From positions 558,001 to 622,000 of the forward strand of contig NZ_CP034449.1 of NCBI RefSeq assembly GCF_003952425.1: a stretch of DNA of 64,000 nucleotides, in the 5' to 3' direction. The notes under the pieces were generated by a model that was not told the DNA's origin, did not search any database, and saw only the letters and a list, made by a program, of their open reading frames with translations. The DNA comes from Mesorhizobium sp. M2A.F.Ca.ET.046.03.2.1. GTDB lineage: Bacteria > Pseudomonadota > Alphaproteobacteria > Rhizobiales > Rhizobiaceae. The position numbers and the translations under genes are program-made. Of this stretch, positions 1 to 64,000 are shown piece by piece. Position 1 is the first letter of the stretch; every line of letters starts with the position of its first letter.

Positions 1-2
1 GT

Positions 3-782
3 CTGGCCTCGTCGGCGGATAACCTCCTTCATCAACTCGACGATGAGCCGACGATCGTGCGCATGCTCATCACAAAGCTCTTGGCGACATCCGACCCCGA
101 CTGCGAGAATCGGCTCTCAGCGCTTTGGGAGCATGTCGACGACGAAGCCTTCTGGCATGGGCTAAGGGTATTGCCCCGCCAAAAGATCTCTCTTCTGAGG
201 CAACGCTTCAGCCCTGCCGAGCTCAGCCGCTCATCGTCTAACTTGCTTGAGATGATGCCTGCTGGTCTTTTTGAGATCGACGAATGGAGTGACGTGACAG
301 AGGTGCTCCGCGACGCGGCTTCATCTGGACTCGGGGTCTCTGCTTCACTTGCCCTTGAGACGCTCCTCTATAGAGGTGCGGCTTTAGGTATGCTTCAACC
401 GCTGATGCCGTTGGCGCGTGAATTCGCCAGTTCCAAACAGGCAAATGCACGTCGACCCATTATTTATTTTGCTGGTGGTTCCACGCTGGTCAACGTAAAG
501 CCCGAAAGCCATTCTGCTCGCGATGAGTTGCTCGGCATTTTGGTCGAGCATGAAGATGGCGAGAACCTCAGCCCGCTGATATGGAAGCTGGCGCAAAGTG
601 CGCCGATCTTCCCCTCCGCCATGATGCGCCTGACGCATTTGTGCAATAGCTACGGCGTCGAAAGGATCGATCGATTCTTAGTCAAGTTCCAGATACCTGA
701 ACGCGCCGGATTCGCGGCCCTTCGTTCTCAGCTCCTGAGGATACCTGAAGCCAAGAGGCCACAACTAACTTCGCTCGAATGA
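3..782 (+). CDS. 3' part of an unrecognised protein, cut by the window edge
   Basis: The reading frame is open from the first complete codon of the window, so the gene begins upstream; the visible part is about 259 residues. A GTG at 57 and an ATG at 63 are internal candidates, but the frame before them reads as ordinary coding sequence with no stop. The protein is largely helical, rich in Leu, Ala and Glu, with no signal peptide, membrane segment or catalytic motif that I recognise. The ending resembles the C-terminal helical arm of a larger protein. It lies at the left edge of a set of defence-type genes, so membership in that island is possible, but this is inference only. Confidence 0.6.
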   Translation: MASSADNLLHQLDDEPTIVRMLITKLLATSDPDCENRLSALWEHVDDEAFWHGLRVLPRQKISLLRQRFSPAELSRSSSNLLEMMPAGLFEIDEWSDVTEVLRDAASSGLGVSASLALETLLYRGAALGMLQPLMPLAREFASSKQANARRPIIYFAGGSTLVNVKPESHSARDELLGILVEHEDGENLSPLIWKLAQSAPIFPSAMMRLTHLCNSYGVERIDRFLVKFQIPERAGFAALRSQLLRIPEAKRPQLTSLE

Positions 783-1151
783 TGTGCTGCATGCGCCGCG
801 GATGCCGCTGGCAGTGGCTGGGATGATTGTAACACTCCAACACAGTCGGTCGTGAAGGCAGTCCTGACCACTGGAGCGGCTAATGCCGCAGCCGGCGTTG
901 ATGGATCTCGCAGGCTGGCCTGCCCATAGCGCCACAATCCCGGATATCGGCCTGCATGCCTCGGACGGCTCTTTTTGCTTCGGGCATCTTAACTGGCGGA
1001 CGGTACGGAGAGGACCGATGGGCCTTAAGTACTCAATCCATGCTAGACAATGCTGCTTCTTAGTGTGAGCGGAATGTTGCTTTCCAATGACAGACCAAGC
1101 TACGCTCGCTCTATTCGGCGGATTCGTCGGCCTTTTGGGGTGGAGGGGTGA
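783..1151. other. Intergenic region upstream of the radical SAM operon
   Basis: No convincing gene is seen: the short open frames have no ribosome-binding site and unnatural composition. The 3' end carries a strong Shine-Dalgarno GGAGGGG (1142-1148) for the next gene. A promoter for the four-gene operon is expected here, but I could not identify a clear -35/-10 pair. Confidence 0.5.
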
Positions 1152-2261
1152 TTGGTTAAACTTCGTATGGCCGGCAAGAATTTGCCGGCAGTTTTGAGGG
1201 ATGTCGTTGACTACAGAAAATCAGGCTTGAGCCTGAATCACGTCGTAGGCTGCCCCCTGGACTGCGGTTATTGCGTGCGACATTTGTTCGATAATTACGA
1301 CATGAAGAAACCGCACCTTGTCATGTCAGACCACGATGCGGTCGAAACATTGGTGGCCCACTGGGCTTTTCGAGCAGACACTACGCCGGTTCAGATCTTC
1401 AACAGAGCGACCGACCCCTTTCTGACTGGGGTCAAAGATCACCTCTTTGCTTGCCTCGAGGCGTTAGATGCCAGGGGCCTGTCCAACCCTGTGCTGGTAA
1501 TCACACGCTGGCATATCGCACCAGACGATGTCGCTCGACTTGAACGTCTATCCAACCTGCGTGTGACTGTCCTGATCACTTGGTCCGGCATTGATGACCA
1601 ACGCATAGAACCCGTCGACAGCGCAATCGCTGAGCGGTCGTTAGCCACCCTTGCCAACCATAAGACGCGAACTAAGTCGGTCCTCTATTGGAGACCATTG
1701 ATAGCGGGAATAAACGACACCGATCGGCATCTGCGCCGCGCAAGTGAGTTAGCCGAAATGGCAGATGCCACCGCCTTTACCGGCCTTTTCTATAGAGAGC
1801 AGATAAGAGCCCACTTTGAGGCCGCAGGCGTGCCCGAAATGTATGACACCATTGCACGCCGCAAGATCTTACCGCGAGAATTGGAGCTGAAGTTGATCGC
1901 CGCCTTCGGAGTGCGGCCCTTGTTCCGAAAGACTTCATGTGCAGTCGCATTCGCCCATGGCACCGCGGACTACAATGGCCATTTTGGCATTCGAGAAGTT
2001 TGCGACATTTGTCCGGCCAGCCAATTGGCGGTGTGCGCGCGGCATCATGTGAGACCAGACCCCGAAACTGTCGCAGCCCTTGCGGCATCAGTCGGTTTGG
2101 ACACCTCCGATATTCGCATCAGCGAACGTAACATCGAAGTTCTCGGTAGCCAGGAGCAGCAGCGGTACTTTATGCAGCATGCACTGAATTATCAGGTGCA
2201 TGATCGAGCGCAGCCGCACCACCACGGCAGACACGGCAGAGCAGAAGTCGGATGGGAATAG
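1152..2261 (+). CDS. Radical SAM protein (spore photoproduct lyase-like superfamily)
   Basis: This 369-residue protein carries the radical SAM cluster motif CPLDCGYC (Cys34, Cys38, Cys41; C-x3-C-x2-C), which binds a [4Fe-4S] cluster that cleaves S-adenosylmethionine. The following barrel segments (IFNRATDPF near 82-90, VLVITRW near 114-120) resemble the SPL/Rv2578c branch rather than viperin. The C-terminal third holds four more cysteines (263, 284, 287, 295), which could bind an auxiliary Fe-S cluster or zinc. The start is TTG with GGAGGGG five bases upstream; an ATG at 1167 is an alternative. It is the first gene of a four-gene operon and overlaps the exonuclease gene by 10 bases. The substrate is unknown; DNA, RNA or a nucleotide is plausible given the neighbours. 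Confidence 0.8.
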   Translation: MVKLRMAGKNLPAVLRDVVDYRKSGLSLNHVVGCPLDCGYCVRHLFDNYDMKKPHLVMSDHDAVETLVAHWAFRADTTPVQIFNRATDPFLTGVKDHLFACLEALDARGLSNPVLVITRWHIAPDDVARLERLSNLRVTVLITWSGIDDQRIEPVDSAIAERSLATLANHKTRTKSVLYWRPLIAGINDTDRHLRRASELAEMADATAFTGLFYREQIRAHFEAAGVPEMYDTIARRKILPRELELKLIAAFGVRPLFRKTSCAVAFAHGTADYNGHFGIREVCDICPASQLAVCARHHVRPDPETVAALAASVGLDTSDIRISERNIEVLGSQEQQRYFMQHALNYQVHDRAQPHHHGRHGRAEVGWE

Positions 2262-2842
2262 AGCACGAGACTTTTTTCGTCATAGACGTCGAAGGGAGCG
2301 GAGCCAATCCACCTGAAATCGTTGAGCTTGCCATCACCCCAATCAACGACCTCAAAATCGGAGCGCGGCGGTGGGAGTGGCGCGTGCAACCAAACGGACC
2401 AATAGCCGCCGCTGCAACGCGAATCCACGGTATCACGCTAGACGACGTTGCTGAGGCGCCTTCGATTGACGACATCGCAGGCGAGATAATGACTTGGACG
2501 GATGGACAGAGAGTCGTTGGCCACAATGTGCGCGTCGAGCTCGAAATCATTTCCAGGTCGATCCCCGACTGGAGGCCTTCGATGGCAATTGACACGCTTC
2601 GGTTGGCGAAGGCCACTCGTCCGGGGATGCGGTCCTATGGGCTCGAGAATCTCAGTCAGGCTTTGCACATTTCAGAAGAAGCGGAACGACTTACCGGAGG
2701 ACACCATCACTCGGCGGCCTTCGATACAGTAGTCACCGCGCTTCTATTCATCGAACTCGTCTCAAGCATTCCTGCCGCCTCAAGAATGGCCGCTTTGATG
2801 GATGCCGATATCCTCAACAATCGCCAAGGGGTGCTGTTGTGA
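2252..2842 (+). CDS. DEDDh-type 3'-5' exonuclease (DnaQ/RNase T-like)
   Basis: This is a 196-residue single-domain exonuclease. Motif I is FVIDVEGSG with Asp12 and Glu14. Motif II is the HN region around 91-96, where the usual Asp is Glu96 (HNVRVE). Motif III is HSAAFD with His153 and Asp158, the HxxxxD spacing of DEDDh enzymes. The family removes nucleotides from 3' ends of DNA or RNA with two metal ions. The gene starts inside the end of the radical SAM gene and overlaps the next gene by GTGA, so translation is probably coupled. No polymerase domain is attached. The Asp-to-Glu change in motif II could lower or alter activity. Confidence 0.8.
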   Translation: MGIEHETFFVIDVEGSGANPPEIVELAITPINDLKIGARRWEWRVQPNGPIAAAATRIHGITLDDVAEAPSIDDIAGEIMTWTDGQRVVGHNVRVELEIISRSIPDWRPSMAIDTLRLAKATRPGMRSYGLENLSQALHISEEAERLTGGHHHSAAFDTVVTALLFIELVSSIPAASRMAALMDADILNNRQGVLL

Positions 2843-3432
2843 AGAAGCCTCCCTTCATGATCGGAATCGCTGGAACACATTCAACCGGCAAATCTACCTT
2901 TGTCGCCAAAGCAGCCCAAACACTTGAAGGTCGCGGCTTCAGCGTAGGCCAGATCGGTGATCTCGCCACCAAGGCACGCGAAGCGGGTTTTCCTATCCTC
3001 ACTGATCACACGTACGAAAGCACCTTGTGGATCATCGCCGAAGGGATGCGGCAGGAGGCCGAGGCGTTGCTTACCAACGACGTCGTTCTGGTCGATCGTC
3101 CCGTTCCGGACGCCTTGGGATACCTCAAGGCGGCGCTGGAGGTTTCATCGCGCGAGATCAGTGGGGAACGACTGTCAGAATTGCAGACAATCGTCGCTGC
3201 CCGTGCCACACGCTACGATATGCTCATAATCACCGAGTTGGACCATGCCATTCCACTCGGCCCAGAGCGTGACACAAACGAGACCTTTCGAGTAGCGGCA
3301 GGCCACCATGTGACGGCTGTGATCGAAAAGGTCCGGCCTCAGGCCATTCGCATGACGTCAAAGAATCCCGACGAAGTCGCCGCTGCAGCCGTCGAAGAGG
3401 TTGTTCGCCATTTCAGCAAAGGAGGCTCTTGA
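2839..3432 (+). CDS. P-loop NTPase, nucleoside kinase/NadR-like (AAA_28 type)
   Basis: The 197-residue protein starts with a classical Walker A, GTHSTGKS (12-19). It has a short Walker B-like strand followed by Asp-Arg (VVLVDRPVPDAL), as in NadR-type and deoxynucleoside kinase-like AAA_28 proteins. The size fits a small-molecule kinase better than a motor ATPase. GTG is the start, sharing GTGA with the stop of the exonuclease gene. As part of the operon it may phosphorylate the product or substrate of the radical SAM enzyme, or act as a sensor; neither is shown by the sequence. Confidence 0.7.
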   Translation: MKKPPFMIGIAGTHSTGKSTFVAKAAQTLEGRGFSVGQIGDLATKAREAGFPILTDHTYESTLWIIAEGMRQEAEALLTNDVVLVDRPVPDALGYLKAALEVSSREISGERLSELQTIVAARATRYDMLIITELDHAIPLGPERDTNETFRVAAGHHVTAVIEKVRPQAIRMTSKNPDEVAAAAVEEVVRHFSKGGS

Positions 3433-3926
3433 TGTCCTTGTTGGAAGTTCGAACTACCATCAACACGATGATCAATTCCGCCGCCAGCGGCACGGATATC
3501 GGCACCAAGGCTTTGATCGACGCCTTGCGAAAAGATCATGCCGCCGTCATTTCGGCCGCGCGGTCAGAACTCGAAACCATCGCGTTGACCAAGATTGTTA
3601 ACGAAGTTGCCCGTCGCCGCGTCCGAGAGGTGCCAGGTCAGGGCGAGCTTTTCGGTGCTTATTCCGGCATTTGGCAAACCATTGCCGTCAAAAACCGCGG
3701 CCCGGACGGCAAACTGCGCTATGACCGTAAGGCGATAAATGACGCTACGCCCGAAGAGGTTGAAGCCTGGCTGCAAGAACACACACAAGCGCGCCGCAGT
3801 CAGCCGGAGAAATTTGCCGGTATGCGTCGTATGCTAGACGATGCAAGGAACGTCGGTGGGGCCAAAGGCGCCACCATCGGCAGCCTCCTAGCGGAGAAGC
3901 GCCGCCGAGAGTTGGCTGCGGATTAG
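3432..3926 (+). CDS. Small charged helical protein of unknown function, last gene of the radical SAM operon
   Basis: This 164-residue protein has no family I recognise. The ATG at 3432 is preferred over the in-frame TTG three bases earlier because GGAGG lies six bases before it; it overlaps the kinase stop by one base. The sequence is rich in Arg, Glu and Ala. It has a predicted helical N-terminal half, a central GELFGAYSGIW-like segment and a basic C-terminus ending EKRRRELAAD. There is no signal peptide or membrane segment. The basic surface could suit nucleic-acid or partner binding. It faces the DUF2235 gene tail to tail across 18 bases. Confidence 0.6.
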   Translation: MSLLEVRTTINTMINSAASGTDIGTKALIDALRKDHAAVISAARSELETIALTKIVNEVARRRVREVPGQGELFGAYSGIWQTIAVKNRGPDGKLRYDRKAINDATPEEVEAWLQEHTQARRSQPEKFAGMRRMLDDARNVGGAKGATIGSLLAEKRRRELAAD

Positions 3927-3944
3927 CGCATCACAGCCGTGAGC

Positions 3945-5171
3945 TCAGTTGCGCCCAGACATTGATCCGGCTGAACTCTTGGGGGCCTCCGGCGTAGCCG
4001 GACCCGTGTTGGAAAATAGAATGTTGGCCGGGCGATAGTCGCTTACGAGAGCGTGCCGTTTATCGACCGAAGAGTGGACAAGCAGGTTTTCAGGTAACCG
4101 CCTTGGTTCTGCCTGCGGCAGGTACCAGCCCAAGATTGAGCACCGCTTCCATTCTCGCCATCTCACACATTTTGGAAGCAGCTCCAAAACCCACCACGCC
4201 CATGTAAGCGAATTGTGCAGTTCGGCTGTTGCATCTTGCGCCACATAAAACTTCCTTCCGTCAGGCAGTGGCTTGCCGTTCACCAGACACTCATACATGA
4301 CGGTGTCTGTAAGGAGACCCTGGCCGATAGCCTCTTCGATGAGCCACGCTAGCGGAAATTTCGAAAGTCCGCTCTCTTCCTCGGGGTACCCACCGCCAAC
4401 ATCAGAATGCACACCTGCAAACCCCATCTCTACGACGTCCTGTGCGATTTTGGATGGTGGATTCGCGAAGGGCAGCGGTTCATAAATTTGGTCTGGTTCC
4501 CATTTGTTAAGGCGAAACATACGACGACGTTCGTCAATCGCCACGGCGTGGCGAAAACAGCGAACGCTTGGATTTTTGCGCGTGTACGGCAAAGTACGTA
4601 GGCTTGGCAGATAGAGCCGATCCGGACGCGGCACGATCATCGACGCCACAGTATCCCAAACACCCAAGAAATGGATCGTGGCGTGCCGCGCACCCATGAC
4701 GCGGCCAAAGTCCCAGGCGATCTTCAGTTTGTTGTCCTGGCTTGCTCGTTTGTAGGCCGTCAATGCGTAGCTGACCACATTTAGCTGCGCCGGCCGGAGC
4801 AAACCAACCATGTGGATCATGCCCGCGACCGCCCGCACCGTGTAGGAACCGCGACTGAAGCCGAATAAAAATATCCTGTCGCCTTCTTGATAGTGCTCAC
4901 AGACGAAGCGGTACGCATCTGCGATGTTGTCATCCAGTCCGTAGCCCGTCGCCAGCCCGAAAATCGCCTTGGCGTCCTGAAAGACCCGTCCCCATTCACT
5001 GCTTAGTCCGATCGTGCCGACACCGGCATTATAGTAGACAATCTGTTGCTCGTTTTTGACGGCTATCCGAAACAGCTTCAGCACATTGGAGAGGTCACCC
5101 TCGACCTGGTTCCCCGTGCCATCACAGAGAACAACGATGTTCTTACCCATCCGCTTCCGATCCGCCGCCAT
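3945..5171 (-). CDS. DUF2235 / Tle1-like alpha/beta-hydrolase (predicted lipase or esterase)
   Basis: This 408-residue protein begins with the DUF2235 signature: a beta strand IVVLCDGTGNQ, then YYNAGVG. It carries the nucleophile elbow GFSRG (Gly-x-Ser-x-Gly) in the segment IFLFGFSRGSYTVRA. DUF2235 proteins include type VI secretion phospholipase effectors and cytoplasmic hydrolases. No T6SS genes (Hcp, VgrG, PAAR) are visible nearby, so this is more likely a cytoplasmic effector of the local operon. The longest frame starts at 5171; an ATG at 5150 (MGKN) with GGAAG close upstream is an alternative. It is the last gene of a three-gene minus-strand operon, 79 bases after the MBL gene. Confidence 0.75.
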   Translation of the reverse strand: MAADRKRMGKNIVVLCDGTGNQVEGDLSNVLKLFRIAVKNEQQIVYYNAGVGTIGLSSEWGRVFQDAKAIFGLATGYGLDDNIADAYRFVCEHYQEGDRIFLFGFSRGSYTVRAVAGMIHMVGLLRPAQLNVVSYALTAYKRASQDNKLKIAWDFGRVMGARHATIHFLGVWDTVASMIVPRPDRLYLPSLRTLPYTRKNPSVRCFRHAVAIDERRRMFRLNKWEPDQIYEPLPFANPPSKIAQDVVEMGFAGVHSDVGGGYPEEESGLSKFPLAWLIEEAIGQGLLTDTVMYECLVNGKPLPDGRKFYVAQDATAELHNSLTWAWWVLELLPKCVRWREWKRCSILGWYLPQAEPRRLPENLLVHSSVDKRHALVSDYRPANILFSNTGPATPEAPKSSAGSMSGRN

Positions 5172-5250
5172 TGTTTGAATACCAGGATAGAGCGCAATGG
5201 CTCGATACGAGGCCGGGTGCCTTTTGCCGCCGTGTCACGCGACATGTCCC

Positions 5251-6606
5251 CTACTGGAAGAGGACATCGATATAGCCCGTCGCCTTTCTGATCCGCTCAA
5301 AATCGGTACGAAGCGGCTGAGCCTGGTTTAGCCAGTCGGCCTCATAGGCAGCAAAGTCGGCTGGATCTTTGGGTTTGAAATCCTTCAAGAAAGGTTTGTA
5401 GATCCTCGGGTCGCGGATGCGCCGCGCAATTTCAGTCATTAGCAACGCTCGGGGTATGGTGGGGTACTTGCCACGCTCTGTGGAGACAACAGCTGTCGCC
5501 TTGGCTTGTTCACCGTTTTTCGGCAGTGGCAGTATCGCTTCTAGAATGTCGACAGCCTCGGTCTTCTTTTTATTACCCATGTCCCACGGCGTTGCATTCT
5601 CGCTGCCGTGATGGCCGATTTTCAGGAAATCCACTGGCTTGCCCAGGATTTCCTTGCGCTTGTTCCACATCACGTTCCAGGAACCATTCATCTTGCCCAG
5701 TTTGAAATCGCTGCTCCATTCAGCGTCGCCCACGAACAACAAGCGCTTGTCGCTCCATTCGATCAAAAGAACGACGCTCGAATTGTTCTTAAGTTTGCCG
5801 TCTAGCTCGGCAAAGGCGAGTCCGTTTGACTGCATACGCGCGCGAAGTGAGCGAAAGGACGCCGGACTGATGTTGCCCGGCAAAGGCGCATCCGCTGACG
5901 TGAAGGCTACCTCTTTGAGTTGGCCATCCTCGGCGTCGTCGTCGGCTGCGTCAAACGCGGTCGGACCAATTACCCCCCGCAGGGCGTTCTCAGCGGTCTT
6001 GCCAAGATAGAAGCCATCGAAATCAGACTCCGGACCGATCACATTGATCGTTGCGTTGTGCAATTTGATGTCGTGCGTGAGATTTGTTTCACCGGCACTG
6101 ACGTAGGTGGGCTCAGCTCCCTTGAGCAGCGTGCTGCGCAACGTTTCCATCGCGCCCTTATTGTTGATCTGAAATACCGATAGCAGTTCGGCGACGCGCG
6201 GGCTTAGATCTTTGCCAAGAGCTTCCAGGCTCTGCATCGCCTTCTGCGCAACAGCTCTGACTTTGCGCGTCTTGCCCGCCTGAGGGTGTTTTGGGTTCAT
6301 GACGCAGTTCATCCAAACGGCGCCTACTTTGACATCTTCGAAAATCTTGGGGTCGAATCCCGCAATGTGATCCTTATGCTCGTGGGTCACGACGACCAGA
6401 TCGAGACGCTTCTTGCTACCTTCGGTTGGAAGTTCACTCTTCAGTTGCTCAATCGCTTTGGTAAGCAGCCCCCCGTCGCTCCAGGTACCGCAATCGATCA
6501 GCATATGAAAAGCTTTCTCATTCGCATCAGTCTCGCCTGGGATGCGCACGTAAATGCAATCGCCTAGGCCAACGTCATAGAGACGGATTAGGAGCTCATT
6601 TGCCAT
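5251..6606 (-). CDS. Metallo-beta-lactamase-fold hydrolase (ComEC C-terminal domain-like)
   Basis: The 451-residue protein has the MBL metal motif HEHKDH (75-80), a later strand with LLFVGDAEW and a GHHGSENAT motif, an arrangement typical of ComEC-type MBL domains. It has no membrane segments, unlike full ComEC, so it is a soluble hydrolase, perhaps a nuclease or phosphodiesterase. The start codon overlaps the end of the metalloprotease gene by 19 bases, with GGAG about eight bases upstream, showing translational coupling. Soluble ComEC-like MBL proteins next to protease genes are a recurring theme in bacterial defence loci (established knowledge); a protease-activated nuclease is a reasonable hypothesis. 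Confidence 0.78.
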   Translation of the reverse strand: MANELLIRLYDVGLGDCIYVRIPGETDANEKAFHMLIDCGTWSDGGLLTKAIEQLKSELPTEGSKKRLDLVVVTHEHKDHIAGFDPKIFEDVKVGAVWMNCVMNPKHPQAGKTRKVRAVAQKAMQSLEALGKDLSPRVAELLSVFQINNKGAMETLRSTLLKGAEPTYVSAGETNLTHDIKLHNATINVIGPESDFDGFYLGKTAENALRGVIGPTAFDAADDDAEDGQLKEVAFTSADAPLPGNISPASFRSLRARMQSNGLAFAELDGKLKNNSSVVLLIEWSDKRLLFVGDAEWSSDFKLGKMNGSWNVMWNKRKEILGKPVDFLKIGHHGSENATPWDMGNKKKTEAVDILEAILPLPKNGEQAKATAVVSTERGKYPTIPRALLMTEIARRIRDPRIYKPFLKDFKPKDPADFAAYEADWLNQAQPLRTDFERIRKATGYIDVLFQ

Positions 6607-8516
6607 CTCAGGGCTCCAAGGTTTGGATCATCGTCATCAATGTGAAAATGGGGAGAAAGCTCGAAACGGATCGATCCCTCGACCTCCCGCGCGATCAACG
6701 GTGGCGTAAGCTCGCCAACAAGACCTTCAGGTCCGCCTAGCTCCTGCCCGACCATCCCCTCTTCAATTCTGCGAGTCAGCGCATCGAGATACGATCCTCT
6801 GCGCTTAATTCCCGCATCCAGTTCGGCTAACGCGTCTTCATCAGTTTTAAAGAGCTTCTTACGCTTTGCCCGCCTTTCCATCGCGACAAGCGAGGGGGTG
6901 GAAGGCTCACTCCCAGGCTTGCGCGTCCAGTAAAGTAAGCTGCCGTTCACATCGAAAACCATTGTCCCGCCGCACAGCAGGCTGGTTGTCTTGCCGCTAA
7001 AAGCACCGAAACGAGTTCCATCGAGGATGAGTTCTTCACGCCATAGATATTGAAGAATGATCTGCTTGGGCTGGAAAAGCCCCATGCCGACCATTTTTCG
7101 CGCGGAAAAGACCTCATCCACGATGATGTCGACATGATCAGGGATGAAAAGCTTGTCTCGATTGTCATCAAGGTACCGGTACGCCTCGGCTCTCGAGCTG
7201 CCTATAAGTTCGGGATCATGAGCAATCGCTCCTGGCATACGGTCGTACAAAGGAGCAGGCTCGAGCAGAGCCTTGCCTTCGTCACAGCTGATGATCTCTC
7301 GCGCGACAAATATGTCGGCAATCATCTTGCGGTAACCGTGCGGGTCGGTCGGATCGGCGATCGCAAGGTTGCGCAACACAGCGCGGGCGTAGTCATTGAA
7401 CGTCACCTCAACCGGCGGCAACAGATCGAGCGCTTGAATGGCAATCACCTGCATGCGAGCCGAAGCGTATTGAAGCGATTGAGCCGGGGTAAGCGTATCT
7501 CCGCTGGTTTTTTCGCGCTTCAGATACTGCTCGGTTAGCGCCACGAAGATGTCGAACATCGAAGCCGTCATCACTTGCGATAGCTCATGCGGCTCAATTT
7601 GATCCTTGTAGTCGCTCATTCTGCTCGGATTTGCGGCGCTACGCAGGTAGGGCTGTCCATTGACAGCTTGGCCAAACTGAGCCGCAACGGCTCCAATGAG
7701 CTGCTGGCCGGTCTTTGTCTTCAGATCGCCTTTCGTTCGGACAGCCAGCTCCCGCCGAAAGGAGTTGTTCCGCAGGGTCATCAAGATTGCAGTCAAGTCG
7801 CCAAGAAATTCGTGGAAGGCGCCTGTTTGCGGTGAAACCGCCTCCAAATAGTAGGGCCTGATGCCGTCCAAGACGGCATGACCGAATTCATGATTAACGA
7901 TATCGCTTGAAAGGCAGGTGTGAATCCGCTGCCCCTCCTCGTCATCGAAATAATAGAATTGGAGCGACTTGCTCTCGCGGTCATAGTAGGCGTTTGCGGC
8001 ATAACCGGCATTTGGCGTCACCAGCAGCCGGTTGCCTTCAAAGGCCCAAGAAATACGCCGGCCAAGCCCACTTGGGCTCTCGAAGAAGTCGAGCGTGCTT
8101 TGCAAGATTGCCCAGGTGCTGACCTGTCGAAAATGGACCGTGTCCTTCAGCGACTTGTCGATCTTCCGCCCCTTTGGATCGAGAAAGGCTTTCTCATCGC
8201 GGCTCCATTCGGCCGGCTTTTCCAACTTGTTTGCCGTGCTGTCGTAATCGACAATTGCAAACCTGGCGCTTGTCGGCCCATCACCGATGCGGGGCTCCCA
8301 AGGCACATAGAAATCGCTGTCGATTTCAAGCCCCGGATTTTCTTTCGCAACAAGTGGATCCTTATAGTAGGTATCTATAGGGATTTTGAGCCCCAGCTTC
8401 CTTTGGGTCGCGCCGTCCAAGAACCGCCGCGACGCATAAACATCTCTCATTTCGGCAGCAGTGAGCTGTGCCTTGAGCACTTCTTTCTTCTGGCTGATTT
8501 CGCTTTGTTTGGCCAA
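6588..8516 (-). CDS. Gluzincin-type zinc metalloprotease with large C-terminal extension
   Basis: Counted from the preferred start, this 642-residue protein has a zinc-protease motif HEFGH (His209, Glu210, His213). About 23 residues later is a Glu-x3-Asp segment (Glu236, Asp240, in FHEFLGDLTA), matching the third zinc ligand and the Asp of M4-like gluzincins. No signal peptide is visible, so it probably acts in the cytoplasm, unusual for an M4-like enzyme. I chose TTG at 8516 because AGGGGG lies six bases upstream and MAKQSEISQ is a natural N-terminus; an upstream TTG at 8564 is possible. The C-terminal 350 residues match no family I know. It is the first gene of the protease, MBL, DUF2235 operon. 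Confidence 0.7.
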   Translation of the reverse strand: MAKQSEISQKKEVLKAQLTAAEMRDVYASRRFLDGATQRKLGLKIPIDTYYKDPLVAKENPGLEIDSDFYVPWEPRIGDGPTSARFAIVDYDSTANKLEKPAEWSRDEKAFLDPKGRKIDKSLKDTVHFRQVSTWAILQSTLDFFESPSGLGRRISWAFEGNRLLVTPNAGYAANAYYDRESKSLQFYYFDDEEGQRIHTCLSSDIVNHEFGHAVLDGIRPYYLEAVSPQTGAFHEFLGDLTAILMTLRNNSFRRELAVRTKGDLKTKTGQQLIGAVAAQFGQAVNGQPYLRSAANPSRMSDYKDQIEPHELSQVMTASMFDIFVALTEQYLKREKTSGDTLTPAQSLQYASARMQVIAIQALDLLPPVEVTFNDYARAVLRNLAIADPTDPHGYRKMIADIFVAREIISCDEGKALLEPAPLYDRMPGAIAHDPELIGSSRAEAYRYLDDNRDKLFIPDHVDIIVDEVFSARKMVGMGLFQPKQIILQYLWREELILDGTRFGAFSGKTTSLLCGGTMVFDVNGSLLYWTRKPGSEPSTPSLVAMERRAKRKKLFKTDEDALAELDAGIKRRGSYLDALTRRIEEGMVGQELGGPEGLVGELTPPLIAREVEGSIRFELSPHFHIDDDDPNLGALRWQMSS

Positions 8517-8885
8517 TCCACACCCCCTGCAGACGACGGCCGAATTGAGCGGCCGCAAACCCAAATGAAGCTTTCTGATTCCGACACTTCGCGAGAAGCG
8601 TCGCAGACCTAGGCCGGCACGAACCGGGAACCTAGTCAGATGGCGTCAAATTCGCCGGAAAGTAAAAACGAACGCCGCGCAACGCGCGACGCGACAGTCC
8701 TCCCAAGCAAAAAATAGTACTTACCTATCCTATTCTAATCAAGAGAGGAATTCATGGGGAGAATATTCCCCCCATACTTATTTTCAGTAATCAGTTGTTC
8801 CATCAGTGGCTTGCCGCCCGGAGCCTGCAAGCGGCGATGTCAAGAGCTCGGTGTGCAGCGGGAGCTTTCGCTAATCAGACGTAGG
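8517..8885. other. Intergenic region upstream of the metalloprotease operon
   Basis: No gene is evident between the end of the GIY-YIG-like gene and the protease start. The segment around 8700-8750 is distinctly AT-rich against a GC-rich background and holds the promoter listed separately. A stretch around 8670-8696 is rich in repeated GCGCG steps. Confidence 0.5.
8714..8742 (-). promoter_or_regulatory. Candidate sigma70-type promoter for the metalloprotease operon
   Basis: On the minus strand TTGATT (8742-8737) is followed after exactly 17 bases by TACTAT (8719-8714), five of six and four of six matches to the -35 and -10 consensus, in an AT-rich island. Transcription would start near 8706 and read into the protease gene about 190 bases on. 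Confidence 0.45.
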
Positions 8886-9419
8886 TCAATAGCCGAGTAC
8901 AGACTGCAATTCCTTAGCCGCGGCACTAATTTGGCCAGCTGGTGAGTTCATCAACCCAGGCACAACGATATTTCTCAACATCGCAGTCTCCTGCTTGTTG
9001 AGAAGGTATTTATTGCGATCGAGCGCGAACGTGATCAACATTCGCTCTAGGTAACCGACATCGGTGCGCCTACCACGGGCTGGTCTTGAGAACGCTCTCG
9101 CACCTGATGTCGTGCGGGCGTAGAGATAGAGATAGGGACGGCCGCGTCTCCTGCCTTCAAGGACGCTGTTAAATTTGCTGACTTTATCGTCGGTCAGGCA
9201 CTCTTGCCGGAAGCTTTGGCGTTCAGCCTTCCCGACATACCAAGGAACTGGGACCGGACCCGATCCAAGGGCAAATACGTAGCATCCGCAAGCCTGTGAA
9301 AGCCCCGGAATTTCTTCATCGACTTCCGACCAGAAAACAGCCCTCTCCCGGTCTTCCAGAAACAGAAAATTGTCGTCCGAACGTGTGAGTTCGAATGGAC
9401 CGTATGGATAGTACCGCAT
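8886..9419 (-). CDS. GIY-YIG-like nuclease domain protein
   Basis: This 177-residue protein contains an N-terminal segment GCYVFALG (45-52) followed by WYVGKA (60-65) and a Glu at 73. This matches the GIY...YIG core and the catalytic Glu of GIY-YIG endonucleases in relaxed form (GCY for GIY, YVG for YIG). The ATG at 9419 is preferred because GGGTGGGG lies just before it; the frame stays open to an upstream start at 9515 that adds 32 residues unlike the domain. It is transcribed away from the MucR-family gene. Its place among nucleases suggests a restriction or defence role, but the target is unknown. Confidence 0.55.
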   Translation of the reverse strand: MRYYPYGPFELTRSDDNFLFLEDRERAVFWSEVDEEIPGLSQACGCYVFALGSGPVPVPWYVGKAERQSFRQECLTDDKVSKFNSVLEGRRRGRPYLYLYARTTSGARAFSRPARGRRTDVGYLERMLITFALDRNKYLLNKQETAMLRNIVVPGLMNSPAGQISAAAKELQSVLGY

Positions 9420-9781
9420 GTTCCCCACCCTATTCGGTAGCAAAGCGAAATGTCTAGAAGTAACCCGGAGCCGAGCACGAACCCGCATCCATTCCCAACT
9501 CGCCTGCTTATACACAAACGACCAACATTACGATTCGTGCCTCGACACCGTTGCCTTGGATAAGCTGGGATCTTGGCCTAATGTCAACAAATTAGTGGCT
9601 ACGCGTTTGCATCACGGGACGCGAACTGATTGGCAGGGCAATATACCATGCGTTGAGACCTGCTTTGATTTGCAGCTCCGACCCAAAGCGGGACGAAATC
9701 GAGTACAGGTCCACTGGCTTTTTTGCCAGAGACGACTAGAAGGTTCTGATCAATGCATCCGTAATATGGAGTAAGAAAAAA
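9420..9781. other. Divergent control region between the GIY-YIG-like gene and the MucR-family gene
   Basis: No separate gene is supported here. The region contains the start regions of two divergent genes. It ends in an A-rich stretch (9773-9781) with GGAG at 9770-9773 serving as ribosome-binding site for the TTG start at 9782. AT-rich DNA of this kind is what MucR/Ros proteins bind, so autoregulation and control of the neighbour are likely. Confidence 0.4.
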
Positions 9782-10231
9782 TTGGCTGATGAAACCCACA
9801 CCCACGCAGGATCACTGATCGAGCTCACAGCCGATATCGTATCAGCCTATGTCAGCAAAAACGCCGTTCCAGTTTCCTCTCTAGCTGAGCTCATTGAGAG
9901 CGTAAATTCCTCGTTGGCGCGAATTGGTCAGCCCATCGAAGCTGAAAAGCCCGTTCAGGCTCCCGCCGTCAACCCAAAGCGATCGGTGACGGCCGACTAC
10001 ATCATCTGCCTCGAAGATGGCAAAAAGTTCAAATCGCTGAAGCGCCATCTAATGACCCATTTCGGTCTTACGCCCGACGAATACCGCCAAAAATGGGGTC
10101 TCGCGCACGATTATCCCATGGTTGCTCCCAGCTATTCCGAAAGCCGCTCCAATCTGGCAAGATCGTCAGGACTTGGTCGCAAGAGTGCAGCTTCAAAAAA
10201 GACTCCAGCTAAAGGCAGGAACAGTCGGTAG
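9782..10231 (+). CDS. Ros/MucR-family zinc-finger transcriptional regulator
   Basis: The 149-residue protein has the MucR layout: a helical N-terminal oligomerisation part (10-50), a linker, then the zinc-finger core CLEDGKKFKSLKRHLMTH followed by GLTPDEYRQKWGL. Metal ligands read Cys76, Asp79, His89, His93. Asp replaces the second Cys, a variant known in some rhizobial Ros/MucR homologues. These proteins bind AT-rich DNA and silence horizontally acquired or surface-polysaccharide genes. TTG is the start, eight bases after GGAG. It stands divergent to the GIY-YIG-like gene inside a nuclease-rich island, so a silencing role for island genes is likely. Confidence 0.88.
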   Translation: MADETHTHAGSLIELTADIVSAYVSKNAVPVSSLAELIESVNSSLARIGQPIEAEKPVQAPAVNPKRSVTADYIICLEDGKKFKSLKRHLMTHFGLTPDEYRQKWGLAHDYPMVAPSYSESRSNLARSSGLGRKSAASKKTPAKGRNSR

Positions 10232-10264
10232 CGATCTGCTGCTTACGCGCGGCTAAGGGCATCT

Positions 10265-12274
10265 TCAAAGAAGGTAACATCCTGCAGACTGGAGTGCTTC
10301 GAAGATGCCGTCGAATTCTCGCGGTGAACGTGTCGGGTCCTCCGCACTGCCTCGCGGAACATAGATCACGCAGCCAGCGCGAGCGCGAGTAAGCAGAACT
10401 CGATATCCGTTCAATCGGAACTGCTGCTTGCCTGCCTCCCGAATGATCTGCCATTTCGGCGCCCTCATCATACGGGGCACCCACTGATCGGTCGCCCATA
10501 TCAGATCGCCGCCCCAACAAAGCCCGACATAGTCAAGCTCCAATCCCTGGCAGCCAAATTCACTCATTGGCAATTCCAGAGCTCCGGCGCTTCGAAAGTC
10601 CGTCTGGGGCTTGAGAAACCAATGGCCGATTGGACCGAGCTCATTCGATCGTGGTGCTGGAGGAACCCCCTCCGCTATCAATCTAACCGCGGCAGAGTTA
10701 GCCATCAAACCGACTGATCGGCCCCCTCGGCGGCGTGCTCTAAGCCATTCTTTGGCCGCATCAATGTCGCGGGTAACTACAGCAGGAGCGTCGCCCATTC
10801 GCTTTGCGATTGCTCTGGCCCGGTCTATCTGGCTGTCCAATAGGGCTGCGACCCATTCACCGTGCTGTGGATTTCGATAGGCCCGAATTGCATTGGATAG
10901 GTTCAACTTCGGTTCAATTTGAATGGTGATCCCATCCCTTTTCGCACGGCTGAAAATACCACCGCCGGAGACCTCTGGCCCTCCGTCAATCGCGGCAGGT
11001 GCCGCAACGACCTTCCACCCTCTTCCCGCTGCCGCTGATCGGCTAAGGGCTTCGCCCCAAAGCGCCAGGCCGCCCTCGCCCCTATTGATCTCTTGCCCAG
11101 GTCCGACCAGGCAGACGAGACAACTCCAATCCAATCGAAATAAAATGTCCAGGAACAGTTGGGGCTCTGATGTGGGCCTCCCCATCAGCTCTTGGCCGAC
11201 CTCCTCGTCCCATGCCCGTTGAGCTTCGTCGAAGATGATCACGTGCTCCGGCGGGGCTGCTCCGTCAGTATGTTCTTTGAGGTAGCCCAGCAAATTCTGA
11301 ATCGCAGCGTCGGCTTGGTACTTGGCATCCGCCTTTGATCCCCCTGTCCGAACTGCGCTGTCGTGTGCCAATGCCTCAGTGAGCACATGCACTAACGGTC
11401 GGTTGCCGGATAGCAGTGCGGCGGGACGGGTTCCCGAGCGGCTCTTGAGCGCAAGATCCAAACCCAGAAGCGTCTTGCCTGACCCGGGAGAGCCTGTCAC
11501 GAAGCAGACGATGTGAGCCTTCTCCGCCTCGGCTTTTGCCGCAATACCCTGCAAGATTTGGGCCGCGGCCTGCAATTCGGCATCAGCCGCGTCGCCGCGA
11601 CCAATGTCCTCGATCTGATGACCTGCATATAGCGCCTGGGCCGCTTCGACGATCGTCGGCGTTGGTCGATAAGCGGACGACTGAAATGTGAGCGCATCAA
11701 GGTGCGAGGCCGTTGCATTTACATCAGCGAGCATCGCCAATGCCTGAGAAATCGACGATGCGTTGGTGAGTAATATTCGCGCCACGCCGTCAAAATGCTC
11801 TATAGCGAGCGGCTTGCTGACGGCATTTTCGGCACAAAGGATCGGCACGATCAGTTGGGAACGAGATGCTTCGTGGAAGTCTCGCAGCGATTGTGCATAG
11901 CGCTCAGTCTGCAAAACCGCAGCTCCGTCAAAGCTGCCTGCTCCGGTCTTAAATTCTATGACCGCTACGCATCCCGTAGTGAGGAGAATAACGTCCAGCC
12001 TCTTCGCTAACCGCAAAAGAGGCACCTCAATCAGTATCGACCAGCGTTCAGCTCGCTCCCCGACCTCACGGAGCGACATCTTTAGTATCTCGATCTCACG
12101 CTCCCACGCTCGGACTTGCTCTGCTTCTGCAGACGCGTGGAAGGCGACATGGCGGGTGGACAACCTACCAACGATGGTATCGGTGGTTGTTCGCAAAAAG
12201 CCCGCGACTTCGTCGGAATAAAAAGAGCGGCGATGGGTGCTCAGCTGCTGCAAGTCGGTCACAGATCCCGTCAT
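10265..12274 (-). CDS. PD-(D/E)XK nuclease fused to a DUF2075-type SF1 helicase/ATPase
   Basis: Counting from the preferred start, the 669-residue protein has an N-terminal PD-(D/E)XK core (Asp94 in RLDVILL, Glu107 and Lys109 in VIEFKTG). A helicase/ATPase follows with Walker A GSPGSGKT (261-268) and Walker B IIFDEAQR (Asp349, Glu350). The C-terminal half has the DUF2075 pattern, ending in a helicase motif VI-like segment NGYRVLLTRARAG. I prefer the ATG at 12274 because AGGGG lies seven bases upstream; the frame is open to 12355. Such nuclease-helicase fusions are common in defence islands and are thought to process foreign nucleic acid. It is transcribed alone, convergent with the MucR-family gene. 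Confidence 0.8.
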   Translation of the reverse strand: MTGSVTDLQQLSTHRRSFYSDEVAGFLRTTTDTIVGRLSTRHVAFHASAEAEQVRAWEREIEILKMSLREVGERAERWSILIEVPLLRLAKRLDVILLTTGCVAVIEFKTGAGSFDGAAVLQTERYAQSLRDFHEASRSQLIVPILCAENAVSKPLAIEHFDGVARILLTNASSISQALAMLADVNATASHLDALTFQSSAYRPTPTIVEAAQALYAGHQIEDIGRGDAADAELQAAAQILQGIAAKAEAEKAHIVCFVTGSPGSGKTLLGLDLALKSRSGTRPAALLSGNRPLVHVLTEALAHDSAVRTGGSKADAKYQADAAIQNLLGYLKEHTDGAAPPEHVIIFDEAQRAWDEEVGQELMGRPTSEPQLFLDILFRLDWSCLVCLVGPGQEINRGEGGLALWGEALSRSAAAGRGWKVVAAPAAIDGGPEVSGGGIFSRAKRDGITIQIEPKLNLSNAIRAYRNPQHGEWVAALLDSQIDRARAIAKRMGDAPAVVTRDIDAAKEWLRARRRGGRSVGLMANSAAVRLIAEGVPPAPRSNELGPIGHWFLKPQTDFRSAGALELPMSEFGCQGLELDYVGLCWGGDLIWATDQWVPRMMRAPKWQIIREAGKQQFRLNGYRVLLTRARAGCVIYVPRGSAEDPTRSPREFDGIFEALQSAGCYLL

Positions 12275-12478
12275 AACCATGCCCCTGCCAATGACCATTG
12301 TTCGGGGCATATAGCGAATGACAGCTTCTATGGCCACGGCATGGAGAGGTATCAACCTGAGTCAACTCGTTGACTGTGCAACACAAGATCGCGAAACCGC
12401 GGTCAGGACCTTGGCCATCATGCCAGTGAGTCCCCCAGGCAGTGCGTGATGATAAACGCAACAAGTCGCGCTGTGGCG

Positions 12479-12793
12479 CTAACCTATCTTCGGCGAAGTT
12501 GGACGTTTTTTGCAGCGTGAAGGATCGAGGCGAAGGACGGTTCGGGCAAAGGGGCTTTTCGTGTCGACATTGTTGTCATGAAACAGCGTTTTGGTCGCAT
12601 TCACCGTTTCCGCCTTCACGGTCACGTGGTCCCGTTCAAGGATAGACATCAGTCCATCCAACTGACCGTGCTTTTGTGCCTCTAAAACGATCTTGGCGAA
12701 TGTGTAGGCATTCATATCCACCCACTTGCGATGTGGAGGGAACAATTTGATCCTCTCCTGCGCATCTTCAGGGTTTTTCGGGTTTTTTGCCAT
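12479..12793 (-). CDS. Small hypothetical protein downstream of the lipoprotein gene
   Basis: The 104-residue protein starts at ATG 12793 directly after a strong GGAGGAGGCA ribosome-binding site, nine bases after the stop of the lipoprotein gene, so the two are co-transcribed. It is soluble and strongly charged (KNPKNPEDAQERIK at the start, basic tail RCKKRPTSPKIG), with a central amphipathic helix around 28-60. No family is recognised. It could be a cytoplasmic partner or regulator of the lipoprotein pathway, which is only inference from the operon. Confidence 0.6.
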   Translation of the reverse strand: MAKNPKNPEDAQERIKLFPPHRKWVDMNAYTFAKIVLEAQKHGQLDGLMSILERDHVTVKAETVNATKTLFHDNNVDTKSPFARTVLRLDPSRCKKRPTSPKIG

Positions 12794-12802
12794 TGCCTCC
12801 TC

Positions 12803-13759
12803 CTATTCAACGAGAACGAAATTTCGCTCAGTACGGAGTATGAGCTGGTCAATCGCACTTACCGCTCGACGCGTCGTCGCATCACCTTCCAAGTTGACGT
12901 AGGTTCCCACCTTCTCGTCCTCTTTCGCAAATTGCGGACTGACAGCCAACGAGAAGCCGACGACGATTTTGTGCTTGTCTTCTCTGAAATTCGAGAAGCC
13001 AAGCGTACCATCTTTGAACGATGCGGATGAGACGATCGTAATCTTTGGCGAGACATCGCCATAAACCTTGGTTGTGAACTGCTGCGCATAGGCCATTGCT
13101 GGTTTCGACTCGCCCTTTTCACCGGCCAAGGCTCCGAAGAGCGTGAGGTCGACAAAGTCATCAACCATTGCGTCCACTCCAATCTTTCCGGCGATCGGGT
13201 ACACATAATTGGAGTGCGTCGAAAAGAATCCGGGCGGCACCTCACGTGGATCGCAATAGTACTCTGGAAGGTCCTTCAACAGGTAGCCGAACTTGTCCGC
13301 AATCGTGAAAGTCTGTACATTGTTCCTGGATCTGTCGACGCCGCTCTTGATCGGAATGGAAACGGTTCCCTTGGTAACCGCTGCCAGGAAATTCAAATCA
13401 ACACTCGCGTCATTCGATTCTGTGATATCAAGATTGAAATTGTAAGCGATCGCCGTTGGAAAGAAATACTCAATATATGCGTAGTCTCGAGGATCAAGCT
13501 TTTTCCAATCAATGGTACTCAGCTTTATTTTTCTATCTTTTATTTTCTCCGATATCTCGACACCGTACTTGTCGTCCTTATTGTCGATAAGCCACGCTGC
13601 GATCTTATCCGCAATGGCCTGCCTGGCTTCACAGCGGACCTTCCGAACGATCTCTGGGGCATAGTATCGCGTCATGTCATGGACGACAGGGTGCACCGCA
13701 CACGAGCTAAGCAAACAACTTATTGAAAGACAAACACCTGCCCGCCGACCGCCCTGCAT
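12803..13759 (-). CDS. Predicted lipoprotein of unknown function
   Basis: The preferred start at 13759 gives a 318-residue protein with a basic N-terminus (MQGGRRAG), a hydrophobic stretch and a lipobox-like LLSSC ending at Cys20, so it should be lipid-anchored in the envelope. GGGGGG lies nine bases before this ATG; an ATG at 13786 lacks such a site. The mature part is rich in beta-type sequence and Lys/Asp, without a motif I recognise. It is co-transcribed with the small downstream gene. An envelope protein inside a nuclease-rich island is unusual and might be a phage-entry or surface component, but there is no direct evidence. Confidence 0.65.
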   Translation of the reverse strand: MQGGRRAGVCLSISCLLSSCAVHPVVHDMTRYYAPEIVRKVRCEARQAIADKIAAWLIDNKDDKYGVEISEKIKDRKIKLSTIDWKKLDPRDYAYIEYFFPTAIAYNFNLDITESNDASVDLNFLAAVTKGTVSIPIKSGVDRSRNNVQTFTIADKFGYLLKDLPEYYCDPREVPPGFFSTHSNYVYPIAGKIGVDAMVDDFVDLTLFGALAGEKGESKPAMAYAQQFTTKVYGDVSPKITIVSSASFKDGTLGFSNFREDKHKIVVGFSLAVSPQFAKEDEKVGTYVNLEGDATTRRAVSAIDQLILRTERNFVLVE

Positions 13760-14341
13760 AGCACGCCGCCCCCCGATCTTCCCCATAATGACCAACTTCG
13801 TGGTCTTTTGTTACCGTTACATTTCATCTATCTACAATCAAGTCTCCTTGTATTAGGTCACTGAAATTTTTACGGCAAACCCTGTGCTTTGGCACAAGCT
13901 CAATCGACTACCCGCGTATGCAGATGCGGCATAGCTGATAACACCGATCTTCGTACTGATTGGAATAGCGGTTTTGGCTTCTAGTAAGGCGACTGATCCT
14001 CAGGCTCGCCCAGCTTTCAGCTTTCGCTTCAATGCTCCCGGCAAGGATGCATATCGTAGCGCCCTTGAGTTGCTTGGCGGAGGTGATATCACTGAACTTT
14101 TCACCGTGCCTGCGCGCCATGAGAGGCCCGCTGTAGCGCGCTTCTAAGGTATTCAACAGGAAACCGTTTGCGCCAGGCAAAACGCCCGTCTCGCCAGACC
14201 TCTCGCCGCAAATGGCTGCGCCCCGGCCCGGTCGCTTCACCGTGTTTTGTGTTGTTGAAAATATGTCTGGACGAGGTACTCTCCTCGTGAAAACCCATCA
14301 AAACATGCGCGTTTGTAGGCTGGCTTCATAGGATTTCGAGA
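13760..14341. other. Divergent region between the lipoprotein gene and the Septu-type operon
   Basis: This AT-rich to mixed stretch holds the control regions of two divergent units. From 13935 to 14147 there is an open frame whose translation looks protein-like (hydrophobic start LITPIFVLIGIAVLA, then SFRFNAPGKDAYRSALELL). It is preceded by an in-frame stop and has no ATG or GTG, so it is probably a remnant or an unusual TTG-started small gene. No reverse transcriptase or structured retron-like RNA is evident. Confidence 0.4.
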
Positions 14342-15601
14342 ATGTACCTCCGAAGAATAATGCTAAACAACATTCGCGATTTTTCGGACTTTGAAGTCAA
14401 TTTTGAGAATCCGGACGACAAATCAGCCCGCCTTTGGACGCTGCTTGTTGGGGGCAACGGCGTGGGTAAAACCACTCTGCTACGCGCGGTAGCGCTTGGC
14501 TTTGCCTCAGAGGCAGATGCCAATGCAATGATTGCGTCCCCTCTGGCGCGCATGATCAACGATCAGAATAGGCCAGCTTCCATCCATCTCGAGATCTCTG
14601 AAAAGCGAGACGATAAGAATTTCGAGATTCTTGAAACGATCATCGACTGGGTGGACGACCACGAGGCCGTACGCACTATACGCAAACTGCCAAGCTGGGC
14701 CTCGAAGGCCTTCGTTGCTGGCTATGGTGTTGCTCGTATCAGAACAGGCAGAGACAGCGTTCGACCACGGCGTCTCATTGATTCCGCCGAAACCCTATTT
14801 TTTTACGATTCACTTTTGACACCCGTCGAACTGACAATGCGCCGCCTCCAAGATTTCGTCGGTACGGAAAAATATGATCTCGCTATGCGGAACCTCATCG
14901 AGGCGCTCGACCTTCCGCCTCACACGGAGATTAGCTTTCCAGCTGGCGGCGGAGTGGAGATCCGATCCGGGCCCGATAGAGCTCCTCACCGGTTGGAGCA
15001 CTGGGCAGATGGATATAGATTAAACTTCACTTGGATAGCGGATTTCTTCGGTGCCGCGATGGCGGCCGATGCGCTAACGAGAGACGGAACACTCAGAGGC
15101 CTGCTGCTGCTTGACGAGATTGAGCAGCACACACACCCAAACATCCAGGATACGTTGGTTATTGAATTGAAAAAGCTCTGGCCAGAGCTTCAGGTCATTG
15201 CCACCACACACAGTCCACTCGTGGTGTTGGGCACGGACCCTTCGGAATTGGTTGTCCTCAAACGCGACCATTTAGGCAAAGTCAATGCTGAGCTTGGCCC
15301 GTCATCGTTCGTAGGCTTTACAGCAGAGGACATACTCACGGACAAAGCAATTTTTGACACCGACGCTCGCAGCGTCAGCGATAAGGCGATGTTGGACCAG
15401 TATAAGAAATTGACCGAACGAGATGACGACGACCTGCAGCCTGACGAGCGGAAAGAACTCGCCCAACTGAGTTCGCGACTCCGTGGCCTAACTGGTAGGT
15501 CGACTCCGGACGGGCAAGAGGCCTCTCATCGCGCAGTGGACGAGGATGAGGCAAATCTGGTCAATGACCTGAAGGCACTCAGAGAGAAATACGGTCTTTA
15601 A
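14342..15601 (+). CDS. ptuA: Septu-type defence ATPase (PtuA-like, OLD/ABC-ATPase family)
   Basis: The 419-residue ATPase has Walker A GGNGVGKT (37-44) and Walker B LLLLDEIEQHTHP (Asp258, Glu259), then a switch histidine region ATTHSP about 25 residues later. That is the SMC/OLD-like ABC ATPase pattern of PtuA. There is no TOPRIM domain at the C-terminus, which is instead a charged helical tail. It is followed after eight bases by an HNH gene of the PtuB family, the defining pair of Septu anti-phage systems. No reverse transcriptase gene lies upstream, so this is a stand-alone Septu rather than a retron with PtuAB. Septu ATPases are thought to control the partner nuclease. Confidence 0.8.
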   Translation: MYLRRIMLNNIRDFSDFEVNFENPDDKSARLWTLLVGGNGVGKTTLLRAVALGFASEADANAMIASPLARMINDQNRPASIHLEISEKRDDKNFEILETIIDWVDDHEAVRTIRKLPSWASKAFVAGYGVARIRTGRDSVRPRRLIDSAETLFFYDSLLTPVELTMRRLQDFVGTEKYDLAMRNLIEALDLPPHTEISFPAGGGVEIRSGPDRAPHRLEHWADGYRLNFTWIADFFGAAMAADALTRDGTLRGLLLLDEIEQHTHPNIQDTLVIELKKLWPELQVIATTHSPLVVLGTDPSELVVLKRDHLGKVNAELGPSSFVGFTAEDILTDKAIFDTDARSVSDKAMLDQYKKLTERDDDDLQPDERKELAQLSSRLRGLTGRSTPDGQEASHRAVDEDEANLVNDLKALREKYGL

Positions 15602-15609
15602 GGGCTATC

Positions 15610-16410
15610 ATGATTAGACTGTGGCGGAAGCGGCCAAACGGCGAGCGTGTCCATCCCGGAAAGCGTTGGGCAAAGCTGTCTCGAGACGGCAAGGTGAAAG
15701 CGATCGCCGATGGACCCACCCATGTGGTGAGCTCGCAGCTCTATGGGCACGATGACGTCCGGGCGGCCCTCGAAGAACTTACCTATTACAAATGTGCCTA
15801 CTGCGAAACTCCTATAGCTCAATTTGACTGGGACGTTGAGCACTACAGACCGAAAGGCGCCGTCCAGGGCGCGGTGAATCACCCCGGCTACTACTGGCTC
15901 GCTTACGACTGGGACAATCTTCTACCTGCCTGTACCTACTGCAATCAGAGCAGACGGGAAAAGCCGATCTATCGGGTTGCGGCTGTGATGCCCGCCGGGG
16001 GCAAAATGAACCAGTTTCCTCTGTCGGACGAGACAAAACGAGCGATGAGCCCTGCTGATGCGCTCTCTAGGGAAGCGCCGCTACTCATCAATCCAGCAAA
16101 AGAGAATCCCGAACCCCATTTCGGCTACCTTCCTGACGGAACTGTCTTTGCCACCACGGGCAGCGTCAAAGCACCGGTGACGATAACTATCCTCAGGTTA
16201 AATCTCTATCGATTGCGACGTGCGCGCCTCGAGGCGCTGAAGGATTTCATCACCGTGCTTGAAATGCGGGAAAACGCAAAAAAGCAGGGCAAACACGCTG
16301 CGGTTATCGAGCTCGAACCAATCGTCGAACGCTTACATGCCGATACGAAGCTCTATGCAGGGATTAAGCGCTATTTCGCTAGAAATCCGACGGCCTACGG
16401 GTTTGCCTGA
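15610..16410 (+). CDS. ptuB: Septu-type HNH endonuclease (PtuB-like)
   Basis: This 266-residue protein has a complete HNH module: Cys62-x2-Cys65 (KCAYCE), VEHYRPKG with His78, and LLPACTYCNQSR with Cys108-x2-Cys111 and the final Asn112. The EHYRPKG signature followed by a tyrosine-rich YYWLAYDWDNLLP segment is characteristic of PtuB and the related retron-associated HNH family. The start is eight bases after the ATPase stop, so both are one operon. In Septu the ATPase-nuclease complex degrades nucleic acid during phage infection. The C-terminal half after about residue 130 is helical. Confidence 0.82.
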   Translation: MIRLWRKRPNGERVHPGKRWAKLSRDGKVKAIADGPTHVVSSQLYGHDDVRAALEELTYYKCAYCETPIAQFDWDVEHYRPKGAVQGAVNHPGYYWLAYDWDNLLPACTYCNQSRREKPIYRVAAVMPAGGKMNQFPLSDETKRAMSPADALSREAPLLINPAKENPEPHFGYLPDGTVFATTGSVKAPVTITILRLNLYRLRRARLEALKDFITVLEMRENAKKQGKHAAVIELEPIVERLHADTKLYAGIKRYFARNPTAYGFA

Positions 16411-16474
16411 CGCAACCATGTTCGTCCGGCAAAATGCAGCTGGGATATAGCTTGCCGCTGGCGCCCGCAACGGC

Positions 16475-16793
16475 GTGCGGCAAGCGCAGTATTACCTGAA
16501 GTTCATGCTCGCAATAGCCGGGCAGGATGATCAACGCTCCAGCGAGACGGGCGCGGCAATACCACCAGAGATGATGCATTACGGCGTCTCAAAGGCAGCC
16601 CAGCTCGCCTTCAGCCGCGGCATATTAAGCGGCGGACGTTTGCGCTGCCCCTCGTCGCTCCTCAAGCGCTACGCGACGTCCAAAGAGGTTGCGACATGAT
16701 CTGCTTCCTTTGCTCTCCGCGGCATGCGCCACCAATGGCGCACCGGCCCGGGTAGAAGGCCGGCTCACACCTGATGGTATTCCGGAGAGGCTG
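16475..16793 (+). pseudogene. Frameshifted remnant of a short-chain dehydrogenase C-terminal half
   Basis: The first segment reads PPEMMHYGVSKAAQLAFSRG, the SDR active-site YxxxK helix, then LLKRYATSKEVAT. The frame then stops, but the SDR continues in another frame at 16696 (MICFLCSP) and in the third frame at 16734 (NGAPARVEGR, equivalent to the ATNGxxxRVDGG C-terminal motif). Two frameshifts and a missing N-terminal half mark this as a dead gene fragment. It lies between the Septu-type pair and the next HNH gene and is probably a scar of island insertion or deletion. Confidence 0.7.
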
Positions 16794-17304
16794 GCCTGAC
16801 GTACGCCAGATTTGCCACGACGTGGATGCTGCGGCATCGCTCTTTGGCGTGGTAACTGCTTCGCCGTCCTGCCCGCCACCACGGCGCTCGGCGCCCTAGC
16901 AGGTAGCGCCCGGCGGACCCTCCCGCGGCGGGCGCGCATGAAACCAGCAAAGCTCATCTGGCTATATTGCCTTTTGAGCCTTTGGGAGCCTGGCGCGAAC
17001 TGGCTGGGTGCCACGGCATCGCGGGAACCGCCGAGCAGTCGCTTGGCCGCGACCCGAAAGTTCATCAAACCCGCCCCTGCTACTCGGCTTTCTTCCGCGC
17101 CTGGCACGATCGACACGGACGCAACACCAGAGTAGCCGTGCTCGTGGGACGATCACCAATGCCGAGCTGAAAAGGTTTCAATCGTAGAAAAAGGCAAAAT
17201 TCGGACTCTGCCAGGCTTTCAACTACCGCTCCGTTCTTGGAAAAACGGTGTTAGCCGAGTATAGTGCCATCAGCTGATCTGAACCGCTTTAAATTGTCGA
17301 ATTT
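16794..17304. other. Gene-poor GC-rich stretch, then AT-rich control region
   Basis: From 16794 to about 17160 the DNA is GC-rich with overlapping open frames on both strands whose products are low-complexity (Ala/Arg/Pro-rich), and no ribosome-binding sites; I see no real gene. From 17160 to 17304 the sequence becomes AT-richer and leads into the HNH gene, presumably holding its promoter. Confidence 0.45.
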
Positions 17305-18180
17305 ATGTCCCGCAGAAAGTACCGCTTTTCGGCAGTAGAACGGTGGGTCGTTTTCTCGATCCACGGCTCTAAATGTTACTTACGCGGACATCCAATCAAT
17401 TTGCTAGATATGGAGGTGGACCATATAATTCCTGAAAGCCTCCTCGACGATCCGGGTAGATTGCAGTATATATTGCGAGAATATGGCCTGCCGAAAGATT
17501 TTTCAATCAATAGCTACGCTAATTGGTTGCCTGCCTGTCGCCACTGCAACCGCGAGAAGGAAAATTCGGTATTTGACCCAGTCGCCGCTATTCTGACGCC
17601 ATTAAATCGTGCAAGAAAAAAATTTGCCGAATGCGAATCTCTTGAACGCAAATGCCTGCATGATAAAGAGGTTTCAAAGATACTCAACGCAGTTGAACGA
17701 GCGCTTAACCTACGGACTACCGACCTATACGTACAGTCGCACTTCCATAATGCGGCCATTTCAGGTGCTCGGTTAGATGAAATTTACTATCAAAACGAAA
17801 ATAAGACGTTGTCATTTTCAATTGGCCATAGAAACACGGTCTTATCCAAAACTGATTTTGATAAGAATGGTCGGTATTCAGTGCATACTCTTCAGTCGAC
17901 TTTTGGTGATGTAATCGCCACGATCGACTCTGACGAAAATATGACTTTTACCTTCAAGCCTTATGCAAAAGCGGAATTTAATTTCAAAATTGGGTTTCTT
18001 TCCTTCGGCGCGTCTGTAACTTTTCAACCTAAAGAAATGTCCGTCGATATGCCGGCACCTACCCTTGATGGATTTGGCGAATTTGGAGAGACGGTGGCAA
18101 AACCAAGCCGGCAAGTTCCCGCAGTGATCTATGACGATCTATTGACCATCTACCGCCGCAAGCTTGGGCGACCCGGCTGA
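17305..18180 (+). CDS. HNH endonuclease with beta-rich C-terminal domain
   Basis: In this 291-residue protein the HNH module occupies the first 85 residues: Cys24, EVDHIIPESLL with Asp39-His40, and NWLPACRHCNREK with Cys78-x2-Cys81. The second cysteine of the first knuckle is not obvious (KCYLRGHP). Residues 150-260 look beta-rich and unlike other nucleases, and may sense a ligand or the target. The coding sequence is visibly more AT-rich than its neighbours (Lys, Asn, Phe and Ile codons), a sign of recent transfer. No modification methyltransferase is adjacent. It could act alone as a defence nuclease. Confidence 0.75.
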   Translation: MSRRKYRFSAVERWVVFSIHGSKCYLRGHPINLLDMEVDHIIPESLLDDPGRLQYILREYGLPKDFSINSYANWLPACRHCNREKENSVFDPVAAILTPLNRARKKFAECESLERKCLHDKEVSKILNAVERALNLRTTDLYVQSHFHNAAISGARLDEIYYQNENKTLSFSIGHRNTVLSKTDFDKNGRYSVHTLQSTFGDVIATIDSDENMTFTFKPYAKAEFNFKIGFLSFGASVTFQPKEMSVDMPAPTLDGFGEFGETVAKPSRQVPAVIYDDLLTIYRRKLGRPG

Positions 18181-18465
18181 AGAAATTGCTGTAGGGACCG
18201 TCCCTGAACGTTCAGCCGCGTTCGAATTCGAATCTCAACATATTCGTCTGTGGCAATTCGCCCGTTACTCAGAATACGAGGCTATCGCGTCGGCCTCGTT
18301 GCCTATCGCCGGCGCGCCCCTGCTCGACGCTCACGAGATCCTCGCATTGCTCAAGCACCGGCAGCTCGCGCAAGGCTCAGCAGCCGAAAACAACCGCCGC
18401 GTGGGCCGTGGCTGGTTCGCATTGCGAAATGCCCGCTCCCCCAACCGCGTAATGGATTCATGGAA

Positions 18466-19020
18466 CTAACCTATTGATTCATTTTGGCGATATCCAAGAA
18501 ACCATGCGACGAGCTCAGCCGAATTTGCTGCGCCGACAGACCTGGCGATCCGAACCCGGTGCGATTCAACCGTTCGACGGGACAGGCCGATCTCCTTGGC
18601 GATCTTGTCGTTCGTCTTGCCTTGCGCAACCAGCGTCAGAATCTGGATTTGCCGTCCCGTCAATTCAGCGGTCAGCGGACGTTGTAACGGTTCGAAGCAA
18701 TATAGCGCCGCAGCGAAAGGATCCGTCGCGTTGCGGGAGCGTCCGTTCACGCGGCACCAGAAGCGCATGCCACTTGAATTCACCATGACACGCTCGTCGT
18801 AATAGGCCGCGCCGCCGGACATGTGCTGTCGCCACATCCTGCCGACGCGTATGAAGTCGGCTAGATCCGGATAGAGCTTCGCGAAGGTCGTGTTTGCCAG
18901 TTCGTCGCGGCCATAGCCGAAGAGTTCGGCGAACTCCGTGTTGCAATCCCGGATGATGCGATGTGTCGCGTAGACCATCGGCAATGGCATGTCGGTCAGT
19001 TGGAAGTTCAGCGCAGACAT
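18466..19020 (-). CDS. PAS domain LuxR-type transcriptional regulator
   Basis: From the ATG at 19020 the protein has 184 residues: a PAS-like sensor in the first 110 (PMVYATHRIIRDCNTEFAELFGYGRDEL), then a LuxR/GerE helix-turn-helix (LTGRQIQILTLVAQGKTNDKIAKEIGLS, written here in outline only, followed by SRRTVESHRVRI). A TTG at 19056 is an alternative but would leave only 36 bases to the divergent scoA-like gene. Position and orientation suggest that it controls the CoA-transferase operon. The PAS ligand is unknown. Confidence 0.85.
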   Translation of the reverse strand: MSALNFQLTDMPLPMVYATHRIIRDCNTEFAELFGYGRDELANTTFAKLYPDLADFIRVGRMWRQHMSGGAAYYDERVMVNSSGMRFWCRVNGRSRNATDPFAAALYCFEPLQRPLTAELTGRQIQILTLVAQGKTNDKIAKEIGLSRRTVESHRVRIARSVGAANSAELVAWFLGYRQNESIG

Positions 19021-19092
19021 GCCGTAGAAATACTGCTCGTGCCTGATGCTGTGCAAGGCCTAGGTTTCCTCAAAACTCGTAGGGAGGAGCCT

Positions 19093-19806
19093 ATGCGCAA
19101 GGTGCGCGACAGCGTCGCCGACGCTCTGAAAGATGTTTTGAAAGACGAGATGGTCATCATGGCCGGCGGCTTCGGCCTATGCGGCATTCCAGAAAGCCTG
19201 ATCCTCGGCATCGAGCAGTCCGGTGCAAAAGGCCTGACCGTCATCTCCAACAATGCCGGCGTCGACGGCAAGGGTCTAGGGCGACTGCTCGGCACCCGCC
19301 AGATCCGAAAGATGATCTCGTCCTATGTCGGCGAGAATAAGCTCTTCGCCGAACAATACCTCTCCGGCGAACTGGAACTCGAATTTAATCCCCAGGGCAC
19401 GCTCGCCGAACGCATTCGCGCCGGCGGGGCCGGCATCCCGGCTTTCTTCACTAAAACCGGTGTCGGCACGCTGATTGCTGAAGGTAAGGAAGTTCGCGCC
19501 TTCGAGGGCTCGGAGTTTGTCATGGAAACAGGCCTGGTCGCGGACCTATCCATAGTCCATGCCTGGAAGGGCGATCGCGAAGGTAATCTTGTCTACCGGA
19601 TGACGGCGCGGAACTTCAATCCGATAATGGCGACGGCCGGCCGGGTGACTATCGCGGAAGTTGAGCAACTGGTCGAGACCGGTACGTTGGACCCCGACCA
19701 GATCCATACGCCGGGCATCTATGTTGACCGGATCGTTCATATCGCAGATCCGATCAAACATATCGAACAGCGCACCGTGCGCTCCCGCGAAGTGGAGGCA
19801 GTCTAA
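19093..19806 (+). CDS. scoA: 3-oxoacid CoA-transferase subunit A
   Basis: This 237-residue family I CoA-transferase alpha subunit has the N-terminal glycine-rich motif [12 protein letters not shown] and the [14 protein letters not shown] segment, close in style to succinyl-CoA:3-oxoacid CoA-transferases (ScoA). It transfers CoA from succinyl-CoA to acetoacetate or a related 3-oxoacid. ATG at 19093 is chosen because GGGAGGAG lies just before it; longer frames upstream overlap the divergent regulator gene. It overlaps subunit B by one base. A PcaI-type 3-oxoadipate substrate cannot be excluded, and would fit the aromatic context. Confidence 0.88.
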
Positions 19807-20456
19807 TGGCCTGGACAAGGGATCAGATGGCCGCCCGGGCGGCAAATGAGCTGCAGGATGGCTTTTATGTCAATCTCGGTATCGGCATTCCGACGCTTGT
19901 AGCAAACTACATCCCCGCGGGCATCGACGTTCGCCTCCAGAGCGAAAACGGCATGCTCGGCATGGGCCCCTTCCCCTATCAGGACGAGGAAGACGCCGAT
20001 CTGATCAACGCCGGCAAGCAGACGGTGACGACGCTTCCCGAGACGAGCTTCTTTTCGAGCGCCGACAGTTTCGCCATGATCCGCGGCGGGCACATCGATC
20101 TGTCGATCCTCGGCGGCATGCAGGTCGCCACGAATGGCGACCTCGCCAACTGGACGATTCCGGGCAAAATGGTCAAGGGAATGGGCGGCGCGATGGACCT
20201 AGTAGCCGGCGTCAAGCGCGTCGTGGTGCTGATGGAGCATGCGGCCAAGGGTGAGTCCAAGATCGTACCGGAATGCACGCTGCCGCTTACCGGCAAGCGG
20301 GTCGCCAATCTGATCATCACAGATCTCGGCGTATTCGAATGCGAGGTTGCGGGCGACCCGCAGCTACGATTGATAGAGTTGGCAGATGGCGTCACGCTAA
20401 AGGAAATCGCGGAAAAAACTGCGTCTCCTTACACGGTCGCGTTCGCTGGCAAATGA
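19806..20456 (+). CDS. scoB: 3-oxoacid CoA-transferase subunit B
   Basis: The 216-residue beta subunit contains the catalytic glutamate motif [11 protein letters not shown] (Glu47), which forms the glutamyl-CoA intermediate. It also has the conserved [12 protein letters not shown] and [12 protein letters not shown] segments. The length is typical. The start shares one base with the scoA stop, so the two are translationally coupled and form the active heteromer. In a ring-cleavage context the enzyme would activate or release 3-oxoacids on the way to acetyl-CoA. Confidence 0.9.
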
Positions 20457-21076
20457 TCCACGCGCAGGTTTTCCGAGCCGGCCCACTCCGGGAGAGCGTG
20501 CCACGGCAGATCGTGGGTGTGTTCCGCGTCGATGCCCCGGCGCCTCACAGTGAAGCCGTTAAGCACATACGTCACCCAGCGCTAGGCGCCCTTGCATGGG
20601 GGCGCAGATCTCAGGCTGGTGGTGTACAACATAGCGACGTCGGCGGATGCACAGAAGATCGCCCGTTGGTCGGCAAGATGTCGCCACGCGAACGAAACGA
20701 TGTGCGTCTGGATCAGATCTAACGCACGTCGATGCAGGGACATTTTTCACGTCATCCTGACAGACTGCGGTAGCGAAAAGCGCCGGTGGGCGGCGCACCG
20801 CTGTTGCAGCCGCGTTCCTGGATACGCTGAGTTACCCATCTCCCGAGTATCAGGCAAGTTTTTCGCAGTAGGCGGCAAGCGGGCCGAGCGCTCGCCATGC
20901 TACGGCTGGGGTCACCATCCAGGGCGGAACTGGTGGGATGGTGAGCGCGAATGAGCCAGGTGCAAGTCTCAACATCGCGCCGCTTTGGTCAATGAAAGCA
21001 ACACCCCGGAGACGGCACGTCAGCGGGCAACGACAGTCAGACCGTTGCCTGGGTGTTGGCGGCTGGAGGAGACGTC
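20457..21076. other. Intergenic region between the CoA-transferase and aldehyde oxidoreductase operons
   Basis: No gene is supported in these 620 bases: open frames on both strands are short, Arg/Cys-rich and lack ribosome-binding sites. A short stretch near 20800-20950 reads protein-like in one frame (FLDTLSYPSPEYQASF, VTIQGGTGGMVSANEPGASL) and may be a decayed gene. The paoA-type ribosome-binding site GGAGGAG lies at the right end. Confidence 0.4.
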
Positions 21077-21730
21077 ATGGCAGACGACGGTGTGGTCGAT
21101 AAGCCGTATTCGCGCCCCGGCAGTGCGCTTCGCATTTCTCGTCGCGATACAGCGAAAGGAAGCGCGGCCATTGCCGCGGCGATCTTTGCGGCCAACAGCA
21201 TGAGCACCAGCGAAGCCGCTCCGCCTCGTGTATCGCCTTTACATGCAGAGCCGAGCCGCGGATTGCGCGTGCACACCACTGTCAATGGCGAAGCAGTCGA
21301 CGGCGACATTGACACGCGTACATCGCTGCTCGACTTGCTCAGAGAAAGGCTAGCGCTAACCGGGGCGAAGAAGGGCTGCGACCACGGCCAATGCGGTGCC
21401 TGCACTGTCCATGTCGACGGTAGGCGCGTTGCCTCCTGCCTCACCCTGGCAGCCAAAGTCGAAGGTCGAAAGATCCTCACGATCGAGGGCCTGTCCGGCG
21501 GCGAAGACCTGCATCCCATGCAACAGGCTTTCATTGACCACGACGCCTTGCAGTGCGGCTATTGCACGCCCGGCCAGATCATGGCGGCCGTAGCCTGCGT
21601 CGCCGAGGGGAACGCGACATCTCCGGACCGCATCAGGGAATACATGAGCGGGAACATTTGCCGGTGTGGTGCTTACGTCGGGATCGTCGCCGCAATCGAG
21701 GACGCCGCTTCCAAGATGAGGAGGGGCTGA
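21077..21730 (+). CDS. paoA: Periplasmic aldehyde oxidoreductase, [2Fe-2S] subunit (PaoA-like)
   Basis: The 217-residue protein has a Tat signal (SRRDTAKG, residues 21-28) followed by a hydrophobic alanine-rich stretch, so the complex is exported folded. The mature part holds the plant-type [2Fe-2S] motif (KKGCDHGQCGACTVH...SCLT) and the second cluster motifs (QCGYCTPGQIM and GNICRCGAY) typical of xanthine oxidase-family small subunits. ATG at 21077 follows GGAGGAG. It passes electrons from the molybdenum subunit to the FAD subunit. It is first of three overlapping genes; no PaoD/XdhC maturation factor is visible nearby. Confidence 0.88.
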   Translation: MADDGVVDKPYSRPGSALRISRRDTAKGSAAIAAAIFAANSMSTSEAAPPRVSPLHAEPSRGLRVHTTVNGEAVDGDIDTRTSLLDLLRERLALTGAKKGCDHGQCGACTVHVDGRRVASCLTLAAKVEGRKILTIEGLSGGEDLHPMQQAFIDHDALQCGYCTPGQIMAAVACVAEGNATSPDRIREYMSGNICRCGAYVGIVAAIEDAASKMRRG

Positions 21731-22734
21731 TGCAGTCGTTCGACTATGTCCGTCCGACCACCGCTCAGGAAGCGGTGAATGCCTTCGCCAGAGCAGCGGC
21801 TGGAGCGCGCTACATAGCCGGAGGCACCACGCTCTACGATCTCATGAAGCTCAATATCGAGCAGCCGCCATTTTTGATCGACGTCACTGCAATTGAGGGG
21901 CTGGACGTCATCGAGATTGGCAGTGAGCGACTGCGTTTCGGCGCGCTTGCTCCGATGAGCAAGGTCGCCGCCGAACCGACCATAGCTCGCGACTATCCGG
22001 TCCTAGCTGAATCCCTGTGGAAGGCGGCATCGCAGCAACTTCGCAACATGGCGACAGTCGGCGGGAACCTTCTTCAGCGCACCCGCTGCATGTATTTTCG
22101 CAACGGCGCCGGCGGCGTTTATCCTTGCAACAAACGCGAACCTGGCAGCGGCTGCGCAGCGGTTGGCGGCCTCGACCGTGGACAGGCAGTGCTCGGGGTC
22201 AGCCGGGCGTGCAACGCTGTCTCCCCCGGTGATTGGCCGGTCGCGCTCACAGCCATGGATGGCAGCATCGAGATCGTCGGCCCCGGGGGCGCGCGCCGGA
22301 CACCCATCTCTGAGCTTTACCGGTTACCCGGAGAGACGCCGCACCTCGAGTTCGCTTTAGCGCCTGGCGAGCTGGTCACTGCGATCGAGGTTCCGCGGAC
22401 GGCCGCAGGACGTGGCTCGACCTATCACAAAATTCGCGACCGCGAATCCTATGCCTTCGCACTCGCTTCGGCGGCCGTCGCGCTCGAGATGCGAGGCGAC
22501 CGGGTCGTTCATGCCCGCATTGCGCTTGGAGGGGTCGCAACGCGCCCGTGGCGCGCGTCCGAAGCCGAGGAGACGCTCGTTGGCCAGCGCCTCACGTCTG
22601 AAACAGCCCTGCAGGCAGGGCGTGCGGCGTTCCGCTCCGCGGAGCCCGGCCGGCACAACGGCTTTAAGTTGGATCTCGGCGCACGGACTATCGCCGACGC
22701 CCTTTTGATCGCCGCAGAAAGGAGCCGTTCATGA
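21730..22734 (+). CDS. paoB: Periplasmic aldehyde oxidoreductase, FAD subunit (PaoB-like)
   Basis: This 334-residue protein has the FAD-binding motifs of the family (ARYIAGGTTLYDLMK near 35-50, ATVGGNLLQRTRC). It also has the extra cysteine cluster TRCMYFR...YPCNKREPGSGCAA, which in PaoB binds an additional [4Fe-4S] cluster. This cluster separates PaoABC from ordinary xanthine dehydrogenases and supports the assignment. The start overlaps the paoA stop by one base and the end overlaps paoC by four bases. It lacks its own signal and should be exported with PaoA. Confidence 0.88.
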   Translation: MQSFDYVRPTTAQEAVNAFARAAAGARYIAGGTTLYDLMKLNIEQPPFLIDVTAIEGLDVIEIGSERLRFGALAPMSKVAAEPTIARDYPVLAESLWKAASQQLRNMATVGGNLLQRTRCMYFRNGAGGVYPCNKREPGSGCAAVGGLDRGQAVLGVSRACNAVSPGDWPVALTAMDGSIEIVGPGGARRTPISELYRLPGETPHLEFALAPGELVTAIEVPRTAAGRGSTYHKIRDRESYAFALASAAVALEMRGDRVVHARIALGGVATRPWRASEAEETLVGQRLTSETALQAGRAAFRSAEPGRHNGFKLDLGARTIADALLIAAERSRS

Positions 22735-24890
22735 GTGCCGCATCATTTCCCGACCGCGCCCGGGTGGACGCGCGCGACAAAGTGCGCGGCGCGACCCTCT
22801 TTCCCGGCGACGTTCCCGTCGCGAGGGTGCTCTATGCCATGACGGTGCCTTCGCGAATCGCCAAGGGCACGATGACCGCGCTCGACACCTCTGCGGCCAT
22901 GCGCGTCCCCGCTGTCGTGCGCGTGCTAACTCCGGATGACTTTCCCCCGCCGCCACCCGTCGGCAAGCACGCGCTGCCCCCGCCGCCCACTCTTGAGTGG
23001 CAGATCGCCTATCGTGGCCAGCCGGTTGCGCTTGTCGTCGCCGAAACGCTCGAAGCGGCGATCGAGGGAGCCGAGGCGGTCCAGCCGACCTACGAATCGG
23101 AACCGTTCGCAGCGGTTTTGGACAGCGAGGGCAGCTCGCGCGACTCCGCCGAGGACGTGACGTTCGGTAACGCCGAAGAGGCGCTTCGCGGCGCTGCAGT
23201 AACCATCGACGCGAGCTATTCGTCACCCACACAGCACCACAATCCGATCGAGCTTCTTGCGACCACGGCTATCTGGGAAGACGGACGCCTGACGATCCAC
23301 GAATGCACGCAGGACAGCGCGGGTACCAAAGGTATGGCGGCGCACGCACTATGGCTCGATCCGGCGGTCGTCGACGTCAAGAGCGCCTATATCGGCGGAG
23401 GGTTCGGACAGAAAGGCGGTATGGGCCAGCGTCAGACGGCACTGGTCGCCCGGGCGGCGATGCTGCTTGGCAGGCCCGTGAAGATCGTCACTCCACGCGG
23501 GCAGATATTCCATCTGGCCACCTATCGGCCGAACAGCCGCCATCGGGTTCGCCTGGGCGCAAGCGCCGACGGCAAAATGATTGCGGCGCTATATGACGCT
23601 GAGCAGGAGCAGTCGCGGAACGGCTACTTCCCGTCGGCCGACTATCACGAGGCGCCTAGCCGCCTTTACGGCATCGAGAACTATCGCGGGACCGCCGCTG
23701 ACATAAGGCTCGATCGTCAGCCTCCGGGTTGGATGCGGGCGCCCCATCCCCAGGCTGCCTGCTTCGCTTTCGAGAGTGCGGTCGACGAACTTGCCTTCAA
23801 GCTCGGTCGCGATCCGGTCGCACTGCGGCTCGCCAATAATGGCGGTGTCGATCACAGCACCGGTCATCCCTATTCTTCACGCTTCCTCAACGAGTGCCTC
23901 GACGAAGGAGCGCGACGGTTCGGTTGGTCGCGGCGGACGCTGCAGCCGCGCTCGATGAGCGCTTCTGACGGCAGCCTTGTCGGCTGGGGGGTCGCCTGTG
24001 GCGCATACCCGTCCATGATGGCCGCGGCGGTTGCGACATTGCGCATCGGCGCGGACGGTCGAACCCGCTACACCGTCTCCGGCCACGAGATGGGCCAGGG
24101 CATCCGAACGGCGATTGCCACGGTGCTGCTCGAGGGATTGGACATCGATCCCGACAAGCTGGAAATAGTCATCGGGGACACCACCGCCGCTCCCCAACAC
24201 ATGACCGCCGGCTCATGGGGCACTGCTGGCGCCGTCCCGGCGACAGCCAAGGCAGTCGCGCGGATGCGCGAGGCGATTGCGGAACTTCTTGCCGGACGTC
24301 GGATCGCTGGAAATCTACACCGGCAACTTGCGACCGTGCGTCGCCCATTCCTGCGGATCCAGGTTTCCGAGGTCGCGCCAGGCCAGGGGCCCGAGGCGCT
24401 CCAGTCGCTGCGCCGGGGCGGCTTTGCTGTTGCCGGTCCCCAATATCCAACCTTTACCACGATGAGCTACATCGCCCATTTCGTCGAGGTCCGGATCGAG
24501 CCCACCACGCGCCGAATTCGCGTGCCGCGCGTTGTCAGCATCGCCGACTGCGGGCGTGTTATCAGCCCACGAACGGCGGCAAGCCAGGTGCGCGGCGGAG
24601 TGGTCTGGGCATTCAGCGCCGCGCTCCGCGAAGCCACAGAAATCGATCCACGTTACGGCGGCTATCTCAACAACGATCTCGCCGATTATGTCGTTGCGGT
24701 GAATGCAGACATTGGCGATATCGACGTTGGTTTCATCGACCAACCCGATCCCCTCGCCAATTCCATGGGGCTCAAGGGCCTTGGCGAGGTTGCAATGGTC
24801 GGGGCTTCACCCGCGATCGCCAACGCAATTTTTCACGCCACGGGCAGACGGCTGCGGGACATGCCTATCCGCATCGAACACCTGCTTTAG
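22731..24890 (+). CDS. paoC: Periplasmic aldehyde oxidoreductase, molybdenum subunit (PaoC-like)
   Basis: The 719-residue molybdopterin subunit follows the PaoC pattern: the N-terminal hammerhead domain, the YIGGGFGQKGG loop that contacts the cofactor, and the C-terminal GLKGLGEVAMVG loop with the catalytic Glu. The enzyme oxidises aldehydes, especially aromatic ones such as benzaldehyde and vanillin in the E. coli case, to acids in the periplasm. That fits the nearby methoxyaromatic genes. The start ATG overlaps paoB by ATGA. Length is close to the usual 730 residues. Confidence 0.88.
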   Translation: MSAASFPDRARVDARDKVRGATLFPGDVPVARVLYAMTVPSRIAKGTMTALDTSAAMRVPAVVRVLTPDDFPPPPPVGKHALPPPPTLEWQIAYRGQPVALVVAETLEAAIEGAEAVQPTYESEPFAAVLDSEGSSRDSAEDVTFGNAEEALRGAAVTIDASYSSPTQHHNPIELLATTAIWEDGRLTIHECTQDSAGTKGMAAHALWLDPAVVDVKSAYIGGGFGQKGGMGQRQTALVARAAMLLGRPVKIVTPRGQIFHLATYRPNSRHRVRLGASADGKMIAALYDAEQEQSRNGYFPSADYHEAPSRLYGIENYRGTAADIRLDRQPPGWMRAPHPQAACFAFESAVDELAFKLGRDPVALRLANNGGVDHSTGHPYSSRFLNECLDEGARRFGWSRRTLQPRSMSASDGSLVGWGVACGAYPSMMAAAVATLRIGADGRTRYTVSGHEMGQGIRTAIATVLLEGLDIDPDKLEIVIGDTTAAPQHMTAGSWGTAGAVPATAKAVARMREAIAELLAGRRIAGNLHRQLATVRRPFLRIQVSEVAPGQGPEALQSLRRGGFAVAGPQYPTFTTMSYIAHFVEVRIEPTTRRIRVPRVVSIADCGRVISPRTAASQVRGGVVWAFSAALREATEIDPRYGGYLNNDLADYVVAVNADIGDIDVGFIDQPDPLANSMGLKGLGEVAMVGASPAIANAIFHATGRRLRDMPIRIEHLL

Positions 24891-25406
24891 CGGTATCGCC
24901 TTGGCGCACGGCATCGCGAGGAGATGCTAGAAAACCGGATTCGAAACCTGGCGGACACCTGGAAGGCGATTGGTTATCTGGGATACACGCAACGCTCTGC
25001 TCTTCGTGGTTTCTGCAAGGCAGCAATTCGTAGTGCCCTCCCCTGCGTAGAGCGGGAGTCCGACGGCGACGACTTACATCAAGGAAATCTATTTTACGTT
25101 GACAAATAGTCTTTTCCGACGGATAGCTGAATGCGACGGTTGACGGCCGTGGGAGGTCGGGCGTCGATGCTTGCTGCCCGCAAGATTCGCAGCGAAGCGG
25201 TCCCAGAGCTGAGCCTCGATCGCCTGCTACAGGCAGACCCACCTACTCGATCGGGGCTGCCGTCTCGAGAACCATGGCTCGGGCCTCATCGGTTACGCTA
25301 TCTCGCCGTTTGACGAGCACCGAAACTTAGCGAGTGTTGAGGTCGATAACTTGGGAGCTTTCCGAAATGGGACTGTCGACCAGGTCAGTGATCTCCGAGG
25401 TTGAAT
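24891..25406. other. Intergenic region upstream of the VOC dioxygenase gene
   Basis: No gene is recognised in this stretch. A possible promoter on the plus strand is TTGACA at 25099-25104 with a poorer -10 (GATAGC) 17 bases later; it would give a leader of about 270 bases before the dioxygenase gene. GAGG at 25397-25400 is the ribosome-binding site of that gene. Confidence 0.35.
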
Positions 25407-26366
25407 ATGACGCGTATCAATGGCTTCATCGCACCAAGCCGCCGCGAGGGTGTTCTCGGGGTCCACTCCATGGACACCTTCAACATGATCGTGCCGGACC
25501 TGAAACGGGCCGAACAGTTCTACAGCGCATTCGGCTTGATCGTTCGTGATGAGGGGAACGCTCTTGGCCTCTACACTGAAGGCAACGATCATTGCTGGGT
25601 GAGTCTGGTAGAAGGGAAGAACAAAAAGTTCAACTTTCTTTCCTTCGGCGTCTTCGAAGACGACTTTGAGCCTTTTCGCCGCTACGTGGAAAAGCAAGGC
25701 GTCAAGCTGCTCGATCCACCCTCCGGTTTCGAGAATAACAGTTTCTGGTTTCGCGACCATGACAACAATCTCGTCGAGATCAAGGTCGCGGAAAAGACAT
25801 CGCCGAATTCCAAGGCGCAGGTGTCAAACATCTCCGTGCCGGCAAATGTCCGTGGGGCGCCTTCGCGCTCCGCCGCCCGGATGGTTCATCCTCGACGACT
25901 TGCACACGTCCTGTTGTTCACGCGCGACGTCCATAAGGCAATCGCCTTCTACAGCACCGTGCTCGGACTGCGCCTCTCCGACCGTTCCGGAGACGGTATC
26001 GCTTTCATGCATGGGGTCCATGGAAGCGATCACCATATGATTGCGTTTGCCAAATCCAATGGGCCAGGCCTGCACCACTGTAGCTGGGATGTCGAATCGA
26101 TTGATCAGATCGGCCTGGGTGCCAAGCAGATGTTGGACAAGGGTTACTCCAAAGGCTGGGGCCTTGGCCGTCACGTGCTTGGATCAAACTATTTCCATTA
26201 CGTCCGCGACCCCTGGGGCAGTTACGCCGAATACTCAGCCGACATCGACTACATCTCCAGCGATCACGACTGGGCGGCCGACGACCATAACGCCGAGGAT
26301 GCGCACTATGTCTGGGGTCCGACCGCACCAGACGACTTCATCGTAAACTACGAAGCGTCCGAGTAG
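25407..26366 (+). CDS. VOC-superfamily extradiol dioxygenase-like protein
   Basis: The 319-residue protein has two vicinal-oxygen-chelate modules. The C-terminal one carries the putative Fe ligands: His in RLAHVLLFTRD, His in GLHHCSWDV and Glu in SYAEYSAD. These are the type I extradiol dioxygenase set. Such enzymes cut a catechol-type ring next to the hydroxyl pair. The C-terminal tail (VWGPTAPDDFIVNYEASE) is typical of catechol 2,3-dioxygenase-like proteins. ATG at 25407 has GAGG six bases upstream; the in-frame TTG at 25401 is less likely. It is followed by a carboxymuconolactone decarboxylase-family gene. The substrate is not known. Confidence 0.8.
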   Translation: MTRINGFIAPSRREGVLGVHSMDTFNMIVPDLKRAEQFYSAFGLIVRDEGNALGLYTEGNDHCWVSLVEGKNKKFNFLSFGVFEDDFEPFRRYVEKQGVKLLDPPSGFENNSFWFRDHDNNLVEIKVAEKTSPNSKAQVSNISVPANVRGAPSRSAARMVHPRRLAHVLLFTRDVHKAIAFYSTVLGLRLSDRSGDGIAFMHGVHGSDHHMIAFAKSNGPGLHHCSWDVESIDQIGLGAKQMLDKGYSKGWGLGRHVLGSNYFHYVRDPWGSYAEYSADIDYISSDHDWAADDHNAEDAHYVWGPTAPDDFIVNYEASE

Positions 26367-26446
26367 CTTTTAACGTCCGCGTTGGAAACCTGAGGATTTG
26401 CCGGCGGAAATACCGTCCTATCGAAATGGTAGCAGCTGGAGGGTAC

Positions 26447-27007
26447 ATGCCCACACCGATTGATCGCCCCCCTGCCCTCGACGAGAACTTGCTAACGCCA
26501 GAGCAGGCACACGTCTATAAAGCCATCAAGGCTGGCCCGCGTGGCGTGGTGGAAGGACCGCTGCGGGTGTGGCTTCAGAGCCCTGAACTGGCCGACAAGG
26601 CACAAGAACTGGGTGCATTCTGCCGTTATGGCACCGTTCTGGGACCACGGCTGTCGGAGCTGGCGATCCTCCTCACTGGTGCCCATTGGAGAGCCGGCTT
26701 TGAATGGGTGATCCATGCGGCTATTGCTGAAAGGGCCGGGATTGATGCCGCTGTCATTGATGCGATAAGGCTGGGTAAGGAGCCCTCGTTCGGCGACGCG
26801 GCCGAAAGGGTGGTCTATCGATTCGCGACTGAGCTTCACCGCACCATGAATGTCAGCGACAACACCTATAGAGAGTCGCTCCGCCTATTGGGGACCCGAG
26901 GGACAGTCGAGCTTGTTGGGATTCTCGGCTACTATGGCTTCATCTCAATGACCATCAAGACATTCCACGTCCCACTGCCGGAAGGTGCCCCTGATCCGTT
27001 TGCCTAG
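26447..27007 (+). CDS. Carboxymuconolactone decarboxylase-family protein
   Basis: This 186-residue protein has the CMD/AhpD fold pattern, with LSELAILLTGAHWRAGFEWVIH (shown in outline) and an isoleucine-aspartate rich C-terminal repeat of the helix. The AhpD CxxC redox motif is absent. The retained W...E.xxxH pattern marks the non-peroxidase decarboxylase or lactonase-like branch. ATG at 26447 follows GGAGGG. With the upstream dioxygenase it may act on the ring-cleavage product, by analogy to gamma-carboxymuconolactone decarboxylase of the protocatechuate pathway. Confidence 0.78.
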   Translation: MPTPIDRPPALDENLLTPEQAHVYKAIKAGPRGVVEGPLRVWLQSPELADKAQELGAFCRYGTVLGPRLSELAILLTGAHWRAGFEWVIHAAIAERAGIDAAVIDAIRLGKEPSFGDAAERVVYRFATELHRTMNVSDNTYRESLRLLGTRGTVELVGILGYYGFISMTIKTFHVPLPEGAPDPFA

Positions 27008-27122
27008 GCCCGATCTTCGAGGCCAAAGGAGCCGGTCCCGAGCCGTGTGCAGTGAACAGCGCCGCCGCAAACACAGTTGCTGACCAACGCAGCTAGGTTT
27101 GAATACCCTTAGGGCCCACGCC

Positions 27123-28520
27123 CTAGTCGGGAAAATTCTTGTCCGGCGAGTAAGGCGGTTCAATTACCCGAACGCGAATTGCGGCCTGCATGTGAGGCTC
27201 CACATGCGGCTTTCGCGAACCCCCATTCGGTTCACCCCAAATCAGTACGAGTTCGGTTCCTGGCTTGGCATATTCCCCGTCAACAGAGCCCAGAGAAATC
27301 ACGTCGGGACCGAAAGTGAAGTATCCGACATGTTGTGAAATGCCGATGAGGTCGCCGTCCTTGGACCGCAGCTCGTCGGCCTGGGGCCAGCCGTAGGCGG
27401 GAATGGGCAACTCCATCGCCTTGTATCTGTCGCCGCTGCAGAACTGCGAACCCACTACTTTTTGAACATCCTCGCGGTTCCACACGAAAATGCGTTTGAC
27501 TCGACGCGGCTCGATCATGCCTTTCTCGAGCGCCTCTCTACCGACGAAATCATGATCGAACTTGACGAGACGATCATAGCCGAGGGCTGAAGGCGTCCAG
27601 TAGTAGTCCTCAATATTTTCGCTGTAGAGGCTGCCGCCGATCTGAGCGTTTGCCTCCCAGCTGTCAGCCGACAGCCATTCGCGGTACGGGCGCAAGTCGT
27701 CGCCAGTATATATCGCGGGCAGCGGGTAAGCGATCCAGCCGCCTATCAGACCGTGACTGAAGTACAGCAACAGACCGCCAAGCCGGATCCCATGCTTTTC
27801 GCCGGCTTTAATGATCGCTTCGCGAACCGTATCCAGGTGCTGGTAGTCGCCCGAAAGTTCCGCGCCCGCCCTTCCACCGGCGCCCATCGAATGGCTGAGA
27901 GCAAGGACTTCAACCCCTGCAATCTTGACGGGCTTGATGTGGAAGAATTTCAACTCGGGCCAACCACCCTCTACGACGTCGTTTAGAACGTCGAATGCTG
28001 TTGGTCCCTCGATCTGAAAGCGAAACTTGCTGCGTTTGCCTGTAGGATTGAAGGGCGTCGTAGGCTCGAACTCGACCTCGACATCATACTCGCCATTTTC
28101 GCCATGATAGCGGACCCAATTGAGCACTGGCATCCCGCTGATGAGTTCATAGCCTTGCTCTTCGCCATGATAATACATCAGGCAGTCACCGATGTGATAT
28201 CCTCGAGGCGTGACCGAGAAATATTGCTTGGCACGATCTTGTGTAATATTCGCCAGACTGATCGGAGTAAGGTATTGCAGCATCTTGCGCGCATCCGACC
28301 CTCTTACGATCAACACAGGCATGTGGTGGGACTGATTGGTAAGAATGCAGGTCTCGTGCGCTGCGCGCTGCTCGTCGCGCCAGTTCGTGTACTCCTGCTC
28401 GATCAAATTGAGCCGTGAAAAGAGCTCGGTCCGCGATTTATAAAACGGCGATATGGTGTCGTTGTAGAAATAATCCACCAGCTTTGGCTTCGACTCAACG
28501 AGGTCCTGCAAGCTCTTCAT
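27123..28520 (-). CDS. ligM: Tetrahydrofolate-dependent aromatic O-demethylase (LigM/DesA-like)
   Basis: This 465-residue GcvT-fold protein closely follows the vanillate/3-O-methylgallate demethylase LigM of sphingomonads. Shared features include TNWRDEQRAAHETC, QSHHMPVL, SIAYPLPAIYTGDDLRPYREW-like and IGGSLYSENIEDYYWTP segments, VKFDHDFVGREALE, and the same length. LigM moves the methyl group of an aromatic methyl ether to THF, leaving the free phenol and 5-methyl-THF. The gene is single with its own promoter, TTGACA plus an AT-rich operator at 28638-28680. MetF-like, PurU and FolD genes in the same window would recycle the methyl-THF. The exact aromatic substrate is unknown. Confidence 0.85.
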   Translation of the reverse strand: MKSLQDLVESKPKLVDYFYNDTISPFYKSRTELFSRLNLIEQEYTNWRDEQRAAHETCILTNQSHHMPVLIVRGSDARKMLQYLTPISLANITQDRAKQYFSVTPRGYHIGDCLMYYHGEEQGYELISGMPVLNWVRYHGENGEYDVEVEFEPTTPFNPTGKRSKFRFQIEGPTAFDVLNDVVEGGWPELKFFHIKPVKIAGVEVLALSHSMGAGGRAGAELSGDYQHLDTVREAIIKAGEKHGIRLGGLLLYFSHGLIGGWIAYPLPAIYTGDDLRPYREWLSADSWEANAQIGGSLYSENIEDYYWTPSALGYDRLVKFDHDFVGREALEKGMIEPRRVKRIFVWNREDVQKVVGSQFCSGDRYKAMELPIPAYGWPQADELRSKDGDLIGISQHVGYFTFGPDVISLGSVDGEYAKPGTELVLIWGEPNGGSRKPHVEPHMQAAIRVRVIEPPYSPDKNFPD

Positions 28521-28637
28521 TCATAGCTCCCATGAGTTTTTCGTAAGCGTGCGCCAACAAATCGCGACCCCTTCCAGGGCAAAAAAGAGCCTTCGGGGAC
28601 TTAGCAAGCGCCCCCTCTGATCATTCCTCGGCCGCCT

Positions 28638-28668
28638 CAAATATATTATGAAATAAATAATGCATTTG
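28638..28668. promoter_or_regulatory. AT-rich inverted repeat, candidate GntR operator
   Basis: The arms CAAATATATTATG (28638-28650) and AATAATGCATTTG (28656-28668) are inverted repeats with 10 of 13 positions matching, five bases apart. They overlap the -10 and spacer of the ligM-like promoter, so binding would block transcription. The core ATGCATTT recurs upstream of several other catabolic genes here. Confidence 0.45.
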
Positions 28669-28680
28669 TGAGGCTGTCAA
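28652..28680 (-). promoter_or_regulatory. Promoter of the ligM-like gene
   Basis: On the minus strand a perfect -35 TTGACA (28680-28675) is separated by 17 bases from TTTATT (28657-28652). The spacer contains AATGCATT, the recurrent operator core of this region. Transcription would start near 28645, giving a leader of about 125 bases. Confidence 0.5.
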
Positions 28681-28761
28681 GCGAGAGCCTATCCGGGTGC
28701 TCCCCTCGATGGGCTACGGGATGTGCATGCTCTGCGCTTCAGAACGGGCAAAACTGTCAGC

Positions 28762-29658
28762 TCAACTGAACACGACCGTTTTCGTGCCGTTAAGCAGCAC
28801 GCGATCCTCCAGATGATAACTGACAGCGCGGGCCAGAACGCGTCGCTCGATATCCCTACCTTTGCGCACCAGGTCATCGGGCGAGTCAGCATGCGAAACC
28901 ACTTCCACATCCTGGGCGATAATCGGCCCCTCATCGAGATCAGAGGTTACGTAGTGCGCGGTCGCACCGATAATCTTCACGCCTCGCTCGTGGGCCTGGT
29001 GATATGGCTTGGCACCCTTGAAGCCTGGAAGGAAGGAGTGATGGATGTTGATGCAGCGGTTCTTCAAATAACGAGAGAGATCGTCGGACAGGACCTGCAT
29101 ATAACGCGCGAGAACTATCAGCTCCGCTCCTGTCTGTTCGATGATCGTCTTGATCTGCGCCTCCTGCTGCGGCTTGGTGTCCTTGGTCACTGGGAGGTGG
29201 TGAAACGGCAAACCGTGGTGGCCAACGAGATCGAGGGTCTCGGCGGAGTGGTTTGAGACAATTCCAACACAATCCATGGCCAATTCGCCGATCCGCATGC
29301 GGTACAACAAATCGCCTAGGCAGTGATCGAACTTGGAGACCAGGATCAGCACCTTGCGCTTCTGCCCAGTCGGCCGGATTGTGAGTTCCATGGCGAACTG
29401 GTCGGTGGCGTCCTTGAGCGCGCTCCGGACCTCTTGAATCTGGCCAGCAAACTCAAACTGAACGCGCATGAAAAAATTGCCTGTGGAGGAATCGTCGAAC
29501 TGGTGCGCCTCGACAATGTTGCCTCCAAGCCTAGCCAATGCCGTTGTAACGGCTGCTACGATGCCTGGCTCGTTCTTGCATGTCAGGTTCAAAAGGAAGG
29601 TCGGGAGTTTTGACGCAGCCTGGGCGACTGAAGATGAACGTTCCGACTGCTGAGTCAT
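28762..29658 (-). CDS. purU: Formyltetrahydrofolate deformylase
   Basis: This 298-residue protein has an N-terminal ACT domain (about 18-95) and a C-terminal formyl-transferase-like domain. The catalytic signature is INIHHSFLPGFKGA (Asn, His) with Asp in VTSDLDEGPIIAQ. The family hydrolyses 10-formyl-THF to formate and THF. The start has AGGAAA in front. It lies 47 bases downstream of the BKACE gene and probably shares its transcript. In this cluster its likely role is to release one-carbon units produced by demethylation and restore free THF, rather than general purine metabolism. Confidence 0.93.
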   Translation of the reverse strand: MTQQSERSSSVAQAASKLPTFLLNLTCKNEPGIVAAVTTALARLGGNIVEAHQFDDSSTGNFFMRVQFEFAGQIQEVRSALKDATDQFAMELTIRPTGQKRKVLILVSKFDHCLGDLLYRMRIGELAMDCVGIVSNHSAETLDLVGHHGLPFHHLPVTKDTKPQQEAQIKTIIEQTGAELIVLARYMQVLSDDLSRYLKNRCINIHHSFLPGFKGAKPYHQAHERGVKIIGATAHYVTSDLDEGPIIAQDVEVVSHADSPDDLVRKGRDIERRVLARAVSYHLEDRVLLNGTKTVVFS

Positions 29659-29705
29659 TCTGATTTCCTGGTCTTGATTGTTGTGGACGGGCGGGGCGCC
29701 CGATT

Positions 29706-30644
29706 TCAGAAGGCGACGCTATCGCCGCCTTTCAGCCCGAGCATTTCGCGAGCCTCGTCTGGAGTGGCGATCTGATGCCCGAGATCTTCCAAAAGGCGAC
29801 GGATCTTGTTGACCTGTTCGGCGTTGGAGGAGGCAAGACGGCCGCGCGAAATGTAAAGGGAATCCTCCAGGCCGACGCGGACATTGCCACCGAGCTGAGC
29901 GGCCGTCACTGCCAGCGGCAACTGGGCCGCACCCGCACCGAGCACCGACCAGTGATATTGATCACCGAACAGGCGATCCGCAGTCCTCTTCATAAACACG
30001 AGGTTATCTACTTCGGGACCGATGCCGCCGAGAATGCCCATCACGAACTGGATGAAAATCGGCGCCTTGAACCAGCCCTGATCCAACCCGAATTTCAAGT
30101 TGTAGAGATGTCCTATGTCGTAGCATTCATGCTCGAAGCGGACCCTATGCGGCCGCAGCGCATCCGCGGCTTCCCGAAGGTCTTTAAAAGTGTTGCGAAA
30201 GATTGCGCCCTCCGACCGCTCGACATAGGCCTTTTCCCAGTCGAACTTCCATTTGTCGTAGCGGCTAGCCATTCTGTGAAAGGCGAAATTGACGGAACCC
30301 ATGTTGAGGGAACACATCTCAGGCGAGAAGGCGAGCGCGGGACCAAGGCGTTCGGCAACCGTCTTCGAAATATCCCCGCCGGTTGAGATATTCACGACCG
30401 CATCGGTCGACTGCTTTATTCGCGGCAGGAAGGCGTTGAAGTCACCGAGCTCAATCGACACACTGCCGTCTTCCGGATTGCGCGCGTGGAGGTGCAGGAT
30501 CGCGGCGCCGGCCTCCGCAGCCTCGATGGCCTGTCTGGCGATGTCGTCAGCCGTATAGGGCAAGGCGTCTGACATGGTGGGCGTGTGGATCGCGCCGGTC
30601 ACGGCACATGTGATGATGGTCTTTCTGTTCCTGCTGGAAGCCAT
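29706..30644 (-). CDS. Beta-keto acid cleavage enzyme (BKACE, DUF849) family protein
   Basis: The 312-residue TIM-barrel protein has the BKACE pattern: a start ITCAVTGAIHTPTMS and the zinc-binding HLHARNPEDGS (two His after AAILHL), followed by NISTGGD and MCSLNMGSVNF. The prototype Kce cleaves 3-keto-5-aminohexanoate with acetyl-CoA to acetoacetate and a new CoA ester. Other members use diverse beta-keto acids, such as dehydrocarnitine. Here a beta-keto acid from ring cleavage is plausible. Acetoacetate made by it could be activated by the scoAB-type transferase at 19-20 kb. It is first of an operon with purU. Confidence 0.88.
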   Translation of the reverse strand: MASSRNRKTIITCAVTGAIHTPTMSDALPYTADDIARQAIEAAEAGAAILHLHARNPEDGSVSIELGDFNAFLPRIKQSTDAVVNISTGGDISKTVAERLGPALAFSPEMCSLNMGSVNFAFHRMASRYDKWKFDWEKAYVERSEGAIFRNTFKDLREAADALRPHRVRFEHECYDIGHLYNLKFGLDQGWFKAPIFIQFVMGILGGIGPEVDNLVFMKRTADRLFGDQYHWSVLGAGAAQLPLAVTAAQLGGNVRVGLEDSLYISRGRLASSNAEQVNKIRRLLEDLGHQIATPDEAREMLGLKGGDSVAF

Positions 30645-31017
30645 TTGCCTATCCCAGATCCAAGTGTCGGGTGAGCGGAAGGCTCCGAAGCAAACGAATG
30701 CTTCGGCCCTAACCGGGTTCCGCCAGACTCTTATGTGTTCGATTTCTATGCCGCCGACCGGCTGGCGTGGCTTAACATCTCACCGCCATGGCATGGCCGC
30801 CGCTGCGAACCGGCTCGTCAGACAGCCGGATATTGCCTCTCCATCCGCCAAATCCGCGCCCTAATCGGGCGCCGTTTCACCGCCGATCGGCGATAACCGC
30901 CTCCAGCGATGATATGCACCGGCGCGCCCATTGCGTATAATAACCCTCAGGTGTATTCTTAGCCCCTCGGAATGCACATTGCAAACGAAAATACATTTCT
31001 AACGCGCGGCTGGGATA
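30645..31017. other. Divergent control region between the BKACE and GntR genes
   Basis: No gene is present. Toward the GntR gene there is a TATAAT (30936-30941) without a clear -35. Just downstream are AATGCACATT (30971-30980) and AAAATACATTT (30988-30998), related to the operator core found elsewhere, 20 bases before the GntR start. This fits autoregulation. Confidence 0.4.
30971..30998. promoter_or_regulatory. Candidate GntR operator at the first gntR-type gene
   Basis: AATGCACATT is followed after seven bases by AAAATACATTT; read on the other strand the second element is AAATGTATTTT, matching the AAATGTAT half found at 40095 and 43396. It overlaps the expected start of transcription. Confidence 0.35.
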
Positions 31018-31752
31018 ATGCCTCTGAAGCCATCGTCGACAAGCAGGACAGCTGAAACGTACAGGAACTTGCGCGACGCAATCGTGCAAGCGAGGTTGCT
31101 GCCAGGGGAACGTCTGAAGATCGATGACCTCAGCGCCGCTTTTGAAGCCAGTTCGGGGGCCGTACGGGAAGCGCTTTCCAGGCTAACAGCCGAGGGGCTG
31201 GTGAAAGCGGAGCCGCAAAAAGGATTTGAGGTCGCCCCAATCTCCAGAAAAGATCTCATCCAGCTGACCGAAGTTCGAATCACGGTCGAAGGTCTTTGCC
31301 TCCAAGAAGCGATCCGCTACGGCACGGTGGAGTGGGAGGCGCGCGTTCTTTCCACGCGGCACCAGCTCAATGCGCTCGCCAAGGCGCGGCTCCACCCCGA
31401 GACGGATCAGGGCAAGAAATGGCCCGTGCTCCATATGGAGTTTCACGATGCCCTGGTGTCGGCGTGCCGGAACGAGGTTTGGCTGGAGATAAGGCAGGCG
31501 CTCTATATACGCTCAGAGCGCTACCGCCGCATGTCAGGCCCAGTCGAGGGAAGCGGACGCTCGGTCGAGCAAGAGCATAATGCGATCGCCGACGCAGCGC
31601 TTGCACGTGACGCAAAAGCGGCCAAGGCCGCCATGAAGCGGCACCTGGAGATTACCACCGAAGTCCTATTGAATTCGTCGATTCCGTTCCAAGAAGCGGA
31701 GTCCGATGAGGCCGATCTGCGGCGGGCCGAACTCGCCCTAGTCAGGCCTTGA
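31018..31752 (+). CDS. GntR/FadR-family transcriptional regulator (first of two paralogues)
   Basis: The 244-residue protein has an N-terminal winged helix (YRNLRDAIVQARLLPGERL...SSGAVREALSRLTAEGLV) and a helical FCD ligand-binding domain (about 85-225) with metal-type residues (EFHDALV, EHNAIADAAL, KRHLEIT). FCD regulators usually respond to small carboxylates and release DNA on binding them. It is closely similar over its length to the regulator at 40140. It converges with the VOC gene, overlapping its 3' end by 11 bases. It probably controls the BKACE-purU, ligM or VOC genes. Confidence 0.9.
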   Translation: MPLKPSSTSRTAETYRNLRDAIVQARLLPGERLKIDDLSAAFEASSGAVREALSRLTAEGLVKAEPQKGFEVAPISRKDLIQLTEVRITVEGLCLQEAIRYGTVEWEARVLSTRHQLNALAKARLHPETDQGKKWPVLHMEFHDALVSACRNEVWLEIRQALYIRSERYRRMSGPVEGSGRSVEQEHNAIADAALARDAKAAKAAMKRHLEITTEVLLNSSIPFQEAESDEADLRRAELALVRP

Positions 31753-32635
31753 CCAGATCGAATGTGAACCCGGTTTCCCAATTCGCCATCTTGTCGATGC
31801 CCCAACTCATCGGAACTTGCGGGTTCTGCTCGTGCCAGGGCCGAGGCTCGAAGGATCCGAGTGCTGGAACATAGACGTCCATCTGGGTGTACAGCTCAAT
31901 CATCACCTTGTCGGGATCAAAGTGATATGCGGCAAGGTTGTGCCCGGCACAATGCCGCGATGGCCCCCAGAGCGTCGGTATGCCGGCCGAAGCCAGGATG
32001 TCGGACGCCTTGACGTGGTCCGCGTTGTCCGACAGCTCGAAGGCGACATGGTGTAGCCGCGACTCTGGCGCGTTCGTCAAATTGACCACGTGGTGATCGC
32101 GGTTGCATGTCATGAAGGTTGCCACCCCACCGATGTCGTCGGTGTAGTGGAAACCGAGAAAATCTTCATAGAAGGATCGAAGCTTCTTCGTCTCAGGCGA
32201 AATGACGGCAACATGCCCCAACCGTAGGGGACGAATTCCGGTCAGCCCGAATCCGGGGCCGCCGTTGAGGGCGGTATCGAAAAACTCGAAGACATGGCCG
32301 CCAGGGCCCACCACCTCTACCAGCTGGGGAATCTCCGGCTGGCTATCGGACTTGATTTGAGCAGTCAAACCGAAGTGCCGGGCTGCATTCGCAAAGCTCT
32401 CAAGATCCGTTCCTGGCTGAAGTTGATATCCGAGACCCAAGAACGACTTCTCGCTCGCCCTGCGCAGGATGATGTTGTGGTGCTCCGCGCCCACGGAGAG
32501 AAACGCGCTGTCGCTTTCCCTGTCCGCCTCAACCAAGCCGAGGGTCTTGCCATAATAGTCGAATGACCGTGCGATATCCGTGACGCCCATCGAGACATAT
32601 CCGAGATGGCACACTTTCGGATCGAATTTTTTCAT
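31742..32635 (-). CDS. VOC-superfamily extradiol dioxygenase-like protein (second)
   Basis: The 297-residue protein has two VOC modules. The second has His in RLGHVAVIS, His in RLHHVAFELSD and Glu in VMIELYTQM, the type I extradiol metal set. It starts MKKFDPKVCHLGYVSMGV at 32635, with GGGAG upstream; the longer frame to 32677 has no ribosome-binding site. The C-terminal tail (PVPMSWGIDKMANWE) differs from that of the protein at 25407. It probably opens a catecholic ring different from those of the other two VOC enzymes. The upstream region is AT-rich. Confidence 0.78.
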   Translation of the reverse strand: MKKFDPKVCHLGYVSMGVTDIARSFDYYGKTLGLVEADRESDSAFLSVGAEHHNIILRRASEKSFLGLGYQLQPGTDLESFANAARHFGLTAQIKSDSQPEIPQLVEVVGPGGHVFEFFDTALNGGPGFGLTGIRPLRLGHVAVISPETKKLRSFYEDFLGFHYTDDIGGVATFMTCNRDHHVVNLTNAPESRLHHVAFELSDNADHVKASDILASAGIPTLWGPSRHCAGHNLAAYHFDPDKVMIELYTQMDVYVPALGSFEPRPWHEQNPQVPMSWGIDKMANWETGFTFDLVKA

Positions 32636-32900
32636 GGGTTCTCCCTGTCGGATAAGGCTGAACGGCCGTTGAGTCACATTAGCAAAATTCTTTTCATGAT
32701 GTAAAATGTTTTTTCCTTTGCTCTCGCGGAAGACGCTGATACACTCGCTTGCAGCTGGTTCAATCGCTGCTGCGAGGCTTCTCGTCCGCTAACCGGAGCT
32801 TTGTTTGTGTCTGCCGGCGCCCCCCACGCGATCTCAGGTAGCTGCCTCTGGGATCGTTCCACAAATGGTCGGCAGCTCTAGACAAATCCGGGTTTGAATC

Positions 32901-33899
32901 ATGCTCAAAGACGTCTTGGCGCGGTGGCTCCGGCCCCGCGCGATCGGTACAACTGCCTCACTAGCCAATCTGCTTTACAACTTTTCGCTTGAGGTCATGC
33001 CAAAGACCCTGGCCCGCGTGGACGACATTGAAGGATTTCTGCCGAAAGGCACCCGCGTCTACATCGCCTGCGTTGCAGGCACGGACATAGCCGACATGGT
33101 CGCCGCGGCGCGCCGGCTAAACGACTCGGGTTATACCGCGATGCCGCATATTCCAGCTCGGATGATCCGCGACAGGTCCGAGTTCCGGAGCTGGCTTACG
33201 CGCTACCGGGATGAGGCCGGCGTAACCGAAGCGCTCGTGCTCGCGGGCGGGACAAAGTCGCATGGAGGTTACACCTCATCCATCGAGTTGCTCGAGACGG
33301 GGCTCTTCGACCAATTCGGCTTCCGCCGCTTGCATGTCGCGGGCCATCCGGAACGCAATGGGGACATAGACCCTGACGGGGGCGACCGGAATGTCTTCGC
33401 CGCTCTTCAGTGGAAGCGGGATTTTGCCGAGCGCACCGACGCGAAGATGGGCATCGTCACCCAATTCGTCTTCGACGCAAGGCCGGTTGAGAGCTGGATC
33501 GAGCGACTGGGACGGGAGCATATCGATCTGCCCATCCACGTTGGAATTGCAGGACCCGCCAGGCTGCAGACCCTGATCAAATACGCGATCGCCTGCGGAA
33601 TAGGGCCGTCCATGAAGATCCTACAGAGACGCGCTCTGGACGTCACAAAACTTGCCCTGCCGTACGAGCCGACCGATGTATTGACCGATTTTGCCCGCAT
33701 GACGGGAGAGGTTGCAAGCGCAATCGAATGCATGCACTTCTTCCCGTTAGGAGGCATCGGTCCATGCGTCGAATGGATTCGCCGGTTTCATAATGCGGGG
33801 CATGCCGGGACCTGGAGAGAGCGACCGCGACTTCTGAACGATGATACAGTGCCGCATAGACCCGAGCTGGAGCTGCGCAGGGTCAGGGATCAAGCTTGA
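32901..33899 (+). CDS. metF: Methylenetetrahydrofolate reductase-like protein
   Basis: This 332-residue protein fits the MetF TIM barrel: an early strand with the acidic residue (FSLEVMPKT), YIACVAGTD, MPHIPARMI, LVLAGGTKSHGG and HVAGHPERN, where the family normally has its folate and FAD contacts. The sequence is more divergent than housekeeping MetF and sits with C1-catabolic genes, as does the metF next to ligM in Sphingobium. There it would run as 5-methyl-THF oxidation to methylene-THF. ATG at 32901 is preceded by weak AT-rich sequence only. Assignment to the family is good; direction of reaction is inference. Confidence 0.75.
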   Translation: MLKDVLARWLRPRAIGTTASLANLLYNFSLEVMPKTLARVDDIEGFLPKGTRVYIACVAGTDIADMVAAARRLNDSGYTAMPHIPARMIRDRSEFRSWLTRYRDEAGVTEALVLAGGTKSHGGYTSSIELLETGLFDQFGFRRLHVAGHPERNGDIDPDGGDRNVFAALQWKRDFAERTDAKMGIVTQFVFDARPVESWIERLGREHIDLPIHVGIAGPARLQTLIKYAIACGIGPSMKILQRRALDVTKLALPYEPTDVLTDFARMTGEVASAIECMHFFPLGGIGPCVEWIRRFHNAGHAGTWRERPRLLNDDTVPHRPELELRRVRDQA

Positions 33900-34607
33900 G
33901 GAACTTGCGTGCCGTTCGCTGGCGCCATGTCGAGCGAGGATAGGTCGAGTTCGCACTCCCCAGACACTACGGCTACGGGGATCCGCATCGCCGCATGTCG
34001 CAGTCTCGTGGCGCCCCAACACCCAAGGAGTGCCGACGAGAACTCGGAGCTCGCTGAAGCCTCGCGCTCATCAACCTAATCTCAGGCAGGTGTCTGGGCG
34101 AGGTAAAGGCAGCAGAGGACTTGCAGCATGAGACCATCAAGGGGGCGACGTCGGTGTCGCCGCCGAGTGCGCTGCTGCAGCGCCGGGTCCACTTCGCGGT
34201 AAGACCGACGAAGTGCCGCCCAGGCAGCGGCTTCACTCCTTGGTGCTCGGTTTCCTCAGGCGGCTCAGCCGCGCCATTCGCCGACTTTCCAATGACGGCG
34301 ACCAGGCTCCCGGTGCCCTCATGCGAGGAGACATTGGAATCGCCGCCCAGCGCCCCCTCTTCGCCGGCAACGTTGATCTCAACACGGGCTCTTGCGGGGC
34401 GGATGAGGTCTTCCGCCTCGCGCTGAGGAAGGTCAACGGGCAATTCGCACCCGGCGGCATGCCTGTGCCAAGGAGGCGCCGACACTACCGGTGTTAGGAG
34501 GCACCCCCGACAGGCAATGTTTGTTTCGTCACTCGCGCACCCCAACCGGCCCGGCGAGGCTTGGTGCCCGCTAGCGTACGCTGCGGGCACCAAGCTCTCT
34601 GCCCCGG
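33900..34607. other. Non-coding stretch between the MetF-like and porin genes
   Basis: I see no real gene in these 708 bases. A long open frame exists on the minus strand (33973-34671), but its product is low-complexity, has no ribosome-binding site and overlaps the porin end. The right end has the strong hairpin listed separately. Confidence 0.4.
34559..34595 (-). terminator. Stem-loop downstream of the porin gene
   Basis: A perfect 13-bp inverted repeat, GCTTGGTGCCCGC (34559-34571) and GCGGGCACCAAGC (34583-34595), encloses an 11-base loop that itself contains the short palindrome AGCGTACGCT. It starts 13 bases after the porin stop. No T-run follows on either strand, so it may be a Rho-dependent or RNA-stabilising structure rather than a classical terminator. 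Confidence 0.55.
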
Positions 34608-35750
34608 CTAGAACGAGCGCTGGAAGCGAAGGACGCCGCCGATGCTGCTCTTCTTGTCGGCACCGGTCCAATTGCTGAAGTCCGCATCGCCGAACTTCCC
34701 TGCGTTCAGGTAGTCGAGTTCTGCCGTGATCGTGAAGCCGGGCACAATGGTGTACGCAACGTTCGCTGCGATGCCGAGATTCTTGCCCTGGTCATAGGAG
34801 ATCTGCGTGTTCAACGACGTCTTGTCGTTGAACTTGTAGGTGCCGCCACCCCAGATCGCCCAATGGCCAGCCCACGGCTTGTAGAAGCCTCGCCCGCCAT
34901 TTCCGAGGAAGTCCGACAGGTTGTTGTCGGTGCCATAGCCGCCCATAATCCAGAGCGAGAGTTGGCTGGTGGCGACCACGTCCAGGCGAACCTTGCCGGC
35001 AAACTCTTCGTAGTTGCTGTCATAGGAAGCAACGCCAGTGATCGCACCCCAGTCCTGTTTGTACTTCACGCCGCCGACGACATGGGGGACATAACTGTCG
35101 ATCGTGAATGCCGCGGAGCCCTCCTCGAGGGATACCACGCCGGAAAAGCCGTTTCCGGCATCGAAATAGTACTGGATGACGTTGGTATCGAACGAGCCGT
35201 ACGGGACGAGAGTGTCATTGATGACATTGCCGGCGTAGCCGATGAAGGTATCAAAGGCCGATTCATCTTTACCGACCCGCAATCCGCCGAGTTGGATCCA
35301 CGCGAACTTCAGTGACAAGGGCTTGTTGAAGGCACCGACACCATTGGGATCGAGGCCGAGGCCGCTCTTGGCGGTGTTGCCGAAGTTGAAACGGGTCTCG
35401 GTGTAGGTCTTCAGCGTGCCGAGCTCGGTTTCCTGGCCGGTCCAGGTCTTCAGCGTGAAGCGTGCGTTCTTGGCCCAGGTATCGTTGATGCTGCCGTCCT
35501 GGACGTCGATGGCCTGGGCACCGTCGAAACTGCCGAGATCGCCTCCCTTGATGTCATAGCGGATATAGCCGCCGACGCGAAGGCAGGTCTCGGTGCCCGG
35601 GATGTAGAAGTACCCGGCACCGTAGACGTCACATACCTTGACGTACTCGGCTGGCTCGGGCTCTGCAGTAACGACCGCGTCAGCTGCGCGGGCTCCGCCG
35701 ACAGCGGCCAGAGCCGCCGCGGAGCCGAGAAGAAGGCTCTTGATATTCAT
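34608..35750 (-). CDS. Outer-membrane porin (RopA/Omp2-like)
   Basis: The 380-residue porin starts MNIKSLLLGSAAALAAVGGARA, a signal peptide with cleavage expected after ARA; this ATG has GGAG upstream. Early mature residues PAEYVKVCDVYGAGYFYIPGTETCLRVGGY are typical of the rhizobial porin family: two cysteines form a disulphide and 16 beta strands follow. The protein ends in aromatic LRFQRSF, the outer-membrane insertion signal. It is monocistronic, with an AT-rich upstream region near 35900 that probably contains its promoter. It probably allows small aromatic acids or other solutes through the outer membrane. Confidence 0.93.
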   Translation of the reverse strand: MNIKSLLLGSAAALAAVGGARAADAVVTAEPEPAEYVKVCDVYGAGYFYIPGTETCLRVGGYIRYDIKGGDLGSFDGAQAIDVQDGSINDTWAKNARFTLKTWTGQETELGTLKTYTETRFNFGNTAKSGLGLDPNGVGAFNKPLSLKFAWIQLGGLRVGKDESAFDTFIGYAGNVINDTLVPYGSFDTNVIQYYFDAGNGFSGVVSLEEGSAAFTIDSYVPHVVGGVKYKQDWGAITGVASYDSNYEEFAGKVRLDVVATSQLSLWIMGGYGTDNNLSDFLGNGGRGFYKPWAGHWAIWGGGTYKFNDKTSLNTQISYDQGKNLGIAANVAYTIVPGFTITAELDYLNAGKFGDADFSNWTGADKKSSIGGVLRFQRSF

Positions 35751-36454
35751 TTTGATCTCCACTCAAAAGATTAAAAAAGGGCCAGGCTGTCGTTCTTGAC
35801 CGACTACGTCCCCTCCCATTCCCCGGAAGCGCGCAACCAGCATCACGCCGCTTACTCGCGCCCTGAGTGCTATCGATCACGCTCAATAATTCAAGCTATA
35901 AAGCTTATTAGAAAACCATGATTTATTGTATAGTTGCGATTATGTCACAAAGACGTAAGTATAACTTGCACTAATAGTACAAACAACGCAATTGGAACAA
36001 TCTGTACAATCTGGATAAATTGGCAAAATCGGCTGAGCGAAGGGGGGAGAAGGGCATCGACCAGCTGAGGTTATGTGAGGTCGCTCTACGTTGAATGCGC
36101 AACCTGGACCCCAGGCGTCGCCTGCCCCGGTCGTCCGAATGCTCTCTTGGCGAGCGCAGTTACGGCAACGTGCCGTTCCCGCGACGATGTCCCCGTGGCT
36201 GAATCCGCATGGCCTCGCAGCGAATGGCTGTCTCCAGCGGAGGATCAAGCGATGGGGAAAACCCTACGTGTGCGTTGACGGGCAGAGTTGCTCCTTTGGC
36301 TCCGCAATCGACGCTCTCAATGTGCAGCCTCGCTTGCCATCCACGCTATGGGGCTGCACGCAAAGGGTTACCTCTGTTCGGCAACACTGGTCCAACGGGT
36401 ACGCCGGTTCATTTCGGCAAGTTGTTCGGCCTCAATCATCTGGCCAGTGCAACC
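35751..36454. other. Control region of the porin gene and downstream flank of the MbcA-type gene
   Basis: No gene is supported. The AT-rich part 35890-36010 is probably the porin promoter and regulator region. The rest is GC-rich with overlapping non-coding frames. Confidence 0.4.
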
Positions 36455-37153
36455 TTACCTCGAGCCATGATTTCGCGCGGCCGAGATGACCTCCTCGGCC
36501 AAATCCTGCCTGAGCATTTCAATGGGCACCCGGCCATCCAGGAGAGGGCACGGGCGTGTCAGCCAGAGCCATGCAAGCCGGGGATTGGCGATCGAGGCGA
36601 GCACCTGCCGTATCCCGGGTGCCGGCCTGCAATCCACGAACTGAGCCAGGGGAAACACATGCTTGCGCGCACCCCTGCGCAGCGCGACCACGTCGTTGTG
36701 ACGTTGCCACCAGTGCAGCGTGGACCGCGGTATACCATATTGATCCTCCAGGTATGTCGGCCCGGCGACTTGCCCGGCCCACTCCTGGATGCGCAGGAAG
36801 TCGCCCTTGCCGTCCTCCGCCCTTGCAGCTGGGTTGCCTGCTGTTGCCTCGACCAACGCTGCTGGCAGCGCCTCCTCGCCGACGTCGGCATCGAGGCGCC
36901 GGGCCGCCTCGGCCGCGAGCCTGTCGACGAAGCCCGAGGCTAGGGCTACCAAGTCGTCCTGGATCGCCTGCCGGCTCGCCGGCGATTGCTCCCTGTCGGG
37001 AGCGATCCTGCAATCCGCCACGCAGGGCGGGCAGCGACCGTGCTCCTCCATGACCTCGCCGAAGCGGACCAGGACGCGCTGGACTTCCTTCGCCACAAGG
37101 CTTGAGAGCTCGTACTGCCGGGATTGCGTTACTGTGTCAGGTGATTTGGTCAT
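36455..37153 (-). CDS. Xre/MbcA/ParS-type antitoxin-like protein without a visible toxin
   Basis: The 232-residue protein has a C-terminal MbcA/ParS (DUF2384-related) domain: YGIPRSTLHWWQRHNDVVAL, then FPLAQFVDCRPAPGIRQVLASI and LTRPCPLLDGRVPIEMLRQD. In this family the C-terminal part neutralises a RES-domain toxin. The start has GGAGGGGGAG in front. No RES gene lies on either side within the window, so this is an orphan or the toxin is lost. The N-terminal 110 residues are not similar to antitoxins that I know and contain a Cys-Pro-Pro-Cys pair. Confidence 0.7.
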   Translation of the reverse strand: MTKSPDTVTQSRQYELSSLVAKEVQRVLVRFGEVMEEHGRCPPCVADCRIAPDREQSPASRQAIQDDLVALASGFVDRLAAEAARRLDADVGEEALPAALVEATAGNPAARAEDGKGDFLRIQEWAGQVAGPTYLEDQYGIPRSTLHWWQRHNDVVALRRGARKHVFPLAQFVDCRPAPGIRQVLASIANPRLAWLWLTRPCPLLDGRVPIEMLRQDLAEEVISAARNHGSR

Positions 37154-37528
37154 TCCGTGGCTCCCCCTCCGGAAAAACGTCTAGGCCGCTCAAACCTCGC
37201 TCATCAAAACATCGCTTCTTCGCAGGTCGGGCGATGGGTGGATCGCCTCCTGGCTGGTTTGTAGACATTGCACATGCTTGGCTCCTTGAGGGCTTCGGGA
37301 CCGCTGAGCGGCCGAATTCAAAATCCGCTCAGCCGAATATGCTATGCTCCACCAGTTCCGCACGTGTCCCGTTCGCATCGATCTGGCGAGAGGAACCGCA
37401 GGATGGCGATGCCGAGCACGACCTGCGGCGAAATCGGCCGCGGCATTAGTGAGCCCAACCGAAGGTCACGGCCGACGAACCTCCGCCAGGCAAAGTCGGC
37501 TTCAGCCTCGTAAACCAGCCTCCATGTC
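37154..37528. other. Gap between the MbcA-type and FAD hydroxylase genes
   Basis: No gene or clear signal was seen. Short open frames on the minus strand have no ribosome-binding site. The right end contains the 3' flank of the hydroxylase gene. Confidence 0.35.
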
Positions 37529-39154
37529 TCATTCGGATTTCCCAGGCTCAGATTGGGAGCGACGTTCTCCCCGCATTATCTCAATTAGACGTCGGCTTTC
37601 AGGGATCGCGTTTCCTCGCCATGCGACGTGTTGGTCTGGCCTCACCAGCACCAACGGCGCTTCAAAGTGGCGGTCGATCAAAGCTTCGTCCAACCGCAGC
37701 ACCTTGAGCGGAATCCCTGTTGCTTCCACGTCTTCCACCAAGGCGGAGACGTCGCGTTGCCCTTCGCCCACGATCAAGGTGAAGCCGATGCCGAAAAGAT
37801 CGTAGATCGAAATCGTCTCGTCGATCCAGAAATGCGGCGCCAAGTGACCAGGCGTAGCGTCCGGTACATAACGACTTACCTCGAGGGGCGGACCTTCCCG
37901 ATCCGGCGGCGCGATCGCCGGCGAGTTAGTATAGCGGTAGCCGAGGACAAGTCCGAGCGAATGGAATTCGGGCGTTTTCAGCTTTCTTATTTCCGCCGCT
38001 GCCGCAGTCCTGGCGGCATCCGCCTCCGGGCCGGTTTCGCCAAGGATCGGATCGGCGAAGTTCTCCGATAGCGCTCCGACATTGCGCGTCGCGCTGTCGA
38101 TAACGGCCTTGTGGACCTGCGCGCGCTCGACTGCGTAGCTGTCGAGGAGGCCCTCGCCCGCCCATCCGCCAAGCGCGGCAGCCAGCTTCCACGCCAGATC
38201 GACGGCATCGCCGATCCCGAGGTTCATCCCGTGACCTCCAAAGGGCGAATGCAGGTGACAGGCGTCGCCGGCGAGAAATGCGCGGCCTTTCCGGTAGCCA
38301 TCCGCCAGGAGGCTGTGAACTACCCAATTATCGCGGGCCAGCACTTCAATCTCCACCTCGCATCCGATCGCGCGACGGGCGACATTCAGGATGTCTTCGG
38401 TCGGCACCTCCGCTTGAGCGACGCGCGAGAAATACCAAACGTCACCCTGATCGAGTGGTCCGATGATACTCGCGGCGTCGGGTCGCACGATAAAGTGGAA
38501 AAGCCCCCTCGGCAGGCCGTTGCGCTCGATCAGACCGGGGATGCGAAGGATCAAGGTCGCAAAGGTGGTCAGATTGCTCTTGCCCCGCATCTCGATCCCG
38601 AGGAGCCTGCGGACGGAGCTCCTCCCGCCATCGGCTCCGATGATGTAAGGCGCCCGCAGTTCCCGCTCGGCTCCGTCGCGTCCTCGGACGCGCGCGACGA
38701 CGCCCTCGGACTCCTCGGCAAAGGATACGAGCTCCCATCCAAACATCACCGTCGCGAGGGGCTCCGATGCGACCTTTTCGGCAAGGATGCCTTCGATCAC
38801 ATATTGGGGGATGAACTCGGCATGTTCGGGAAATTCATCGCGGCGCTGCGGACTCGCGCAAAACGAATCGTCGAAGCTGACGATCGGATTGGCGAAAAGT
38901 GTATGCTGGAAGAGGACGCGGCGCGGAAAACCCTGCGGCAAGGGCGAGCGACGGCGTACCTCCGGTACAAGACCCCAGCGCCGCATATGCGCCATTGTGC
39001 GCACATTGGTGGTCTTCGCGCGCGGCTGTACTCCGGTCCGTTCGTTCCGCTCCACAACGCATACACGCTTTCCGCGCATCGTCAGTTCGGTGGCGAGGGC
39101 GAGGCCGGTCGGGCCACCGCCTATGATCAATACATCCGCGTCGCGATTGTCCAT
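37529..39154 (-). CDS. FAD-dependent aromatic ring monooxygenase (class A)
   Basis: This 541-residue class A flavoprotein has GGGPTGLALATEL (FAD beta-alpha-beta fold), IIGADGGRSSVRRLLG, which carries the conserved DG motif, and the GD motif AFLAGDACHLHSPFGGHGMNLGIGD. The C-terminal thioredoxin-like domain is of the phenol or 3-(3-hydroxyphenyl)propionate hydroxylase type. Such enzymes use NAD(P)H and O2 to add an OH to a phenolic ring. The gene follows the FAH-family gene by 17 bases and is co-transcribed. Product of this step would be a catechol or quinol suitable for a VOC dioxygenase. Confidence 0.85.
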   Translation of the reverse strand: MDNRDADVLIIGGGPTGLALATELTMRGKRVCVVERNERTGVQPRAKTTNVRTMAHMRRWGLVPEVRRRSPLPQGFPRRVLFQHTLFANPIVSFDDSFCASPQRRDEFPEHAEFIPQYVIEGILAEKVASEPLATVMFGWELVSFAEESEGVVARVRGRDGAERELRAPYIIGADGGRSSVRRLLGIEMRGKSNLTTFATLILRIPGLIERNGLPRGLFHFIVRPDAASIIGPLDQGDVWYFSRVAQAEVPTEDILNVARRAIGCEVEIEVLARDNWVVHSLLADGYRKGRAFLAGDACHLHSPFGGHGMNLGIGDAVDLAWKLAAALGGWAGEGLLDSYAVERAQVHKAVIDSATRNVGALSENFADPILGETGPEADAARTAAAAEIRKLKTPEFHSLGLVLGYRYTNSPAIAPPDREGPPLEVSRYVPDATPGHLAPHFWIDETISIYDLFGIGFTLIVGEGQRDVSALVEDVEATGIPLKVLRLDEALIDRHFEAPLVLVRPDQHVAWRGNAIPESRRLIEIMRGERRSQSEPGKSE

Positions 39155-39171
39155 TAGCCAGCGTCCTCGGA

Positions 39172-40023
39172 TCAGGCTTCCGCGACCACGGGATTAGAGA
39201 GGGTCCCGATGTTCTCAATCTCTACCTCACAGACGTCTCCTGGCTTCATGAATATCTTCGGATCTCGTGCATTGCCGACGCCGGACGGTGTGCCGCTGAC
39301 AATCAGATCGCCCGGGTTGAGGGTCATGCCAACGCTCAGCTTGGCGACCAGCTCGGCAATCGGGAAGATCAGATCAGCGGTGCTCGCATCCTGCAGCACC
39401 TCTCCGTTGAGCCGCGTCTGGATGCGCAGCCCGCTTGCACCGGCGGGCAATTCGTCCGCAGTGACGAATTCAGGCCCAATGGAGCCGGTAGAATCGAAAT
39501 TCTTGCCAATGGTCCATTGGTTCGTCTGCAGCTGGAAATCGCGAATGGAGCCGTCGTTGAAGACCGTGTAACCGGCAACATGCTCGAGGGCGCGTTCGAC
39601 TGGGATCGCGCGCCCAGCCTTGCCAATGACAGCGACGAGTTCTCCTTCATAGTCGAACAACGACGAGACCTTCGGTCGAACGAGGCTCGCCCCATGAGGG
39701 ACGAGATTTTCGTTGAACCGGACAAACACCGTCGGGAAGGACGGTACTTCCATTCGACTCTCGGAAACGTGGTCGGCATAGTTCAGCCCCACGCACAGCA
39801 CCTTGCCGGCATGACGGAATGGCAGGTCGGAGGCGACGCGCGCCATGTCGATGAGATCTCCCTTCGAGAGGGCCAGGAAGGCATCCTCATAGCTGCCCTC
39901 CCTGACAATCTGATCGAGGCTGCCTGGCCAAGCCAACGCACCTTCATTTAAGCCGCGCCAACCGTCTTCGGTCCTGACGGCCAGACCGAGCTTCCCATCG
40001 AGCGAATAGCTCCTAAAACGCAT
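39172..40023 (-). CDS. Fumarylacetoacetate hydrolase-family protein
   Basis: The 283-residue protein fits the FAH fold: VGLNYADHVSE, FDYEGELVAVIG with metal-binding Glu residues, and FNDGSIRDFQ with the Asp. The pattern GDLIVSGTPSGVGNARDP is the C-terminal signature. FAH members hydrolyse C-C bonds of acylpyruvates or isomerise/decarboxylate ring-cleavage products (HpcE, DmpH-like). The start has GGAGAGG upstream. It is the first gene of an operon with the FAD hydroxylase and divergent from the second GntR gene, which shares the intergenic operator. Confidence 0.88.
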   Translation of the reverse strand: MRFRSYSLDGKLGLAVRTEDGWRGLNEGALAWPGSLDQIVREGSYEDAFLALSKGDLIDMARVASDLPFRHAGKVLCVGLNYADHVSESRMEVPSFPTVFVRFNENLVPHGASLVRPKVSSLFDYEGELVAVIGKAGRAIPVERALEHVAGYTVFNDGSIRDFQLQTNQWTIGKNFDSTGSIGPEFVTADELPAGASGLRIQTRLNGEVLQDASTADLIFPIAELVAKLSVGMTLNPGDLIVSGTPSGVGNARDPKIFMKPGDVCEVEIENIGTLSNPVVAEA

Positions 40024-40078
40024 CGTCCTCTCCAGCTTTCAATCGGATACTTTTGAGCCACTCTATGTCGTAAAAAAC

Positions 40079-40106
40079 TTGATTATGCAACATAAAATGT
40101 ATATTC
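40079..40106. promoter_or_regulatory. Promoter and candidate operator between the FAH and second gntR-type genes
   Basis: TTGATT (40079-40084) with TATATT (40100-40105, spacer 15) could be the gntR promoter. Inside are ATTATGCA (40082-40089) and AAATGTAT (40095-40102), both shared with sites elsewhere. AATGTATATTC here (40096-40106) recurs exactly, in reverse, at 51922-51932. The location between divergent genes suits control of both. Confidence 0.5.
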
Positions 40107-40139
40107 GATATCCGAATAGTTTCTTGCACGGGACCCGCG

Positions 40140-40823
40140 ATGAGCACTGTGGCCAGCTACAAGAGCCAGACTGCGCGCACATTCGACCTGCTGAAAGCAG
40201 CGATCGTCGAGGCGAAGTATGCCCCGGGTGACAAGCTCAAAATCGACCAGTTGAGTGAGGCATTCGACTCAAGTTCGGGAGCCGTGCGCGAGGCGTTGTC
40301 GGGCCTGACCGCGGAAGGGCTCGTCGTGGCGCAGCCCCAGAAAGGTTTCGTGGTCGCGCCGATCTCGCGACGCGACCTCGAGGACCTGACCCAAGTGCGT
40401 GTGCAGATCGAATGCAGATGCTTGGCCGATACGATTGCGGCTGCAGGGATAGAATGGGAAGGCAGGATCCTCTCGCTGCAGCACCAGCTTCGTGCTTTGG
40501 AACACACGGCTCGTGTTCCCGGTTCCCGGGAAGGTCAGCAATGGCATCAGCTCCATTTTGCTTTCCATTCCGAACTAACGTCGCTTTGCCCCAACACCTG
40601 GTGGCAAAAGCTGCGCCAACAATTATTCATCCAGTCCGAGCGCTATCGCCGTCTCTCCGGCCCGCTCGACGAGGAAGGTCGTGACGTCTCAGCAGAGCAC
40701 GAAGCGATCGCCAAGGCAGCGATCATCCGCGATACTGAGGCTGCCGTTCGTCACATGGCTGCACACCTGCGCCGAACGACCGACATCCTTCTGAAGTCGC
40801 GAATCCCATTCTCTGAGGACTGA
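40140..40823 (+). CDS. GntR/FadR-family transcriptional regulator (second paralogue)
   Basis: This 227-residue paralogue of the regulator at 31018 shares most residues of the winged helix (FDSSSGAVREALSGLTAEGLV, in outline; PQKGFVVAPISRRDL) and of the FCD domain (RRTTDILLKSRIPF at the end). It is divergent from the FAH-hydroxylase operon with the operator between. The recognition helices are nearly the same, so both regulators may bind the same sites. Start ATG follows AT-rich leader. Confidence 0.9.
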   Translation: MSTVASYKSQTARTFDLLKAAIVEAKYAPGDKLKIDQLSEAFDSSSGAVREALSGLTAEGLVVAQPQKGFVVAPISRRDLEDLTQVRVQIECRCLADTIAAAGIEWEGRILSLQHQLRALEHTARVPGSREGQQWHQLHFAFHSELTSLCPNTWWQKLRQQLFIQSERYRRLSGPLDEEGRDVSAEHEAIAKAAIIRDTEAAVRHMAAHLRRTTDILLKSRIPFSED

Positions 40824-41157
40824 TGCGCGCTGCGTAGGTATAGCCGATTTTCGGCCAACGCTCAGCCGCAAAATGGCCGACCGTCAAAGGCACGTGGCCT
40901 TACCGCTCGAAGGGAGTTGAACGTCCCACGCCCTTGGCCCCTGTGACGGCCGCTCATGGGAGCACGCCCTAGCTCGGCTGGAGATTTCACATGCCCGGGC
41001 GGCGCAAAACGGGTGGTCTCAGAACTCGGCCGAGGAAGCGAGGATATGGCGGGGCGGGTTGCGCTCTGATGGCCCGCCCCCAATCGAGCAAAACCCGCCC
41101 CCGGCAAACAAACCGGAACGGTCTTGCCGTTCCCGCCGGTTGCCGAATTGATATCGA
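40824..41157. other. Convergent intergenic region with hairpins
   Basis: The gntR-type and amidohydrolase genes converge here. No gene is seen. GGGGCGGG (41051-41058) and CCCGCCCC (41073-41080) form a perfect 8-bp stem, and AACGGTCTTGCCGTT forms a smaller one near 41119-41133. Both could terminate the minus-strand transcript of amidohydrolase, though no T-run follows. Confidence 0.4.
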
Positions 41158-42144
41158 CTACAGCCTGAGCAGCGCCTTGATGTTGCCACCCAGTATCTTC
41201 TCCCGGTCCCCTGCTTCGAGGTCAACCGTGTCGAGAGCCGCGTAGGTGGGCAGGATTGGGCCAAACGGCATATCGGTCGCGAAGAGAACGTGCTCCGCGC
41301 CGAAAAACTTCAGGCCCGAAGGGAGCCCCGCCGTGCCGCCGAAGAGAGCGGTATCGGCATAGAACATGCGAAAATAGTCCAGGTGGGGTCTCTTCAGTGA
41401 GCGCAGAACGCCGCTGTAGTCCTCGTCAGCAGTCCGGCTGCCGAGGAATTCCATGCCAGGCCCGACCCTTCCGTCGAAAAACGGGATCATCCCACCCAAA
41501 TGATGGGTAATGATCCTCAGATTCGGATAACGGTCGAGGACGCCGGCATAGACCAGCCGAGACATCGCCACTGATGTTTCGTAAGGCCAGCCGAAACACC
41601 ACCACATCTCATAGCGGGATTTCGCTTCGGACTTGTAGTCGGTCATTGCGGCCGTGCGCGCCGGATGGAGCCAGATAGGCAGGTCAAGCTCGGCCATGGT
41701 CGCGAAGATCGGCTCGAACTCCGGCAGATCAAGTGGCCGACCGACGATGTTCGTGTAGATCTGCACTCCGCGCGCGCCGAGTTCGGTGACGGCGCGCCGT
41801 ATCTCCGAAACGGCGCTGTCCACGTCGAGAAGCGACACCGTGGCTACGAAGGCGGGGAAACGGTCCGGGTGGAGGCGCACCAGTTCCGCCATCTCGTCAT
41901 TGCATATGCGTGCCAGCTCGGTGGCATTCTCCCGAGTGGCGATCTCTTCCAGCACGGGATGCGGGGAAGCGATCACCTGGCTGTAGCCATCGATGACGTC
42001 CATCTCTCGGAAGCGGGCATCGAGGTTTGTCAGCGAGCGCACCCCCCTCAACCGTGCAGCGCTATTGCCGAGCCCAGTCGAACGGGAGATCAGCGCGTTG
42101 AGGTATTTTTCTGGGAAAATATGGGTGTAGGCGTCCAGTGGCAT
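41158..42144 (-). CDS. Amidohydrolase-2 (ACMSD-like) family protein
   Basis: The 328-residue protein fits the ACMSD/gamma-resorcylate decarboxylase branch: DAYTHIFPEKYL at the start, GARGVQIYTNIVGRPLD, IWLHPART with a metal His, IITHHLGGM and FATDMPFGP with the final metal Asp. The N-terminal HxH metal pair of the family reads Tyr-Thr-His, so the first His is replaced by Tyr. The substrate may be a carboxylated phenol or muconate semialdehyde. The gene ends an apparent minus-strand series beginning with the ABC substrate-binding protein. Confidence 0.82.
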   Translation of the reverse strand: MPLDAYTHIFPEKYLNALISRSTGLGNSAARLRGVRSLTNLDARFREMDVIDGYSQVIASPHPVLEEIATRENATELARICNDEMAELVRLHPDRFPAFVATVSLLDVDSAVSEIRRAVTELGARGVQIYTNIVGRPLDLPEFEPIFATMAELDLPIWLHPARTAAMTDYKSEAKSRYEMWWCFGWPYETSVAMSRLVYAGVLDRYPNLRIITHHLGGMIPFFDGRVGPGMEFLGSRTADEDYSGVLRSLKRPHLDYFRMFYADTALFGGTAGLPSGLKFFGAEHVLFATDMPFGPILPTYAALDTVDLEAGDREKILGGNIKALLRL

Positions 42145-42278
42145 CGTTGCATCTCTTTGGCAGGTCGGTCGGACTGGCTACGCATGGGTGCGCCAGTTCA
42201 GATCGGTATCGGATAAGAGCGGTGAACCGGAAGCCAGTGGCTGCGGCTTAGCCGCTGGCTTCCTACAATCATTGACTG

Positions 42279-43313
42279 CTACTGAAGTCTTGCGGCCGCT
42301 TCGTTGACGATGGTCGGATCGAAATGCTGCATGGCGTCGAAATCCGCCTTCACAACCCCAAGTCCGCGAACCACGTCGACGTTCTTCTGGAGAAGCGCCG
42401 GATCCAAGGCAAGGTTGTGCGGGCGGCAAAAGTCCTTGCCAGGCTTGAAGACATAGGCGTCGATCGCGGACGTCGGCAGCTTGGTGGCCTCCGAGAATAT
42501 CTTAAGTGCCTCCTGGCGGTTGGCCGGATCGGTATACCAGCGGTTGACGCGAAGAAAGTCTTCCATGAAGTCGACGACAGCGGCGCGATTCTTATCAAGG
42601 AAGCTCTGACTCACCACCCAGAATGACAGTGCGACTGGCCCGCCAAAGGCATCGCGGGTCGTGAAGAGCGTATCGGAGTTTTCTTGCAGTTCCGGATCCG
42701 CCGAGGTGACCGACGTCGAGGCGATGAGGTCAGCCTTGCCATCCTTGAGCAGGGCCTTCATCGTGGGGAAGGGACTCTCGATGAGCGTGTAGTCGCGGTT
42801 TTCCTCCAGGCCGTGTTTCTTCAGCATGGCCAGCTGCGACAGATGCACCCCACTTCCACGGCCGATGGTGGCAACTACCTTGCCCTTCAGGTCTTCAACG
42901 GTCTTGATTCCTGAGCCCTTGCGAACCCTGAACTCAGCGGAGAAACAACCCTCACCACCATCCAAGCTCTCGAGCGAGAATGCCTTCAGATCTGTCAGGC
43001 CGGCATTCTGCACAGCAAGCGGCAGACTAACGTAATTCAGCGTGCCGATGTCGAGCTCCCCCGCCTGCAATGCGGTGATGGTGGGCGAGGAGCCGGCAAC
43101 ATAAACCGGCTCCACGACATAGCTCTTCCCTGCATGGAGGAGTATGTCCGACTTCTTCATCATGAGGGATATCAGGTTTGAGGGGGCCGAAACCCAGCTC
43201 ACCCTGAGCTTGACCGGCTCGGCAATCGCGCCAGCCGTAAATAGGCCAATCATAGCCAGCGCCGCCATGACGGCGACGACTGGCTGACTTGTCCTGTGGA
43301 AATATTTCCTCAC
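42279..43313 (-). CDS. ABC transporter substrate-binding protein (NitT/SsuA/TauA type)
   Basis: The 344-residue NMT1-like binding protein has a signal peptide ending near AIA (residues 1-31) and the family pattern LQAGELDIGTLNYVSLPLAVQ and DLKGKVVATIGRGSG. It begins with GTG preceded by AGGAGGAGAAG. Proteins of this class bind sulfonates, nitrate, taurine or aromatic carboxylates. The ATPase and two permeases lie about 1.7 kb away on the plus strand, so they probably form one importer split by an amidohydrolase gene. The candidate operator lies 60-90 bases upstream. Confidence 0.87.
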   Translation of the reverse strand: MRKYFHRTSQPVVAVMAALAMIGLFTAGAIAEPVKLRVSWVSAPSNLISLMMKKSDILLHAGKSYVVEPVYVAGSSPTITALQAGELDIGTLNYVSLPLAVQNAGLTDLKAFSLESLDGGEGCFSAEFRVRKGSGIKTVEDLKGKVVATIGRGSGVHLSQLAMLKKHGLEENRDYTLIESPFPTMKALLKDGKADLIASTSVTSADPELQENSDTLFTTRDAFGGPVALSFWVVSQSFLDKNRAAVVDFMEDFLRVNRWYTDPANRQEALKIFSEATKLPTSAIDAYVFKPGKDFCRPHNLALDPALLQKNVDVVRGLGVVKADFDAMQHFDPTIVNEAAARLQ

Positions 43314-43375
43314 CTTCTCCTCCTTTGTGACGCGCTGAAAGCGCCTTCTACGCGGCGGGCCCTATGGACCGTCGG

Positions 43376-43403
43376 ATTATGCATTTTTAATTGTGAAATG
43401 TAT
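43376..43403. promoter_or_regulatory. Candidate GntR operator upstream of the substrate-binding protein gene
   Basis: ATTATGCATTT (43376-43386) and AAATGTAT (43396-43403) form an imperfect inverted repeat, ATGCATTT against ATACATTT on the other strand, nine bases apart, the cleanest case of the regional motif. Confidence 0.5.
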
Positions 43404-43533
43404 TACACGCAAGCAAATCTTTCATCCTTATTGCGAGCGACGCCGTGGCTTCGAATCGGGTGAAAGCCGCCTGGCTCAGAAGGCAGACGGTGAAGGTCCG
43501 CAATGCGGAGGCATGGATTCGGATTGCCTCTCG

Positions 43534-44814
43534 CTAACCCTCCAGCCTGTGAAATTCCTTGACGGTGTTACGCATGACCATGCCGATATAGGCTTCCGCC
43601 TCGCGCCCGGAAATGTGACCGTCGGCCATCATACCGCTCAACGCCAAACCGAGCGCCTGCCGGCCGGTGCGGTCCATCATCCAAGCCTTCTCCTCCCAGC
43701 CATGCAACGGATTGGCCCTTACGGGAACGCCCGACAACATTCCAAAGGCCACATCCGAATATGCGTCGGTGCCGTACATCAGCTTCTCTGGGAACCACTC
43801 CAGCGCCTGCCTGATCTGGTTCGAGAGGGAGCGGGGATATTGAAAGAGATCAGCACAGGAAAAGTCAGTATAGACATTGGCATATGAGGTCAGCGTGACG
43901 GTCTCCGTCACAAAAGGCCACCCTCCGTGGAGCAAGAGAAAGCGGGTTTGAGACGCTTCTCGGAACACCGTCTCCATCAGCAACGGGTTGCTACCCGAAA
44001 CTCGGAACTGCCGCTTGGCGCCAATGCCGGTATGCATCTGGACCGCCAAGTCAAGCCTGCCCGCCTCAAGCGCAATGGCCCTGAACACGTAGTCCTGAAT
44101 CGCTTTATGTTCGGAAGGCGACAGGGTGCCCTGCTTGCGCCCCCTCCGTCCCTTTGCATAGAGGGGTTCAATGTCAGCCCGGTCGTAACTGCCGAAGCTC
44201 AGATCGCGTGAATAGGGTGTGTTGAACTTGATTCCGATCGCGCCGCTCTCCTTGCCGCTGCGCAGCGAGGCGAACACGACCTGCTCCAGATAAGCGTCGA
44301 CGGTCCCAGGCACATCCTCGCGGTCAAATTGCTTGAGCTTGCGGACCATCGTATCGAAAAGGCGGCGGGACGGTCCGTCCGGCATCGGATCGCAAAGGAA
44401 GGGCCAGAGCATCCATTCGGCATGCATGCACCAAGGAAACCGCGCCATCGGCAGCGTCTCTTGGATGTCCGCATTTATATTGACCATCGATTTGAGATTG
44501 AGGCGATCCAGCACCCACGGATTGTAGGCCAAACCGTGCGAGGCCATGATGGATGCCTTCGTCTCCATCAAATTGGCGAGATGGCCAGGCTCGAAATCGC
44601 GGTGCTCGTATCCCCAAAGGGCCGACCAAGCGTCGAGATATTCGGGATTGTACGGCCGCATCCGCTTCGGGAGCTCAAACTCATAGGGTTGAATCGGTGA
44701 CTCAGCCACGCCGGCCGGCTCCGCGCCAAGGGGTTGCGGATGGGCGTGGCTGTCGATCGCGACGAACGCATCGATCTCCCGTTGCAGCCCTTCGTCGGCG
44801 CCTGTCAGATACAT
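43534..44814 (-). CDS. Amidohydrolase-2 family protein (second)
   Basis: The 426-residue protein has an intact metal motif AIDSHAHPQP (DxHxH), GIKFNTPYSRD, LAVQMHTGIGAKRQF with His, FLLLHGGWPF and LMYGTDAYS with the final Asp. It is longer than the ACMSD-like neighbour and its sequence matches uronate isomerase-like or aromatic-acid amidohydrolases only loosely. ATG at 44814 follows AGGAGG; an upstream frame to 44871 lacks one. It is divergent from the ABC transporter genes across a shared control region. Reaction unknown; hydrolysis or decarboxylation of an imported compound is plausible. Confidence 0.78.
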   Translation of the reverse strand: MYLTGADEGLQREIDAFVAIDSHAHPQPLGAEPAGVAESPIQPYEFELPKRMRPYNPEYLDAWSALWGYEHRDFEPGHLANLMETKASIMASHGLAYNPWVLDRLNLKSMVNINADIQETLPMARFPWCMHAEWMLWPFLCDPMPDGPSRRLFDTMVRKLKQFDREDVPGTVDAYLEQVVFASLRSGKESGAIGIKFNTPYSRDLSFGSYDRADIEPLYAKGRRGRKQGTLSPSEHKAIQDYVFRAIALEAGRLDLAVQMHTGIGAKRQFRVSGSNPLLMETVFREASQTRFLLLHGGWPFVTETVTLTSYANVYTDFSCADLFQYPRSLSNQIRQALEWFPEKLMYGTDAYSDVAFGMLSGVPVRANPLHGWEEKAWMMDRTGRQALGLALSGMMADGHISGREAEAYIGMVMRNTVKEFHRLEG

Positions 44815-44936
44815 TACCTGTTCCTCCTGGGGGTTTCCTGTTTGCCTCCCAAAAACTGCACGGAGGCGCATTCTCTGCCGTTAAATCTGACGGCGCTATC
44901 CTTCCACAGAGCATCGTCCCACCAGCATCAGCCGTG

Positions 44937-44964
44937 TTGACAACCCTCAATGGATTATGCATTT
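44937..44964. promoter_or_regulatory. Candidate promoter/operator between the second amidohydrolase and the ABC genes
   Basis: TTGACA (44937-44942) is followed by ATTATGCATTT (44954-44964), the same 11 bases as at 43376. TTGACA suits a plus-strand promoter, though no good -10 lies at 17 bases. The shared motif suggests joint control of both divergent units. Confidence 0.45.
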
Positions 44965-45058
44965 GTAGCGAAGAAATAGTTTTTTTCAAGTGCTCATGCT
45001 GGGCGCGTTTGGAGGAGGCGCCGGAGGATTTCGCGGGGCCGCCTTTGGGAGGAATAGA

Positions 45059-45835
45059 ATGGCAGCGCAGCCTCAGGTCGAGGTCAAAGACGTTACACTT
45101 GAATACCGGCCATCACATGGCAGGTCGGTTCTTGCGCTTGACAGGGTCTCTTTGGACGTTGCGGATGGCGAATTTGTCTCGCTGTTGGGGCCATCCGGGT
45201 GCGGAAAATCAACGCTGCTCTATCTGCTTGGCGGATTCATTCGCCCTGTCGCGGGCACGATAACGGTTGCCGGGAAGAAAGTGATCGACCCAGGCCCGGA
45301 TCGCGGAATCGTGTTTCAGCACTTTGCGCTCTTCCCGTGGAAGACTGCCCTGGCCAACGTTGAATATGGACTAAGGCTGAAGGGGATGGCTACGAATGAG
45401 GCGCGCGCGCACGCCCAGAAATTCCTCGAGCTTGTAGGACTGGCTGGCTTTGAGCAGAGCTACCCCTCACAGCTTTCCGGCGGCATGAGACAGCGCGCCG
45501 CCATTGCACGGACATTGGCGCTCGACCCTCAAATATTGCTTATGGACGAACCATTTGGAGCGCTCGACGCGCAAACGCGGGGCGTGCTTCAAGAGGAACT
45601 GCTGTCGATTTGGCAGCGGACAAAAAAGACGGTGATTTTCGTCACTCATGATGTGCAGGAGGCCGTCCTCCTTTCCGACAAGATCGCGCTTATGTCGGCG
45701 CGTCCTGGTCGTATCGTCTCCGTCATGGACAACCTGTTTGACAAGTCGGATCCCAATCGCCACCGGGAACCGCAGTTCATCCGGCGTGTAGATGAGATCT
45801 GGGATTACCTCAAATCTGACGCCGTCGGACATTAG
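45059..45835 (+). CDS. ABC transporter ATP-binding protein (SsuB/TauB type)
   Basis: This 258-residue ATPase has Walker A GPSGCGKS (44-51), signature LSGGMRQRAAIARTLA, Walker B ILLMDEPFGALD and a switch His in IFVTHDVQEA. The ATG at 45059 follows GGGAGGA; the longer frame from 44990 is glycine-rich and unlikely. It is followed after eight bases by the first permease. It energises uptake through the two permeases with the binding protein encoded at 42279. Confidence 0.9.
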   Translation: MAAQPQVEVKDVTLEYRPSHGRSVLALDRVSLDVADGEFVSLLGPSGCGKSTLLYLLGGFIRPVAGTITVAGKKVIDPGPDRGIVFQHFALFPWKTALANVEYGLRLKGMATNEARAHAQKFLELVGLAGFEQSYPSQLSGGMRQRAAIARTLALDPQILLMDEPFGALDAQTRGVLQEELLSIWQRTKKTVIFVTHDVQEAVLLSDKIALMSARPGRIVSVMDNLFDKSDPNRHREPQFIRRVDEIWDYLKSDAVGH

Positions 45836-45843
45836 GTGGCGAA

Positions 45844-46602
45844 ATGGGGTTCAAGCTCGTCACGGACATCGTCCGCTATCTTCCGATCCTCATTCTGTTG
45901 GCAGCCTGGGAGGCCGTTGCACGCTCCGGAGCCTTCTCGAGCGATCTCTTTCCGCCACTGTTCAAGATCGGTCAATCGTGGCTAGAGATGGTGGCTTCGG
46001 GCGAACTCACCAGCAATGCAGCCGTGTCGCTCTACCGCGTGGCGATAGGTCTCCTGTCGGCGACCGCCGTCGGGGTCCTGCTCGGCGTGGGCATGGCTGT
46101 CTGGGCTCCGCTGAGACTGATCGTTTCGCCCTTTCTCGAACTGTTCTACCCAATCCCAAAGGTGGCGCTGATTCCGATCGCGGCCATCTGGCTGGGGTTT
46201 GGAGACGGCTCAAAGATCCTCGTCGTGTTCCTGGGCTGCATCTTGCCGATTACGCTCAGCGCCTATAACGGGGCGAGAGGCACCGATCAGTTCCTCATCT
46301 GGTCCGCTAGGAGCATGAGTGCCTCATGGCCTCGTGTTATCCGCGATGTGATCGTTCCCAGCTCGCTCGGCGAGATCTTGAACGGCATACGAACTGCACT
46401 GGCGCTTTCCTTCATGCTTGTCGTCGGCTCGGAGTTGCTCGTCGCCCGTGACGGCTTCGGCTGCCTGATAAGCTTCCTTGGGGGGACTGGAGCGTATTCG
46501 GCAATGTTTGCCGTGGCGCTCACTGTCGCCATCCTCGGCTTTGCGGCCGACCGCATATTCCTTGCCATCACCGCTAGGGCCTTGAGGTGGCAGACAGCAT
46601 GA
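45844..46602 (+). CDS. ABC transporter permease (SsuC/TauC type), first
   Basis: This 252-residue inner-membrane protein has about six hydrophobic segments (VRYLPILILLAAWEAVA at the start, LLSATAVGVLLGVGMAVW, LIPIAAIWLGFGDGSKILVVF). It also has the family coupling loop near GAYNGARGTDQFLIWSARSM. It is close in type to taurine and sulfonate permeases. The gene overlaps the second permease by ATGA. Two different permeases indicate a heterodimeric channel, unlike the usual single SsuC. Confidence 0.88.
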   Translation: MGFKLVTDIVRYLPILILLAAWEAVARSGAFSSDLFPPLFKIGQSWLEMVASGELTSNAAVSLYRVAIGLLSATAVGVLLGVGMAVWAPLRLIVSPFLELFYPIPKVALIPIAAIWLGFGDGSKILVVFLGCILPITLSAYNGARGTDQFLIWSARSMSASWPRVIRDVIVPSSLGEILNGIRTALALSFMLVVGSELLVARDGFGCLISFLGGTGAYSAMFAVALTVAILGFAADRIFLAITARALRWQTA

Positions 46603-47405
46603 CCACAAGATCACTCACGACGATGCGAAGAGCATTCGCACACGGTTCGGTTGTCAGCATCGCGAGCATCGCGGTGCTCCTCCTCGCCTGGGAGGCCGCG
46701 TCGGCCTTCGGATTTCTGTCGCCGTTCTACCTCCCGGCATTCAGTACTGTGCTGCGACGGATATGGAGCGACCTCCTCCAGGACGCGCTGCATGTCGACC
46801 TGATCAGCACCCTCTACCGGACGATCGCCGGGTTCTCAATCGCATGCATTCTCGGACTGATGGTTGGGATAGCGATGGTCACCATGCGGCCCGTGCGCTG
46901 GTTCCTCGATCCACTCGTCTCGATCGCATTCCCCATGCCTAAGATTGTCTTCTTGCCAATCTTCATCCTTTGGCTTGGCGTCTATGACACAACCAAGATT
47001 TTCATGATCGTCTTTGATTCAATCTTGCCGGTGGTCACCGCGACCATCGTGGGCATCAACAGTGTTGATAAGTTCCTGACCTGGTCCGCCCGCAGCATAG
47101 GTACCTCGCGCACGCGACTGCTGACCGACGTCTATTTGCCAGCTGCTACGCCAAGCATCGTTACTGGCATCCAGGTGGCACTGCCTATAGCGCTCATCGT
47201 GAACGTGGTCTGCGAGATGTTGATGGGAGGGACTGGCATCGGCGCTCGCATGATGAATGCCTCACGTTTCGCCGATATCACCGGTGTTTGCGCGGGTTTG
47301 ATCGAAATAGGGCTCATCGGCTTTGTCCTTATCAGAGGCATGGCAATGCTGCGCCAGCGCCTGCTTCGCTGGCACGCAGAATCCCACGCGCCAAGCAGCT
47401 TCTAA
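46599..47405 (+). CDS. ABC transporter permease (SsuC/TauC type), second
   Basis: This 268-residue permease is similar to the upstream one (GLMVGIAMVTMRPVRWFLDPLVSIAFPMPKIVF in outline; FLTWSARSIGTSRTRLLTDVYLP). Its ATG overlaps the first permease stop by ATGA, with GAGGTGG upstream; a GTG at 46587 is a less likely start. With the first permease it would form the membrane channel. Downstream, 165 bases separate it from the enoyl-CoA hydratase-type gene, so the operon may continue. Confidence 0.88.
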   Translation: MTTRSLTTMRRAFAHGSVVSIASIAVLLLAWEAASAFGFLSPFYLPAFSTVLRRIWSDLLQDALHVDLISTLYRTIAGFSIACILGLMVGIAMVTMRPVRWFLDPLVSIAFPMPKIVFLPIFILWLGVYDTTKIFMIVFDSILPVVTATIVGINSVDKFLTWSARSIGTSRTRLLTDVYLPAATPSIVTGIQVALPIALIVNVVCEMLMGGTGIGARMMNASRFADITGVCAGLIEIGLIGFVLIRGMAMLRQRLLRWHAESHAPSSF

Positions 47406-47570
47406 AGGCAGTCCAGTGGTCAAGCGCCGCCCATCCCACGCGACCTCCTTCGTCGCAAACCTCGAGCGCCTTGTCGGCGACCACCGCCTTGAGATCGCGA
47501 ACGTCCTTACGCGGCTTCTGTTCGAAGTGTCGTTGGCAATCGGCCAACCCCTGCCCTGAGCACCGACCCG

Positions 47571-48554
47571 ATGTCCATGAACTCCAGCGAAGCGGTCTCC
47601 TACGAACCGATTGGGCGGGCCGGTGTCATATGGCTTGACCGTCCGGGGGCGCTCAATGCGCTCACGCCCCCAATGATAATGCTGATCGCGCGCTGCCTGG
47701 CCATGGCGAACGAGGACGCCGGCATCGATAGGTTGGTCATTGCCTCGACGTCCCCGAAAGCTTTCTGTGCCGGCGGCGACGTGCGCGCCATCCGGGAACT
47801 GTGCCTTGAGGGCCGGTTCGATGAAGCGATGGAATTCTTCCGCGCTGAGTTTGCTCTCAACCTGGCTCTCGGCAATAATGCAAAGCCAGTCTTCTCCCTT
47901 GTGAAAGGTATTTGCATGGGAGGAGGAATGGGACTGTCAATGCACGGCGATATTTGCGTCGCCACGCAAGACAGCCTGTTCGCGATGCCGGAAGCCGCGA
48001 TCGGCTATGTCACGGATGTCGGGTCGACATATTTCCTATCCAGACTGCCTGCGGGAATGGGGGCTTGGCTGGGGCTCACGGGACGGCGACTTGACGGCCA
48101 AGAGGCGGCGTCACTTGGGCTGGTCGACTATGTGATCCGGCCGGAGCAAGTCGATGACGCCTTTTCCATCTTGTGCGCGACGGCCCATGAGCAGGTTGAT
48201 AGTGCTTTGTTGGATCTCCGCTCAGCACACCGCAATGGCCCGGATCCCGAATGGATCAGTTTCGCGGAACGAGCTTTTAGCGGCCGATCAATCACTGATA
48301 TTCTCGATGCGCTAAGACGCGAGCCGTCGCTTTTGCGCGATGAAGCAATGGTTCAGCTTTCAGCTGGCTCGCCTCACAGCCATGCGCTGATCCTTGAGCT
48401 GCTTGACGCTGGCAGGAACGCTTCCCTTCGTCAGTGTCTCGACAATGAACTGAAGGCCGCGCGGATCGCGATCACCCACCCGGACTTCTCCGAAGGGGTT
48501 CGCGCGATGCTGGTTGACAAGGATAGAGCGCCGCTATGGCGTAGCGCTGGCTGA
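47571..48554 (+). CDS. Enoyl-CoA hydratase/3-hydroxyisobutyryl-CoA hydrolase-family protein
   Basis: The 327-residue crotonase-fold protein has the oxyanion-hole segments KAFCAGGDVRAIRE and KGICMGGGMGLSMHGDICVA. The later MPEAAIGYVTDVGSTYFLSRLPA and C-terminal EGVRAMLVDKDRAPLW patterns are characteristic of HIBYL-CoA hydrolases rather than simple hydratases. It hydrolyses 3-hydroxyacyl-CoA esters. A second ATG lies at 47577; no strong ribosome-binding site is visible, so it may be translated after the permeases. It suits the lower part of the ring-cleavage pathway. Confidence 0.82.
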   Translation: MSMNSSEAVSYEPIGRAGVIWLDRPGALNALTPPMIMLIARCLAMANEDAGIDRLVIASTSPKAFCAGGDVRAIRELCLEGRFDEAMEFFRAEFALNLALGNNAKPVFSLVKGICMGGGMGLSMHGDICVATQDSLFAMPEAAIGYVTDVGSTYFLSRLPAGMGAWLGLTGRRLDGQEAASLGLVDYVIRPEQVDDAFSILCATAHEQVDSALLDLRSAHRNGPDPEWISFAERAFSGRSITDILDALRREPSLLRDEAMVQLSAGSPHSHALILELLDAGRNASLRQCLDNELKAARIAITHPDFSEGVRAMLVDKDRAPLWRSAG

Positions 48555-48627
48555 TGCTTGATAGAAAACAGGCTGTCGGGTCAGACCAGCCCGCTTTACC
48601 CACGATATTTGGGAGGACACCGGGTCC

Positions 48628-50238
48628 ATGACGGAAGAATACGACTATATCGTCGTCGGTGCCGGAACCGCAGGATGCATCGTTGCCAACCAGCTTTCCG
48701 CGGACCCGCGCAACCGTGTGCTCGTCATCGAAGCAGGTGGCAATGATCGGTGGATCTGGTTCCATGTTCCCGTCGGCTACCTCTTCACCATCGGGAATCC
48801 GCGATCAGACTGGATGTTTCGCACGGTCGAGGAGCCCGGATTGAACGGCAGGTCGCTGGCCTATCCGCGCGGCAAAGTGATCGGTGGCTCGTCGGCCATC
48901 AATGCGATGATTTCCATGCGGGGTCAGTCGCTCGACTACGACGGCTGGCGTCAGCTTGGCCTTGCGGGGTGGGGATGGGACGACGTCCTGCCGGTCTTCA
49001 AACGGCTCGAAGACCATTTTCTGGGAGAGAGCGAGCTTCACGGGATTGGCGGCGGTTGGCGAATTGAAGCCCCGCGTGTCTCATGGCGGATCTTGGACGC
49101 GGTGAAGAGCGCAGCAATTGAAATGGGGGTTCCCGAAAGCCCGGACTTCAACACTGGCGACAATGAAGGTGTCGGCTATTTTCACGTCAATCAAAAGCTC
49201 GGAAGGCGATGGTCATCTGCCCGCGGCTTCCTCAAGCCAGCGCTCAGCCGTCCCAATCTCGAACTGCGCACCAATGTGATCGTCGACAAGGTGGTATTCG
49301 AGAATCGTCGTGCCAGCAGCATCGAACTGATGGTGGGCGGCCAGAGAATTTCAGTGCGAGCCCGCAGGGAAGTTGTTCTCTCAGCCGGCGCAATCGGCAG
49401 CGTCCAAATCCTTCATCGCTCCGGGGTCGGTCCTGCACAATGGCTTCGTGCTGCTGGCATCCCAAACCTGGTCGATCTTCCCGGCGTCGGCAGGAACCTG
49501 CAGGATCATCTTCAACAACGGGCGATCTACAAAGTCGGGCATGGTCGCACACTGAACGAGCAATACCAAAGCCTGTTCCGGCGCGGGATGATGGGTTTGG
49601 ATTACCTGGTTCGCCGGCGTGGGCCGCTAACTATGGCGCCATCCCAGCTAGGCATCTTCACACGCTCCGATCGATTCCAGGATCGAGCGAACATTCAGTT
49701 CCACGTTCAGCCCCTGTCGCTCGATAAGTTCGGGGAGCCCCTGCACCCCTTCCCTGCAATAACAGTAAGCGCTTGCAACCTGCGCCCGACGTCTCGCGGT
49801 GAAGTCAAAGTCGTTTCGCCAGACCCCGACGCAAAACCTCACATTGCACCAGCCTATCTCAGTACCGATGTGGATCGAAAAGTGGCCTCCGACGCAATCC
49901 GCGTAACGAGACGCCTCATGGCGCAATCGGCTCTCGCACCGTATCGACCTGAAGAGTACCTGCCCGGCCCAAATGTCGCAGATGACGATGCATCGCTGGC
50001 CAAGGCCGCCGGCGATATCGGGACAACCATCTTCCATCCAGTGGGTACCGCCAAAATGGGCCGGTCGACGGATCCGATGGCAGTCGTGGATGAACGTCTG
50101 CGTGTCCTTATGCTCGATGGCCTGCGCGTGATCGACGCGTCTGTGATGCCCACAATCACGTCAGGCAACACCAATACCCCCACCGCGATGATCGCGCTAA
50201 GGGGGGCCGAGATGATTATCGCCGACAACCGGCCTTGA
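48628..50238 (+). CDS. GMC-family FAD oxidoreductase (choline dehydrogenase-like)
   Basis: The 536-residue GMC flavoenzyme has the N-terminal FAD motif VGAGTAGCIVANQLS, the first GMC signature GKVIGGSSAINAMISMRGQ and the second (SAGAIGSVQILHRSGVG). The catalytic histidine region is HPVGTAKMG, and the end is NTNTPTAMIALRGAEMI. These enzymes oxidise primary or secondary alcohols. Aryl alcohols are likely in this setting, with the aldehyde then passed to PaoABC. It lies 73 bases after the HIBCH-like gene, co-directional. Confidence 0.88.
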   Translation: MTEEYDYIVVGAGTAGCIVANQLSADPRNRVLVIEAGGNDRWIWFHVPVGYLFTIGNPRSDWMFRTVEEPGLNGRSLAYPRGKVIGGSSAINAMISMRGQSLDYDGWRQLGLAGWGWDDVLPVFKRLEDHFLGESELHGIGGGWRIEAPRVSWRILDAVKSAAIEMGVPESPDFNTGDNEGVGYFHVNQKLGRRWSSARGFLKPALSRPNLELRTNVIVDKVVFENRRASSIELMVGGQRISVRARREVVLSAGAIGSVQILHRSGVGPAQWLRAAGIPNLVDLPGVGRNLQDHLQQRAIYKVGHGRTLNEQYQSLFRRGMMGLDYLVRRRGPLTMAPSQLGIFTRSDRFQDRANIQFHVQPLSLDKFGEPLHPFPAITVSACNLRPTSRGEVKVVSPDPDAKPHIAPAYLSTDVDRKVASDAIRVTRRLMAQSALAPYRPEEYLPGPNVADDDASLAKAAGDIGTTIFHPVGTAKMGRSTDPMAVVDERLRVLMLDGLRVIDASVMPTITSGNTNTPTAMIALRGAEMIIADNRP

Positions 50239-50493
50239 GCTGCGGTCAGGCAAGAGCCGGACACTCATCCGACATTTGGTTCGCTCCGCCCCTCCGAGGT
50301 CAAGCCGCCATGCCGTCTTGGCCGGCGAAGTACCTTTGGTAGATGCACCGACCGCAGCCGCTTAACAACTGCCAAGGCCGCTCGGCTGGGGGTGTTCGGC
50401 AGGCGGACACAGAGCTCAAACTGCGTCGACAAATCTGATGCATCAGTGCATGGCATCGCGATCGGCAGTTCCACGATCGAGGAACCCACAAAT

Positions 50494-51366
50494 ATGATAA
50501 AGCGGGCGGAATGCCTCGTGGACTGCAAGAACACGCTGGGCGAAAGCGTGTTTTGCGACCCGCGCGATAACTGCATCTATTGGACGGATATCGAACAAGC
50601 CCGCATCTACAGGCTGGACGAAATCGGGCGAGTTCACCGGTTTAACCTACCGCAGCCTGCTGCATTTATTTTGCCCCGGCGCCGTCCTGGTTTCGTCCTC
50701 GGATTTCTCGATCGCATCGTCAGCTCCAACGCGGACATGACTCAGTTCGACACTTTGGCCGTGGTCGAACCAGACCTCCCGCAAACCCGGGTCAACGATG
50801 CAACAGTCGACCATCAGGGTGGCATTGTCTTCGGGACCATGGACAACCGCGACTGGAAGCCTGCGGGTTCGATTTATCGCCTCGATCCGTCCGGGCGGCT
50901 AGAAAAGCTACTCAACGGCATCACTGTCAGCAACGGCCTTGCGATCTCCGCCGACGGGGCGGTGCTTTATCTCACTGATACACGCGACGGGGTCATCCGC
51001 CGCTTTTCGCTAACAAATGGCTTCGCGAACTGGCGCGAGCTGACCCCGTTCGCCGACCGCGACATCGCCCCCGGTGCTCCCGACGGAGCCAAGCTCGACG
51101 TGGAAGGGTGCTATTGGAGCGCCCGCGCATTCGGTGGCTGTGTGGTGCGCATCTCTGCGGACGGGAAATTGCTCGAGCAGATCGAGCTGGACGTCAAAGG
51201 CCCGACCTGCCTCGCCTTTGGCGGCCCAGACATGATGACCCTCTACATCACAACACTCAGATTGCGCCATACGCCGGAAGAGCTGGAAGCAGCGCCGACG
51301 GCAGGTGGGCTTTACACCTGCCGTGTCGGGGTTCCGGGGCTGCCAGTGCGACTCGCGTTGCTGTAG
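50494..51366 (+). CDS. SMP-30/gluconolactonase-family lactonase
   Basis: This 290-residue beta-propeller hydrolase has metal ligands Glu (LGESVFCD), Asn (TRVNDATVD) and Asp (APDGAKLDVEG), as in SMP-30/regucalcin. The ATG at 50494 (MIKRAECLVD) has GAGGA about ten bases upstream, and a longer frame to 50392 reads less like protein. It would open a lactone to a hydroxy acid. It may act on lactones formed from sugar acids, or on muconolactone-like products in the aromatic route; the choice is open. Confidence 0.85.
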   Translation: MIKRAECLVDCKNTLGESVFCDPRDNCIYWTDIEQARIYRLDEIGRVHRFNLPQPAAFILPRRRPGFVLGFLDRIVSSNADMTQFDTLAVVEPDLPQTRVNDATVDHQGGIVFGTMDNRDWKPAGSIYRLDPSGRLEKLLNGITVSNGLAISADGAVLYLTDTRDGVIRRFSLTNGFANWRELTPFADRDIAPGAPDGAKLDVEGCYWSARAFGGCVVRISADGKLLEQIELDVKGPTCLAFGGPDMMTLYITTLRLRHTPEELEAAPTAGGLYTCRVGVPGLPVRLALL

Positions 51367-51573
51367 TCACCGCATAGCGGGCGCACTCGTCCGGTGGGTC
51401 CGCTTTTGTCTGTACGCACAAACGGGAAATAATTTGGTTCGGACACCGTGCAGCGGGTCTCGAGCTTTCCCACGCCGTTCGCGGAAATCGTGACGGACTT
51501 CGCCGCGCGTTTTGGTGCCGATGCCTGCCGCGCCTGATGCTTCTATCCAGTCCATCCTGCGCACAGCGATCGA

Positions 51574-51780
51574 CTATAAGAAGTATATTCTTCCAAGGAC
51601 GGCAAGCGACGCCACCTGTCGCGGAGGCTCTGCCGTACCCGATTTCTCATGAAACCGCGCAATAAGATCGGCGATGGAGGGCACGGTGTCCGGGCGCTTG
51701 TTCACGCTCGGGCCAGACGGGCATTTTGCCAGTTCCTCGCATGACTTTCCCGGATAGAGAGTGACTATGTCTGCAACCAT
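51574..51780 (-). CDS. Small protein of 68 residues, unknown function
   Basis: The ATG at 51780 has GGAGAT six bases upstream, a good ribosome-binding site, and the product starts MVADIVTLYPGKSCEELA. It resembles in style the short uncharacterised proteins of rhizobia that begin M-x-A-x-I-V-x-x-x-P-G. A longer frame to 51912 is open but has no better start. It is soluble, with proline and serine in the middle and an aliphatic end. Moderately likely to be a real gene; its function is unknown. Confidence 0.4.
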   Translation of the reverse strand: MVADIVTLYPGKSCEELAKCPSGPSVNKRPDTVPSIADLIARFHEKSGTAEPPRQVASLAVLGRIYFL

Positions 51781-52186
51781 GACGTATCTCCAGCATGCAT
51801 ACTTTTTCAGGTCCGGCTGCCAGGCGACTATCGGCGGCCGGAGGCGAGGCTGTTCCCGCAAGCCCCAAAGGAGCTTGAATTCAGTCCGGCTTGACACTTG
51901 ATTATAATGCATTTATCGATTGAATATACATTCTCAACCCGACCCAAGTAAAGGCCCACGCGAGAGGAAGATAGAGCTGATCTCCTGCCGTTGAACCGAC
52001 CGTTCCTGGCGGCCGGTATGCGGGGTTACAAGCGCTCCGCCGGCTTTATCCAACCCTCAACCGATAGTGGTTTCGCCGAGAAACAAGGCAATACAATTAG
52101 AACCTGGCCGCTCTAACAGGGTTGGACCCTCGGACCCTTCATCCGCTGGCCGTCCACCTCCAATCATCTGAAAAAGGACACTGAAC
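51781..52186. other. Control region upstream of the SDR gene
   Basis: No gene beyond the small minus-strand gene is seen. TTGACA (51891-51896) stands 17 bases before TATCGA, with ATAATGCATTT (51904-51914) in the spacer and GAATATACATT (51922-51932) after it. Both are copies of the regional operator halves. The SDR-folD set would be read from here. Confidence 0.45.
51891..51932. promoter_or_regulatory. Candidate promoter/operator of the SDR-folD gene set
   Basis: TTGACA at 51891-51896, ATAATGCATTT at 51904-51914 and GAATATACATT at 51922-51932 (reverse complement identical to 40096-40106). The same TTGACA-plus-ATGCATT layout occurs at the ligM-like promoter. Confidence 0.5.
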
Positions 52187-52939
52187 ATGGATCGTCTCAG
52201 GGGAAGAACCGTCATCGTCACGGGGGCCGCGCGAGGCATCGGCGCATCCTATGCGCGCGCGCTGGCTGCAGAAGGGGCGAACGTAGCCGCCTGCGACGTG
52301 TTGGACACCAGCAATATCGTGGCCGAGATCGGCGGGAATTCAATTGGCGGCACTTGCGACGTTTCAAGCCGAGCCTCTGTCGAGGCCTTCACTTCGCGCG
52401 TGCTCGACCGTTTCGGCCGCATCGATGGCCTCGTGAACAACGGAGCCTTGTTCGCCTCGCTGAAGCGCCAGCCGTTCGAGCAAATTGAGTCGGAAGAATT
52501 CGACCGGGTCATGCAGGTTAATGTGCGCGGCACCTTTGAGTTCTGCCGTGCGGTCATGCCTGCGATGCGCGCTCAGGGCTACGGCAAGATCGTGAACACC
52601 TCGTCCGGCACCGTCTTCAAGGGCATCACGAATATGTTGCACTATGTGAGTTCAAAAGGAGCGGTGATCGCGCTCACCCGGGTTATCGCCCGCGAGGCTG
52701 GCAGCGACGGCGTGCGCGTCAACTGCCTCGCGCCGGGCTTCACGCTGAGCGACGGCGTGCAGTCGCGCGATCCGGACGAACTAAATGTCCTCAGCACCAT
52801 GACATTGGCTAGCCGCTGTCTTCCTCGCGATCAGATGCCGGAAGATCTCAACGGCGCCGTGGTATTCCTGCTGTCGGCCGACAGCGACTTCATCTCAGGC
52901 CAGACCCTCGTGGTAGACGGCGGCTCGGTCATGCATTGA
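52187..52939 (+). CDS. Short-chain dehydrogenase/reductase
   Basis: The 250-residue classical SDR has TGAARGIGASYARAL (cofactor), NNGALFASLK (NNAG-like), TSSGT (catalytic Ser) and YVSSKGAV (YxxxK). It ends with ISGQTLVVDGGSVMH. The Asp at the end of the second strand (ACDVLD) favours NAD. ATG follows AAGGACACTGAAC. It is the first gene of a co-directional set with NTF2-like, FolD and hydroxylase genes. Likely substrates are dihydrodiols or hydroxylated intermediates. Confidence 0.9.
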   Translation: MDRLRGRTVIVTGAARGIGASYARALAAEGANVAACDVLDTSNIVAEIGGNSIGGTCDVSSRASVEAFTSRVLDRFGRIDGLVNNGALFASLKRQPFEQIESEEFDRVMQVNVRGTFEFCRAVMPAMRAQGYGKIVNTSSGTVFKGITNMLHYVSSKGAVIALTRVIAREAGSDGVRVNCLAPGFTLSDGVQSRDPDELNVLSTMTLASRCLPRDQMPEDLNGAVVFLLSADSDFISGQTLVVDGGSVMH

Positions 52940-52958
52940 GCTCACGAAAGGCAGTCTG

Positions 52959-53516
52959 ATGATCACCAGCGAATCCTCGACCCTATCAGAGCTCAAGGCT
53001 CGGAGGGACATCGAAGACATTCTTATCCGGTATTGCCGCGGCATGGATCGCGGCGACCTGCCTCTCCTGAAATCCTGCTTCTTCGACGATGCGATCGACA
53101 ATCATGGTTTCTACAATGGCCCGGCACACGCATTCCTCGAGCAGGCTGTCGTCAGGCTCTGCAAGAACTTTGTTTCGATCAACCACATAATCACCAACAT
53201 CCATGTCGAGCTTGATCTGCCAACCAACAGGGCAAAGTCGGAGGCGCGCACATTGTGTCTTTTCCGGGCAAACCGTGAAGGCAAATTGGTCGACGTCACA
53301 CGCCTTTCGCGTTACCTGGATCAATGGGAATGCCGGAACGGCGAATGGAAAATTGTCCACCGCCTGCTCGTGGGCGACATAGTGCGGACCGATCCTGTCG
53401 CGGCCGACACTTCCGAGCCTCAGCCCCGCCCCGAAACCCCTTACCCGGACGGTCAGCCGGCTGGTCGTGGCGATGAAGATCCATCAGCGCGCTTTTTCGA
53501 AAACTGGTGGCACTGA
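52959..53516 (+). CDS. NTF2/SnoaL-like protein (first)
   Basis: The 185-residue protein has the SnoaL_4/aromatic-dioxygenase beta-subunit-like fold: a start with EDILIRYCRGMDRGDLPLLKSCF and later GEWKIVHRLLVGDIVR. This fold serves as small enzyme or dioxygenase subunit. No ring-hydroxylating alpha subunit is found nearby, so it probably acts alone, for instance as dehydratase or isomerase. It lies 19 bases after the SDR gene and likely shares its transcript. The C-terminal 30 residues are Pro/Glu-rich and probably disordered. Confidence 0.8.
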   Translation: MITSESSTLSELKARRDIEDILIRYCRGMDRGDLPLLKSCFFDDAIDNHGFYNGPAHAFLEQAVVRLCKNFVSINHIITNIHVELDLPTNRAKSEARTLCLFRANREGKLVDVTRLSRYLDQWECRNGEWKIVHRLLVGDIVRTDPVAADTSEPQPRPETPYPDGQPAGRGDEDPSARFFENWWH

Positions 53517-53564
53517 CAGCGCAATTCGTCAGGCCGCCGAGCTATCGGGAGGGAACGCGTCCGC

Positions 53565-54461
53565 ATGGCTGAAATCATCGACGGAAAGCAGGTAGCGCAA
53601 GATGTCGTGGCGATAGTTGCGAACTCTTCGGCAGAGCTGAAGGCAAAGGGCGTCGTGCCCGGCCTTGCGGTGGTCATGGTCGGCGAGGATCCCGCCAGCC
53701 AAGTCTACGTCGCTTCCAAGTCGAGAAAAGCCGAGGAATGTGGCTTCCACTCGGTCCAGCATACGCTGCCGGCCGAGACGTCGCAGGCTATGCTGCTTGC
53801 GCTCATCGCCGAGCTCAACGCCGATCCGGCCATCCACGGCATCCTCGTTCAGCTTCCGTTGCCTGACCGCATCGATTCCGGCGCCGTCATCCAGGCAATC
53901 GCTCCCGACAAGGATGTCGACGGCTTCCACTTCATCAATGTTGGCAAGTTGGGCACCGGCGAAACTGCGACCGCGTTCGTGCCCTGCACGCCAGCGGGCT
54001 CAATGCTGTTGATTGAACGCGTGCGCGGCCGCGATCTCTCCGGCCTCAACGCCGTCGTCGTCGGTCGCTCCAACATCGTCGGCAAGCCAATGGCGAATTT
54101 GCTTCTCGCCGCCAACTGTACAGTCACCATCGCTCATTCGCGGACCAAAGACCTGCCCGCACTCTGCCGTACGGCGGACATTCTCGTCGCCGCGGTGGGG
54201 CGACCGGAGATGGTCAAAGGCGACTGGATCAAGGACGGCGCCACCGTCGTGGACGTCGGCATCAACCGCGTCCCGGCCCGCGAGAAGGGCGACGGCAAGT
54301 CCCGCTTGGTCGGCGACGTCGACTACAAGAACGCGGCCGAGCGTGCCGGTGCGATCACGCCGGTGCCCGGCGGCGTCGGTCCGATGACCATCGCCATGCT
54401 GATGGCCAACACGCTCATCTCGGCCTGCCGCATGGCGAGGATTGAGCCGCCAAAGTTCTGA
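53565..54461 (+). CDS. folD: Methylenetetrahydrofolate dehydrogenase/methenyl-THF cyclohydrolase
   Basis: This 298-residue FolD has the catalytic Lys in [13 protein letters not shown], the [10 protein letters not shown] and DKDVDGFH motifs, and the NADP-binding [14 protein letters not shown], ending [21 protein letters not shown] (outline). It converts methylene-THF to 10-formyl-THF. The length is usual. As a second FolD placed inside an aromatic operon it most likely serves methyl-group disposal with the MetF-like, PurU and LigM-like proteins. The start follows GGGAGGGAACGC. It lies 48 bases after the NTF2-like gene. Confidence 0.95.
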
Positions 54462-54571
54462 GGCGTGGGCAGTGGAAATTTGAAGAGCGCTTGCACCCGT
54501 TGGTGGCGGCATTGAAGGTGGCCAGCAGGTCCATTGCCTAGCCTGTTGTCGTGTTTTTCTCCGCGCGCAGA

Positions 54572-54591
54572 GTCGGTGTCGCGACACCGAC
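54572..54591. promoter_or_regulatory. Perfect 20-bp palindrome between folD and the second NTF2-like gene
   Basis: GTCGGTGTCGCGACACCGAC is a perfect inverted repeat with no central gap, in the 230-base gap. A T-run (GTTTTT) lies about 18 bases to the left, so on the minus strand it would follow the hairpin, but no minus-strand gene ends here. A repressor site or a processing signal are alternatives. Confidence 0.4.
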
Positions 54592-54691
54592 ATGACCTGA
54601 ACCTGTCCGTGCCGTGGACATCGGCGCGCAATAGGCTGAAGCGTGAACGGCTAAATGCTATCGCTAGGGCCAGAATTAGGAGAACGAAATT

Positions 54692-55291
54692 ATGGACTTT
54701 CCCAGCATTGTAGAGATCGCTCACCTCATGCAGGTGTGGGGCTTGAGCCGGGACCAAGGACGCTGGGAGTCGCTTGCCGATTGCTACACGCCAGATGGCG
54801 AGATGCATGTCACCTGGTATTCCGGAACCGTTGGCGGCTTCATCGAAGCTTGCAAGAAATCTTTCCTGAAAGTCGGACCTCGAGGAAAGCACGTCGTTGG
54901 ACAGCCAGCCGTCGATCTCTACGGCGAACGAGCTGTCGCCGAGACAAGCGTTCAGATCCTGGCTAGGCTTACGCTGTCGGCCGTGGCTGTTGATAACGTC
55001 TCCTACGCAAGGTTTATCGACCGGCTTGTTCGACGAGACGGTCGCTGGAGAATTGCGCGTCGTGTCGCCGTTTATGAAAAGGACCGCCTCGATCCGGTCA
55101 TCCCAAGTGACTCATTCGACCGCATGATGTCAGAGACCGACTTCTCGGCAATCCCGGAACCCTATCGGTTTATAGGCTTTCGCTTGCTGCAGATGGGCCG
55201 CAAGCTTCAGGACAATATCCTCTGCGACGGTAGCCCAGAGGCGGAAGCTTATAGGAGATCCTGCCGAGACTGGCTGCTCGCACGGACGTGA
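54692..55291 (+). CDS. NTF2/SnoaL-like protein (second)
   Basis: The 199-residue protein belongs to the same SnoaL-like family as the one at 52959 (MDFPSIVEIAHLMQVWGLSRDQGRWESLADCYTPDGEM, outline; VRRDGRWRIARRVAVYEKDRLDPV). It is not a close copy. ATG follows AGGAGAACGAAATT, a clear ribosome-binding site. It precedes a MhpA-type hydroxylase gene by 197 bases. As with its relative, the likely role is a dehydratase, isomerase or accessory subunit. Confidence 0.8.
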   Translation: MDFPSIVEIAHLMQVWGLSRDQGRWESLADCYTPDGEMHVTWYSGTVGGFIEACKKSFLKVGPRGKHVVGQPAVDLYGERAVAETSVQILARLTLSAVAVDNVSYARFIDRLVRRDGRWRIARRVAVYEKDRLDPVIPSDSFDRMMSETDFSAIPEPYRFIGFRLLQMGRKLQDNILCDGSPEAEAYRRSCRDWLLART

Positions 55292-55488
55292 GGCCAGAAC
55301 CGCTAAGAGGATATGGGCGATCGTCGAAGGCCCTTAAGCCGGCGGTCGGCGCTGGTTTTGATAATTGCGATGTTCAGCGACTTGGTAAGCCTTCTGTCCG
55401 CGCTATGGACATATCCTTGCGCGGCTTGGACGGCTGAAGCGCTGTGTACCTATGATTTGCGTAGATCGAGAACTGGGAAGCGACGACC

Positions 55489-57105
55489 GTGGGCTATCCA
55501 AAGAGAATCTCTGTCGTAATCGCCGGTGCCGGACCAACAGGCCTGACCACAGCGAACTTGCTTGCATCGTATGGCGTGGACTGTGTAGTGCTCGAGCGCG
55601 AGGCCGCGCCCTTGAATCTGCCCCGCGCGATCGTCCTGGATGATGAAGGCATGAGGACGCTGCAAGCGTTCGGTCTTCACGAAAGCTATGCAAAGAAGTC
55701 GCTTGCTGCCGTCGGCGCAAGATACATCGCGGATGACGGGACGGTTTTTGCGGAGACGGGGGCCGGGTCGGAGGACTATGGCTTTCCGAAGCGGCAATAC
55801 ATCTACCAGCCCGAACTGGAAGACGCTTTGAGAACGCACCTTGAGGAAAGGGCGCCCGGCACACTTCAATTTTCTTCCGAGGTCGTCAGCTTCGAAAACC
55901 ACCTGCACGGAGTGACCGTCAAGGCGCGCCATGCGAACGGGCAGACCTATACGATCGAGGCACAGTGGCTGCTTGCATGTGACGGCGGCCGTAGCCCCAT
56001 TCGAGAAGCACTGAACATCAAGATGGCTGGGAATACGTACTCCCAGGACTGGATCGTGCTCGACACGATTGGCGACCCCGATACATCTCGCTTTTCCAAG
56101 TTCTTTTGTAGCAACACCCGCCCTATGGTGAGCATACCTGCGCCCAATACGGGTCGCCGATATGAATTCATGCTGCTTCCGGGTGAGACCAGGGAGCAGG
56201 TCCTCCAGCCGGATTTCCTCGCCTCGCTTCTGAAACCCCATAGGCCATATGACGAGGCGCAAATCCTGCGAAAGACCGTTTATACTTTCCATGCCCGCAT
56301 GGCAGAAAAACTGCTGGACAGACGCGTGATCCTTATGGGTGATGCTGCTCACATGACGCCCCCCTTCGCAGGTCAGGGCATGAATGCGGGCCTGCGTGAC
56401 GCACACAACATTGCTTGGAAAGTGGCTGCGACCATCCGTGGCGGCGCTGATGCGAAGATACTGGACAGCTACGAGAGCGAACGCCGCAAGCCCGCCTGGG
56501 ACATGATCCAGCTTGCAGTGGTCATGGGCGATTTCGTCATGCCGCTCTCGGTCGAGCAGATCGCCTTTCGAAACCAACTCCTTACCGCCTTGCAGCCCTT
56601 TCCGGCCGTGCGCGACTATCTGGTCCAAATGCGATTCAAGCCGAAGCCGCGCCACGGCGGTGGTCTCTATATTGACCTCGATCGGCCCGAATTCGACGCT
56701 TCATTGGTGGGCGAAATGATCCCTCAGCCCGAGTTGGACATTGATGGGAACAAGCTCCGCCTCGACGACATGTTGGGGGATGGCTTTGCACTCGTCGCTC
56801 AAGACAAGAGCGGCGCTGAAGCGCTCGAAGCCCTTCCCCTCAACGGTTTTGCCGGTCTGTCTCTAGCGAAGGTTTTCCTGCCGGCCGAAACAGTCGAGAA
56901 GGCCCGCCCTTTCAGCACCGCCCGACCAATTCGAACACACAGGGATCAGATATTGCTCGTGCGACCGGATCGCTATTGCGCCGCAGCCTTCTGGCCCGAA
57001 GACCTCCCGCATGGGCTCACCAACTACAGGACGCTGCTGGGCAGCTCCAATCCGGACAGTTCCTCTGAAATCTCGTCGGCAGTCGAAATGAGAGCGTCCC
57101 TATAA
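55489..57105 (+). CDS. FAD-dependent monooxygenase, 3-(3-hydroxyphenyl)propionate hydroxylase-like (MhpA type)
   Basis: This 538-residue class A flavoprotein starts with GAGPTGLTTANLLASYGV, contains LLACDGGRSPIREAL and the RVILMGDAAHMTPPFAGQGMNAGLRDAHN motif (outline), characteristic of MhpA-like enzymes. It hydroxylates a phenolic ring, giving a catechol. GTG is the start after GGGAAG. The 3' end overlaps the IclR gene on the other strand by 82 bases, so the two converge. It is the second class A hydroxylase of the window; the other is at 37529. Confidence 0.87.
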   Translation: MGYPKRISVVIAGAGPTGLTTANLLASYGVDCVVLEREAAPLNLPRAIVLDDEGMRTLQAFGLHESYAKKSLAAVGARYIADDGTVFAETGAGSEDYGFPKRQYIYQPELEDALRTHLEERAPGTLQFSSEVVSFENHLHGVTVKARHANGQTYTIEAQWLLACDGGRSPIREALNIKMAGNTYSQDWIVLDTIGDPDTSRFSKFFCSNTRPMVSIPAPNTGRRYEFMLLPGETREQVLQPDFLASLLKPHRPYDEAQILRKTVYTFHARMAEKLLDRRVILMGDAAHMTPPFAGQGMNAGLRDAHNIAWKVAATIRGGADAKILDSYESERRKPAWDMIQLAVVMGDFVMPLSVEQIAFRNQLLTALQPFPAVRDYLVQMRFKPKPRHGGGLYIDLDRPEFDASLVGEMIPQPELDIDGNKLRLDDMLGDGFALVAQDKSGAEALEALPLNGFAGLSLAKVFLPAETVEKARPFSTARPIRTHRDQILLVRPDRYCAAAFWPEDLPHGLTNYRTLLGSSNPDSSSEISSAVEMRASL

Positions 57106-57938
57106 AGTTCTATTGCCTTCTCGAAATCCAGCGCAGACGCGATCCAGATCATCGTTAGGCACGAGATCGGCCTGCCATTTTTCATGACCGGCGCTGAGAT
57201 GCTCATGGTACGGCTGTTGAAACCTGTGCTTCGATAACCGACGCGCAAGCTTTGGCAGCGTCGGAGTATTTTGGACAGCCAGCCATCCGGCAAGCATATC
57301 TCGCCACTTATTCCCCGCTTCTTTCTTAGCCCTTCCAAGATCTGGTCGCGCTCAACCTTGGTGCAGAATGCCAGGTGAGAACGTCCGCCGGATGTCTCCA
57401 AGACAGGCAGCCTCCTGCCAACCATCCCGTGGTCCAGTGAAAATGGGCTGGTACCATGCGTGGAAGCGCGGACCTCCATCGCATAGTCGCGGAAAGTAAC
57501 CAGATCGATCGGCCACAAAACCTCCTTGCCGAGCTTGGCCATCTTGGGAGCCGCGATCTGCGCTACCCAGTCCTCCTCGCGATAGCCGGACCCCAGCGAC
57601 TTCGTGAGCAGGGTTGGGCGCCAGGTCTCATCGGATACTCCCTTGACCACGAACCCCAGACCTTCGAGCGTCTCCAGCAGACGATACGCCGTTGGTCGGG
57701 GGATCCCGGCAGATCGGGCAACTTGCGACGACGTCAAGCCGTTGTGCTGGTTGACAGCTTGCAAAACAGCCAACCCTCTCTGAAGCGACCTTACAGAGCC
57801 GAACGACGAGCTGCGTGAACCCAGCTCGTCGGTCGGCGCCCGCATCGCGCGTTGCCTCCAATCGACACCGGATCCGGCTTTGTGGAATCGGTCAGGCAGC
57901 GGGACCAACATTGAGGCATCGCTATCGTCGGTCATCAC
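57024..57938 (-). CDS. IclR-family transcriptional regulator
   Basis: The 304-residue regulator has a 45-residue N-terminal extension, then the IclR winged helix (SVRSLQRGLAVLQAVN, LTSSQVARSAGIPRPTAYRLLETL) and the effector domain (AICTKVERD-like, CLPDGW). An in-frame ATG at 57845 would remove much of the extension. IclR proteins often control protocatechuate, homoprotocatechuate or hydroxyphenylpropionate genes (as MhpR does for mhpA). Its 3' overlap with the MhpA-type gene and upstream position to the CoxGSML-type operon suggest control of either. Confidence 0.88.
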   Translation of the reverse strand: MMTDDSDASMLVPLPDRFHKAGSGVDWRQRAMRAPTDELGSRSSSFGSVRSLQRGLAVLQAVNQHNGLTSSQVARSAGIPRPTAYRLLETLEGLGFVVKGVSDETWRPTLLTKSLGSGYREEDWVAQIAAPKMAKLGKEVLWPIDLVTFRDYAMEVRASTHGTSPFSLDHGMVGRRLPVLETSGGRSHLAFCTKVERDQILEGLRKKRGISGEICLPDGWLSKILRRCQSLRVGYRSTGFNSRTMSISAPVMKNGRPISCLTMIWIASALDFEKAIELYRDALISTADEISEELSGLELPSSVL

Positions 57939-58078
57939 GGGTCCGGGGCTAGGTTCAGGTTCAGGCCCTTCAACTTCTGTGCGATCACGTCACCTAAGCC
58001 AGCTAAGGAGATGATGGCGCTTTTGGCGAGCTCGCGACGCACTCTGCGCGATCACAACGGGCGGAAGTATCTTTGCTG

Positions 58079-60415
58079 CTAAGTCCTCGCAGCTCGGATG
58101 GCCTCCCAGACCCTTCCCGGAGTCAGGGGCATCTCGATATGCGTTACGCCGAGCGGCGCTAGGGCATCTTCAACCGCGTTGACCACCGCCGCGAGAGAGC
58201 CCGTCGTTCCCGATTCGCCAACCCCCTTTGCGCCGAGCGGATTTGAAGGGGTCGGATCGGGAAGGTCTACGATTCTCATCGAATGAGGCATGTCCTCCGC
58301 GCGAGGTAGGGCGTAGTCCATGAACGATCCTGTCAACAGCTGACCTCGGCTGTCGTAGACGACCTCTTCCATCAGCGCCTGTCCAATGCCCTGGGCTATT
58401 CCCCCGACAAGTTGGCCCTCGACGACGGGCGGATTGATGACAGTGCCGCAATCGTCCACCGCCACATATTGAAGGATCTGCAGCGCACCGGTTTTAGAAT
58501 CGACTTCGACCTCACAGATATGGCAGCCATTGGGGAACGAGAATCCAGGCGATCGGAATATCTCTACAGCATCAAGCGTCTCGTCGATCGTCTTGCCCTC
58601 CGCCCTCGACATCGCAATGCGTTTGGGTATGTCGAGGAACGCTATTCTTTCTCCTGTTGCGACCACGGTGTAGTGACCGTCCGCGTATTCGATGTCGTTG
58701 TATCGGCCATCGCAGATCGCATTAACGATGGCGCGCCCTCGGGCAATTGCATTGTCCGCCGCCTGTACCGCCGCCGACCCCGTCATCTGCGCTACGCGGG
58801 AGCCGACCGCCGGCGATCCAACAGGAACGTCGTCGGAATCACCAGCGATGATCCTGATATTAGAGTGCCCGATCCCCAGTCGCTCTTTCACAAGGTGGAC
58901 GAGTGTCGACCTATGCCGCTGCCCAGAAGAAACACCTGTGATGCGCAGTTCGACAAAGCCGTCCTGCGTGACGCGAAAATCCAGCGGCTCGATGAAATTG
59001 ACACCAGCCGTCTCGGCGAAGAGGGAGCAACCGATACCGCGACAAAGGCCCCTTTGTTGCGCATCGTCGCGGCGTTTTTCGAACCCTCGCCAATCGGCAG
59101 CCTCGACCGCCTTCTCCAGCACAGCCGCAAAATCCCCGCTGTCATAAAGCAGTGTCATCGGCCCGACATAGGGCAAGCGATCTCGAGGAATTAGATTGCG
59201 GCGTCTCAGTTCGATCCGATCGATCCCAATCTGCCGGGCGGCTTTGTCCATCAGGCGCTCAAGCATATAAGCCGCTTCCGGTCGCCCTGCGCCGCGGTAC
59301 GGTGCCGTCGAAATGGTATTCGTGTGGACGCCGACGGTCTTCAAGGCGATCGCTGGCACAAGATAGGGGCCGGCTAGGTTTTCGGCGATACAAGATGATT
59401 GCACGCGTGGTCCGATCCCGATGGCATAAGCGCCGATGTTGGACACGATGTTACAGTGGATCCCTGTGAGCCGCGCATCCTGATCAAACGACCCGGCAAT
59501 GTTCAGTAAACTGTCGCGCCCACCTTGATCGGCCATGAGCGCTTCCGAGCGCGTAGCGGTCCAGCGTACCGCCTTACCGAGAAGCCTGCTCGCCACGGCA
59601 GTTGCGACATATTCGGGATAGGCATAGACCTTTAGGCCAAAGCCGCCGCCCACATCCTTGCTGATGACGCGAACCGCTTCGACCGGGACGCCGAGCGCGT
59701 CGGCAAGGCCTTTGCGCAGGTTTGTGGTGCCCTGGCTGCCGCAATAAAGCGTGTAGCGCTGGTTTGACTCGTCATAGCTTGCGACAGAGGCGCGAGGCTC
59801 GAGTGGGCTTCCCGCTACACGCTGGTTGCGAAGGCTGACGCTAACAGTGTGTGTGGCGCTCGACGATGCTGTTTGGACCGCTTCTAGGTTGCCGCAAACC
59901 CAGACATAGCTTTGATTGGTCGGCGCTGAATCCCAGATAGGAGCCTCCAGCGACACCTCGGCAACCTCGCGCGACGTAAAGGGGGTCAAATCTTCAATAT
60001 CAACTTCGACAAGTTCTGCAGCGTCCTGAGCAGCCCCGAGGGATTTGGCAACAACCAGCGCGACGGCTTCCCCTACATGACGCACTCTGTCCGCCGCCAG
60101 CGCAGGACGCGGCGTGCGCAGATAAGGCACCTCGGCCTTGCCGTCGACCGTCATTAACGGCACCATGAAGGTGATCGGGTTGCAGCCTGCCGCATCGAGG
60201 TCCTTCGCGGTGAACACCCCGACCACGCCGGGCGCTTGCCGGGCCGCGTCAACGTCAATGCGTTTGATCTTGCCGTGAGCCACCGAGGATCTTACGAAAA
60301 TACCGACAAGTGCGTCGCTTGGCGCCAAGTCGTCGGTATATTGTCCCTGGCCAGCGACGAGAGCCTTGGCTTCAAGGTCAAGCGGGACCTGGGCTGTTCC
60401 GGATCTCTCAGCCAT
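58079..60415 (-). CDS. Molybdenum hydroxylase large subunit (CoxL/XdhB-like)
   Basis: The 778-residue Mo subunit has DVGGGFGLKVYAYPEYV (cofactor loop), TAPYRGAGRPEAAYMLERLM (active-site loop) and AKGVGESGTTGSL with the catalytic Glu. The active-site loop lacks the VAYRCSFR of true CO dehydrogenase, so it is a form II hydroxylase, with an aromatic or N-heterocyclic substrate likelier than CO. ATG at 60415 is seven bases from GGAAG; 60421 is also possible. Last of a four-gene operon (coxG, coxS, coxM, coxL order). Confidence 0.9.
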   Translation of the reverse strand: MAERSGTAQVPLDLEAKALVAGQGQYTDDLAPSDALVGIFVRSSVAHGKIKRIDVDAARQAPGVVGVFTAKDLDAAGCNPITFMVPLMTVDGKAEVPYLRTPRPALAADRVRHVGEAVALVVAKSLGAAQDAAELVEVDIEDLTPFTSREVAEVSLEAPIWDSAPTNQSYVWVCGNLEAVQTASSSATHTVSVSLRNQRVAGSPLEPRASVASYDESNQRYTLYCGSQGTTNLRKGLADALGVPVEAVRVISKDVGGGFGLKVYAYPEYVATAVASRLLGKAVRWTATRSEALMADQGGRDSLLNIAGSFDQDARLTGIHCNIVSNIGAYAIGIGPRVQSSCIAENLAGPYLVPAIALKTVGVHTNTISTAPYRGAGRPEAAYMLERLMDKAARQIGIDRIELRRRNLIPRDRLPYVGPMTLLYDSGDFAAVLEKAVEAADWRGFEKRRDDAQQRGLCRGIGCSLFAETAGVNFIEPLDFRVTQDGFVELRITGVSSGQRHRSTLVHLVKERLGIGHSNIRIIAGDSDDVPVGSPAVGSRVAQMTGSAAVQAADNAIARGRAIVNAICDGRYNDIEYADGHYTVVATGERIAFLDIPKRIAMSRAEGKTIDETLDAVEIFRSPGFSFPNGCHICEVEVDSKTGALQILQYVAVDDCGTVINPPVVEGQLVGGIAQGIGQALMEEVVYDSRGQLLTGSFMDYALPRAEDMPHSMRIVDLPDPTPSNPLGAKGVGESGTTGSLAAVVNAVEDALAPLGVTHIEMPLTPGRVWEAIRAART

Positions 60416-60448
60416 TCGCATTCTTCCACGTCGCAGATTGGCGCATGG

Positions 60449-61255
60449 TCAGGAGACCTGGCACGATTGGATCGTCTGGACGGCACGAGCCGCCAGCACG
60501 GGGATGAGGTAGGCGCGGAAATCCTTCGAACCAAATACGTCGCCTATCATGGGATCTGGCGAGACAACCAATTCCTCCACAGCGGCGGGGTTGAACGATT
60601 CGGCCAGCAATTCCTCGGCCTCCGTCCAGCGGAACACCCCGTCTTCTGAGGCACCTGTTATGGCAACGCCAACGCGGCTCGCGAACTTGGCCACGAATAT
60701 GCCGACCAAGGCAAAGCGAGAGGCGGGCTGAACGAACTTCAGGTAGTTAGCAGCTTCCGGCACTGGAAAGCGGACAGCCGTTATGATCTCGCTCTCCTCG
60801 AGAGCGGTTGTGAACAGCCCCTGAAAAAAATCGGCCGCTGCAATCTCACGCCCGTTGGTGATGATCGTCGCATCGCAAGCAAGGACCGCCGATGGGTAGC
60901 AAGCGGCCGGATCGTTGTTGGCAAGCGAACCACCGATTGTGCCGCGGTTGCGCACGGCAGGGTCTCCAATGCGGCCTGCCAGACTCGCCAGCGCGGGAAA
61001 GGCGTCTTTGGCCTCGCGAGCGACGATCGCATGAGTGGTCCCGCCCCCAATCACAAGCTCCTCGCGTACCCGGCTCACACCCTTCATGTCCTGGATCGCG
61101 CTCAAGCTGACCAGCTTCGAAGGAGAAGCCAATCGCTGCTTCATGGTCGGCAACAAGGTCTGGCCACCGGCCAGATATTTTGCTTCGCCATCCTCGGAAA
61201 CGACAGCCACCGCCTCGCCGACCGTGCTGGGCTTAATAAATTCAAATTCGTACAT
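60449..61255 (-). CDS. Molybdenum hydroxylase FAD subunit (CoxM-like)
   Basis: The 268-residue subunit has YLAGGQTLLPTMKQR (FAD), AHAIVA-like and TIGGSLANNDPAACYPSAVLA motifs of the CoxM/XdhA family. It has no extra Cys cluster, unlike PaoB at 21730. The ATG at 61255 is preceded by GAGGTGGGCT. It lies 18 bases after the small subunit and 27 bases (to the large-subunit alternative start at 60421) before the large subunit. It accepts electrons from the [2Fe-2S] subunit and passes them to the respiratory chain or NAD. Confidence 0.9.
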   Translation of the reverse strand: MYEFEFIKPSTVGEAVAVVSEDGEAKYLAGGQTLLPTMKQRLASPSKLVSLSAIQDMKGVSRVREELVIGGGTTHAIVAREAKDAFPALASLAGRIGDPAVRNRGTIGGSLANNDPAACYPSAVLACDATIITNGREIAAADFFQGLFTTALEESEIITAVRFPVPEAANYLKFVQPASRFALVGIFVAKFASRVGVAITGASEDGVFRWTEAEELLAESFNPAAVEELVVSPDPMIGDVFGSKDFRAYLIPVLAARAVQTIQSCQVS

Positions 61256-61273
61256 AGCCCACCTCAGCGGCAA

Positions 61274-61768
61274 CTAGATATGTTCGGACGCGAGATCACC
61301 CATCGGTTGGCCGGATGCTGCCAGCACAGCCTTGATGATATTGCGGTAACCAGTGCACCGGCACAGGTTCCCCCCAAGATGCGAGCGGATCTCCTCGACC
61401 GTCGGCTTTGGATTGTCATCCAGCAGCGCGGACGTGCTCATGATCATGCCGGGTGTGCAAAATCCGCACTGGAGGGCATGGTTATCGATAAAAGCCTGTT
61501 GTACCGCCGATAACGTGCCATCCGGCCCTGCCAGTCCCTCGACGGTTGTCACCCGAGCGCCATCAGCGTCCTGCGCCAGGACCGCGCAACTCTTCACCGC
61601 TTTGCCGTCAAGGTGGACAACGCAGCAGCCGCACTGGCTGGTGTCGCACCCGATGTGGGTGCCCGTCATCCCCAGCGTCTCCCTGAGGAAGTGGACGAGC
61701 AAGGTACGGCCTTCTGCCTCCGCTTGCCTCTCATGGCCATTGACCGTCAGTGACACCAGCCTCTTCAC
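61274..61768 (-). CDS. Molybdenum hydroxylase [2Fe-2S] subunit (CoxS-like)
   Basis: The 164-residue subunit has the plant-type cluster motif (Cys41, Cys46, Cys49, Cys61; [14 protein letters not shown]) and the second cluster motifs [11 protein letters not shown] and GNLCRCTGY. Unlike the PaoA-like protein, there is no Tat signal, so this hydroxylase is cytoplasmic. It overlaps the coxG-type gene by ATGA, and CoxM follows 18 bases on. Confidence 0.93.
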
Positions 61769-62244
61769 GGCACCACCTCGGGGGCGGGGCTAATGCCTGC
61801 CCCCTGCCCTTCGACCACGTGCTTGAACTTCTCGAAGAACTGATCCGCCATCTTCTTTGCGAAGCCATCGATTATGCGACTGCCGAGCTGAGCCAATTTG
61901 CCGCCGATCTGCGCTTCGACAGCGTATTCCAGCACGGTGGCGTGCCCCTGCGGGACGAGGCGTACCTTCGCGCCACCCTTGGCGAAACCTGCAGCACCCC
62001 CCTTCCCCTCTCCAAGCAGGACCAAGCTCTCGGGCTCATGCATCTTGTCCAGGGTCACCATCCCTTTGAACGTCGCCTTAACCGGACCAACCTTTTGAAC
62101 GACCGTCGCCTCAAAGCCTTCTTCCGGACTGCCGAGCATCTCCTGGCATCCCGGAACGCATTCCTTGAGCACTGAAGGGTCGAGAAGCCGGGACCAGACC
62201 GTGCCCACAGGAGCGCCGACCGTCTGAGAACCCTTCATTTCCAT
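61765..62244 (-). CDS. CoxG-like SRPBCC-family protein
   Basis: The 159-residue protein has the CoxG pattern: [23 protein letters not shown] at the start, CVPGCQEM, then [17 protein letters not shown] and [13 protein letters not shown]. CoxG helps anchor or mature CO dehydrogenase-type enzymes. The ATG at 62244 follows GGAGGATGAC; a longer frame to 62268 is open. It is the first gene of the hydroxylase operon, the reverse of the usual arrangement where coxG is late. Confidence 0.87.
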
Positions 62245-62330
62245 GTCATCCTCCTTCGACTTGGCCATGATGCCGAAATCGTGCCTGTTCTATTGCGGGC
62301 GCCGCCATCAGGGCGGCATCGCTGCTCAAC

Positions 62331-63332
62331 TCAGCCGGATTGTTTCATTGCATCCCACCAGGCGCATTGCCCGGACATCACACTGTGATTTCCTTCGAGC
62401 ACCTGAACGCGCTCGCGACGGCCCGCCCGGGCCGCATCGAGCCGCATCTCCCGGGCCTCTGCCCGCCGCGCATCGTCGAGCCATGTCCGATCGTGGCCCC
62501 AAAGGCTCGGACCGTAGACAAGCTCCTCGGGCTGCCATGCCGCCTGGTCAATTTCCCGGCCACCCCAGCCATACTCGACCATGAATTTCGACGGCGTCCA
62601 GGAATAGAAGGACGTCATGAAATCGTTGGTATGACGGCCAAGCGTCGCGCCGATATTGCCAGACCTCATCTGCGCCAGGTCGTAGCCTTGTCCAACGTCA
62701 TCGAAATTCATGAGCTCCATCATCAGATGATGCACGCCCCTCCTGCCAGTCTCCACAAAAGCCAAGCTGTGATGACGAGCATTCACGTGAAGGAAGAACG
62801 CCTTGAAAGGCCTCAGGGCATAGTCGCTAAGCTGGAAGCCCAAAACATCACGGTAGAAGGGAAGGATGTCTTCTATGCGCTCTGCCGTGAGAACGACGTG
62901 GCCCAGACCCAAGGGACCGGTTCGGAAACCTGAGATTGCACGCCCCGGACTGAATGGAGTGTCGGCCACCTCCGCTTCATGGAAAAGCTCGACGCGGTTG
63001 CCGGCCGGATCGAAGAAATAAATAAGATCCGCCACCCGTCGCTGGGCAGCAAGCGCAGGATAACCTCGGTTCACCCTGATGCCTTGGGCCTCGAGGTCGG
63101 CTGCCGCGTGGTCAAGCGCTTCCGCGCCCGGCAGTTCCCAGCCGAAGAAGCGGCAACCCTCGAGGCCGTCATCCTCGACATGCAGTCGCTGCAACCGATC
63201 GTCCATGCGAAACGCGACACCACGTCTGGAACGATCAACCTGCTGTAGGCCCAGCAGATTCACACCGTAGTCCAGCCAATCATCAAGACGATCAGTGCTG
63301 ATGCCGACATAGCCGAGCGAAAGGATGTTCAT
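62331..63332 (-). CDS. VOC-superfamily extradiol dioxygenase, BphC type (third)
   Basis: This 333-residue protein has the clearest type I extradiol pattern: two VOC modules with His in GLGHVVLTAERI, His in GVHHLMMELMNF and Glu in SKFMVEYGWGG, in the BphC spacing. The tail carries further basic helices not found in BphC. The first module begins LSLGYVGISTDRL. It would cleave a biphenyl- or bicyclic-type catechol. It is divergent from the FAH-family gene at 63477 with a palindromic site between them, and lies next to the cox-type operon. Confidence 0.87.
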   Translation of the reverse strand: MNILSLGYVGISTDRLDDWLDYGVNLLGLQQVDRSRRGVAFRMDDRLQRLHVEDDGLEGCRFFGWELPGAEALDHAAADLEAQGIRVNRGYPALAAQRRVADLIYFFDPAGNRVELFHEAEVADTPFSPGRAISGFRTGPLGLGHVVLTAERIEDILPFYRDVLGFQLSDYALRPFKAFFLHVNARHHSLAFVETGRRGVHHLMMELMNFDDVGQGYDLAQMRSGNIGATLGRHTNDFMTSFYSWTPSKFMVEYGWGGREIDQAAWQPEELVYGPSLWGHDRTWLDDARRAEAREMRLDAARAGRRERVQVLEGNHSVMSGQCAWWDAMKQSG

Positions 63333-63404
63333 CGTCTTCCCTTCTAAGAATCGCCAGCGCCGAACCGATCGGGTCTGGTTGTCTTGATTTCCAAATTAGC
63401 ATAT

Positions 63405-63421
63405 ATTGCGAATATTGCAAT
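63405..63421. promoter_or_regulatory. Inverted repeat between the BphC-type and FAH-family genes
   Basis: ATTGC (63405-63409) and GCAAT (63417-63421) are exact inverted arms spaced by seven bases, in an AT-rich segment. It is placed where one regulator could control both divergent genes. The motif differs from the ATGCATTT sites, so another regulator, for example the IclR protein, may act here. Confidence 0.4.
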
Positions 63422-63476
63422 CAATTTAAGCGCGGATTCGCCTGCCGGTGCGGCACATCAAGCGAAGAGGGGTATC

Positions 63477-64000
63477 ATGAAGCTTGGAAGTTTGAAGGTA
63501 GGCGGCCGTGATGGCAGGCTGGTGATCGTTTCGACCGATCTCTCGAAACGCATTGACGCCTCTGACATAGTGCCGACATTGCGGGAGGCGATCGAGTCCT
63601 GGTCGACAGTCGAGCCAGCATTGCGCGGCCGCGCGACAGAGTTGGCCAATGGGGCGATTGCCGGCGCCGTGGCGTTCGACCCAATCGAAATGGCATCTCC
63701 GCTGCCGCGTTCTTTCCAATGGGTGGACGGCAGCGCCTATCTCAGTCACATGCGCCTGGTGCGCAAGGCTCGCGGCGCCGAAGTTCCGCCTGACGCCGAA
63801 ACCAATCCGCTTGTTTACCAGGGCGGCTCAGATATCTTTCTGGGTCCAACAGACGACATCTTGATCCGCGATGTATCATGGGGCCTGGACTTCGAGTCCG
63901 AGGTCGCCGTCATCGTCGATGACGTCGCCTGCGGCACGAGCGCAGAGGAAGCGAAAAGCCACATCAAGCTGGTCATGCTTTGTAATGACATCTCGCTGCG
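63477..64000 (+). CDS. Fumarylacetoacetate hydrolase-family protein, cut by the window edge
   Basis: The frame is open to the last base; 174 residues are visible of an expected 280-330. The ATG at 63477 has GAGGGG upstream. The start MKLGSLKVGGRDGRLVIVS is followed by LANGAIAG, then LPRSFQWVDGSAYLSHMRLVRKARG and the metal-binding pattern WGLDFESEVAVIVDD. This is the FAH type with extended N-terminus. It would hydrolyse the product of the neighbouring BphC-type dioxygenase. The missing C-terminus prevents fuller assignment. Confidence 0.82.
   Translation, partial: MKLGSLKVGGRDGRLVIVSTDLSKRIDASDIVPTLREAIESWSTVEPALRGRATELANGAIAGAVAFDPIEMASPLPRSFQWVDGSAYLSHMRLVRKARGAEVPPDAETNPLVYQGGSDIFLGPTDDILIRDVSWGLDFESEVAVIVDDVACGTSAEEAKSHIKLVMLCNDISL

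What the first reader, a model, noticed from the sequence alone, without database searches (positions are those of the whole stretch)
1152..3926. Candidate undescribed four-gene system: radical SAM enzyme, exonuclease, P-loop kinase and small protein
The four genes overlap by 10, 4 and 1 bases, so they are made together. The combination of an SPL-like radical SAM protein, a DEDDh nuclease and a NadR-like kinase does not match any named defence system known to me. Prokaryotic viperins (established knowledge) sit beside nucleotide kinases and make chain-terminating nucleotides, but this radical SAM enzyme lacks the viperin signature. A modified nucleotide, with kinase for activation and exonuclease for target or clearance, is one inference; repair of damaged DNA is another.
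Basis: partly seen in the sequence, partly recalled or inferred. Interest (0 to 1): 0.78.

Follow-up and report, generated by a model that had tools for sequence, protein, structure and literature searches.

The report
Radical-SAM, exonuclease and kinase gene cassette
A Mesorhizobium genome carries a three-gene cassette, kept in the same order in distant bacteria and in some relatives sitting on plasmids beside anti-virus genes, that probably makes a toxic DNA building-block together with an enzyme that cleans it out of the cell's own DNA; its function has not been tested.

Summary
Three genes (1152-3432: radical SAM enzyme, DEDDh 3'-5' exonuclease, P-loop kinase) overlap by 10 and 4 bases and form a conserved unit: of 63 loci of this radical SAM family (Alpha- and Gammaproteobacteria, Actinomycetota, one cyanobacterium, viral contigs) 62 have the exonuclease and 58 the kinase next to it, and the proteins co-vary. 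Gene 4 is not core (7 relatives, the named ones Mesorhizobium). Relatives carry an aldo/keto reductase (36), an HD protein (4), or a CMP-hydroxymethylase-like protein with NDP kinase (20); one has a true thymidylate kinase in the kinase slot. Around seven alphaproteobacterial plasmid copies lie Gabija, CBASS, Shedu and dGTPase genes, RefSeq naming such genes at four of the seven; control stretches show fewer and other families. PADLOC does not know the trio; ten literature searches found no description. Best reading: a mobile nucleotide-analogue module, working like viperin with its kinase but with an unrelated radical SAM enzyme and its own exonuclease for self-protection. Substrate, product and anti-phage activity are inferred. 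Main rival: nucleoside-antibiotic synthesis, like thmABC.

The parts
1152..2261 (+). Radical SAM enzyme, 369 aa (TTG start; in-frame ATG at 1167)
   Evidence: Open frame; 2214 relatives at E<=0.001; AlphaFold2 model pLDDT 93.3, radical-SAM barrel
1251..1274 (+). CxxxCxxC motif, Cys 34/38/41 (radical SAM [4Fe-4S] ligands)
   Evidence: Invariant in 52 of 52 loci
1938..2036 (+). Second cysteine set Cys 263/284/287/295, probable auxiliary [4Fe-4S] site (inference)
   Evidence: Invariant in 52 of 52 loci and in the 42 rows of A7
2252..2842 (+). DEDDh 3'-5' exonuclease, 196 aa
   Evidence: PF00929 5.2e-15; profile matches ExoX 2.4e-25, PolC exo, DinG, Pol III epsilon
2285..2293 (+). Exo motif I, D12-x-E14
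   Evidence: 52 of 52 loci
2708..2725 (+). Exo motif III, H153...D158
   Evidence: 51 of 52 loci, 1 gap
2839..3432 (+). P-loop nucleotide kinase (AAA_28; thymidylate-kinase-like PHROG), 197 aa
   Evidence: PF13521 3e-8; phrog_2107 thymidylate kinase 2.5e-8
2872..2892 (+). Walker A, GTHSTGK
   Evidence: G11, H13-K17 invariant in the 17 rows of A8 (A8 numbering)
3432..3926 (+). Gene 4, 164 aa, unknown; passenger or local accessory, not core
   Evidence: 7 relatives at E<=0.001; model pLDDT 69.5, no PDB fold match at E<=0.001

Best explanation
A mobile, self-protected nucleotide-analogue module, most likely used against phages or other invading DNA. SHOWN: conserved radical SAM - DEDDh exonuclease - nucleotide kinase order, conserved catalytic residues, co-variation, plasmid carriage, and defence-gene neighbours on several alphaproteobacterial plasmids. 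INFERRED: the radical SAM enzyme (two conserved cysteine sets, so probably two Fe-S clusters) alters a pyrimidine (deoxy)nucleoside monophosphate; in Streptomyces a MilA-like hydroxymethylase prepares the base and an aldo/keto reductase finishes the product; the cassette kinase, then NDP kinase, raise it to the triphosphate; phage polymerases incorporate it and stall; the cassette's exonuclease removes it from the 3' ends of host DNA (self-protection). HD, MazG-like and dGTPase partners would hydrolyse surplus triphosphate. It works LIKE viperin with its kinase but is not a viperin.
For: Gene order 62/63 (exo) and 58/63 (kinase). Mantel correlations over 52 loci: radical SAM-exo 0.93, radical SAM-kinase 0.86, exo-kinase 0.90; 0 of 2000 permutations as high for each pair. 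Catalytic residues conserved. Exo profile nearest to DNA exonucleases (ExoX, PolC, DinG, epsilon). Kinase slot filled by a Pfam thymidylate kinase (2.8e-28) in L019. The Streptomyces TS-like partner matches CMP 5-hydroxymethylase at 1e-73 against 1e-12 for the best true TS and comes with NDP kinase in 20 of 20 loci (PF00334). HD partner weakly dGTPase-like (1.3e-6, under the cut-off). Seven alphaproteobacterial plasmid loci: 84 neighbour genes hit 212 PADLOC families at E<=1e-10; the 25 shown include GajA/GajB, CBASS cyclase/E1-E2/phospholipase, SduA, dGTPase, LmuB and ThsB models. 115 genes from control stretches of the same plasmids hit 81; of the 25 shown 18 are PDC-M02, the rest AbiEi, SoFic, mad3/8, AriA. 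By RefSeq names an anti-phage gene stands at four of seven test loci. Window neighbours: PtuA-like, PDC-S41 (SLFN-type helicase), LmuA-like, PDC-S71. Rare and patchy: 3 full copies in 146 Mesorhizobium genomes, own included; 24 plasmid records at >=49.9% identity, some of them near-copies. A viral exonuclease removes viperin's ddhC from RNA (PMC9415739, title and abstract start seen in the listing).
Against: No activity data. Kinase specificity is weak: without L019 the profile's best thymidylate-kinase match in the PDB is E 0.043. At three of the seven test plasmids RefSeq names no anti-phage system beyond toxin-antitoxin pairs, helicases, an HNH gene or a DNA methylase; control stretches are not empty (AbiEi antitoxin, Fic). 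The seven actinomycete plasmid regions read name no anti-phage gene, only some toxin-antitoxin pairs, and look partly like natural-product loci. Hydroxymethylase and NDP kinase are confined to named Streptomycetaceae (13 loci) and viral contigs (7); the reductase occurs in 36 of 63 and is fragmentary in some; no one pathway covers all. Five loci lack the family kinase (L022's match is only 43 bits) and one lacks the exonuclease. No match in 50,697 phage records.
Confidence: 0.5

Rival explanations
1. Nucleoside-antibiotic (bacterial competition) cluster: the same chemistry, but the product is exported to kill other bacteria and the exonuclease/HD/MazG proteins are self-resistance.
For: The three-gene thmABC cluster of Photorhabdus (radical SAM, nucleoside kinase, nucleoside triphosphatase that gives self-resistance) makes 4'-thiothymidine, which is incorporated into DNA (PMC12691670; parts 1-3 of 8 and passages read). 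MilA belongs to mildiomycin synthesis (recalled), and Streptomyces loci carry DUF6415 and DUF6302 genes, the former annotated 'natural product biosynthesis'.
Against: I saw no transporter inside the operon in the 15 annotated cassette regions; several alphaproteobacterial copies sit among defence genes.
Confidence: 0.22
2. DNA hypermodification: the cassette makes a modified dNTP that is built into plasmid or prophage DNA to protect it from restriction.
For: Hydroxymethylase and NDP kinase with the kinase in Streptomyces-type loci; plasmid and viral-contig carriage.
Against: A conserved exonuclease is not expected; I recognised no conserved polymerase or dCTPase partner (not searched for systematically); none of 50,697 phage records has it.
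Confidence: 0.12
3. DNA repair: a spore-photoproduct-lyase-like enzyme that reverses a thymine lesion, with an exonuclease for clean-up.
Confidence: 0.07
4. Counter-modification defence: the exonuclease attacks phage DNA carrying hypermodified bases and the radical SAM and kinase process the released nucleotides.
For: DEDDh enzymes release 5'-dNMPs (recalled), a natural kinase substrate; defence-gene neighbours.
Against: Does not explain the hydroxymethylase in Streptomyces-type loci; nothing in the sequence marks recognition of modified DNA.
Confidence: 0.06

Closest known systems
Viperin / prokaryotic viperin (pVip) with neighbouring nucleotide kinase
   Different: 0 PADLOC families at E<=1; extra conserved C-terminal cysteines; near-constant exonuclease partner, often a reductase. 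That viperins sit beside kinases is recalled
thmABC 4'-thiothymidine cluster, Photorhabdus (PMC12691670)
   Same: Radical SAM + nucleoside kinase + a nucleotide-acting enzyme that protects the producer, in a minimal three-gene cluster with a thymidine-type product
   Different: thmC is a triphosphatase, not an exonuclease; the authors report the cluster in Enterobacterales and Vibrio; sequence relation of ThmA to this family not testable here
MilA CMP 5-hydroxymethylase (mildiomycin)
   Same: The TS-like protein of a Streptomyces operon (L078:6846-7859) matches it at 1e-73
   Different: Here it sits in an operon with radical SAM, exonuclease and kinases; absent from the window cassette
DefensePredictor-validated nucleotide-modifying defence genes (PMC13092281, passages read)
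   Same: A thymidylate synthase and a 5-hydroxymethyluracil kinase (and, in a figure legend, a dNMP kinase and an NMAD domain) stand in validated anti-phage systems
   Different: I did not see which of these share one system; 'radical' occurs 0 times in the held text and the 'SAM' passages shown are other words
PADLOC PDC-S48 (candidate defence protein)
   Same: Profile positions 3-181 match the cassette exonuclease at 4.9e-22
   Different: That model is 411 positions long; the rest is not matched

Membership tests
Viperin / pVip | CxxxCxxC radical SAM motif | tested here: met
   Cys 34/38/41 in 52 of 52 loci
Viperin / pVip | Match to the anti-phage library's profiles (that viperin is in PADLOC is recalled) | tested here: not met
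   0 of 5027 PADLOC families at E<=1 for the radical SAM protein
Viperin / pVip | Converts NTP to ddhNTP | not testable with these tools
   Needs enzymology
Spore photoproduct lyase | Sequence match to curated family models (that an SPL model is in the library is recalled) | tested here: not met
   Only TIGR04470 at E 0.015 listed among 18950 NCBIfam models at E<=1
Spore photoproduct lyase | Fold | tested here: inconclusive
DEDDh 3'-5' exonuclease | DxE, acidic motif II, HxxxxD | tested here: met
   D12, E14 52/52; E/D96, H153, D158 51/52 with 1 gap; PF00929 5.2e-15
Thymidylate/dNMP kinase | Sequence match | tested here: inconclusive
   PHROG thymidylate kinase 2.5e-8 and L019 replacement, but PDB TMK only E 0.043 with L019 left out
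CMP 5-hydroxymethylase (MilA), for the Streptomyces partner | Closer to MilA than to TS; Asp where TS has the pyrimidine-reading Asn (role of that residue recalled) | tested here: met
   1e-73 against 1e-12; 'sdvfsf' shared with MilA where TS has 'fnias' (one protein, L078)
thmABC-type cluster | Radical SAM homologous to ThmA | not tested
Any named PADLOC defence system | Core genes match system models | tested here: not met
   Only DEDDh (CRISPR-associated) and PDC-S48 hits, to the exonuclease; none to radical SAM, kinase or gene 4

The most novel reading that the evidence does not exclude
An undescribed family of immune systems that poisons invader DNA synthesis with a radical-SAM-made deoxynucleotide (possibly with an atom inserted from the auxiliary cluster) and carries its own proofreading exonuclease, so that only DNA made by polymerases outside its reach is stopped: an analogue-plus-eraser logic that I do not know from viperins.
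Probability: 0.38. Interest if true: 0.88.

Novelty: new variant of a known kind. Interest (0 to 1): 0.72.

Why it matters
If right, it is a second, independent radical-SAM route to antiviral nucleotides, with self-protection built in as an exonuclease. It would predict a new natural DNA chain terminator (a drug-lead class), give a function to many of the 2214 relatives found, whose given names are 'radical SAM protein', 'DNA repair photolyase' or 'hypothetical protein', and offer a directly testable set of enzymes including a MilA-type hydroxymethylase in an unexpected operon.

Tried and rejected
Gene 4 as core component: rejected. Its AlphaFold model is too poor (pLDDT 69.5) to name a fold; no PDB match at E<=0.001.

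Thymidylate-kinase identity from profile A3 (E 4.7e-7) was withdrawn as circular, because A3 held L019, itself a thymidylate kinase by Pfam; without it E is 0.043.

Cross-phylum transfer: the radical SAM tree does not force it. Within Alphaproteobacteria it looks transferred: Mesorhizobium copies lie in two starred clades (window and L082; L083 and L072) and Labrenzia copies in two (L002; L073).

One search's table picked hits by the wrong column; one search replaces it. The ORF calls were crude and are superseded.

Dropped before the count of 63: L037 (fragment), L069 (27%) and L081 (30%), distant relatives without exonuclease or kinase match at E<=1e-4. Of 40 plasmid records, 16 regions were read around a match (L070-L081, L085-L088; L081 dropped), one around the relic H40, and seven control stretches. 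The co-variation test used 52 of 63 loci (score cuts; L064 left out as near-copy of L015). The defence-neighbour test used 7 alphaproteobacterial plasmids; cut genes and the cassette and HD/reductase genes were left out; PADLOC lists 25 families, so numbers of families, not of systems, were compared. No control stretches were read for the seven actinomycete plasmids. In the genome searches at most four candidates per genome were scored.

Literature: ten searches listed no paper that I recognised as describing this cassette; I opened passages of four (PMC12691670, PMC10853773, PMC13092281, PMC10732462). Subscription papers and preprints are not held.
Full report
What is there. The window is Mesorhizobium (genus from the names of near relatives), on one contig of 7.37 Mb. 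At 1152-3926 four same-strand ORFs overlap by 10, 4 and 1 bases: a radical SAM enzyme (369 aa), a DEDDh exonuclease (196 aa), a P-loop kinase (197 aa) and an unknown protein (164 aa from ATG 3432). Pfam sees the exonuclease (PF00929, 5.2e-15) and the kinase (PF13521, 3e-8); the radical SAM protein is only at 0.15 for PF04055 and gene 4 has nothing.

Is it a system? The radical SAM protein has 2214 relatives at E<=1e-3 among 6968 candidates. The scan of one genome per species gave 37 loci with up to 21 kb each; viral contigs gave 10, 50,697 phage records none, plasmids 40 records, 24 of them at 49.9% identity or more, with some near-copies. With profiles, 63 family loci (window, 36 of 37 genome loci, 9 of 10 viral-contig loci, 15 of 16 plasmid regions, two further Mesorhizobium genomes) show the exonuclease right downstream in 62 and the kinase in 58. 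The exceptions: the Nostoc plasmid lacks the exonuclease; L026, L028, L067 and L068 lack the kinase; L019 has a Pfam thymidylate kinase (2.8e-28) in its slot; L022's kinase match is only 43 bits. Distances between loci co-vary (Mantel 0.93, 0.86, 0.90 on 52 loci; 0 of 2000 permutations as high), while mean identities differ: 60% radical SAM, 42% exonuclease, 40% kinase. The two more distant radical SAM relatives that I examined (L069 27%, L081 30%) have no such partners. The trio is therefore a unit tied to this radical SAM family.

Gene 4 is not part of it: 7 relatives in the protein search, the named ones Mesorhizobium; matches in 5 of 146 Mesorhizobium genomes, own included, three of them remote (21-29%). 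It is absent from the two other Mesorhizobium cassettes and kept in G049, where the radical SAM and exonuclease genes are not found and the kinase is broken.

Accessory genes. An aldo/keto reductase follows in 36 of 63 (fragmentary in some, e.g. L018, L077); an HD protein, weakly dGTPase-like (1.3e-6, under the cut-off), in 4, none of them with the reductase; in 20 (7 genome loci and 6 plasmids, all Streptomycetaceae by name, and 7 viral contigs of untold host) a TS-like protein and an NDP kinase precede the radical SAM gene, always together. The TS-like protein tested (L078) is a MilA relative: CMP 5-hydroxymethylase at 1e-73 against 1e-12 for the best true TS, sharing Asp where TS has Asn (meaning of that residue recalled). 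One plasmid adds a MazG-like protein; one has an anti-phage dGTPase a few genes upstream.

Where it lives. Rare and patchy: 16 of 146 Mesorhizobium genomes match, 3 with full copies (own included) and 13 with only 45-64-bit fragments; only the own genome in 397 of the order and in 398 of the phylum; only the centre genome in 394 of Pantoea's order. On seven alphaproteobacterial plasmids the 84 neighbour genes hit 212 PADLOC families at E<=1e-10, the 25 shown including GajA (4.6e-242) and GajB (1.8e-225), CBASS cyclase, E1-E2 and phospholipase, SduA, dGTPase, LmuB and ThsB models. Stretches of the same size elsewhere on the same plasmids, 115 genes, hit 81; of the 25 shown 18 are PDC-M02 and the rest AbiEi, SoFic, mad3, mad8 and AriA. 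By RefSeq product names, an anti-phage gene (dGTPase, Shedu, CBASS, Shedu) stands at four of the seven test loci, none at the other three (which show toxin-antitoxin pairs, a helicase, a DNA methylase, an HNH gene); among the controls an AbiEi antitoxin and a Fic protein. Numbers are small. In the window the neighbours are PDC-S71, PDC-S41 (SLFN-type helicase), a PtuA-like ATPase with an HNH gene, and an LmuA-like hydrolase, in a stretch of lower GC (0.545 in 1-18 kb against 0.595 beyond 20 kb). The seven actinomycete plasmid regions name no anti-phage gene, only toxin-antitoxin pairs in two, and had no controls. The radical SAM tree puts Mesorhizobium and Labrenzia copies each in two starred clades, which fits transfer among Alphaproteobacteria.

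How it most likely works. Nucleotide-building partners, a nucleotide kinase, a DNA-type proofreading exonuclease, nucleotide hydrolases and a radical SAM enzyme together point to a modified (deoxy)nucleotide triphosphate and its removal from self DNA. Precedents: thmABC makes 4'-thiothymidine, incorporated into DNA, with a triphosphatase as self-resistance (PMC12691670, parts 1-3 of 8 and passages); a thymidylate synthase and a 5-hydroxymethyluracil kinase stand in validated anti-phage systems (PMC13092281, passages); viperins make chain-terminating nucleotides (PMC10732462, passages); a viral exonuclease removes viperin's ddhC from RNA (PMC9415739, listing only). The defence role is inferred from neighbours and mobility, the substrate from partners, the exonuclease's protective role from analogy. 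Probability for the whole statement 0.5; a nucleotide product of some kind I hold at about 0.75.

Novelty. No PADLOC model covers the combination, and ten full-text searches listed no description that I recognised, within an open-licence library without preprints. I call it a new variant of a known kind (toxic-nucleotide immunity), with a categorically new reading left open.

Noticed in passing
L048-L059 (Mesorhizobium genomes); NZ_AP023255.1 ~482852-483022: Twelve fetched loci (of 13 fragment matches) keep a 56-59 aa relic of the radical SAM gene, 11 of the 12 with a stop inside, with no exonuclease or kinase match in the ~1.5 kb fetched on each side. On the plasmid the relic lies between an isopentenyl-diphosphate isomerase gene and an MFS gene, near virD4: a decayed cassette copy, perhaps in symbiosis islands.
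   Followed up: partly
kinase relatives P0130, P0131, P0132 (contigs 36726, 69177, 274738): Contigs with a full-length cassette kinase (83-85%) but no equally close radical SAM protein among the 120 listed: the radical SAM gene may be lost often, as in G049, which would fit a costly product.
   Followed up: no
window 14342-16410: PtuA-like ATPase (PADLOC 1.9e-40) with a gene directly after it that has a sub-cut-off HNH match (0.0015): Septu-like pair.
   Followed up: no
window 5251-8564 (-): MBL-fold protein (PADLOC LmuA 5.3e-22, Avs1a 1.1e-8) overlapping a 658-aa protein with a weak M4/M36 peptidase match: possible MBL-peptidase defence pair.
   Followed up: no
window 3945-5171 (-): Tle1-like phospholipase catalytic domain (PF09994, 4.9e-77) right after the cassette on the other strand; secretion genes were not looked for.
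   Followed up: no
L044:5438-7520 (-) in G026: A remote gene-4 homologue (29%) overlaps a 505-aa gene with a sub-cut-off Mrr-type nuclease match (0.0096): gene 4 may belong to another two-gene unit.
   Followed up: partly
L084:13982-18782: Upstream neighbours: VRR-NUC protein, Mrr_cat protein and a 785-aa protein without Pfam match at E<=0.01, adding to the defence-like character of the region.
   Followed up: no
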